Shown here: positions 1 through 27,342 of the stretch, piece after piece
Numbering within the stretch: the stretch's first letter is position 1
Layout: each line of letters starts with the position of its first letter
DNA from: a virus
Reading direction: 5' to 3' (one strand)
IMG/VR virus record: IMGVR_UViG_3300006810_000299
Location: 1 to 27,342 of that record
DNA length: 27,342 nucleotides
Position numbers and translations under genes: made by a program
The notes under the pieces: model-generated
Told to the model about the DNA's origin: nothing
Seen by the model: the letters and a program-made list of their open reading frames with translations, nothing else
The model's database searches: none

Positions 1-525
1 GAGGAGTTCGCATCCCACGATCTACACCCGAACCTTGACCCGAATCTACGTCCTGTGTACGGCTATGTCGCTTTCAACAATCCTGTCATGCAAGGAGCCG
101 CCGGATATGGGGATGTGCGATTCGAGTTGAAACCGGAAACGAAAGAACGTGCTTCGATGACTGATGGTGATTCACTCGGTGCCTACGCCACTCCTATCCC
201 GATGTCGGGTGATCCGATCACGCGGGAACAAGCCGTAGGAGGGTCTTTAGGGTGGAGCAATCTGTCGCATCAAGGGCAAAGAACACCTGTTGGCGAAGAA
301 ACAATAATTCAGCGAGTTGATTCTGAGCAGGGAGCCGGACGCTACATTGAGGCGCAGGTAAAGGGCGGCGTAAAGATCGACGATGTCGCTCGTATTCACG
401 TCGACGGGCCACACTGGGACGCGCCGGAGGCTTTCGGACGGTCAGATGACTATTACCCGTTCGATGTTGAGGCGTTAGCCGAGGCCGCTGAAGCACGCGG
501 CATCGAGATCGTCTACCACGGATAA
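1..525 (+). CDS. ADP-ribosyltransferase/DUF3626-like protein, 3' part only
   Basis: The frame is open from the first base, so the gene starts upstream; the GTG at 55 is internal and has no ribosome binding site. The visible 174 residues contain PVYGYVAF, then RFELKPETKERASMTDGDSL, then RYIEAQVKGGVKIDD near the C-terminus. This order resembles the DUF3626 / ADP-ribosyltransferase-like toxin domain that, as I recall it, occurs at the C-terminus of some phage head-associated (MuF-type) proteins; the YIEAQV-type segment would carry the catalytic glutamate region. The neighbours downstream are also effector-like, which fits a head-packaged or head-linked enzyme. The family call rests on remembered motif patterns and not on an alignment. 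The coding status is firm; the function is moderate to low confidence. Confidence 0.6.
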   Translation, partial: EEFASHDLHPNLDPNLRPVYGYVAFNNPVMQGAAGYGDVRFELKPETKERASMTDGDSLGAYATPIPMSGDPITREQAVGGSLGWSNLSHQGQRTPVGEETIIQRVDSEQGAGRYIEAQVKGGVKIDDVARIHVDGPHWDAPEAFGRSDDYYPFDVEALAEAAEARGIEIVYHG

Positions 526-534
526 ACTGAGGTT

Positions 535-741
535 ATGACTATGGAGATGCGACCCGCGCAACCCGGCGAAGCAATCGCCTTCCGAGCCGACGGCGCACGC
601 CTGATCTACGACTACAACGAAAACGACCTCGACTGGGGTCACATCCTCATGCCCGACGGCAGCACAACGATGAAGAAGCCGCTCGTGTCGATCCTGTCTC
701 ATGGCGGCTGGACGTCTGAGCCTGTCAGCATTGAGCGGTAG
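535..741 (+). CDS. Small hypothetical protein (68 aa)
   Basis: This is a short ORF beginning 9 bases after the preceding stop, with a GAGG-type ribosome binding site a few bases before the ATG at 535. In-frame ATGs at 541 and 547 are alternatives. Its stop (739-741) directly abuts the ATG of the next gene, so it sits in a translationally coupled run. The protein is acidic to neutral with no signal peptide or membrane segment; a DYNENDLDWGHI segment is followed by a Gly/Ser stretch. I do not recognise the family. Placement between two effector-like genes would fit an immunity or accessory partner of the upstream ADP-ribosyltransferase-like protein, but that is only a positional guess. Confidence 0.6.
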   Translation: MTMEMRPAQPGEAIAFRADGARLIYDYNENDLDWGHILMPDGSTTMKKPLVSILSHGGWTSEPVSIER

Positions 742-3700
742 ATGAGCGTCGTCGAGAAGCATCAGCGCGGTAAACACGATCAGTCCGCTCACGGGGCGTG
801 GGCTAAAAGCGGCGCGATGCGTGCAGGATGGAGCCAACGCTCCAACGACGAGATTCTCGCGGAGTTTCAGGCGCGGTTCCGCAGCATGTACCCGAACGAT
901 CAAGAACACGCGGACAACATGGCTGAGGAGTTCGCTTCGTGGACAGCGAAGTACGACGGCCCGAATAACACGTCGATAACGGTCGAACTTCACAGGTTGG
1001 GTGAGCAGCCTGATCCCGAAACGATGGACACGGTCATGTGGACTGTGGATCGGTTGCAGAAACAGAATCCTGTTCAGGATCTGGAAGTCATGTTCTCGTT
1101 TAGGCCGTTCCGTGACGAGGCACAGTTCGTGCCCGCAGAGGCCGAGGGATTCGTTATCCGGGGTGAAAAGAAAATCAACCTGCAACCTGATTTGGCGCGA
1201 GACATTGGCATGTCGGCGGTGCGCGACGATGGGCATTTCATGCCTGCAGCGGCGAACGTGTCGAAGGTTGAGTATTACTTGACGCACGAGTACGGGCACG
1301 TTCGCGATACCCGAAACAGAGGTCAGGTGAATGATGACCGTTACCGTCTGGCCGACCTTGAAACAAGCGGCTACGGCGCAACTAACGAATACGAGAAATA
1401 CGCTGAGGCATACACCGAGTGGTCACTGACAAACGGTGAAACAACAAACATCACCGCTCAAACATATGCCGATAAGTATTTTTGGGCAGAGAACTTGGAG
1501 AAGGCTATGGATGATGATGACGAGATGGAGCGGATCATCATCGTTGACACGTTCGACGCTGCCAACCCACCATCGGCGAGGCCGTACCCGAAAACACCCG
1601 AGGCTGCGACGATCAAAGTCGCCCCCGGGTTGAAGCCGATCCTGAAGCATCAGCGCGGCAAGCATGATCAAAAGTCACACGGTCGACGTGGCTCGTCGGA
1701 GCGTTCACCGTTCTATGACGAGTTAGAGGAGGAGCAGCGGGAGGCACTTGAATACTTGATGGGTGACCGTCCCTTCCCACCGGGTTACAGCCCCGAGGGT
1801 GTGCCGCCGCCGACGATCACGATAAGCGAATCACTCGGCAACAAAATCCGCTCAGCCCGCAAGAAGATTCGTGAATGGCGTGCCGATCGGGAGCGCCGCG
1901 CTTTGGCTCGGATGACACCCGATGAGTTGTCTGCGTTAGGTGCCGCTAACAGGGCTCGTGAAGCCCTACGGCAAGGGTTCACTCCTGCGATGGCTAAATC
2001 AGTTGATCCGGCGTTGCGGGTGTTGTATCGCGTGTTCGGTGACGTGGTGGAGCCGGAGGTGTGGTTCGCGCTCGTTCAGCATCAGAGCCCGTTAGAGGAG
2101 ATTGACGGGCCGCTCGGGCGGCTGCTGGATGACATGTTGGGTGCCGTGTTGCCGGGGCCTGTGATGATCAAGTTGGCTCCGGGGTTGCGGCCTGTATTGA
2201 AGCATCAGTCCGGTAAACATGATCAGAAGTCGCATGGGACGTGGGCTCGTGGTCGTGCTGGTGAGTTCAGTGAGTGGGGGGATCGTGCTGCGAGGATTCG
2301 GGCTGCTCGGGATGTTGGGCCGGATTTGAGTCGTGTTGCTCGGGTGTTCCAGAGGTCTAAGGATTTTGAGTTGGATGAAGTTATCGAGGAGACGATTCTT
2401 GATAATTATGGGGAGGTAATTTCGGAGGTAGTGGAGGAACGTAAAGAACAGATTCGCTCAATGAGTCAAGAAGAAATAATGAGCGCTTATGGGAGTCCTG
2501 TAGAAAACTTTGTTTCCGCGAGCGTCGCAAACGGTAAATCACGTTCGGAGGCTATTGAGAAGTTCCGTGAAATGCAAATAGCGGATGTGCGACGACAGGT
2601 AGAGGAGCAATGGGTCATTGACTACGACTTAGAGACCCGCTATTCGATAGAAAGGGATCTTGTAGAACGCATCACCCCGGGTCTTGAAGAAATGATGAAC
2701 ATTCGGCATCCGGTGACGATAAATGGTATGCCCGACGAAATTGTTACCGAGGTTACGAATGTCGAAGTTCACGGTCTAGGGGGGCCTGATCCCAAAATAC
2801 TAATCGCAGGCAGCATAAGAAACTCCCAAGGAGAATGGATCGGGGAGATGTTCGAGCGTGAAATCCAATTGTCTGAAACATCACCATCCGGCAAGCCACA
2901 GTTGGAAGCAGAAAACAAACTGCTACGAATCAACGATGAGCGCTATCAACGTCAAGGGTTCGCTACCGCGTTCAACGAACGCACCTACGACATGTACATC
3001 GCCAACGACATTGACACGGTTTTCGTGTACACGGCATGGGAGGGTGGAGCGGTGTGGGCGAAGCGCGGATTCGACTGGAACCCGAACAGGGGGGCCGACA
3101 ACATAAATGTGGCAGCAGATGCCTTGAATTATGTTGCAGATTCCCCTGATGCTTCATCGAAAACTCGTGCGCGAGCCCAACAAATGCTGGATGATATGTC
3201 TGTATCTAGTGGTGTTGACGATGTTGACTTTCCAACACCTATGGAAGTCGTCATGCTGGGATACACGCCGAACGCTTCAACATGGGTTGGGCAGGAAGCG
3301 ATGATGGGTCAGAATTGGTACGGTAAAAAGTTTCTGACACCTGACAATCTGAGTGAAGTGAAGCGACGTAAGGACGAGTTGAAGGTCATTGCCGAGCAAG
3401 ATAGGCAAGCGGCTGGGCAGAAGAAACTGTTCACGTTTACTGAGCAGCCTGCAGCCCGAGGATCAGTTGGCGAGCCTCAGCCTTTGCCCAATATGACGAT
3501 CGAAGAATTGTTGGAGCCCACATTCGGCAGCGTTCCGCGAGTTCGCACACCTGAAGGTGCCGCGAAGTACGGGAAACCGATCGGGGCGCCGATCCGTGCA
3601 GTCGAGAAGAAAATGTCTCGTTGGGACAAACTGCAGGCACAGGCCGAGTTCTACGAAAAATGGCTCGAAGAAACTAACCGGGAGTTGGATGATGATGATC

Positions 3701-3762
3701 CCGAGGTGGAGCGTCAGTTCTATGCCGCTGCCGATGAAGCGATGCCGTGGCTCGTTGACTAA
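742..3762 (+). CDS. Polyvalent multidomain protein: zincin metallopeptidase plus GNAT-like domain
   Basis: A 1006-aa protein whose ATG abuts the previous stop. Three copies of the His-rich motif KHQxGKHDQxxHG (residues 6-18, 302-314, 487-499) divide it into blocks. Block 1 (about 20-290) holds HEYGH at 182-186 and a later NEYEKYAEAY (215-224), a zinc-metallopeptidase HExxH arrangement with E218 or E222 as the likely third ligand. Block 2 (315-486) is charged and unrecognised. Block 3 (500-1006) contains RQGFATAF (737-744) followed by GGAVWAKRGFDW, the pattern of a GNAT acyltransferase fold, then a C-terminal tail with RTPEGAAKYGKPIGAPI. Two longer repeats, IK(V/L)APGL(K/R)P, lead into motifs 2 and 3. 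Such mixtures of enzyme domains match the 'polyvalent protein' concept of phage proteins delivered with the DNA. Delivery is inferred. The region around 2400-2520 has clearly lower GC than its flanks, suggesting domain acquisition. Confidence 0.85.
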   Translation: MSVVEKHQRGKHDQSAHGAWAKSGAMRAGWSQRSNDEILAEFQARFRSMYPNDQEHADNMAEEFASWTAKYDGPNNTSITVELHRLGEQPDPETMDTVMWTVDRLQKQNPVQDLEVMFSFRPFRDEAQFVPAEAEGFVIRGEKKINLQPDLARDIGMSAVRDDGHFMPAAANVSKVEYYLTHEYGHVRDTRNRGQVNDDRYRLADLETSGYGATNEYEKYAEAYTEWSLTNGETTNITAQTYADKYFWAENLEKAMDDDDEMERIIIVDTFDAANPPSARPYPKTPEAATIKVAPGLKPILKHQRGKHDQKSHGRRGSSERSPFYDELEEEQREALEYLMGDRPFPPGYSPEGVPPPTITISESLGNKIRSARKKIREWRADRERRALARMTPDELSALGAANRAREALRQGFTPAMAKSVDPALRVLYRVFGDVVEPEVWFALVQHQSPLEEIDGPLGRLLDDMLGAVLPGPVMIKLAPGLRPVLKHQSGKHDQKSHGTWARGRAGEFSEWGDRAARIRAARDVGPDLSRVARVFQRSKDFELDEVIEETILDNYGEVISEVVEERKEQIRSMSQEEIMSAYGSPVENFVSASVANGKSRSEAIEKFREMQIADVRRQVEEQWVIDYDLETRYSIERDLVERITPGLEEMMNIRHPVTINGMPDEIVTEVTNVEVHGLGGPDPKILIAGSIRNSQGEWIGEMFEREIQLSETSPSGKPQLEAENKLLRINDERYQRQGFATAFNERTYDMYIANDIDTVFVYTAWEGGAVWAKRGFDWNPNRGADNINVAADALNYVADSPDASSKTRARAQQMLDDMSVSSGVDDVDFPTPMEVVMLGYTPNASTWVGQEAMMGQNWYGKKFLTPDNLSEVKRRKDELKVIAEQDRQAAGQKKLFTFTEQPAARGSVGEPQPLPNMTIEELLEPTFGSVPRVRTPEGAAKYGKPIGAPIRAVEKKMSRWDKLQAQAEFYEKWLEETNRELDDDDPEVERQFYAAADEAMPWLVD
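757..795 (+). repeat. His-rich inter-domain motif, copy 1 (KHQRGKHDQSAHG)
   Basis: This copy lies at the extreme N-terminus of the 1006-aa protein (residues 6-18), directly before the metallopeptidase block, and is followed by AWAKSG. Being at the N-terminus shows that the motif is a header of a block and not only a linker between two. Confidence 0.9.
1645..1683 (+). repeat. His-rich inter-domain motif, copy 2 (KHQRGKHDQKSHG)
   Basis: Residues 302-314 of the 1006-aa protein. It is preceded by IKVAPGLKPIL and followed by RRG. The leading APGL segment is shared with copy 3, so the repeated unit here is about 25 residues and probably arose by duplication. Confidence 0.9.
2200..2238 (+). repeat. 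His-rich inter-domain motif, copy 3 (KHQSGKHDQKSHG)
   Basis: Residues 487-499 of the 1006-aa protein, preceded by IKLAPGLRPVL and followed by TWARG. It marks the start of the GNAT-containing block. The DNA falls to about 42-43% GC some 160 bases further on. Confidence 0.9.
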
Positions 3763-3823
3763 CGATGTTCCCCGTAAGTGGGGGTTGGCGGTAACCTAAA
3801 GGGACGATACCCGGACTCTGAGG

Positions 3824-6800
3824 ATGCCCGTGACTGATACCGCAACCCGCCTCACGGGTCTCGCAGATGAAGACCTCATCGCCCTGCATGAGCGGCTGGA
3901 CCGTCAAGGCGCTGTCGATTCTGCCGTGATCGAGGCGCATCATCTTGCGGCGACCGAGTTGCTGAAGCGTGGCCTAACCCACGGTCACACCGATGACGAG
4001 TGGGTTGAGGCCGTCATTCTCGTCGAGAAGGCTCTCGTGAGTTCGGCTGATGAGATCGAAGCGCCGGATGGGTTTGAGAAAGCGTGGGGTGAGTCTCTCG
4101 CGCACGGCGGCAGCGTGTCCGTTTTGTTGACTACCGACGGATATGTGTTGAAGGCCGATCCGACGGTGTCGGATGTTCATCAGGACACGATCATGGGTGG
4201 TGGCCGGAAGAAGCCCCGCCGCATCATGCCGCCTGCCGACATGGAGAAGACGATCCGTGAGGAGGGCGGCAAGTTCGTCGTCTATTCGGAGGACTTGAAG
4301 CGGAAGTTCGGGACGTATGACACTCGGACTGAGGCTGAGGAGCGGCTACGTCAGATCGAGCGGTTCAGTAAGGCCGACGATTATGCGGTGCCGCGTGCTG
4401 TCCAGTCGGCGGCTAAGCAAGCGTTGAAGTGGATCGCAGACGGTAAGGCTGGTGGCGGTTTCACGAGTGTGGGCCGTAATCGTGCCCGCCAGTTGGCTGA
4501 TGGCGGCACCGTGTCTCGTGCGACGCTGGTGAAGATGCGGGCCTATTTTGCCCGTCATATCGTCGACAAGGATGCGAAGGGTTGGGGGGATAAGAGCAAG
4601 CCGACGCCGGGGATGGTCGCGTGGTATGCGTGGGGTGGTGACCCGGGTCGGGCGTGGGCTAACCGGGTGTTGGGGGATGTTGAGAAGGCTTATGACCCTG
4701 AGGAAGCCCTGACGGACAAAGAGAAGGCCCTGTATGCGGCATATGAGGCTGTAGCGGGTCAGTACGGGGAGTTTACGCCTGCCGAGGCTCATTACATGGG
4801 CGGTGACGATAACCCGTGGAACGCGCAGGGCATGAATTGCGCGAATTGTGTGTTCTTCGAGGGCGGTGGCGGCTGCGAGATCCTGACGGAGCAGGTGGAG
4901 CCTGAGGGGTTGTGTAAGTTGTGGGTGATTCCGCAGGGGTTGATGCGCCACGACGCGCCCGCTGAGAAGGCCGTAGAGGCCCTAGCGAAGTTCACGCTTC
5001 CGGGTGGTGCCACCTATGAGTTCAGTGTCCCCGTGTCGGCTGTGGGGCCGCTGACAGCCGTTCCTGACGTTTCTGTCGCTAAGCATCAGCAGGGTAAGCA
5101 TGATCAGGCCGCTCATGGGCGACGTGGCGGCGTGTCTGTGTCGCCGGAGGTTGCTCAGTCGATCATCGGTCGAGTCCGCGAGCAGGGTGGCCTGAGTGTC
5201 AACATGATCGACGGGTCGGAGCCGCCGGACGGCTACATGGTGGCCCGCACTGAGGGTGTGAAGCCGTCGATCGTCAGTGCTGACGAGTTCTATGGCGCTG
5301 ACACGGGGCCTGCCGCATTGAGTTCATTCTTGAAGGACAACAAGGCCAGTTTAACGGGGGGTGACTACCTTGGGGTTTGGCATGACACGGATAGCGGTAA
5401 TGTATTCCTTGATGTATCGCAAAACGTCAAGGACCGTGCCACTGCTGAGCGGCTCGGTAGTGAACGCAATCAGATCAGTATTTGGGACGTCGTTGAAGGC
5501 AAGGAGATAGCGACAGGTGGCACAGGAGAAATCGCAAAAGCCGATTCAGGCGGTGAAGTTGCCGGATCTGTCGACGATGACGGACGAGGAGATCGACGAG
5601 TTCGCTCAGAGTCTGTGGGAGCAGATCAGTCAACAGTCGTAAAGCACGGCGAACCGGGTCGAGACAAGAACTATCACCGTAAGCATCCGCATGGCCGTGG
5701 TGGCCCCGGCGGTAAGGGTGAGACCGAGGGCAAGGTTTACCGGACCCGTGACCATAAGCGGGCTATTTCTATGCTCGCTCGTGGCGAGAAAGTCATCCTC
5801 GAATCTGATAAAGATGTCAACACGTTCCTCGAAAAACTGCACGACTACGCCAGTGATGCTCGCGAGAAGGGCGAGGATGCGGGCAACCTAGATTTGTGTC
5901 GCGTGTCGGTGCCGGGAACGAACCTGTTCTGCACGGAGTCCCTCGGTGTTCCGCGTATTGAGATGCCGCAGTTGGCGGGTAAACCCGTGAAGGGTTCAGC
6001 GGCGGACAAGATGCCGAAGGACAAGAACGGCGAAGTCAATGTCGGTGAGTTGTTCCGTGAGAAGTTGGAGGCTAAGGGTGTCGATGTTCGTGACACTGAG
6101 GTGCCTGCCGCTTCATTGAAGGCGTCTCAGAATGAATTGAAGGGCGCGAATGTTGCGTTCATGATGAGCCCGAATGGGCAGAAGGTCGTGAATCTGGAAG
6201 ACACCCGCATCTTTGTTTCCTCTGACGGGTATGTGATCGACGGGCATCACCGTTGGGCTGCGAACGTGGGCCTTGATTCCAGCGACGGCAAGTTGGGTGA
6301 CAAGAAGATGAAGGTCACCATGATTGACATGCCGATCAGTGAGGTTTTGGCTGAGGCGAATACGTTCGCTGACGATATTGGTATCGCACCGAAGGCCGCT
6401 AAGTCTGTCGATGGGCAGATGGAGAAGCACAAGGCGGGCAAGGGGCATGATCAGAAAAGCCACGGCGCGTGGGCTAAGGGGGGTGGCGAGCAGTACGGCG
6501 GCTATGAGTTGATCGAACCGGATAACCCGCCTGCTGAGTCGAAGCGTGGCGCTGATTCGATCGCTGCTGCGAAGGCTATGCGGGCGAAGGTCGCTGAGGT
6601 GGAACCGCAGATCACTCGTGACATGATCGACGCCGCGAATAAGCACAAAGCCACGATGGTTGGGTTGAATCATCGGATGAAGTCGGAGAAGTCTCTGGCT
6701 CGCAAGATCGACGATGAGAAGGATCTTGACTTTGGTGGGGATGCTGAGCGTGCGGCAGCGAACATGAACGATGTGGCCCGCTACACGATGGAGTACGACG

Positions 6801-7180
6801 GCGGCGACTACGTCAGTGGCGCTGAGGGCGTGATCAGTGACCTAGAGGGTCAGGGTTATGCGCTGGAAGTGAAGAATTATTGGGCTGATAATGATCCCTA
6901 TCAGGGGATCAACATCGCGGCAGTGCATCCGAATGGGACGCGGTTTGAGTTGCAGTTCCATACGCCTGAGTCGTCGGCGGTGAAGGGTAAGATTCATGAG
7001 CGGTATCAGAAGTACCGTGAGTCGGATGATCCTCGGACACGGTACAAGGAGTACGACGGTATGCGGCGCACGGCTGAGGATGTTCCGGTGCCGGAGCCTC
7101 GTGAGGCGTTGATGGCGATCGGTGAGTTGAAAACGCAGCCGTTCACCCCCCGTCCTGACGCACCCCCGGTTGAGATTTAG
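3824..7180 (+). CDS. Polyvalent multidomain protein: Cys4, ParB-like and RelA/SpoT-like domains
   Basis: An 1118-aa ORF starting at ATG 3824 with GAGG just upstream. Visible blocks in order: an N-terminal helical part; GGKFVVYSEDLKRKFGTYDT (148-167), a short module known from phage head-protease regions; a block with GGGFTSVGRNRARQLADGG and YAWGGD (about 185-290); a four-cysteine module (C339, C342, C351, C364) resembling a HiPIP-like Fe-S or zinc site; a His-rich motif (420-432) and a block ending near 570; a variant motif (607-624) before a ParB-like segment DGYVIDGHHRWAA (801-813); a last motif (868-881) before a RelA/SpoT-like nucleotidyltransferase pattern, RMKSEKSLARK (951-961), KNYW..DPYQGIN and RFELQFHT (1040-1047). 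Such domains could modify host nucleotides or proteins early in infection; that role is inferred. Residues about 570-606 look out of frame, so this may be two ancestral genes joined by an indel or a programmed shift. Confidence 0.8.
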   Translation: MPVTDTATRLTGLADEDLIALHERLDRQGAVDSAVIEAHHLAATELLKRGLTHGHTDDEWVEAVILVEKALVSSADEIEAPDGFEKAWGESLAHGGSVSVLLTTDGYVLKADPTVSDVHQDTIMGGGRKKPRRIMPPADMEKTIREEGGKFVVYSEDLKRKFGTYDTRTEAEERLRQIERFSKADDYAVPRAVQSAAKQALKWIADGKAGGGFTSVGRNRARQLADGGTVSRATLVKMRAYFARHIVDKDAKGWGDKSKPTPGMVAWYAWGGDPGRAWANRVLGDVEKAYDPEEALTDKEKALYAAYEAVAGQYGEFTPAEAHYMGGDDNPWNAQGMNCANCVFFEGGGGCEILTEQVEPEGLCKLWVIPQGLMRHDAPAEKAVEALAKFTLPGGATYEFSVPVSAVGPLTAVPDVSVAKHQQGKHDQAAHGRRGGVSVSPEVAQSIIGRVREQGGLSVNMIDGSEPPDGYMVARTEGVKPSIVSADEFYGADTGPAALSSFLKDNKASLTGGDYLGVWHDTDSGNVFLDVSQNVKDRATAERLGSERNQISIWDVVEGKEIATGGTGEIAKADSGGEVAGSVDDDGRGDRRVRSESVGADQSTVVKHGEPGRDKNYHRKHPHGRGGPGGKGETEGKVYRTRDHKRAISMLARGEKVILESDKDVNTFLEKLHDYASDAREKGEDAGNLDLCRVSVPGTNLFCTESLGVPRIEMPQLAGKPVKGSAADKMPKDKNGEVNVGELFREKLEAKGVDVRDTEVPAASLKASQNELKGANVAFMMSPNGQKVVNLEDTRIFVSSDGYVIDGHHRWAANVGLDSSDGKLGDKKMKVTMIDMPISEVLAEANTFADDIGIAPKAAKSVDGQMEKHKAGKGHDQKSHGAWAKGGGEQYGGYELIEPDNPPAESKRGADSIAAAKAMRAKVAEVEPQITRDMIDAANKHKATMVGLNHRMKSEKSLARKIDDEKDLDFGGDAERAAANMNDVARYTMEYDGGDYVSGAEGVISDLEGQGYALEVKNYWADNDPYQGINIAAVHPNGTRFELQFHTPESSAVKGKIHERYQKYRESDDPRTRYKEYDGMRRTAEDVPVPEPREALMAIGELKTQPFTPRPDAPPVEI
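5081..5119 (+). repeat. His-rich inter-domain motif, copy 4 (KHQQGKHDQAAHG)
   Basis: Residues 420-432 of the 1118-aa protein, followed by RRGG. It separates the four-cysteine module from a block containing PPDGYMVARTEG and NVFLDVSQNVKDRA, which I recall as a recurring domain in actinophage head-region proteins but cannot name with certainty. Confidence 0.9.
5511..5642 (+). other. Better-coding +1 frame inside the 1118-aa ORF
   Basis: In the frame whose codons start at 5511, this stretch reads ...PIQAVKLPDLSTMTDEEIDEF... and ends AQSLWEQISQQS at a TAA (5640-5642). Its codons end almost always in G or C and encode a plausible amphipathic helix. The annotated frame here gives a low-complexity Gly/Asp/Arg/Ser string using CGA, GGA, TCA, ACA and GTA. 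Removing one A from the AAAA run at 5536-5539 joins the upstream domain to this ending. A downstream gene could then start at GTG 5615 in the original frame. The cause may be a real indel fusing two genes, a programmed +1 shift or a sequencing error. Confidence 0.6.
5642..5695 (+). repeat. Divergent His-rich motif (KHGEPGRDKNYHRKHPHG)
   Basis: Residues 607-624 of the 1118-aa protein. It keeps the opening KH, the internal charged/His content and the closing HG followed by RGG, but is five residues longer than the standard motif. It heads the ParB-like block and coincides with the return to the good coding frame. Confidence 0.6.
6425..6466 (+). repeat. His-rich inter-domain motif, copy 5 (KHKAGKGHDQKSHG)
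   Basis: Residues 868-881 of the 1118-aa protein, with one extra glycine relative to the other copies, followed by AWAKGG. It separates the ParB-like block from the RelA/SpoT-like block. Confidence 0.85.
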
Positions 7181-7200
7181 AGCATGGGGTTTGGTATGAT
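7170..7200 (+). promoter_or_regulatory. Candidate sigma70-type promoter before the head protease gene
   Basis: TTGAGA (7170-7175) is followed after 19 bases by TATGAT (7195-7200), with TGG directly before it forming an extended -10. The -35 box overlaps the end of the preceding gene. A purine-rich ribosome binding site (GGAGAGGAG) and the ATG at 7219 follow within 20 bases. The spacing is slightly long, but the extended -10 could compensate. Confidence 0.45.
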
Positions 7201-7218
7201 GACGACGGAGAGGAGTGG

Positions 7219-8085
7219 ATGATGCCACAAAGGTATTTCATCAAAACAGACAAGGCTGACGCTCCCCTAACCCTGTTCCGGTTCTCCATCGACGATTCCA
7301 CTGAGCAAATCTTCGAGCAGGAATGGCAGAACGGCTGGGAAGACACCGCACGGCTCGGCGGCTATCTCATCAGCGGTGATCCAAGGATCGTCGAGATCCC
7401 CCGGGAGAAAGCCGAAGAATTATTCCCTGACTCCGTCACGGCTGAAAACGCCACACTCGTCAGCAAGCAGGTCGCCGAGCGGATGTTCACCCTCGGCCCC
7501 ATGTACATCCCTAACGTCAAAGACGCGCACGCCGAATGGACAGACCCTGAGGAGTTGCAGAAAGCCGTATGGGAGTACGTCAAGAAAGGCGACCGCCGTA
7601 TCCGCCTCCAACACGACAAGAGCGTCGTTGCTGGTGAATGGCTAGAGATCATGGCGTGGCCGTATGAGGTCGAAGCCCCCATCATCATGAAAGACGCCTC
7701 ACAGGGAAGCATGAAGTTCCCCGCTAACACGGTATTCCTTGGCGTGAAGTGGGAACCTTGGGCTTGGCAGATGATCAAGGAAGGCAAACTGCGTGGGTAC
7801 TCGATTGGTGGGCGTGCCGAGCGGCTATTGGCGGATCTTCCTGAGGAGTACGTTGGGAAGGCTCAGGCTCCGTTCGAGGACGCTATTCGAGTCGAGGCCG
7901 ATGATGTCGCACCTCCACCAATCGTGGCAGAAGCAGATTTGGAGGATAGAATCGCAGTGGCGGTGGCTGAGGCGATGAAGTCCATCAACCCCGTCGTGAA
8001 TGTCGTCATGCCGGAGGAAAAACCCAAAGTACGTCGAGTTGAGCGGGATGAAAATGGCAACATCCTGCGCGTAATTGAGGAGTAG
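7219..8085 (+). CDS. Head maturation protease, XkdF-like
   Basis: A 288-aa protein. The central part, MYIPNVKDAHAEWTDPEEL, then RIRLQHDKS (His132), then LRGYSIGGRAE (Ser195), follows the layout of the XkdF-type phage serine protease family: a P-N-x-x-D-A-H element, a catalytic His in a QHD context, and a Ser in Y-S-I-G-G. Such proteases cleave scaffold and capsid precursors during prohead maturation. The C-terminal third is acidic with PPP and a positively charged end, typical of self-assembling prohead proteases. ATGs at 7219 and 7222 are both possible, because the AGGAG at 7211-7215 fits either; 7222 has the more usual spacing. It lies upstream of the scaffold and capsid genes as expected, although an unrelated cassette intervenes. 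The protease may also process the motif-bearing giants upstream; that is speculation. Confidence 0.8.
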   Translation: MMPQRYFIKTDKADAPLTLFRFSIDDSTEQIFEQEWQNGWEDTARLGGYLISGDPRIVEIPREKAEELFPDSVTAENATLVSKQVAERMFTLGPMYIPNVKDAHAEWTDPEELQKAVWEYVKKGDRRIRLQHDKSVVAGEWLEIMAWPYEVEAPIIMKDASQGSMKFPANTVFLGVKWEPWAWQMIKEGKLRGYSIGGRAERLLADLPEEYVGKAQAPFEDAIRVEADDVAPPPIVAEADLEDRIAVAVAEAMKSINPVVNVVMPEEKPKVRRVERDENGNILRVIEE

Positions 8086-8087
8086 TA

Positions 8088-8444
8088 ATGGCAGGTTTGG
8101 TTGATGATGGCAAGCATCTCATGCTTGATGGGTTCGGCACTGGGGTGACCTTCGTCAGCCTGCACACTGCTGACCCCGGAGCCAGCGCTTCGGCTGAGGT
8201 TACTGGCGGCGCTTACACCCGTGAGGCTGCCTCGTGGGCTGCGGCAGCATCAGGCAGCGTATCCACGAGCGCATCTATCGTTTTCGATGTCCCCGGCTCC
8301 ACGACAATCACTCACCTCGGGTATTGGTCGGCGAGCACCTCTGGCACTTTCTATGGATCACGCGCTCTGGACACATCACAGACCTACGCGACCGCAGGCA
8401 CTTACACGATTAGTTCAGGGAATATCACTGAAACCATAACCTGA
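8088..8444 (+). CDS. Small beta-rich head or tail structural protein
   Basis: A 118-aa protein starting 3 bases after the protease stop. It contains VSLHTADPG near residue 24, a Ser/Ala/Thr-rich middle, and regularly alternating hydrophobic residues typical of a beta-sandwich. Proteins of this 'LHTADPG' type are common in actinobacteriophage structural regions and are usually annotated as minor tail or head-decorating proteins; the exact location on the virion is not known to me. The stop codon overlaps the next start (TGATG), so the two are translationally coupled and probably act together, for example as a small anchoring domain with the Gly-rich protein that follows. Confidence 0.65.
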   Translation: MAGLVDDGKHLMLDGFGTGVTFVSLHTADPGASASAEVTGGAYTREAASWAAAASGSVSTSASIVFDVPGSTTITHLGYWSASTSGTFYGSRALDTSQTYATAGTYTISSGNITETIT

Positions 8445-9415
8445 TGGCTACGGGGTTATTCACCCTTGATAGCGCGACTCTCGGTGTCCTTGACGAAAAT
8501 GTTTTGGGCGGTGAGGGCACCGGCTTCATCGTCGGAAGTTCATCTTCTAGCGGCAGCGTTCTAGGTGCTGTCGGCTATGCAGGATCTGCGTCAGGAAGCG
8601 TTGGGTCCGACGGATCTGTCACGGGAATTGTCGGCTACGTTGGGTCTACTGCAGGATCACAGGGATCGGCTGGGGATTCCACAGGTGTAGCGGGCTTCGC
8701 AGGCTCTGTTGCGGGTTCTACAACATCTACGGGGGCGAATACTGGGTCACCGGGCCTATCGGGTGCGGCTGATGGTGAATCCACATCTACGGGTAATTGT
8801 TCCGGGCAGCCGGGACTTTCCGGTTCGAGTTTGGGTGTTGTCGCGAGTTCAGGGACCGCGAGTGGTAATCCTGCATTGAGTGGCTTGATAAGTGGCTCTA
8901 ATGATGCAGCGGGCAGTGTCACTGGTGGCGAGGGCAACATTGGCACGGTCACAGGATCGGTGGCGAGTAGTGGCGATTCGGCTGGCTCGCCGGGGCTGTT
9001 TGGTGTCGTCGGTGGTATCACAAGTGATACCGGCTCGGTGTCGGGTGTTGAGGGGAACACGGGTGGAGCGACAGGCTCGCAGAGTTCGATTGGCGCTGTC
9101 ACGGGCTCTAAGGGTGCTGCAGGTTCCGTCTCGGGTGTCAGTGTTTCGTCGGGTTCGATCTTCACGACGTCAGATAAGTCTGGCTCCGTTGATGGGGTCA
9201 GTGTGTCGACGGGTTCGGTCACTGGGAGCGGTCCTGCTCCTACCCCTTCGCCAGTTATCGGTGGCGGCTCTATGCCGATCATCGTGGCTGTTCCGCAGGT
9301 GTCCCCTTTCGGGTTCGTGTGGGCGCAGTCCGACAGTGGCGGCTCAGTCGGTGGATCGAAGCGGGTTCGTGAGGATGAAGACGTCGAGTTGCTGACACTG
9401 CTCGGTGTCCTATGA
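8444..9415 (+). CDS. Gly/Ser-rich 20-residue-repeat fibre-like protein
   Basis: A 323-aa protein overlapping the previous stop by one base. Residues 1-37 form an N-terminal head (MATGLFTLDSATLGVLDEN...). Residues 38-257 are eleven exact 20-residue units with glycines at fixed positions (4, 7, 10, 14 and 20 of each unit in most copies). Residues 258-323 form a Pro-rich linker, a hydrophobic MPIIVAVPQVSPFGFVW segment and an acidic tail. The glycine spacing is not Gly-X-Y collagen; a stacked polyglycine-type or beta-solenoid fibre is more likely. The same unit recurs at the end of the distal tail protein at 25193-26602, implying an adhesive or decorating role. No signal peptide is seen. The function is inferred from composition only. 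Confidence 0.75.
   Translation: MATGLFTLDSATLGVLDENVLGGEGTGFIVGSSSSSGSVLGAVGYAGSASGSVGSDGSVTGIVGYVGSTAGSQGSAGDSTGVAGFAGSVAGSTTSTGANTGSPGLSGAADGESTSTGNCSGQPGLSGSSLGVVASSGTASGNPALSGLISGSNDAAGSVTGGEGNIGTVTGSVASSGDSAGSPGLFGVVGGITSDTGSVSGVEGNTGGATGSQSSIGAVTGSKGAAGSVSGVSVSSGSIFTTSDKSGSVDGVSVSTGSVTGSGPAPTPSPVIGGGSMPIIVAVPQVSPFGFVWAQSDSGGSVGGSKRVREDEDVELLTLLGVL
8555..9214 (+). repeat. Eleven tandem 60-bp / 20-aa repeats
   Basis: Each unit follows the protein pattern SVTGxxGxxGSxxGSxxSxG. The period is exactly 20 codons with no indels over eleven units. Copies 6 and 11 have lost some of the fixed glycines, while copies 1-3 share a GYxGS or GFAGS segment. The DNA of the copies has diverged, so this is an old, selected array and not a recent expansion. 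Confidence 0.85.
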
Positions 9416-9445
9416 CATTGCTGTAATTTGAGGGATACTAGGCGC

Positions 9446-9775
9446 ATGTTCCTTTCTAGTGATGATGGTCGACCGTTTGCGTTTAGCACTGATGGTGCAG
9501 TGTTGAAGGCTGACTGGAAGCAGGGGGATTTCGCTCAGTGGCGGTCCAGCGGTGGGATGGCTCGGGGGAAGGTCGAGCGCATCATGCGCGAGGGTGTATT
9601 GGATGTGCCGGACAGTGACTTCACAATTCGTGCTGAGGAAGACGATCCTGCCGTTTTGCTGCGGATTTATCGTCGGTTTGGGGATGGTTGGCGTGGCACT
9701 CCGACGCGGGTTGGGCATAAGGCCAGCACGTTGAACAAGATCGACCCGTTGAAGGTCGTCGAGGGTGGAGAGTAG
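9446..9775 (+). CDS. Tudor-like (DUF2945 / hypervirulence-associated) small protein
   Basis: A 109-aa protein. The ATG at 9446 is preferred over the in-frame TTG at 9428 because GAGGGA at 9430-9435 is the nearest ribosome binding site. The core GDFAQWRSSGGMARGKVERI (about 29-48) followed by EEDDPAVLLRIYR and GHKASTLNKI matches the small SH3/Tudor-like barrel of the hypervirulence-associated protein family, which I recall as frequently encoded near the head protease in actinophages. Its role there is unknown; a nucleic-acid or protein binding barrel is likely. Its end overlaps the start of the next gene by 11 bases. Confidence 0.7.
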   Translation: MFLSSDDGRPFAFSTDGAVLKADWKQGDFAQWRSSGGMARGKVERIMREGVLDVPDSDFTIRAEEDDPAVLLRIYRRFGDGWRGTPTRVGHKASTLNKIDPLKVVEGGE

Positions 9776-9962
9776 CGAAAACAGGCTCCCTGAGGCCCTT
9801 AGGGGCTGGATTGAGCAGTTGTTGGAGCCTGAGGTCACGCGGTTATTTGATGTCTTCCCTGACGCTCAGATTGACGTGCGTTTGAGTGCGTCTAAGGGGA
9901 AGATTCGGCGGCATCCGACGATTACGGTGAATGGTGGGCCGACGGAGATGATCGAGCCCTAA
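9765..9962 (+). CDS. Small conserved hypothetical protein (65 aa)
   Basis: It starts at GTG 9765 inside the end of the previous gene, with GAGG just upstream, and ends 62 bases before the next gene. The protein has an N-terminal helix (LPEALRGWIEQLLEPEVTRL) and a basic beta-like C-terminal half (SKGKIRRHPTITVNGGP). I do not know a function. The overlap and the codon use support translation. It is the last gene of the block before a promoter-bearing cassette. Confidence 0.6.
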   Translation: MESSENRLPEALRGWIEQLLEPEVTRLFDVFPDAQIDVRLSASKGKIRRHPTITVNGGPTEMIEP

Positions 9963-9989
9963 CCCCCTGTTCCCCCTCCTAAACCCCCC
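9957..9989 (-). other. G-quadruplex motif on the minus strand
   Basis: The plus strand has four C-runs, of 3, 5, 5 and 6 bases, separated by 3, 4 and 7 bases. The complementary strand therefore satisfies the G3+N1-7 four-run rule (runs at 9984-9989, 9972-9976, 9963-9967, 9957-9959). It overlaps the start of the promoter-like element that follows. The motif is seen directly; folding is inferred. Confidence 0.55.
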
Positions 9990-10003
9990 TATGGTAAACT
10001 GGG
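9980..10003 (+). promoter_or_regulatory. Promoter-like element, copy A (TATGGTAAACT)
   Basis: TAAA, a run of six C, then TATGGTAAACT (9990-10000). TAAACT preceded by TGG reads as an extended -10; no recognisable -35 lies 17 bases upstream. It is matched base for base, apart from one C/G, by the element at 17886-17909, which sits in the same place before another gene with C-ending codons. A GGAGGGG ribosome binding site and the ATG at 10025 follow. Confidence 0.6.
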
Positions 10004-10024
10004 TCATGGATTGGAGGGGAAACC

Positions 10025-11179
10025 ATGACCCGACGTGAAATCAAGATCGACCCCGCGTTGAACGTGTGGGCGGTCCAAGAGAAGGCCGAAAAGATCGCCG
10101 CACGAGCGATCAAGAAGGGCCTGTCCGGCGGCTACACCGTCAACATCGAAACCCGCACCGAGGAAGGCCCCACGGGCCCTGTCGAGATGCGTTATCTGAT
10201 CATCGACGGTGAGCCCGCTCAGTTGAACGGCTACACCTTCGTCGCGCTCGTCGAGTGGATCGGCGACAACGCCGTCGTCACTGGCAGCCCGTACTACGAG
10301 GGCGAGCCCGTCGACCGTGACGCCATCGTCAAGGGCGGCTGTGACCATTGTGGCGTGAACCGTCGCCGCAAGTCCGTCGTCATCGTCGAGAACACCGACG
10401 GCGAGCGGAAGCAGGTCGGCAAGTCCTGCGTCAAGGACTACTTAGGCAACACGCTGGCCCTGTCGTGGTTCAAGCCGGTCGATGACCTGTTCGACGAGTT
10501 CGATGGATACACCGGCTTCGGTACTCCGATGGAGTACACGCCTGAGGTGCTGACATGGGCCGCGTCCGTCGTCCGTACCCGGGGTTGGGTTTCCAAGACC
10601 AACGCCGAGTTTATGGAGAAGACCGCGACCGCTTCATGGGTCGAGTTCGCTATGGGTCCGGCTCCGAGCACGGCCCGCGAATACAACGAGTGGAAATCTC
10701 TGCGGGACGCCATCGACAGCACTGTGGACGGTCCCTTCGCTGAAGCCGCTCGGGAGTTCGCTAAGACCCTGCCGGACACGAGCGACTGGGCGCAAAACGT
10801 CAAAGCGGTCGTCGCCGAGGACTACTTCAACCCGAAGTACCTCGGGCTGGTCGTCTCGCTGGTCGGCGTGTACGCGCAGAACCTGAAGAAAGAAGCCGAG
10901 GAGGCCGCTGACCCCGTCGTCGAGGAACCGTTCGGCACCGTTGGCGAGCGGATCACCGTCGAGTTGAAGGTCGTGTCCAGCACGGCGTTCGAGACCGACT
11001 ACGGCTTGACCTACGCCAACACCTTCACGGGTGAAGGCCACAGGTTCAAGTGGCTGACCGGCACTCGGTCCTTCGAGGAGGGTGAGACCATTACCCTGAA
11101 GGGAACGATCAAGAAGTACGACGAGTGGAACGACAAGGTCTTCACCGTCCTGACTCGATGCAAGGAGGTGGCCGCGTGA
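10025..11179 (+). CDS. CxxC zinc-ribbon and OB-like protein of an inserted cassette
   Basis: A 384-aa protein with a strong ribosome binding site 5 bases before the ATG. Residues about 100-140 hold CDHCGVNRRRKSVVIV followed by QVGKSCVKDYLG, a CxxC and a further Cys typical of a small zinc-binding module with a recognition-like basic patch. The last 75 residues (RITVELKVVSSTAFETDYG... to KGTIKKYDEWNDKVF) alternate in a pattern like an OB-fold or small beta-barrel. Together this suggests nucleic-acid binding, but I do not recognise a named function. Related proteins are, to my memory, encoded in early or replication regions of actinobacterial phages and plasmids, so its position inside the head module is unusual. 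Codons are strongly C-ending, unlike the tape measure gene. It has its own promoter-like element and shares a 4-base overlap with the next small gene. Confidence 0.75.
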   Translation: MTRREIKIDPALNVWAVQEKAEKIAARAIKKGLSGGYTVNIETRTEEGPTGPVEMRYLIIDGEPAQLNGYTFVALVEWIGDNAVVTGSPYYEGEPVDRDAIVKGGCDHCGVNRRRKSVVIVENTDGERKQVGKSCVKDYLGNTLALSWFKPVDDLFDEFDGYTGFGTPMEYTPEVLTWAASVVRTRGWVSKTNAEFMEKTATASWVEFAMGPAPSTAREYNEWKSLRDAIDSTVDGPFAEAAREFAKTLPDTSDWAQNVKAVVAEDYFNPKYLGLVVSLVGVYAQNLKKEAEEAADPVVEEPFGTVGERITVELKVVSSTAFETDYGLTYANTFTGEGHRFKWLTGTRSFEEGETITLKGTIKKYDEWNDKVFTVLTRCKEVAA

Positions 11180-11331
11180 ACCGCGTGACCCGTGTTCAGG
11201 GGCTCCGTCGCTCTAATGCGGCGGGGCGCCACCCCGACCGACGCACGAAACGGTTGAGGGACCGTGGAGCGCAGAAACGCGCTGCCATCACCGAGCAAAG
11301 AAACTCATACCCCCAACGGGGGTCGTGCTAA
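11176..11331 (+). CDS. Small arginine-rich basic protein (51 aa)
   Basis: GTG 11176 overlaps the preceding stop by four bases (GTGA) and has AGGAGG-type Shine-Dalgarno sequence at 11163-11168, well placed 7 bases upstream. A longer version from 11125 would lie inside the upstream gene and lacks such a site. The protein is highly basic, with RSNAAGRHPDRRTKRLRDRG in the middle, and has no acidic tail. Such small Arg-rich proteins usually bind nucleic acid; no specific role can be given. It forms a two-gene operon with the zinc/OB protein. Confidence 0.65.
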   Translation: MNRVTRVQGLRRSNAAGRHPDRRTKRLRDRGAQKRAAITEQRNSYPQRGSC

Positions 11332-11334
11332 TCT
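11309..11334 (+). promoter_or_regulatory. Short GC hairpin followed by a possible -10 (TGCTAATCT)
   Basis: ACCCCC (11309-11314) and GGGGGT (11318-11323) form a tight six-pair hairpin with an AAC loop over the end of the small basic gene. Directly after it, TGC TAATCT (11326-11334) resembles an extended -10. No -35 is visible. A start near 11341 would give a roughly 57-base RNA ending at the terminator-like hairpin. Confidence 0.3.
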
Positions 11335-11352
11335 CTTAGACGTCGAGACCTG

Positions 11353-11397
11353 CGGGTTGTCGCACAACGTATTCACGTTGTCTGACAGCCCGTTTTT
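11353..11397 (+). terminator. Large two-part hairpin with T5 tract directly before the scaffold gene
   Basis: The outer stem pairs CGGGTTGTC (11353-11361) with GACAGCCCG (11384-11392), with one G-U pair. The inner stem pairs ACAACGT (11364-11370) with ACGTTGT (11375-11381) around an ATTC loop. TTTTT follows at 11393-11397. This is the form of an intrinsic terminator and would close the preceding cassette. It ends only six bases before the AGGAGG of the next gene, so head genes must be reached by read-through, or the hairpin may act as a 5' mRNA stabiliser. Confidence 0.65.
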
Positions 11398-11412
11398 CAT
11401 GTAGGAGGACTG

Positions 11413-12513
11413 GTGGGGCGACCTGCTCGCAAGATGGTCAATCTTTCGATTGAAGAAACCTCTGGCGTTGATCATCCTGCTCACCTGCACGAAGGATGGC
11501 TCGTCATGAAGGCAGCGTCGAGTGACGAGGTCGAGAAAGCAACCCGTCCAATGAAGACAGAAGATGGTGTTGAGTTCCCGTCCGAGGCTTACGCCTACGT
11601 CCCCGACCCGGAGAGCCCGTCGACGTGGAAACTGCGTCTATGGGAATCCCCCGCCAAAAAGGTCACCGCCCGTCAGGTCGGTATGGCAGTAGCCGCTCTC
11701 GGACCCGGGTTCCGTGGGCAGAAGGTCGAGATCCCCGAAGGGGAGATGTCGTCCGTCAAGGCGAAGGTGCGTTCCGCGTGGAATGAAGCCAACCCGGACA
11801 AGGAAGAAGACATGCCACCGATCCTGAAAGCAACCGAGGAGGTTCTCATGGAGAAGCAGGACGTGCAGGTCGAGGTCGAGGAGACCGAGATCGAGAAGGC
11901 AGATAAGCCTTCTTACGAGGATCTCGAAGCGATGCTGGAAAAGGCTAACGCTCGCATCGCCGAGATGGAGAAGGAAATGGGCGCCAAGAAGCCGAAGGCT
12001 GAAGGCGACATGGAAGGCGACGACGAGGAGTTGCCGGAGTTCCTTCGGAAAGAAGCACCCGAGGAGGTGCGTAAGGCTTACGAGTCGATGCAGAAGGCTG
12101 TTGCTGATGCTCAGGCTCAGGCCGAGGCCGCTGAGATGGAGTTGCGTAAGGAGCGTGCAGAGCGGGCGGACGCGGAAGCGGTCGTCAAGGCTCGCGAGTC
12201 CTATGCAAACCTCGGCCTCGATCCCGAGATGGTGGGTCCGGCTTTGCGCCGCCTCGCCGAATCGGATGCTGATCTCGCTAAGTCCGTCGAGGACGTGCTG
12301 ATCTCCGCTAACGCGAAGGTCGAGTCCGCTGACATCTTCAGCGAGATTGGTAAGTCGGCTCGCCCGTCGGGCACGGCTTACGAGAAGGCCGAGGCTATGG
12401 CTAAGGCCGCTGTTGCTGATGGCAAGTCCGCGACGTTCGAGCAGGCTCTTTCTGACGTGTTCACGTCGGATTCGGACCTGTACATGTCCTACCTCGCCGA
12501 GCAGGGAAAGTGA
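11413..12513 (+). CDS. Scaffold-like head assembly protein
   Basis: A 366-aa protein starting at GTG 11413, with AGGAGG at 11403-11408. The N-terminal part, VNLSIEETSGVDHPAHLHEG, is a signature I associate with actinophage head assembly proteins encoded just before the capsid. A middle segment, LGPGFRGQKVEIPEGEMSSV, is followed by KVRSAWNEANPDKEED. From about residue 150 to 260 it is a long charged Glu/Lys/Ala-rich coiled coil (EDLEAMLEKANARIAEMEKE, then AQAQAEAAEMELRKERAER), as expected for a scaffold that organises capsid subunits and is then removed. The position directly before decoration and capsid genes supports this. Some relatives are fused to protease domains; here no catalytic motif is evident and the separate XkdF-like protein would supply it. 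Confidence 0.75.
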   Translation: MGRPARKMVNLSIEETSGVDHPAHLHEGWLVMKAASSDEVEKATRPMKTEDGVEFPSEAYAYVPDPESPSTWKLRLWESPAKKVTARQVGMAVAALGPGFRGQKVEIPEGEMSSVKAKVRSAWNEANPDKEEDMPPILKATEEVLMEKQDVQVEVEETEIEKADKPSYEDLEAMLEKANARIAEMEKEMGAKKPKAEGDMEGDDEELPEFLRKEAPEEVRKAYESMQKAVADAQAQAEAAEMELRKERAERADAEAVVKARESYANLGLDPEMVGPALRRLAESDADLAKSVEDVLISANAKVESADIFSEIGKSARPSGTAYEKAEAMAKAAVADGKSATFEQALSDVFTSDSDLYMSYLAEQGK

Positions 12514-12524
12514 GGGCCTGAACA

Positions 12525-12923
12525 ATGGCCTACGAGTTCAGTAACTATGCAGTAAAGGCCACGCTCGTTGCGGGCGAGGATCTTTCTGCGAAGCAGTACC
12601 ACTTCGTCAAGATTGACAACGGCACCGGAAAGGCTATCGCTGTCAATGGAGCAACCGATCGTCCGGTGGGCGTTCTTCAGAACAACCCGACCGCTGATCA
12701 AGAGGCTGAGGTGTTGATTGTCGGTGGCACGAAGATCGCCGCTGGTGGCACCGCCTCCGCAGGCCAGCCGCTCTTTCCGAGCGCTTCTGGCAACGCCGTG
12801 ACGCTCGCGTTCGGCACGACCGGGTCCGCTGCCTACGCCGTCGGCACCTTCGTGACCGCCGCCAGCGCAAGCGCGACCGTGACCGCTGTAGTCGACTGCG
12901 CCAATGCAGGTCGCGGACTCTAA
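12525..12923 (+). CDS. Capsid decoration protein, DUF2190-like
   Basis: A 132-aa protein between scaffold and major capsid genes. It begins YAVKATLVAGEDLSAKQYHF and continues with TDRPVGVLQNNP and AEVLIVGGTKIAAGGTASAG, the layout of the DUF2190 family of small beta-barrel proteins that trimerise on the capsid surface in many siphoviruses. The length and the Ala/Thr/Gly-rich composition fit. It should be expressed at high level with the capsid, and its codons end preferentially in C. The ribosome binding site (GAGGG, 12511-12516) overlaps the end of the scaffold gene. Confidence 0.75.
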   Translation: MAYEFSNYAVKATLVAGEDLSAKQYHFVKIDNGTGKAIAVNGATDRPVGVLQNNPTADQEAEVLIVGGTKIAAGGTASAGQPLFPSASGNAVTLAFGTTGSAAYAVGTFVTAASASATVTAVVDCANAGRGL

Positions 12924-12936
12924 GGAGAACTGAGAA

Positions 12937-13917
12937 ATGCCACAGCCAACAATCAGTGACGTCCATGTTGACGCCATTCTGACGAACATCTCCGTCGCCT
13001 ACATGCAAAAGGCGGAGAACATGATCGCAGATAAGGTGTTCCCGGTCGTCCCCGTTGATAAGAAGTCGAACAAGTATTTCACCTATGACAAGGCGGATTG
13101 GTTCCGTGACGAGGCTCAGCGCCGCGCACCGGGCACCGAGTCTGCTGGTGGTGGATACAACCTGTCGACTGACACCTACGCGGCTGACGTGTGGGCGTTC
13201 CACAAGGACGTCGACGATCAGACCGTTGCGAACGCTGACACTCCGCTCAACCCGCTGCGTGAGGCCGCTGAGTTCGTTACCTCTCGCCTGCTGCTTCGTC
13301 GTGAGGTTCAGTTCATCACTGACTTCATGACTTCCGGCGTGTGGAACAGCGAAGTGACTGGTGTTGCTGCGAGCCCCGTTTCGGGTACGTCTTTCTATCA
13401 GTGGAGCGACTACAGCAACTCTGATCCGATCGAGGACATCGAAGCGGCGAAGGAAGACATTCTTTCGACCACGGGTTACGAGGGCAACACTCTCGTTCTC
13501 GGGTATCAGACGTTCCGCCAGTTGAAGAACCACCCCGACATCGTTGATCGCTACAAGTACACCACTTCTAGCGTCATCACTGAGGAGATGATGGCTCGCC
13601 TGTTCGGCGTCGATCGCATCCTCGTCGCGAAGTCGGTTCGTAATTCGGCTGCGGAAGGCTTGACCGCCTCCTACGGGTTCAACTTCGGTAAGGCCGCGTG
13701 CCTGCTGCACGTTGCACCCAACCCGGGTCTGATGACTCCGTCCGCTGGCTACATCTTCGCGTGGACTGGCGTGTCGGGTGGGCTCGGTTCCACCATCGGA
13801 ACTTCTCAGTTCCGCATGGAAAGCCTGAAGGCTGCCCGCGTTGAGGCTGAGGTCGCGTTCGACAACAAGGTTGTCGCCAACGATCTCGGTTACTTCTTCG
13901 CAAGCGCCGTCGCCTAG
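12937..13917 (+). CDS. Major capsid protein
   Basis: A 326-aa protein, with AAGGAGA upstream and an ATG at 12937. It opens DVHVDAILTNISVAYMQ and has AENMIADKVFPVVPVDKKSN, an N-terminal pattern of phage major capsid proteins of the HK97 fold family (GpE-like group). Further features are FTYDKADWFRDEAQRRAPG, VDDQTVANADTPLNPLREAA, a long spine helix region (LLLRREVQFITDFM) and GYQTFRQLKNHPDIVDRYKY. The C-terminal part has the beta-rich FRMESLKAARVEAEVAFDNK. Size, position between decoration and head fiber genes, and even C/G-ending codons all fit an abundant structural protein. It shows no sign of truncation. Confidence 0.88.
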   Translation: MPQPTISDVHVDAILTNISVAYMQKAENMIADKVFPVVPVDKKSNKYFTYDKADWFRDEAQRRAPGTESAGGGYNLSTDTYAADVWAFHKDVDDQTVANADTPLNPLREAAEFVTSRLLLRREVQFITDFMTSGVWNSEVTGVAASPVSGTSFYQWSDYSNSDPIEDIEAAKEDILSTTGYEGNTLVLGYQTFRQLKNHPDIVDRYKYTTSSVITEEMMARLFGVDRILVAKSVRNSAAEGLTASYGFNFGKAACLLHVAPNPGLMTPSAGYIFAWTGVSGGLGSTIGTSQFRMESLKAARVEAEVAFDNKVVANDLGYFFASAVA

Positions 13918-13925
13918 GAGGAAGC

Positions 13926-14189
13926 ATGAGCAACCGTCTTACTCGTGGAGAAGCACTCGTCGGCGACTTGTCGACCGATGACGATCTCGCAGTTGGCGAT
14001 GACGCCACGGTTTCCGGTGACTTGACGGTCACAGGTAATCTGACCGCTGGCGGAACCATCGACCTCGGTGATCCGGTGTCGAACATCGCTGATCCGAGCG
14101 GTGGCGCCACTCAGGATGCTGAGGCACGCACCGCGATCGAGGCTATCCTCGACGCACTGGATGCTGTCGGGATCATGGCGGCTTCCTAA
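13926..14189 (+). CDS. Head fiber protein
   Basis: An 87-aa protein with a strong ribosome binding site (AGGAGG, 13916-13921). The N-terminal half repeats short beta-strand units (TDDDLAVGDDATVSGDLTVT, then GNLTAGGTIDLG), and the C-terminal half has IADPSGGATQDAEARTAIEA followed by a short amphipathic helix. This C-terminal signature is that of the phage head fiber family related to phi29 gp8.5. Such proteins form spikes on capsids and are often dispensable. It directly follows the capsid gene and is followed by a strong hairpin. Confidence 0.75.
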   Translation: MSNRLTRGEALVGDLSTDDDLAVGDDATVSGDLTVTGNLTAGGTIDLGDPVSNIADPSGGATQDAEARTAIEAILDALDAVGIMAAS

Positions 14190-14204
14190 TCGAACATCCC
14201 TGTG

Positions 14205-14240
14205 GAGGGGGTCGGCGGGTTGATCCCTGTCGGCCCCCTC
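14205..14240 (+). terminator. GC-rich hairpin without U-tract after the head fiber gene
   Basis: Eleven pairs (one T-G, one G-T) join 14205-14215 to 14230-14240, and an inner GGG/CCC closes a five-base loop (14220-14224). No T-run follows, so this would be a weak or U-less terminator, or an mRNA end protector, that lowers expression of the connector genes relative to the capsid. Confidence 0.55.
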
Positions 14241-14258
14241 TGCGTGTAAGGAGCAGTA

Positions 14259-14672
14259 ATGACGTGGTCTTATTCGGGTGATCCTTCGGATTCGTCGAAG
14301 GACAAGGTTCGGTTCCTCATTGGGGACACGGACACGGCTGATCAGTTGCTGTCTGATGAGGAGATCACTTATGTGATCACGGAGTCGGGTGGCTCGATCT
14401 ATCAGGCTGCCCATGACGCGGCTTACGCTGTCGCGTCTCAGTTTTCTCGCAAGGCGCAGAGCAAGAGCGTCGGAGATATGTCGATCTCGTATGCGGATCG
14501 CGCTAAGGCATATTTCATGTTGGCGAATGAGTTGCTCGAATTGGGTGCTCGCCGTGAACCTCCTACGCCGTGGATTTCCCCGAATAACATCAAGCGTGCC
14601 GTTGATAAAACGGTGCCGCCGGATAACGGCACGGAGTTCTACACGGGTCAGACGGACTATTACAGGGCGTAA
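14259..14672 (+). CDS. Head-tail connector (adaptor) protein
   Basis: A 137-aa protein, with AAGGAG 8 bases before the ATG. It begins YSGDPSDSSKDKVRFLIGDT, then LLSDEEITYVITESGG, then a helix-rich part with YAVASQFSRKA and YADRAKAYFMLANELLELG. This is the typical form of the first head-to-tail connector in actinobacteriophages, an all-helical ring protein below the portal, of the gp6/gp15-like type. It is the first gene after the capsid-region hairpin and starts the neck operon. Length is normal. Confidence 0.75.
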   Translation: MTWSYSGDPSDSSKDKVRFLIGDTDTADQLLSDEEITYVITESGGSIYQAAHDAAYAVASQFSRKAQSKSVGDMSISYADRAKAYFMLANELLELGARREPPTPWISPNNIKRAVDKTVPPDNGTEFYTGQTDYYRA

Positions 14673-14674
14673 TC

Positions 14675-15004
14675 ATGGCTATCTCTAGTGAGTTTCTGCC
14701 GCTGATGCTGGAAACGGTGACGTTGAAGGGTCAGAGTTCCCTTGATCGTTACGGGAAGCAAACCTTTGCTGCTTCGGGTACTTCGTATCGTGCTCGTCTT
14801 GTGTGGGAGGAAAGGATTCTGCGGGATCAGCAGGGTCGCGAGATAGTCGAGGCTGGTCGGGCGATTTTGTATGGTGCTGCAGCGTCGGCTACTCCGCAGT
14901 GGCAGATCACGTTGCCCGATGGTTCTACCCCGAAGATCACGAGTGTTGACACTATTCAGGATGAAGATGGGGATCATCATTCTGTTATTGGGTTTGGTCA
15001 GTAG
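14675..15004 (+). CDS. Head-tail connector (head closure) protein
   Basis: A 109-aa protein starting two bases after the previous stop. It has beta-strand-like segments (LMLETVTLKGQSSLDRYGK, then YRARLVWEERILRDQQGRE, then PQWQITLPDGSTPKITSVDT), matching the small SH3-like stopper or head-closure proteins that plug the portal after DNA packaging. The position as second neck gene supports this. There is no clear ribosome binding site, so translation is probably coupled to the gene before it. Confidence 0.65.
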   Translation: MAISSEFLPLMLETVTLKGQSSLDRYGKQTFAASGTSYRARLVWEERILRDQQGREIVEAGRAILYGAAASATPQWQITLPDGSTPKITSVDTIQDEDGDHHSVIGFGQ

Positions 15005-15006
15005 CC

Positions 15007-15441
15007 GTGGCTAAGCGAGTTCGGGTAAAGAACTTGGAGCCTTTGATGAAGGCTTTCATTATCGCGGGTCAGGATGCTCCGAAGTTCGCGGCTAAGGCAT
15101 TGAAGGAAGAAGCCGATGAGGCGTTCGCGATGTCGCAGTCGTTCGTGCCAGTTCGGACGGGTAACTTGTTGACGTCGGGTGAGGTTCGGGGTCCGTTTGT
15201 TCGTGGATCAAAGATTGAGTGTTTCATTCGTTATGGCGGTCCTGCTGCTCCGTATGCGGCGATTGTGCATGAGGTGCCTCCGAATAGCGGTGGCCGTTGG
15301 GGGACGGGTTACAAGCATGATTTCCCGACGCGCTGGAAGTATTTGGAGAATCCTGTGCGGCTTTACGCTCGTGGCATGGGTGACCGAATGACGCATCGTG
15401 TGCTGGACATGATCGCTAAGAGATTTGAGATAGGCGCATGA
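15007..15441 (+). CDS. HK97 gp10-like neck/tail completion protein
   Basis: A 144-aa protein with a GTG start two bases after the preceding stop. It contains FAAKALKEEADEAFAMSQSF, then VPVRTGNLLTSG and APYAAIVHEVP. The P-V-x-T-G-x-L-x-x-S and Y-A-x-x-V-H-E signatures are typical of the HK97 gp10-like family, which joins the head completion ring to the tail. It ends overlapping the next gene by ATGA. Length is typical. Confidence 0.8.
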   Translation: MAKRVRVKNLEPLMKAFIIAGQDAPKFAAKALKEEADEAFAMSQSFVPVRTGNLLTSGEVRGPFVRGSKIECFIRYGGPAAPYAAIVHEVPPNSGGRWGTGYKHDFPTRWKYLENPVRLYARGMGDRMTHRVLDMIAKRFEIGA

Positions 15442-15842
15442 GTACGATTCTTGAAGCCGTCGGTGACTATTTGCAGACGAATGGGTATGGCACTCAGGGG
15501 ACAGATATTTTCCTCGCGGTCCTGCCGGAGTCACCGGATGCGTGCATCGCCATTTATGAGGCTGTCGGTAACGCACCTGAGTTCACGATGGGTTCTGACC
15601 CGTGGGCGATTGACCGTCCTGTCATTCAGGTGATTTGTCGCGCTGGTCGGGGTGATTATCCGACGGCTCGTAATCAGGCGGAGGCGATTCGAGCGCTACT
15701 CGGCGCGGTGACAAATACGACCATCTCGACTATCCCGATTTTGCGTATTCAGTCGCAGGGATCGGTTATCCCTATGGGGGAGGATGAGAATCTTCGACCG
15801 ATGGTGTCCGCCAATTTCGAGTGCATGGTGCGGTATGAGTGA
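15438..15842 (+). CDS. Tail terminator protein
   Basis: A 134-aa protein with an ATGA overlap to the previous gene. It begins with an N-terminal helix (ILEAVGDYLQTNGYG), followed by IFLAVLPESPDACIAIYEAV and PVIQVICRAGRGDYPTARNQ, then ENLRPMVSANFECMVRY. This alpha/beta arrangement, with the conserved P-x-x-Q-V and final strand, is that of the minor capsid / tail terminator proteins that end tail tube growth. The position after the gp10-like protein is standard. Confidence 0.75.
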   Translation: MSTILEAVGDYLQTNGYGTQGTDIFLAVLPESPDACIAIYEAVGNAPEFTMGSDPWAIDRPVIQVICRAGRGDYPTARNQAEAIRALLGAVTNTTISTIPILRIQSQGSVIPMGEDENLRPMVSANFECMVRYE

Positions 15843-15975
15843 CCCCTATGGACGCACTGTTGTTACGGATGAGGCCCCGAGGTGTTGGAGATGCAATAGA
15901 GTGTTAGCGGTGTTCGTGACAAGACCGTGGGCGTTGAAGTGCTCGCGGTGTAAAGCGGAGAACCGCAGCCAGTAG
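15835..15975 (+). CDS. Com-like zinc-ribbon miniprotein
   Basis: A 46-aa protein; ATG 15835 overlaps the end of the tail terminator gene by eight bases. It has CWRC (17-20) and CSRC (36-39), spaced as in a small zinc ribbon, with the end KCSRCKAENRSQ very like the Mu Com family (CxRCxxxN). In phage Mu, Com binds mom mRNA and activates its translation. Here no mom-like gene is present in the window, so the target is unknown. It could be a general mRNA or DNA binding protein. The preceding reading frame is open further upstream, but that part lies inside the tail terminator gene. Confidence 0.6.
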   Translation: MSDPYGRTVVTDEAPRCWRCNRVLAVFVTRPWALKCSRCKAENRSQ

Positions 15976-15984
15976 GAGGCGCGA

Positions 15985-16239
15985 GTGGCCCTTGCCGATG
16001 CTTTAGACGATTTGATGAAGGGGCCGGTGAAAGCCCCCTCGAAACGGTGCGCTGTCGGTTTCGTGCTTGATCAGATGTCTGAAGATGAGCGGGGTAAGTT
16101 GGCTCAGTTGATTGACGAGAGTTCAATTCCTGCCACTCGGATAGCGAAAGTTCTGCAGGATAATGGTTTCGATATTCAGTATGCGAGTATCAACCGTCAC
16201 CGGAACCGGAAGAAAGCGCAGGGCTGCATATGTCCTTAG
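15985..16239 (+). CDS. Small helix-turn-helix protein
   Basis: An 84-aa protein with a GTG start and AGGAGG at 15974-15979. The region FVLDQMSEDERGKLAQLIDE, then SIPATRIAKVLQDNGFDI, then YASINRHRNRKK has the spacing of a helix-turn-helix with a basic recognition helix. Proteins of this type precede the metallophosphoesterase in some actinophages and resemble the DNA-binding half of small terminases. The C-terminus is CICP. A regulator or DNA recognition protein is likely; which one cannot be decided from the sequence. Confidence 0.6.
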   Translation: MALADALDDLMKGPVKAPSKRCAVGFVLDQMSEDERGKLAQLIDESSIPATRIAKVLQDNGFDIQYASINRHRNRKKAQGCICP

Positions 16240-16490
16240 ATGCCTCGGTTCTTGTGCTGGCGATGGATGACCGTATTTGGGTGGATAGTGATTCGTTGAT
16301 TCATTATTTGCGTGAGGTGGAGCGGCAGGCTCAGGAGCATCTTGTTTTGGCGCAGGAGAGAGAGGATCAGTCAACGGCTGTTGCTGCGTATTCGAGTGGT
16401 GAGATGGTTCGGCAGATTGCTGATGGGCTTGTGCTGACGACGATGGTGGCCCACGACAAGATTAGGACTAAGCGTGAGTCTCGACGATGA
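16230..16490 (+). CDS. Small helical hypothetical protein (86 aa)
   Basis: The ATG at 16230 overlaps the previous gene by ten bases, and the end overlaps the next gene by seventeen. The protein is mostly helical and charged (SLIHYLREVERQAQEHLVLA, then ASS-type Gly/Ser breaks and IRTKRESRR). I do not recognise it. Overlap on both sides implies translational coupling to the HTH and phosphoesterase genes and thus a shared job. Confidence 0.55.
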   Translation: MSLDASVLVLAMDDRIWVDSDSLIHYLREVERQAQEHLVLAQEREDQSTAVAAYSSGEMVRQIADGLVLTTMVAHDKIRTKRESRR

Positions 16491-17661
16491 CCTTGAAGGT
16501 TTGATCAGTAGCGGTGAGACGAGTTCTTTTGAGCGTTCGATAGTGAAGCATCCCTCCGGGTGGGAGCCGGGGGTGGCGTGGGATGGCGATTCGGGGACGT
16601 TGACTTCGCAGCCGTTGGATAGTGAGCCGAGCGATTGGTCTGAGTTGCTGGCGGTGTGGGATCTCGATCCTGCCGTGTTTGAGGTGATTGAGCCTGTCCA
16701 GTTCCGTGCTTGGGATGCACCGGACCCTGAGGGAGGTCTGCGGCGCCTGTATTACTACAAAGCGGCTATCAGGCGGCGTGTGGAGTCACGGGAGTCCGTC
16801 GAGGAGTTACTAGCCGTCCTCGGGAAGAAACGGCCTAAGAAACCGCCTGAGGGCTTCGGTGATGGGTTCGCTTACTGTGTGCCCGCTGGTGACCTGCAGA
16901 TAGGTAAACCGGATGGGGATGGCTCTGAGGGCACTGTGGAGCGTTTCGCGACGAAAACGGATGCCGCTGTGGCTCGACTGAAGGAATTGCGGAAATTGGG
17001 CCGCAGGATCGACGAGATCGTGCTGCCGTGGCTCGGTGACTGTGTTGAAGGGCTGGTATCGCAGGGTGGCGCGTTGGCGGCGGCTGGCAGGCTTGATCTG
17101 ACGATGACCGAGCAGTTGCGGGTGTATCGGCGTTTGATGCTGCATCAGATTCAACAGTTCGCTCCGCTGGCCGAGCGGATAATCGTGCCTGTCGTACCGG
17201 GGAATCATGACGAGGTGCAGCGGGTCGGGAAGGTGCAGCGTCGGTATGACGATTCTTGGGCTCTGGAAGGCGCTGTAGCGGTCGCTGACGCCCTCAAACT
17301 GGCTTCCGGGTATGAACATGTGTCTTTTGTGTTCCCCGGTCGTGACGAGTTGACGATCACGCTGGATGTGGCGGGCACTCCGGTGGGGTTCGCTCACGGT
17401 CATCAGTTCGGTCGTGATCCCGTGAAGTGGTGGTCGGGTCAGGCTCATGGGATGCAGCCGATCGGGTCGGCTACGTTGCTTCTAGGGGCTCATTTGCATC
17501 ATTTGCGGGTGGAGCAGGGTGGCGCGAAGACGTTCATTCAGATTCCGGCGTTAGATGGCGGGTCGACGTGGTGGCGCCATAAGACGGGTCAGGACGCTCC
17601 TGCGGGGATGGTTTCGATGCTGATAGGTCATGGGGGTTGGAAGGATTTGGCGGTTCTATGA
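16474..17661 (+). CDS. Calcineurin-like metallophosphoesterase
   Basis: A 395-aa protein with a GTG start inside the preceding gene. The catalytic metal-binding signature is complete: GDLQ (Asp140), LGDCVEG (Asp189), GNHDE (Asn244, His245, Asp246), AHGHQFG (His308, His310) and GAHLHH (His340, His342). These match the five motifs of calcineurin-like phosphoesterases. The first 130 residues form a separate N-terminal region containing PVQFRAWDAPDPEGGLRRLY. Such enzymes cleave phosphodiesters in nucleic acids or nucleotides; the substrate is unknown. Placement among neck and tail genes with an HTH protein is recurrent, to my memory, in actinophages and is unexplained. A DNA-processing or anti-defence role is possible. 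Confidence 0.85.
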   Translation: MSLDDDLEGLISSGETSSFERSIVKHPSGWEPGVAWDGDSGTLTSQPLDSEPSDWSELLAVWDLDPAVFEVIEPVQFRAWDAPDPEGGLRRLYYYKAAIRRRVESRESVEELLAVLGKKRPKKPPEGFGDGFAYCVPAGDLQIGKPDGDGSEGTVERFATKTDAAVARLKELRKLGRRIDEIVLPWLGDCVEGLVSQGGALAAAGRLDLTMTEQLRVYRRLMLHQIQQFAPLAERIIVPVVPGNHDEVQRVGKVQRRYDDSWALEGAVAVADALKLASGYEHVSFVFPGRDELTITLDVAGTPVGFAHGHQFGRDPVKWWSGQAHGMQPIGSATLLLGAHLHHLRVEQGGAKTFIQIPALDGGSTWWRHKTGQDAPAGMVSMLIGHGGWKDLAVL

Positions 17662-17888
17662 CGAGCGAGGAGCACGCTGTGAGGGTGGCGGCGATTGTGG
17701 GGTCGCTGACGGACAGGATCTTGGGGCCGGGTGCGGCTCAGTATGACGACGGTTCGGGAGTTCAGGGGTTTGAGCGGAAGCCCCTTGATGCGATTGTGAC
17801 GGATGCGGTCGAGGAGATCGACGACATGATCGTGTATTTGTGTCAGTTGCGGATTCGCCTCACGGGAGGCCCGCTCTCCACTCTCTAA
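17658..17888 (+). CDS. Small acidic helical protein (76 aa)
   Basis: ATG 17658 overlaps the phosphoesterase stop (ATGA). An upstream in-frame start at 17637 has no ribosome binding site and lies inside the other gene. The protein contains ITDRILG-like and FERKPLDAIVTDAVEEIDDM followed by IVYLCQLRIRL, a helix pattern with the E-E-x-x-D spacing faintly reminiscent of MazG-like or dNTP-diphosphohydrolase helical proteins. The motif set is incomplete, so this remains a suggestion. The promoter-like element for the next gene begins in its last codon. Confidence 0.55.
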   Translation: MTSEEHAVRVAAIVGSLTDRILGPGAAQYDDGSGVQGFERKPLDAIVTDAVEEIDDMIVYLCQLRIRLTGGPLSTL

Positions 17889-17909
17889 ACCCCCGTATGG
17901 TAAACTCGG
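17886..17909 (+). promoter_or_regulatory. Promoter-like element, copy B (TATGGTAAACT)
   Basis: TAAA, five C, G, then TATGGTAAACT (17896-17906), followed by CGGG. It is almost identical to the element at 9980-10003. TGG TAAACT reads as an extended -10, and a GGAGAGG ribosome binding site and ATG 17938 follow. It overlaps the stop of the preceding gene, so it is likely a promoter for a single inserted gene. Confidence 0.65.
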
Positions 17910-17937
17910 GGTGTAACGACGAGGGAGAGGAAATCCT

Positions 17938-18345
17938 ATGAGTACCATCACCCAAAAGGTCACCCAAAAGCAGGCCGAAGCCGTGCTGCAAGAAGTAGCC
18001 GTATGGCTCGGTCGCAAAGGCCTCGCCGAAGTCACCTGTAAAGAAGGCCGTGAGTTGAATTACGTTGAATCTCACGTCGACGACGGCACCCCCTGTGATC
18101 AGACGCAGGTCGGCCCCGCACCTACCGGACGCGACGCCGCCTACCGTGGCCTCGGACCCGAGTTGCGGATGGACTTCGAGCCGTACTGGTCGAACGAGAC
18201 CTACCCCGCCATCATCCTCGAAGGCGGACCCTACGACTGGTCGATCGCCTGCTCCTTCGAGGTGCAGCAGGCCCTCGACGCGAAGGGTGTGAAGGTGTTC
18301 GTTGAGCCCGCTACCGGATGGGCGCTCGGCATCTTCCCCGCCTAA
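17938..18345 (+). CDS. Single-gene cassette protein of unknown function (135 aa)
   Basis: Flanked by its own promoter-like element and an intrinsic terminator. The ribosome binding site is 7 bases before the ATG. The protein has an N-terminal helix (KQAEAVLQEVAVWLGRKGLA) followed by beta-like segments with AAYRGLGPELRMDFEPYW and AIILEGGPYDWSIACSFE, then QQALDAKGVKVFVEPATG. This alpha/beta order is soluble and has no membrane segment or known catalytic motif. Codons are strongly C-ending, as in the cassette at 10025-11179. I do not recognise the family. Autonomous control inside a structural operon marks it as a moron-type accessory gene, possibly acting at a different time of infection from its neighbours. 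Confidence 0.75.
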   Translation: MSTITQKVTQKQAEAVLQEVAVWLGRKGLAEVTCKEGRELNYVESHVDDGTPCDQTQVGPAPTGRDAAYRGLGPELRMDFEPYWSNETYPAIILEGGPYDWSIACSFEVQQALDAKGVKVFVEPATGWALGIFPA

Positions 18346-18361
18346 ACACAACAACCGCAAG

Positions 18362-18388
18362 AACCCCGAGACGTAACTCGGGGTTTTT
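18362..18388 (+). terminator. Rho-independent terminator
   Basis: AACCCCGAG (18362-18370) pairs perfectly with CTCGGGGTT (18377-18385) around a six-base loop, followed by a T-run to 18388. It ends the single-gene transcript 16 bases after its stop codon. It is the clearest terminator in the window. Confidence 0.9.
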
Positions 18389-18398
18389 GTGTTTCTCC

Positions 18399-18410
18399 CG
18401 TAAACTGGTC
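18399..18410 (+). promoter_or_regulatory. Possible promoter copy C (GTAAACTGG) after the terminator
   Basis: CGTAAACTGGTC shares GTAAACTGG with copy A. It follows the terminator by about ten bases and could restart transcription of the tail genes with a leader of about 100 bases. There is no TG before the TAAACT and no -35 is apparent, so it is weaker than copies A and B. The rest of 18411-18514 contains no gene that I can support. Confidence 0.35.
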
Positions 18411-18514
18411 GCAGTAGTTGTCGTGCCCCTCGTGGGTCCAAACCGTCACTACACATCGTGACCCTGTGTGGTCCCTGCGGCGGTGCGGATTCGCGCTGCC
18501 GTCAGGGAGGTTCA

Positions 18515-18730
18515 GTGCCGTATCGGGTACTCAATGGCTTGTCCTATCCACCGGACAAGCGTGCCGAGGTGGGGGCCATCGTCGATGACCTTCCCACAAA
18601 GTCAATCAAGTGGCTGATGAAGAAAGGCCACATTGAGGAAGTCGCTGGCTCGAAGCCGCGACCTGCCGCGAAGCCAACCCCGGCTCCTGCGTTTTCTGCC
18701 AAGCCTGAGCCCGAGGAGGATGACGAGTAA
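18515..18730 (+). CDS. Small conserved pre-tail-tube protein (71 aa)
   Basis: The GTG at 18515 is preferred: GGGAGG (18505-18510) lies four bases before it, whereas the longer version from GTG 18458 adds a Cys-rich N-terminus without a ribosome binding site. The protein reads PYRVLNGLSYPPDKRAEVGA, then IVDDLPTKSIKWLMKKGHIEEV, then a Pro/Ala/Lys linker and an acidic end. This is the kind of small protein found directly before the tail tube gene in many actinophages; I do not know its function. Its stop overlaps the next start by one base (TAATG). Confidence 0.65.
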   Translation: MPYRVLNGLSYPPDKRAEVGAIVDDLPTKSIKWLMKKGHIEEVAGSKPRPAAKPTPAPAFSAKPEPEEDDE

Positions 18731-19452
18731 TGGCTTTCGTTCACGGGAAGAACACCGCCGTCTATTACAACGGCAGCAACCTATCTTCGTACTTCAATGA
18801 AGCATCCATGTCGCAGGACGTGGAAACCGCTGAGACCACCGCTTTCGGTGACAGCGCCAAGACCTACATCACGGGTCTGAAAGACGGCACGATGAGCATG
18901 TCGGGAATGTTCGATGGTGCCGAGGATGCCGTCGATGCGGTTCTTACGAGCACTCTCGGGGCCACCGCATTCGACGTCTCAACCGTCGTTCCCGCTGGCG
19001 TGAGTTCATCTGGTGTGGCGACGTTCAGCGCTGAGGTGCGGGAAACGTCCTACGAGATTTCCTCTCCTGTTGGGGATGTTGTCGCGGCGAACCTTGAAGT
19101 TCAAGCCACTGGCGGCATCGACCGAGGCGTTCTGCTGGCGGGTGACTCGACACTGTCGGCATCCGCTACCTCGTCAGCGGTCAATAACGGCTCCTCCACC
19201 TCCAACGGTGGAGTTGGCTATCTGCATGTCACGGCCAACGACCGTGACGGGGCCAGCACCTTCAAGGTGCAGGACTCCGCAGATGGCGTCACATACGCGG
19301 ATCTCGTCACGTTCACGAACGTGTCGGCGTCCGCAACAGGCGGCGAGCGAGTTGCCGTCACAGGCACGGTCGAACAATACGTCCAAGCCGAAGTAGTCCC
19401 CGGAGGTTCTTCCGGGTCAGTCACCTACACAATGGCGTTTGCCCGGAAGTAA
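18730..19452 (+). CDS. Major tail tube protein with C-terminal domain
   Basis: A 240-aa protein. Residues 1-135 form the tube domain: MAFVHGKNTAVYYNGSNLSS, then SMSQDVETAETTAFGDSAKT, YITGLKDGTMSMSGMFDGA, and a returning beta pattern with FSAEVRETSYEISSPVGDV. Residues about 145-240 are an extra beta-rich domain (GYLHVTANDRDGASTFKVQD, then GERVAVTGTVEQYVQAEV), which would project from the tail surface and may bind carbohydrates or host. It is followed 12 bases later by a second, shorter copy of the tube domain. The tail tube function is inferred from position and from the motif set. Confidence 0.8.
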   Translation: MAFVHGKNTAVYYNGSNLSSYFNEASMSQDVETAETTAFGDSAKTYITGLKDGTMSMSGMFDGAEDAVDAVLTSTLGATAFDVSTVVPAGVSSSGVATFSAEVRETSYEISSPVGDVVAANLEVQATGGIDRGVLLAGDSTLSASATSSAVNNGSSTSNGGVGYLHVTANDRDGASTFKVQDSADGVTYADLVTFTNVSASATGGERVAVTGTVEQYVQAEVVPGGSSGSVTYTMAFARK

Positions 19453-19464
19453 GGAGTAGCCACA

Positions 19465-19893
19465 ATGGCTTTCGTTCATGGTAAGAGTTCGTTTTTCGAG
19501 ATCGACAACAGTTCAGGAACCCCTACGGACATTTCTGCGTTCTGCGAGGAAGTTTCACTGTCACGCGACATCGAGACCGCTGAGGTCACCACTTTCGGTG
19601 ACGACGCGAAGGAATACATCACTGGCTTGACGGATGCGACTATCAGCCTGTCCGGCAAGTTCGATTCTGCTGATGCCTCTGCGATCGACCCGGTCCTGTC
19701 GGGCATCCTCGGTTCGGCTTCCACCGTTTCGTGGGCATACCGCATCAGCAACGCCACCATCGGCGCGACCAACCCCGAGTATCAGGGTGAAGGCATCCTG
19801 ACCTCTTACGAGGTTTCGGGCACCGTCGGTGACGCGGTCACCTTCTCTGCCGAGATCCAGTGCTCGGGTGCTATCACCCGCGCTACTTCCTGA
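19465..19893 (+). CDS. Second, short paralogous tail tube protein
   Basis: A 142-aa protein with AAGGAG upstream. It starts MAFVHGKSSFFEIDNSSG and keeps VSLSRDIETAEVTTFGDDAK and EYITGLTDATISLSGKFDSA, aligning closely with residues 1-135 of the preceding protein but with no C-terminal domain. The C-terminus is YEVSGTVGDAVTFSAEIQCS. The pair is a tandem duplication. Either may be the main tube subunit, with the long version as decorated minor subunit, or the short one may cap or line one tube end. Length is typical for a minimal tail tube protein. Confidence 0.8.
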   Translation: MAFVHGKSSFFEIDNSSGTPTDISAFCEEVSLSRDIETAEVTTFGDDAKEYITGLTDATISLSGKFDSADASAIDPVLSGILGSASTVSWAYRISNATIGATNPEYQGEGILTSYEVSGTVGDAVTFSAEIQCSGAITRATS

Positions 19894-19920
19894 TTAGGCT
19901 CCCCCTAGTCAGTCCTAATC
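19892..19920 (+). terminator. Inverted repeat over the tail tube stop codon
   Basis: GATTAGG (19892-19898) pairs with CCTAATC (19914-19920); C19899-T19900 can pair with A19911-G19912 with one bulged T. No T-run follows, but a GTGGCCCC direct repeat at 19921 and 19931 does. It is probably a partial terminator or mRNA end protector between the abundant tail tube and the chaperone gene. Confidence 0.45.
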
Positions 19921-19954
19921 GTGGCCCCCTGTGGCCCCTACGGAAAGAGAAGAA

Positions 19955-20326
19955 ATGTCCCTACGCGACAAGATTCTGGCAGCAGACGATATTCAGTCTG
20001 AGATGGTTGAAGTCCCCGAGTGGGATTGCACGATCGAGGTGCGGGGTATGAACGGTTCCGACCGTTCCCGCATCTTGGAGTTGGCGGCTGGCGCTGACGA
20101 CGGCAAGATCAGCATCGGCAACATGTATGTCGAGACGGTGATCGCATCCGCGTATGACCCGGAGACGGGTGAGCGGGTCTTCAGCGACGCTGATCGTGAC
20201 GTTCTGATGAGCAAGAGCGCCGCCGCTATCGACCGGATTGCTCAGGTTGGCATGAAACTGTCTGCCATGTCTGCGGAGGCGCAGGACGACGCGAAGCGTC
20301 GGTTTCCTGAAGAATCCGCATCGTAG
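19955..20326 (+). CDS. Tail assembly chaperone (gpG-like)
   Basis: A 123-aa protein. ATG 19955 is preferred over the in-frame GTG 19931 because GGAAAGAGAAG lies just before it. It is acidic and helical, with PEWDCTIEVRGMNGSDRSRI near the N-terminus and KSAAAIDRIAQVGMKLSAMS later. Position between tail tube and tape measure, size and helical content match the first tail assembly chaperone, which coats the tape measure protein before tube polymerisation. Its C-terminal segment overlaps an open +1 frame that reads a second chaperone portion, so a frameshifted longer form is expected. Confidence 0.8.
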   Translation: MSLRDKILAADDIQSEMVEVPEWDCTIEVRGMNGSDRSRILELAAGADDGKISIGNMYVETVIASAYDPETGERVFSDADRDVLMSKSAAAIDRIAQVGMKLSAMSAEAQDDAKRRFPEESAS

Positions 20327-20489
20327 GTTCCTATTTGAGTTGTCCGAGAAACTCGGCAGGACGGTAGGAGAACTTTTGTACGGTTCGCCTTCCCACAGGC
20401 CGATCGCTTCGTCTGAGTTGACGGAGTGGTCGGCTCTGTGGGAATTGCGAGCCTATGAGGCCGAGCAGGCGTCGAAGCGCCGGAGGTAG
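20304..20489 (+). CDS. Tail assembly chaperone C-terminal part, reached by +1 frameshift
   Basis: This frame is open from 20256 to the TAG at 20487-20489 and has no convincing start of its own. It reads ...RRFLFELSEKLGRTVGELLY, then PSHRPIASSELTEWSALWEL, then ends in RRR. This is the classic second part of the phage tail chaperone fusion (lambda gpGT type), including the E-L-T-E-W motif. From the chaperone frame it is reached by a +1 shift. The best site I see is CGG TTT CCT at 20300-20308, where tRNA-Phe can move from TTT to TTC. The fusion would be about 177 aa. The alternative is independent start at TTG 20340, which has a weak ribosome binding site. Confidence 0.7.
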   Translation, partial: FLKNPHRRFLFELSEKLGRTVGELLYGSPSHRPIASSELTEWSALWELRAYEAEQASKRRR

Positions 20490-20504
20490 TGAGGAGGTGT
20501 CGGC

Positions 20505-23500
20505 GTGGCTCAGGTGACCGTTGAGGCGCAGTACATCGCTGACACTGCTCAGTATGTGAAGGCCCTTCGCACTGCCGCTCAGGCGACGCAGGCGCTCGCT
20601 GATCAGATTCCGGGGCAGGTGAAGGCTCAGGATAATCTGAAGAAGTCCACTGAGGAACTTGGTCAGGGTGCCGAGGAGGCCAGTAAGGGCTTCACAATTC
20701 TTCGCAACGCTATGGGTACAGCGTTGGGTGTCGCGGCTGTCAATCTTGTCTCGAACGTCACGGGCAGGTTGAAGGGTTTCGCGAAGGCATCGTTTGATGC
20801 TGCTGCGCGTGTCGAGGAACTTGACATCGCGATGAACTCGATCGGTGAAGCGACTGGGTTGGGTGCTGACACGATCAAGGAAGCCACGACTGCGATCCGT
20901 AATAACGGTATTGAGTTGGCGGCTGCTCAACAGATCGCTATCGAGTTCGCTCAGAATCAGTTGGATCTTGCCTCAGCGTCGAAGGTTGCGCGTGTGGCGC
21001 AGGACTTGGCGGTTATCGCTGGTCAGAACTCGACGGCTACAACTCAGTTGCTGACGCAGGCGATTATCACTGGTAACAGTATGTTGCTGAAGTCGGCTGG
21101 TATCAGCCGTTTGGCGAGTGAGGGTTACGACGAGTACGCAAAGTCGATTGGTAAATCTGTTCGACAGTTGTCAGCGCAGGAACGACAGCAGGCTGTCACG
21201 AACTTGATTCTCCAAGAGGGAGAGCGTGTAGCGGGCACCTATGAGGGTGCGATGAACGCTGCAGGTAAGGTACTGCGCTCGTTCAAGCGCATTATCAACG
21301 ACATTCAGATTGAAATCGGCAAGGTTCTGCTGGATGCGTTTGGGCCTTTGATCAAGGCCACTTACGACATGTTGAAGGCGTTCAGTAAGTCGGTGCGTGA
21401 GGGTGGCGCTTTGAGCGGCACGCTTTCAATGTTGAGTACGAGTTTCCAGACTCTGACTGAACCGTTGCTTGATTTCATCAAGAATATGACTGAGTCGATC
21501 AAGTCCGGTAAGGGCATGGAGAATATCGGCAAGTCAATAGAAACGATTATTCCTCCGTTGATGACAGCGGTTGAAACTGTTCGCGCTTTGGCTGCTACTT
21601 ACGCGAGTGTTTTGATTCCTGCGCTGCAGGCTTTGACTCCGTTGTTCACCGCCTTGTCAAGTGTTCTGACACCGATATTGAATCTTTTCACTCGTTTGCC
21701 TGAGCCAATTCGCATGGTTATCGGCCTGCTTGTGTTGATGCAGATCGCGATGAAGCGAAGCGCCCTTGCGGCTACTGTGTTCGGTGCGTCATGGAAAAGC
21801 CTGAGCACTGCGTTTACTACCCGCACAGCGGTGATGATGACTTCATTGCGGGCGTTTGAGGTAAAAATCAAGACTGCCATGATCGCGGCGAAGACGCAAT
21901 TCGGCGCTATGGCTGCTGCCGCGAAGGTTGCTTCGATTGGGGTTGTCAATTCATTCCGGGCTATGGCGACAGCGGCTAGAGGTCTACTTGCTGCGATGGG
22001 ACCGATTGGTTTGGCGCTCGTTGCTGCGACAGTTGCGTTTGAGGTTATCGCTGGACGTTCAGCCGACACCGAAGCAAAAGTGGCAGCGCTCCGAGACACA
22101 ATCGACGAGACCACGGGCGCGTTCACCGAGTTGTCGAAAGCGACTATTGCGAATGATTTGCGGGCGAATCTGTCGCCTGAGGATCAGGTCATGCTGCGGG
22201 AGATGGGTCTCGGTGTTGAAGCGATGGCTTCGGCTATCGTTGAAGGTGGACCCGCTATTCAGGAGATGGGTCAACGGTTCAATGATGCTATTGGCCCATC
22301 GGGTCGTGTCAAGACGAACATTCTTGGTATCAGGGATGCGGTTGTAGTTGCTGAACGTAACTTCGGTGGCTACGCGAAGATCGCTGATGAGGCGTTGCGT
22401 CAGCAGGAGCAGGCGTCTATTGACGCTGGTTTGGCGCAGGAGGCGGCATCACGCCAAACGCAAATCGCGTTGGTCGATGAAATGGCTAAGCACAAGCAGC
22501 GTGAGCAGGAAACCATTTCTGGTTTGTTGAACATGACTAACGCTGAGAAGCAGCATCGTGACTTCATGATCGGCAAGAACCGAGCCATGACTGAAGTAAC
22601 GAACGCGGCTATCGCTTCGGTTGAAGCGCTCGATGCCGCGACAAAAGCGTTGACTGAGGCGTTGTCTGCGGAGGCTACTTACGACAATGCTCGTAAAGGC
22701 ATCCTCAAATTGAACAAGGAGTTGAAGGAAGGCGACAAGACGATCAAGGGCTATTCGGAGGCGGCTCTTGATAATCGCCAAGCCATTCGCGATGCGGCTC
22801 AGGGATACATCGCATACGCCAACAGTTTGAGTGATCCTATCGAGCGTCAGGCTGCTCTTGAAGAAGGTCAGAAGCGGATTGCGAAGGCTCTGAAGCAAGC
22901 GGGTATCGACCCGAAGGATTCAGACATCTTGAAGACCCTAAAGGAGCAGTCGAAACAGTCGGGTAAGACTGTTGATGAGTTCGCTAAGCAGCGTGAGATT
23001 GCTGCTCAGTACGGTAATGAAGTTGGCACTAACTTCATTGACGGCATCATTGAGGAACTAGAACGTGGTAAGTCTCAGGTCGATACTGCCGCTGCTGACC
23101 TCACCGAGGGTATGCCGGATGCGGCTAACTCGTCGATAGATGCGCGGTCGCCGTCTCGTAAGGCGATGAAGGTTGCAAAGAACTTTGTTGATGGTTTGGT
23201 GGCAGGGGTCCGCCAAAATAAGAAACTCGCTGATATGGAAGTCAGTGAGTTAGGTCAAGGGATGCTGGATGCTCTTGAAGAAAAACTGGATGAGTTCACT
23301 GGCAAGTTAGAGGGTGCCGCCAATGCTTTACAAAATCTAGGTGATCTCACTGGTGGGTTAGAAGCAAAGTTTGGACTGCCGACGCAGATTGAGGAAGCGT
23401 TCGGGGAGGGCGCTAGTGCTAGTGGGATTCTCGGTGGTTACCGTGAGTTGAGTGGTGCGGTGCAGCAGATGTTCGCGCCGATGTTGGATAAGGAAGTTGT

Positions 23501-25196
23501 TCCGAAGTCGATTCGCCGTAAGTATCGAGATCAACTGAATAAAGCGATGGGTGAGTTGGATGAGTACACCCGTTTTGCTGTCGAGAAGGTCAAGGAACGC
23601 GCCAAACTTCAAGAAGATCTAAAAACCGTTGAAAAGAATTATGCGGATACTGTCGCTGAAATCAGTAATCGTTACAACGATCTTGATAAGGCTGCTGCCG
23701 CAGAATTGAAAGCGGCTGAACGTCATTTCTCTACACTCATTGACGGCATCAACAGCCGCTATGACGCTCTCGATAAGGCTGCTGCCGCGAACATCAAGCG
23801 CATTGAGGATCATTACGATCAGTTGATTCCGACGTTAGAGGCAGCGTTGAAGGAGGCGACGGCTGCTTACGACACGGAGAACAAGGTTCTTCAGGATCTC
23901 ATCAAAGAACGTGACGGTTTCCTTGACAACATTGGTAAAGGTTTCCGTGGATTCCTCAATAACTTGAAGGTTGATGGGGATAAGGCGACGCGCACAATCA
24001 CGCGGACAACCGAGAAAATTGTTGACGGTATCAAGATTCTGACGCAGGAATCGTTTGAGGAAGAAACTGCTGGCGGTGGTTTCGCGGAGGCGCTGCAGGG
24101 TCGTTTGCAGTCGCTTCGTGATTTCACGTCGAACATTCGTTCACTGTTGAGTCGTGGTCTTGATCCGACTTTGGTTCGTGATTTTGTTTCGGCTGGCGTG
24201 GATTCGGCTGGTGACACTGTTGCAGCGTTGGCGTCGGGCTCGAATGAGCAGATCGCTCAGATCAACACTGCTCAGAATGAGTTGGGTGCTCTTATCGAGG
24301 GATTCCAGCAGGAGTCCTCGGCTCAGTGGTTCGACTACGGTATTGCTCAGCAGGAAGCGATTGTTGCTCCGTTGCAAACGGCGGCACAAGAGGCGCAGAT
24401 TGCGTTGGATCAGGCGAAGGTGGCGCGTGCTACTGAGTTGGAGGCGGCTCGGGCTCACGCTGAGGCGTTGAAGTTGAATCGTCAAGCAGAGTTGGCTCAG
24501 GCGCAGGCTGATCGTGATGCTGAGTTGGAGAGGATTCGTGCGTATCAGGAGCAGTTGCGTCTTGATCGTGAGAATGAGTTGCTTGCGGCTAAGAATGATT
24601 ATGAGCGGCAAAAGGAAGATATTCAGAAGCAGTTGTATGCTATTGAAAAGGATCTGGCTAACAACGCTAAAAATATCAACACAACTTTTATGGCTTTGCG
24701 AACGAAGTTGCTTCCGAAGATGAAGAAGTTCGGTAAGGACATCATCAACGGTTTGATTACTGGTTTGAGTAACCGTGAGGGTGCGTTGTATGCGAAGGCT
24801 GACGCTATCGCCGCTGGCATCCGTCACCGAATCAACGCCGCTTTCAACTTCGGTTCCCCGTCGAAGGTGACAACGAAGATGGGTGAGCAGATCGCTCAGG
24901 GCCTGATCGTTGGTATGCAGAATGAGATGCGGGCTGTTGGGAAGACCGCTGATGCTTTAGCGGAACAAGCGATGGTCCCGATAACGATGCCGCGCATGTC
25001 GAGTCTGACGCCGTCGGGTGCCGCGATGGGTCGTGGTGGGGTCGCGGCTCGTTCCGCCGCTGGCGGGGGTTCGTCTATCAACATCACGGTGAACGCGGGT
25101 ATGGGTGCTGATGGTGCCGAGGTGGGACGTCAGGTGGTTGAGGCGATCCGTAAGTACGAGAGGCGTTCAGGGCCTGTCTTTGTGAGCGCGTCGTGA
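20505..25196 (+). CDS. Tape measure protein
   Basis: A 1563-aa protein starting at GTG 20505 with GAGGAGG seven bases upstream. An N-terminal helical region contains AATQALADQIPGQVKAQ. The segment ITGNSMLLKSAGISRLASEG, then LSAQERQQAVTNLILQEGE is the common core of siphovirus tape measure proteins. Hydrophobic stretches near 400-417 and 492-515 may insert into the host membrane. Residues 1046-1165 and 1286-1400 are long coiled coils with a 29-residue internal repeat (RYNDLDKAAAAELKAAERHF / RYDALDKAAAANIKRIEDHY). Two copies of an NFIDGII ... SPSRKAMKVAKNF module lie at about 843-905 and 1410-1470. At about 0.15 nm per residue the tail would be about 230 nm; that is a family-based estimate. No peptidase or lysozyme domain is seen. 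Confidence 0.9.
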   Translation: MAQVTVEAQYIADTAQYVKALRTAAQATQALADQIPGQVKAQDNLKKSTEELGQGAEEASKGFTILRNAMGTALGVAAVNLVSNVTGRLKGFAKASFDAAARVEELDIAMNSIGEATGLGADTIKEATTAIRNNGIELAAAQQIAIEFAQNQLDLASASKVARVAQDLAVIAGQNSTATTQLLTQAIITGNSMLLKSAGISRLASEGYDEYAKSIGKSVRQLSAQERQQAVTNLILQEGERVAGTYEGAMNAAGKVLRSFKRIINDIQIEIGKVLLDAFGPLIKATYDMLKAFSKSVREGGALSGTLSMLSTSFQTLTEPLLDFIKNMTESIKSGKGMENIGKSIETIIPPLMTAVETVRALAATYASVLIPALQALTPLFTALSSVLTPILNLFTRLPEPIRMVIGLLVLMQIAMKRSALAATVFGASWKSLSTAFTTRTAVMMTSLRAFEVKIKTAMIAAKTQFGAMAAAAKVASIGVVNSFRAMATAARGLLAAMGPIGLALVAATVAFEVIAGRSADTEAKVAALRDTIDETTGAFTELSKATIANDLRANLSPEDQVMLREMGLGVEAMASAIVEGGPAIQEMGQRFNDAIGPSGRVKTNILGIRDAVVVAERNFGGYAKIADEALRQQEQASIDAGLAQEAASRQTQIALVDEMAKHKQREQETISGLLNMTNAEKQHRDFMIGKNRAMTEVTNAAIASVEALDAATKALTEALSAEATYDNARKGILKLNKELKEGDKTIKGYSEAALDNRQAIRDAAQGYIAYANSLSDPIERQAALEEGQKRIAKALKQAGIDPKDSDILKTLKEQSKQSGKTVDEFAKQREIAAQYGNEVGTNFIDGIIEELERGKSQVDTAAADLTEGMPDAANSSIDARSPSRKAMKVAKNFVDGLVAGVRQNKKLADMEVSELGQGMLDALEEKLDEFTGKLEGAANALQNLGDLTGGLEAKFGLPTQIEEAFGEGASASGILGGYRELSGAVQQMFAPMLDKEVVPKSIRRKYRDQLNKAMGELDEYTRFAVEKVKERAKLQEDLKTVEKNYADTVAEISNRYNDLDKAAAAELKAAERHFSTLIDGINSRYDALDKAAAANIKRIEDHYDQLIPTLEAALKEATAAYDTENKVLQDLIKERDGFLDNIGKGFRGFLNNLKVDGDKATRTITRTTEKIVDGIKILTQESFEEETAGGGFAEALQGRLQSLRDFTSNIRSLLSRGLDPTLVRDFVSAGVDSAGDTVAALASGSNEQIAQINTAQNELGALIEGFQQESSAQWFDYGIAQQEAIVAPLQTAAQEAQIALDQAKVARATELEAARAHAEALKLNRQAELAQAQADRDAELERIRAYQEQLRLDRENELLAAKNDYERQKEDIQKQLYAIEKDLANNAKNINTTFMALRTKLLPKMKKFGKDIINGLITGLSNREGALYAKADAIAAGIRHRINAAFNFGSPSKVTTKMGEQIAQGLIVGMQNEMRAVGKTADALAEQAMVPITMPRMSSLTPSGAAMGRGGVAARSAAGGGSSINITVNAGMGADGAEVGRQVVEAIRKYERRSGPVFVSAS

Positions 25197-26602
25197 GACC
25201 CACGGTTGAGATTTCGTTTGACTTGTCCCTTGCTGGTGCTGGGGACTTTTTGACATTGGGTGATCCGGTGAAGGGGTTGCTGGATAGTCCAACGTATGTT
25301 TTGGCGGGAGAGGTGAAGACTGATGTTTCTGATGATGTGCGTTCGGTGACGATTCGCCGTGGTAGGGCTGATGAGACGACGACGGTCGATGCTGGTACGG
25401 CTACGGTGGGGTTGGATAATCGTTTGCGTTTGTATGATCCGACGGCTCCGGCTTCGGTGAGCCCGTATGGTCCGTCGATTCTTCCTCGTAAAGAGATCAC
25501 GATCAGTGTGAATGAAATTCCACTGTTTGATGGTCAGGTTGAGGATTGGCATTTGGAGTATTCGCTCAGCGGCGATTCGGTGACTTTTGCTAAGGCTAGT
25601 GATGGTTTCACGTTGCTGGCGCAGCAGACATTAGCGTCGGGGCCGGGTGCTACGGGTATTTCGGGGAGTGTTATTTATGAGACGGCTTCTGCTGCCGAGT
25701 GGCCTTTAGGTAAGACGGCTCTGGATGAGGGCACTGCGAGTGTCGGTGTTCATGACATAACTCAGGGTCAAAAGGCGTTGCCGTATTTGCAGAAGATTGT
25801 GGCGGCTGAGTCGGCTATGTTGTTTATTGCTCGGGATGGGACGTTGACGTTCCGTGACCGTATTTCACCCCGGGTTGATTTTGGTACACGGTTTGCTGAT
25901 GATGGTACGGGTATTCCTTTCCAGAACATTGAGATTCAGTACGGGACTGAGTTCCTTTACACGCAGGCGGTGGTGGATTATCCGGCTGGTAGTGCTTCGG
26001 CGCAGAGTGCTTCTTTAGCGGTGGCTAATTATGGTTTGAGCACTTACACGTTGGATACGTTTTTGCCGGATGGTACTGAGGCGGGGATTATTGCCGCGTT
26101 TTTTGCTGAGCGGTATGGGGAGCCGACGTTCAGGATTGTTGGTTTGGAAGTTCAGATGGATAAGTTGACGGCTTCTCAGCAGAGTGAGTTGTTGAATCTG
26201 GATTTGGGGCATGGGGTTGAGGTTACTTTCACTCCGAATAAGATTGGGTCGGATATTTTTCGTGAGTTGGCTATTGACTCGATTGAGCATGAGATCAAGA
26301 GGGCGTCTAATAATTCGCCTAGTGAGCATTTCATGCGGTTTCGGTTCTTTGAGCCGTTCCTGATTTCGCGGTCGGGTTCGGTTGAGGGGACGAATGGTAC
26401 GGCTGGTTCGGTTACTGGGTTTGTTGGCTACTTCGGGTCGGCTGAGGGTAGTAGTGGTACGGCTGGGGATGTCACTGGGTTTGTTGGTTATGTGGGTTCG
26501 ACGACGGGTAGCAGTGGTACGGCTGGTTCGGTGACGGGTGCGAAGACGATTAGTTTCACGTTGGATACGAGCCTGTTGGATGGTTCGGATGGTCTTGGTT
26601 GA
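25193..26602 (+). CDS. Distal tail / minor tail protein with C-terminal Gly-rich repeats
   Basis: A 469-aa protein with a GTGA overlap to the tape measure gene. The first 130 residues (VRSVTIRRGRADETTTVDAG, then TATVGLDNRLRLYDP, then LFDGQVEDWHLEY) match the baseplate-type minor tail proteins that follow the tape measure in actinophages, comparable to Dit/Tal proteins. A middle region resembles the hub domain (VHDITQGQKALPYLQKIV, then RDGTLTFRDR). From residue 396 the protein changes to 20-residue Gly/Ser repeats and ends ISFTLDTSLLDGSDGLG. The fusion of a structural hub with a repeat stalk suggests that a fibre or adhesin is displayed here. Position and repeats are directly visible; the hub role is inferred. 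Confidence 0.75.
   Translation: MRPTVEISFDLSLAGAGDFLTLGDPVKGLLDSPTYVLAGEVKTDVSDDVRSVTIRRGRADETTTVDAGTATVGLDNRLRLYDPTAPASVSPYGPSILPRKEITISVNEIPLFDGQVEDWHLEYSLSGDSVTFAKASDGFTLLAQQTLASGPGATGISGSVIYETASAAEWPLGKTALDEGTASVGVHDITQGQKALPYLQKIVAAESAMLFIARDGTLTFRDRISPRVDFGTRFADDGTGIPFQNIEIQYGTEFLYTQAVVDYPAGSASAQSASLAVANYGLSTYTLDTFLPDGTEAGIIAAFFAERYGEPTFRIVGLEVQMDKLTASQQSELLNLDLGHGVEVTFTPNKIGSDIFRELAIDSIEHEIKRASNNSPSEHFMRFRFFEPFLISRSGSVEGTNGTAGSVTGFVGYFGSAEGSSGTAGDVTGFVGYVGSTTGSSGTAGSVTGAKTISFTLDTSLLDGSDGLG
26378..26599 (+). repeat. 20-aa Gly/Ser repeats at the end of the distal tail protein
   Basis: There is a half unit, two full units (26408-26467 and 26468-26527, about 75% identical in DNA by hand alignment) and a start of a third, all with the same glycine spacing as at 8555-9214. 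The unit SVTGFVGYFGSAEGSSGTAG is nearly the same as unit 2 of the array at 8555. The higher DNA identity here suggests recent duplication. Confidence 0.85.
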
Positions 26603-26639
26603 TGGTTGTTGTAAGCAGCAGTATTGGAGTTGGGAACGC

Positions 26640-26645
26640 TAGAAT
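26640..26645 (+). promoter_or_regulatory. Weak candidate -10 (TAGAAT) before small tail genes
   Basis: TAGAAT fits the TANNNT form often seen in actinobacterial -10 boxes. No convincing -35 lies at the right distance, and no TG extension is present. It is listed because 26603-26690 has no gene and is the only larger gap in the tail end. Confidence 0.2.
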
Positions 26646-26690
26646 GAGTGAACACAAGCACCACACACTAAACCCGAGGTTAGGTGAGTT

Positions 26691-26954
26691 ATGGCAGGGT
26701 TAGGTTACCGGACCTTCGTCTCCGGCGAAGTCCTCACAGCCGCCAACGTCAACGGCTACCTGATGGAACAGTCCATCATGGTGTTTGCCGATGCCACGGC
26801 CCGTGACAGCGCCATCGCTGCCCCCTCTGAGGGAATGTTTGTGTTCCTCACGGGCACGGACACGCTGCAATACTATGACGGTGCGGCGTGGACAGCCTTC
26901 ACCTCCGGTGGTGGCGCGGGTTTGCAAGACGTATTCTTCTTGATGGGAGCATGA
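26691..26954 (+). CDS. Small tail fibre-type protein (87 aa)
   Basis: An 87-aa protein with GGTGAG before the ATG. It reads YRTFVSGEVLTAANVNGYLM, then IMVFADATARDSAI, then MFVFLTGTDTLQYYDGAAWT. This pattern is a well-known small structural domain of actinophage tail fibres and minor tail proteins: an N-terminal attachment strand pair followed by a 'YYDGxAW' beta motif. It is short and ends in a hydrophobic tail, so it may be a separate adaptor that links fibres to the baseplate. The gene is followed after three bases by another small tail gene. Confidence 0.7.
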   Translation: MAGLGYRTFVSGEVLTAANVNGYLMEQSIMVFADATARDSAIAAPSEGMFVFLTGTDTLQYYDGAAWTAFTSGGGAGLQDVFFLMGA

Positions 26955-26957
26955 CTA

Positions 26958-27290
26958 ATGGCAACTGCCTACAAGTATTCGCAAGTTCAGGGCACGGCTT
27001 CCACGGGAACCTACGCCACCCTCTACAACACGCCTTCCGCGACGGAGGCGGTTATCTCCTCGCTGGTGATCTGTAATCAGTCCTCATCGTCGGTGACGGT
27101 GCGCGTCGGGCTGGACACGGCAGCGGGCACACCGGGCGCGTCGGAGTTCCTCGTTTACGATGCAGCCGTGGCTGGTAATGACACGGTGGCGTTGACGTTG
27201 GGTATCACGTTGGATGCGTCGAAGTATGTGCGGATCTCGTCGTCCGCTTCGACGTGTAACTTCTCGGCGTTCCTTAGCGAGATTTCATAA
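26958..27290 (+). CDS. Small beta-sandwich tail protein (110 aa)
   Basis: A 110-aa protein beginning MATAYKYSQVQGTASTGTYA, with alternating hydrophobic strands (AVISSLVICNQSSSSVTVRV, then DTVALTLGITLDASKYVRIS) typical of a jelly-roll-like tail or receptor-binding accessory domain. No catalytic motif is seen. It follows the previous small protein closely, so both are likely baseplate or fibre accessories. I cannot name the family with confidence. Confidence 0.65.
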   Translation: MATAYKYSQVQGTASTGTYATLYNTPSATEAVISSLVICNQSSSSVTVRVGLDTAAGTPGASEFLVYDAAVAGNDTVALTLGITLDASKYVRISSSASTCNFSAFLSEIS

Positions 27291-27293
27291 GTC

Positions 27294-27342
27294 ATGGCTC
27301 TCACATCGTTCTCCGGTAGTGGACTGTTGCGTCTTGGGTTGA
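27294..27342 (+). CDS. Start of a further tail-region gene (truncated by window end)
   Basis: ATG 27294 begins MALTSFSGSGLLRLGL and is open to the window edge. It is only 16 residues, but the start lies three bases after the previous stop in the same operon arrangement. The N-terminus faintly resembles the N-terminal head of the Gly-rich repeat protein (ATGLFTLDSATLGVL), so another repeat or fibre protein is possible. Confidence 0.45.
   Translation, partial: MALTSFSGSGLLRLGL

Follow-up and report, generated by a model that had tools for sequence, protein, structure and literature searches.

A short histidine-rich header ahead of diverse modules in viral head-region proteins, a candidate address tag for phage head cargo

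The window, by which we mean the whole 27,342-base virus record that was analysed, contains two giant open reading frames (ORFs, 742-3762 and 3824-7180) in which modules of different kinds are each preceded by a short histidine-rich header. This raises the question of what a header that is repeated in front of unrelated modules might do, and whether it belongs to the modules that follow it or to the phage that carries it.

Headers and modules in the window

The first ORF (742-3762, + strand, 1006 aa) consists of header 1 and a zincin module, header 2 and a module without assigned function, and header 3 and a GNAT-like module. The second ORF (3824-7180, + strand, 1118 aa) begins with an N-terminal part of the phrog_2859 type, which is followed by header 4 and a DGYMV module, a type III header and a ParB-like module, and header 5 and a RelA/SpoT-like module. 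The pattern KHxxGxHDQxxHG, called the KHDQ motif here, is present in the window in five copies, all on the + strand and starting at 757, 1645, 2200, 5081 and 6425, and inspection of the six-frame matches yielded no further real copies. Header 1 (KHQRGKHDQSAHG, 757-795, +) begins at residue 6 of its ORF, in agreement with a preliminary description of this DNA that had placed the motif at the very N-terminus of one protein. Header 2 (KHQRGKHDQKSHG, 1645-1683, +), header 3 (KHQSGKHDQKSHG, 2200-2238, +, matching positions 269-292 of the phrog_2859 profile) and header 4 (KHQQGKHDQAAHG, 5081-5119, +) are of equal length and header 5 (KHKAGKGHDQKSHG, 6425-6466, +) is longer by one residue. The same description had counted five clear copies and one variant, and the five stand, but the sixth (KHGEPGRDKNYHRKHPHGRGG, 5642-5704, +) is better regarded as a header type of its own than as a mere variant. 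Its own pattern, KHGxPxRxxxYxxxHP (type III), is found in the window and in two other contigs (L041 and L082), each time ahead of a ParB-family module, and a looser form (KHGDPSRANYASQHPNSRGG) precedes a ParB-family module in L192/L194, so that its origin as a decayed KHDQ copy was rejected.

The module that follows header 1 (796-1644, +) is a zincin-type metallopeptidase with the signature HEYGH..E and an AF2 pLDDT above 90 in its core, and 7 of 21 relatives match the ATLF zincin family, which upholds the metallopeptidase label it had been given. The RelA/SpoT-like label was likewise confirmed for the last module (6467-7177, +), which is of the small alarmone synthetase type: the profile of its family matches PDB entry 8vx3 ('SaSAS') with an E-value of 1.5e-30 and the window module by itself with 2.2e-15. 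For the ParB-like module (5705-6424, +) the signature DGHHRW was found and Pfam support is weak, and support for the GNAT-like module (2239-3759, +, family of 56) is weak as well. The module behind header 2 (1684-2199, +) belongs to a family of 6 without assigned function and the DGYMV module (5120-5641, +) to a family of 59 without assigned function or fold, the latter being modelled by AF2 with a pLDDT above 90. A PDB fold search with the DGYMV module and PDB sequence searches with the ParB-like and DGYMV modules gave no useful match, and when the RelA alignment was used to query contigs, none of the stretches obtained could be used.

Upstream, the window edge cuts through a DUF3626-like module, of which the C-terminal part is left (1-525, +), and in a contig that is 98.6% identical over 2.8 kb (L049) the counterpart gene of this ORF has one header. 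Just downstream of the giant ORFs, an XkdF-type head protease is encoded (7219-8085, +; PF14550, E 6.3e-13), followed at a distance by the major head protein (12937-13917, +; phrog_1005). This bears out the head-region setting that had been suggested from the sequence; the actinophage origin of the window suggested along with it is not supported as stated. In the window, neither the XkdF ORF nor that of the major head protein has the header, which is absent also from the XkdF proteins of the four records described below (G001, G016, G018 and G023).

Distribution, surroundings and exchange of the header

Across the sequences searched, KHxxGxHDQxxHG was found in 775 copies in 511 non-redundant ORFs on about 198 stretches of DNA, nearly all of them uncultured viral contigs, which are not independent of each other and many of which are fragments. 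When codon-degenerate patterns of the motif were run against viral contigs, the GK form was present in 93 stretches, the GQ form in at least 120 and the GR form in 24. The same kind of pattern read backwards matched 1 stretch as compared to 93 for the forward pattern, and a chance origin of the motif was thereby ruled out. Among 11.3 million cellular contigs from 84,980 species only two matches were obtained, one in a 47-codon frame and the other in a Ktedonobacter ORF. The outcome that the preliminary description had named as speaking against its proposal, a motif residing mostly in unrelated host proteins, was thus not observed and the motif is virus-specific. A 77-aa composite query detected no copy among 50,697 deposited phages by short-query BLAST; as 189 of 209 loci were recovered when the same query was run locally at equal database size, this null result is meaningful. 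The phages DSL-LC01, Jera and Shrooms do not carry the KHDQ motif. The unannotated profile phrog_2859 includes the motif, meaning that some catalogued viral proteins carry a KHDQ header, and searches by the motif letters found the header described nowhere in the papers searched.

The modules behind the headers, with a median of 224 aa, were sorted into about 170 families, a number that is approximate because families were formed by single linkage. The largest family consists of ADP-ribosyltransferases, and other recognised kinds are DUF3626, SprT-like and ATLF/M90 zincins, Zeta toxin, GNAT, ParB, DRAT, topoisomerase I core, 2'-5' RNA ligase-like, MuF and RelA/SpoT-like modules; the majority of families have no known match. 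When 113 dissimilar modules were aligned, the header alone remained common, its residues being fixed by the search rule in this alignment (A7). Throughout, the header keeps an invariant pattern of H, H, D/N, H, in which the first two histidines are anywhere from 3 to 6 residues apart.

In 453 ORFs evaluated for position, with start codons guessed by rule, the median start of the first header is residue 30 and starts peak sharply at residues 10-30, and in 55% of the ORFs the header lies inside the first 40 residues, the N-terminal position known from packaging signals of the T4/P1 type. Fewer than 80 residues follow the last header in only 9% of the ORFs. The same modules occur both fused and as separate proteins, and fusions repeat the header between modules, with up to six headers per ORF. 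Long N-terminal parts ahead of a header are mainly of the phrog_2859 type or MuF (28 MuF). The N-terminal peak in separate proteins, together with the repetition between modules, agrees with the original reading of the motif as a header and more than a linker. In two AF2 models, most of the leader and header had a pLDDT below 50 and the DGYMV and zincin modules one that was mostly above 90, and the header is therefore probably a linear motif outside the module folds.

In the four records with MuF and XkdF genes examined for gene order, the interval from MuF to XkdF contains, all on one strand, 19/19 (G001), 7/7 (G016), 9/10 (G018) and 13/14 (G023) of the header copies. The 19 copies of G001, a record of 61.8 kb, are located in consecutive co-directional ORFs. 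The two copies outside the interval sit in TUDOR-domain genes, and a -1 frameshift appears to append the header to a TUDOR protein. XkdF was detected in 29 of 50 motif records and in 2 of 40 other viral records, a control that includes about 20 prophages of isolates (Fisher, 8e-8). An S78 protease was present in 9 of the 21 header records without XkdF, and neither protease in 12 of the 50, many of those being fragments. The residue after HG is Trp (or Phe) in 21/29 records with XkdF as compared to 1/9 records with S78 (Fisher, 0.002).

All ORFs were scanned with module profiles from which the motif had been left out, truncated cases being set aside, and the motif was found ahead of 286/305 first modules, 226/255 internal modules and 103/130 modules that follow a long N-terminal part. 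Several of the modules without a KHDQ motif carry other header types. In one contig (L101), nine copies of YS[EP]DQERDDHGR[FW] stand ahead of families that carry KHDQ elsewhere, in another (L119) a YSxDQPRDxxGRF header is present, and in a third (L187) GHPFRGNQW occurs in four ORFs. When contigs were searched with the DGYMV module and without regard to the motif, 80 loci were obtained, of which 69 have KHDQ, 5 near variants, 4 NPxHDxxGRF and 2 none that was seen, so that some header type stands before 78 of the 80 modules. Furthermore, headers of unrelated modules within one genome are more alike (0.596) than headers of the same module family across genomes (0.513; Wilcoxon, 2e-11, 111 genomes). 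Taken together with the association between Trp and XkdF, these exceptions, the DGYMV search and the within-genome likeness suggest that the header belongs to the phage head machinery more than to the module, although gene conversion could instead homogenise headers within a genome.

The header is also a place at which these genomes recombine. The window and G016 have a long common DNA block from 1561 on, 84 bases upstream of header 2, and the module ahead of header 2 differs between them. Contig L084 differs from G016 by one cassette: G016 follows copy 1 of L084 up to the end of the motif and copy 2 thereafter, which locates the junction in GCNTGGGCGAARGG, at the motif end. When unique homology breakpoints were counted over all loci, the interval from -90 to +60 bases of the motif contained 51% of the points at which homology starts and 67% of those at which it ends, as compared to 15% of random points, with starts clustering at the motif start and ends just beyond the motif end. 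The breakpoint statistics and the one exact junction thus show what had been a guess, namely that recombination takes place at the motif copies.

Possible roles of the header

To account for these observations, it is proposed that a head component of the phage recognises the header as an address tag, a reading to which we assign a probability of about 0.5. The two giant proteins would be cargo that is built into the procapsid and delivered to the host with the phage DNA, and we infer packaging, injection and recognition for headed proteins in general. Each cargo module would have its own disordered header, in which a short leader precedes KHxxGxHDQxxHG and a small Gly/Trp-rich linker follows it, and which would serve as a docking tag for a partner such as the MuF/portal complex, the XkdF protease or an inner shell or scaffold. 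As the cassettes all start with headers that are almost alike, homologous recombination in the header DNA would insert, delete or swap whole modules and leave address and fold intact. The N-terminal peak, as in known packaging signals, supports a tag. So do the placement of the copies between MuF and XkdF, the enrichment of XkdF in motif records, module kinds like those of phage polyvalent proteins, the other header types found ahead of the same families, the likeness of headers within a genome, the predicted disorder of the header next to folded modules, and the recombination at the motif. Since XkdF and S78 are both missing in 12/50 records, XkdF would not be the sole reader.

The header might instead be a processing site at or near which XkdF or a relative cuts, so that polyproteins are split into single modules inside the head and the separate proteins are shortened by a leader of some 20 residues; this we hold to be possible though rather unlikely. 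Cutting would make sense of the internal copies, which are kept almost as well as the first ones (226/255 vs 286/305) and so go beyond the needs of a simple address tag, as one tag per polypeptide should be enough. It would also release modules from MuF, and headers that follow MuF domains, which are already at the portal, speak against the address tag. The occurrence of the same modules fused and separate, the enrichment of XkdF in header records, the predicted disorder of the header and the trimming of 20-24 residue leaders by the SPN3US protease (PMC10052503) point in the same direction. A general cleavage consensus, however, would be expected in XkdF and the major head protein as well, where the motif is absent, eight fixed residues including three histidines far exceed known sites of the AxE type, and some carriers are without a recognised S78-type protease. 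That the motif is missing in XkdF ORFs and the major head protein, and that other phages place a different header in the same slot, favours the address tag. All data are compatible with a combined model in which the header is both tag and cutting site.

Two further explanations account for less than either an address tag or processing. According to one, which we regard as improbable, the header is only a tolerated flexible linker that has spread as a common DNA stretch where modules recombine, as the clustering of homology breakpoints at the header and its disorder would have it; yet its amino acids are conserved across contigs of 42 to 59% G+C in which codon use is free, it is located near the N-terminus of single-module proteins, its slot holds a different, likewise maintained header in other phages, and the apparent -1 frameshift adds it to a TUDOR protein. 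According to the other, the header histidines and aspartate bind a metal or ligand and order or cluster cargo in the head. The strict pattern that contains three histidines would suit metal or ligand binding and to that extent counts against a pure address, but the variable spacing of the first two histidines, the lack of order in AF2 (header pLDDT <50, in models that do not include metal) and the occupation of the same slot by header types without this histidine set make such a hinge very improbable. A further point against the address tag is that gene conversion alone could give the within-genome header likeness.

If the address-tag reading is extended to the KHDQ, NPxHDxxGRF / QxRDxxGRW, GHPFRGNQW and KHGxPxR types, these interchangeable headers might form a general address code for head-packaged cargo, with lineage dialects that are read by each phage's own head machinery and modules that become deliverable once recombination has given them the local header. 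We offer this wider reading tentatively. If the address-tag reading is true, the header is a sequence handle by which head-carried cargo can be marked directly from DNA, well over 100 module families, mostly of no known function, become candidate injected phage effectors, the free exchange of effectors among phages is accounted for, and proteins of choice could be loaded into phage heads by means of a portable tag.

Comparison with known systems

Phage polyvalent proteins are, according to Iyer et al. (2017, PMC5512222), strongly mosaic multidomain proteins encoded near virion genes, which contain RelA/SpoT, metallopeptidase, GNAT and 2H domains and are thought to be packaged and injected. The window ORFs are alike in domain content, with zincin, GNAT-like, ParB-like and RelA/SpoT-like modules and therefore two or more distinct effector-type domains in one polypeptide, and in their setting among virion genes, from MuF to XkdF and the major head protein. 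Judged by predicted domains and setting, the window proteins fit the polyvalent-protein concept. A common short header was not found in the searched portion of PMC5512222, whereas here the most diverse modules have one and are exchanged at it.

The packaging signal of P1 DarB takes up more than 9 but fewer than 30 residues at the N-terminus, which are needed and are enough to package a reporter, and T4 internal proteins have a capsid targeting sequence (PMC9024508). The header resembles these signals in being N-terminal and a few tens of residues long or less, the proteins with such signals being located in the head interior, and differs from them in being repeated before modules and inside fusions, up to 19 times per 62-kb genome. 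As far as is known, the P1 DarB and T4 signal sequences differ from that of the header. MuF-effector fusions (RelA/SpoT, PBECR, 2H) have a counterpart in the MuF domains that are among the proteins preceding a header and module, but most headed modules are without a MuF fusion. The phrog_2859 positions that match header 3 align with residues 484-507 of the ORF at 742-3762, and the profile also covers three parts of the ORF at 3824-7180, namely the N-terminal, the ParB-like and the RelA-like one; being unannotated, it describes neither the header nor its spread to other proteins.

When composite type II and type IV headers were used as queries against deposited phages, weak matches only were obtained. 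Racecar, a cultured phage of Arthrobacter, encodes two proteins, gp78 (2710 aa with stop) and gp80, with a header of the RDxxGRW type (LQLRDKNGRWIEMGG) at residues 18 and 33, and their genes lie between those for the portal and the capsid protease. Head-region proteins of DSL-LC01 have headers of the RDxxGRF type. Both phages thus share with the window a short header in proteins encoded between the portal and the capsid protease or major capsid gene, which is of the RDxxGR[FW] type in these phages and of the KHDQ type in the window, and through this related header type Racecar provides a cultured laboratory system for the wider header claim.

TUDOR-domain genes with a header tail in the -1 frame

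In 13 contigs (L005, L035, L036, L039, L042, L045, L051, L055, L079, L091, L126, L137, and L188), the TUDOR-domain gene ends in a run of A residues, CTAAAAAAAGCC or CTAAAAAAAAAC, and the -1 frame past this run encodes the His-rich KHDQ header (KHxxGxHDQxxHG) and the acidic tail of the gene. In the contigs examined for gene position (L042, L055, and L188), the TUDOR gene lies directly 3' of the gene for the XkdF-type protease. A roughly equal number of other contigs carry the KHDQ header tail in frame. This arrangement looks like a programmed -1 frameshift at the A-run. Separately, in L198, L203, L077, and L211, the TUDOR domain is followed in frame by a shorter header form (KHGSHNQKTHAG and similar).

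Cellular match and a repeat protein of the window

Among 11.3 million cellular contigs searched for the KHDQ motif, the only credible match was from Ktedonobacter racemifer (L099). There, a short ORF, possibly a prophage remnant, contains the motif at about residue 21. Positions 8444-9415 of the window encode a low-complexity protein of Gly/Ser/Thr repeats, for which a family search returned no match.

Other header types

Each of four ORFs of contig L187 contains GHPFRGNQW, apparently a further header type. In nine stretches (L101, L119, L162, L410, L418, L423, L435, L216, and L444), the slot of the KHDQ header is filled by a second type, QxRDxxGR[FW] or NPxHDxxGRF, with up to nine repeats in L101. 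In the cultured Arthrobacter phage Racecar (L444), this type occurs at residues 18-33 of two of its proteins. Both Racecar (6288-14417, about 2710 aa) and DSL-LC01 (L216; 3764-13633, about 3290 aa) encode a giant protein that carries one RDxxGR[KF/W]-type header and is flanked by the portal and the capsid protease.

Follow-up and report, generated by a model that had tools for sequence, protein, structure and literature searches.

A small alarmone synthetase (SAS) domain at the C-terminus of a phage head-region protein has been described in the Apk2 MuF toxins of S. pneumoniae, M. haemolytica, P. multocida and B. caccae prophages. The Apk2tox encoded in the M. haemolytica and S. pneumoniae prophages acts as a toxin and produces (p)ppApp, and Apk2 phages encode directly after the toxin a 68–72 aa immunity protein, IapK (PMC12226406); the biochemistry and immunity of Apk2 have already been described (PMC12226406, PMC11699363). 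A related synthetase, SaEAS, acts on both purines (PMC12691689), and both Apk2 and SaEAS are strongly toxic in the cytoplasm (PMC12226406, PMC12691689). Fusions of MuF to RelA, as well as injected polyvalent proteins, are also known (PMC3482391, PMC5512222, PMC5576092). The polyvalent proteins of Iyer et al. (2017; PMC5512222) are multi-domain proteins encoded near phage late genes, as here; ART, metallopeptidase, ParB and RelA/SpoT domains occur in them and they are proposed as injected. The passages on these proteins mention neither a recurrent tag before each module nor an immunity-protease fusion, both of which are seen in our locus. Here, we describe a locus that likely carries an Apk2-like toxin-immunity pair as tagged head cargo, its packaging, injection, tag function and arming being what we infer from sequences and structural models. 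As in Apk2, the IapK-type immunity would be encoded directly downstream of the toxin, but here as the N-terminal domain of a prohead protease gene, and the N-terminal partner of the SAS domain is a ParB-like/tag array instead of MuF.

The window analysed is a stretch of 27,342 nt from an uncultivated phage (IMG/VR record IMGVR_UViG_3300006810_000299, positions 1 to 27,342), and all the features given below lie on its plus strand. The ORF at 3824..7180 (1118 aa) is located in the head-gene region and is arranged as N-terminal domain, tag, phrog_17808-like domain, degenerate tag, ParB-like domain, tag and SAS domain (6551..7108). The ParB/Srx-like domain (5891..6376; VIDGHHRWAAN) is part of phrog_2859, and its putative fold class comes from the motif and weak tblastn matches. 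Upstream, a tagged multi-module protein of 1006 aa with three tags (742..3762) contains a putative metallopeptidase module (HEYGHVRD) and a GNAT-like module (RYQRQGFATAF), both recognised by their motifs only, with no Pfam match for the modules of this ORF. The gene that follows the SAS (7219..8085) encodes an IapK-like immunity domain of around 75 aa at its N-terminus (7219..7443) fused to an XkdF-type prohead protease domain (7453..7824; PF14550, E=6e-13). The phrog_1005 major head protein, whose nearest relatives are in Arthrobacter phages (61%), is found at 12937..13917 and, together with the protease, justifies the label of head-region protein given in the initial annotation. Neither a cognate immunity domain on the maturation protease nor a peptide-tag system having the SAS as one cargo formed part of that annotation. 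Several effector-like domains in one polypeptide within a phage late-gene neighbourhood correspond to the polyvalent type of layout; within the window, the firm identification is that of the SAS domain, the remaining modules being assigned by motif or PHROG. Phage_Mu_F had no match in the ORF and the window as a whole showed no MuF gene; in the close relative L001, MuF is present in a separate tagged gene. Pfam hits of the ORF to HIPIP, DUF5334 and others were discarded for their sub-threshold scores.

Residues ~910–1095 of the ORF are, by sequence and predicted structure, a complete SAS domain with an intact active site. The RelA/SpoT-like nucleotidyltransferase domain that had been proposed at 6647–7177 is borne out by concordant tblastn, phmmer, profile, AF2 and Foldseek results, although its start was placed around 30 aa late, since the folded domain spans approximately nt 6551–7108. 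In tblastn, MuF-SAS head proteins from Mannheimia and Streptococcus phages came out as the closest phage proteins (E=4e-23), and phmmer matched the domain to SaEAS (8VX3) with E=2e-15. A profile of 25 viral relatives reached 8VX3 with E=1.8e-32 and Tas1 with E=0.004. The AF2 model (mean pLDDT 88.6; first 19 residues, corresponding to the tag, disordered) adopts an SAS-type nucleotidyltransferase fold: the top Foldseek structure was that of the exported synthetase SaEAS (8VX3; E=5e-12, TMt 0.81), followed by Tas1 (6OX6) and RelP/SAS structures, and all the top matches were RelA/SpoT-type synthetases. SaEAS thus combines the best structural match with the same Syn motifs, and it differs in being Sec-secreted and in having no immunity protein. 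How could such a domain be overlooked? Pfam RelA_SpoT alone gave 13.4 bits, below its threshold of 27, and therefore routine Pfam annotation would miss it.

The motifs follow each other in the order originally claimed, namely RMKSEKSLARK (aa 951–961), DVARYT (983–988), KNYWADNDPYQGIN and RFELQFHT. No HD domain lies ahead of them and HD_4 (PF13328) is absent from the whole window record, in agreement with the proposed lack of a hydrolase half. The metal, ATP and acceptor-loop residues are all present, with no loss of the metal-binding Asp/Glu: R951 and K953 in Syn1 (6674..6682), D983 and R986 in Syn2 (6770..6781), Y1026 of the YQGIN acceptor loop in Syn3 (6899..6913) and E1042-x-Q-x-H-T in Syn4 (6947..6964). 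These catalytic residues are invariant in 25/25 relatives despite a median pairwise identity of 38%. In the alignment, D983 stands opposite an alanine of 8VX3; because SaEAS was crystallised as a D121A mutant (PMC12691689), we take D983 to be the equivalent of the SaEAS catalytic aspartate. A Nitrososphaera provirus SAS was also considered for this clade and excluded from it (HMM E 0.05).

In the window, the short peptide tag KHx2GxHDQx2HGxWA takes the place of MuF ahead of the SAS domain. This copy, KHKAGKGHDQKSHG(AWAKGG) at 6425..6466, lies immediately ahead of the domain and is disordered in the model. Besides it, there are four exact copies of KHx2GxHDQx2HG in the window, against a chance expectation of 0.00: KHQRGKHDQSAHG (757..795), five residues after the start of ORF 742, KHQRGKHDQKSHG (1645..1683) and KHQSGKHDQKSHG (2200..2238) in the same ORF, and KHQQGKHDQAAHG (5081..5119) in the SAS-containing ORF, where a degenerate version, KHGEPGRDKNYHRKHPHG (5642..5695), was also recognised by eye ahead of the ParB-like domain. 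Scanning IMG/VR for the tag returned at least 119 stretches, and at least 440 copies, counting long and short forms, were found in at least 121 viral loci, with both synonymous codons used for the invariant residues. Among the matches listed, 397 of 400 tags were followed by at least 60 aa and 125 were near a protein N-terminus. In 34 whole records the long-form tags were all on one strand, and a reversed-pattern control gave none. As for the SAS domains of the tag-selected loci, 24 of 29 had the tag 10–37 aa ahead; SAS domains without it exist in the group (L093, L028, L102).

Because these first loci had been chosen by the tag, further loci were selected by the SAS domain alone. Two closer SAS sets were used to scan the collection, the 15-row SAS alignment being too divergent, and 90 further loci were fetched, 63 of them non-redundant at 95%, with some records overlapping the tag-selected set. 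A strict tag was found shortly ahead of the SAS in 50 of the 59 loci with upstream sequence and a degenerate one in 6 more, while the remaining 3 carried a different tag, NPNHDx2GRFA, at the same position. A scan for NPNHDx2GRFA produced 52 stretches. Taking the three sets together (119, 90 and 52 loci), the matches listed include 0 loci with both tags, a count for which two of the sets had been chosen by a single pattern each and the regular expressions were not equally broad. Moreover, in L283 both tag positions of an orthologous ParB-SAS protein had switched to NPNHDx2GRFA. The lack of mixing and this double switch would be most simply explained by a phage-specific tag reader acting in trans.

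Which is the role of the domain located behind the SAS? We propose, on grounds that are persuasive mainly through ranking and position, that the N-terminal domain of gene 7219–8085 is homologous to IapK. A profile of the downstream domain, built without any IapK, was scored against 2075 ORFs of at least 40 aa from 15 phage loci. IapK genes occupied ranks 1–6 and all 8 IapK genes of Apk2 phages were in the top 9, with weak individual E-values (0.18–3.6). Reciprocally, the IapK profile placed genes behind viral SAS domains at ranks 1–6. The profile-profile score between the downstream domain and IapK was 28.7 versus a maximum of 16.3 among 200 column-shuffled decoys; pairwise IapK similarity was weak (hhalign probability 68–86%). 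The AF2 model of the domain (pLDDT 91.6) had no convincing PDB relative by sequence or Foldseek. The linkage to the toxin is strict. In the tag-selected loci, the domain lies just behind the SAS in 26/26 cases with enough sequence and nowhere else in those loci; 22 of these rows had gone into the profile, which makes their recovery, though not the absence elsewhere, a matter of construction. In the non-redundant SAS-selected loci with downstream sequence it is behind the SAS in 59/59, always fused to the protease. The 26 tag-selected loci comprised 18 XkdF fusions, 4 solo domains (L016, L068, L071, L102) and 4 domains ahead of a different tagged module (an ADP-ribosyltransferase in L120; L065, L054 and L052). 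Because three contexts occur, always behind the SAS, the domain appears to track the toxin rather than the protease. Aph1, the hydrolase encoded by the second immunity gene of Apk2, is a further difference: no HD_4 was found in the window and no match to the Aph1 HMM in the SAS-selected loci. No earlier description of the immunity-protease fusion was found in the open-access literature.

The position of the SAS is consistent with head cargo. In our model, it would be one cargo among a row of effector modules, each headed by KHx2GxHDQx2HGxWA. The tagged modules would probably be loaded into the prohead and then released with the DNA into the next host. There, the SAS would use ATP to pyrophosphorylate adenine and/or guanine nucleotides, and the resulting ATP depletion would halt growth or macromolecular synthesis. 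The producer cell would be shielded by the IapK-type domain of the next gene, and loss of its fusion to the XkdF prohead protease during head maturation might arm the toxin. A broader proposal, possible but clearly tentative, is a phage-wide peptide address code with one tag type per phage (HDQ or NPNHD), in which a head-assembly factor would read the tag and load, and possibly cleave, the effectors, while SAS immunity would reside on the prohead protease and the toxin would become armed only once the protease is lost at maturation.

Regarding the activity, the characterised enzymes nearest to the SAS are Apk2, the (p)ppApp toxins that temperate phages carry fused to MuF, and not the tRNA-modifying toxSAS; the Apk2 SAS domain is ~30–40% identical to the phage relatives found here. 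It is very unlikely that we are dealing with a translation-blocking tRNA 3′-CCA pyrophosphokinase of the FaRel2/CapRel kind instead of a nucleotide alarmone synthetase: the superfamily is shared and CapRel (7ZTB) did appear in the fold search, but well below Apk2, SaEAS and Tas1, all of them nucleotide synthetases, in both sequence and structure ranking. Of the two toxin activities initially offered, alarmone production is the more likely one and tRNA pyrophosphorylation is less supported, because (p)ppApp/(p)ppGpp are the products of Apk2 and SaEAS, the closest characterised relatives. SaEAS itself works on both purines, so that the sequence of our SAS does not reveal which acceptor it prefers. 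A different question is whether the enzyme is a toxin at all. In contrast with the Apk2 phages, no integrase was detected here: tyrosine integrase (PF00589) was not found in 33 related tag records other than that of the window, nor serine recombinase (PF00239) in 18, all of them records that may be fragments, even the several of ~61–62 kb. Because of this, a virulent lifestyle is possible for the tag phages, in which they would differ from known MuF-toxin phages (PMC5576092). For a virulent phage outright host arrest would be costly, and few copies would be delivered, so that the SAS might instead be a non-toxic, moderate alarmone source tuning host metabolism early in infection for the benefit of the phage. 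Nevertheless, we regard this as unlikely, since a dedicated immunity domain is kept throughout, as a toxin would predict, and its relatives Apk2 and SaEAS show high toxicity when present in the cytoplasm (PMC12226406, PMC12691689).

The frequency of the protease fusion (18/26 tag-selected and 59/59 SAS-selected loci), and the case of L068, where the tag-SAS protein itself carries the protease as a fusion, could also be explained if SAS and IapK domain were a docking pair, the tagged SAS taking the IapK-protease fusion along into the prohead, with toxicity secondary or lost. The invariance of all the catalytic residues and the existence of protease-free IapK, solo or joined to other tagged modules, make this quite improbable. 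We give similarly little credence to the possibility that the KH..HDQ..HG stretch is a mere flexible linker or gene-fusion scar without a reader. Its disorder in the AF2 model and the Gly-rich sequence that follows it would fit a linker; against it, the residues are near-invariant in at least 440 copies while both synonymous codons occur, tags are found near protein N-termini and not only between domains, and the swap to NPNHDx2GRFA is concerted, with no mixing in 261 loci among the matches listed. An Apk2-like pair carried as tagged head cargo remains our preferred reading.

Effector injection by phages is known, and the capsid-targeting sequence on T4 Alt and internal proteins is a short N-terminal peptide that marks head cargo. 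The tag described here is unrelated to it and is repeated between the modules of long proteins. To our knowledge, detailed information on how heads select many cargoes comes mainly from T4-like internal proteins. The tag and the immunity-protease fusion suggest a way for phages to load and arm effector cargo, the fusion suggesting a simple switch by which a virion-borne toxin would stay inactive in the producing cell and become active in the recipient. Apk2-type alarmone toxins would also extend to phages with no sign of lysogeny. In addition, a recognisable tag would allow capsid cargo, including many unannotated effectors, to be predicted straight from metagenomes.

Outside these viral loci, the tag pattern returned 6 stretches in 84,980 prokaryotic genomes, which were rejected as chance; five prokaryote stretches re-read with the motif regular expression were short or out-of-context frames with no tagged cargo protein. 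A motif scan of the head regions of Ottawa, Salgado, Kovu, ValentiniPuff, DSL-LC01, CRP-831 and Jera found none, and the tag strings matched no paper in the open-access literature, a scope outside which most subscription papers fall. In 50,697 phage records the tag had no tblastn match, sensitivity being limited for so short a query; the second tag, NPNHDx2GRFA, was detected in isolate phages by the same tblastn approach. No PADLOC defence families were found among the tagged cargo and, among the matches listed, the tagged modules matched ADP-ribosyltransferase, DUF3626, Zeta toxin, SprT-like, GNAT and other families.

In the archaeal Nitrososphaera provirus Pro-Nvie1 (L286, 2786-5013), the portal has an NPYHDERGRFAS motif at its end, and its gene is overlapped by one that encodes a canonical RelA/SpoT-type synthetase domain. 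The synthetase gene is followed by a 72-aa ORF, of a size as for an immunity protein. This synthetase is a small alarmone synthetase (SAS) lineage of its own, located in the head region. Also, two SAS matches (L146 and L217) were found near opposite ends of the 70.6-kb contig IMGVR_UViG_3300027971_000047, and they represent either two SAS copies or a circularity artefact.

Small genes resembling alarmone hydrolases of the HD_4 family are present in the tag-bearing phages L055 (6965-7483), L104 (792-1310), L048 (164-667), L074 (4694-5197), L064 (4730-5368) and L084 (49-783), in which no SAS domain was found within the fetched stretch. These are possibly counter-alarmone genes.

With respect to the tags themselves, single records of about 62 kb each (G002 and G016, the whole records of loci L003 and L053) carry 17-19 long-form tags per record, and in G002 the stretch that they occupy runs over the record ends and measures about 16 kb, around a quarter of the genome. 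Two tags of the NPNHD type are located inside the annotated prohead protease itself (5515-6792) of Caudoviricetes sp. ctUhy936 (L285).

In the window, the Cys-rich stretch NCANCVFFEGGGGCEILTEQVEPEGLCKLW (4817-4934) gave a sub-threshold match to the HIPIP family; in Actinomycetia phage DSL-LC01 (L136), a protein whose annotation reads 'high potential iron-sulfur' adjoins the head proteases. A repetitive Gly/Ser-rich protein of 323 aa (8444-9415), without family matches, is encoded between the protease and capsid genes of the window.
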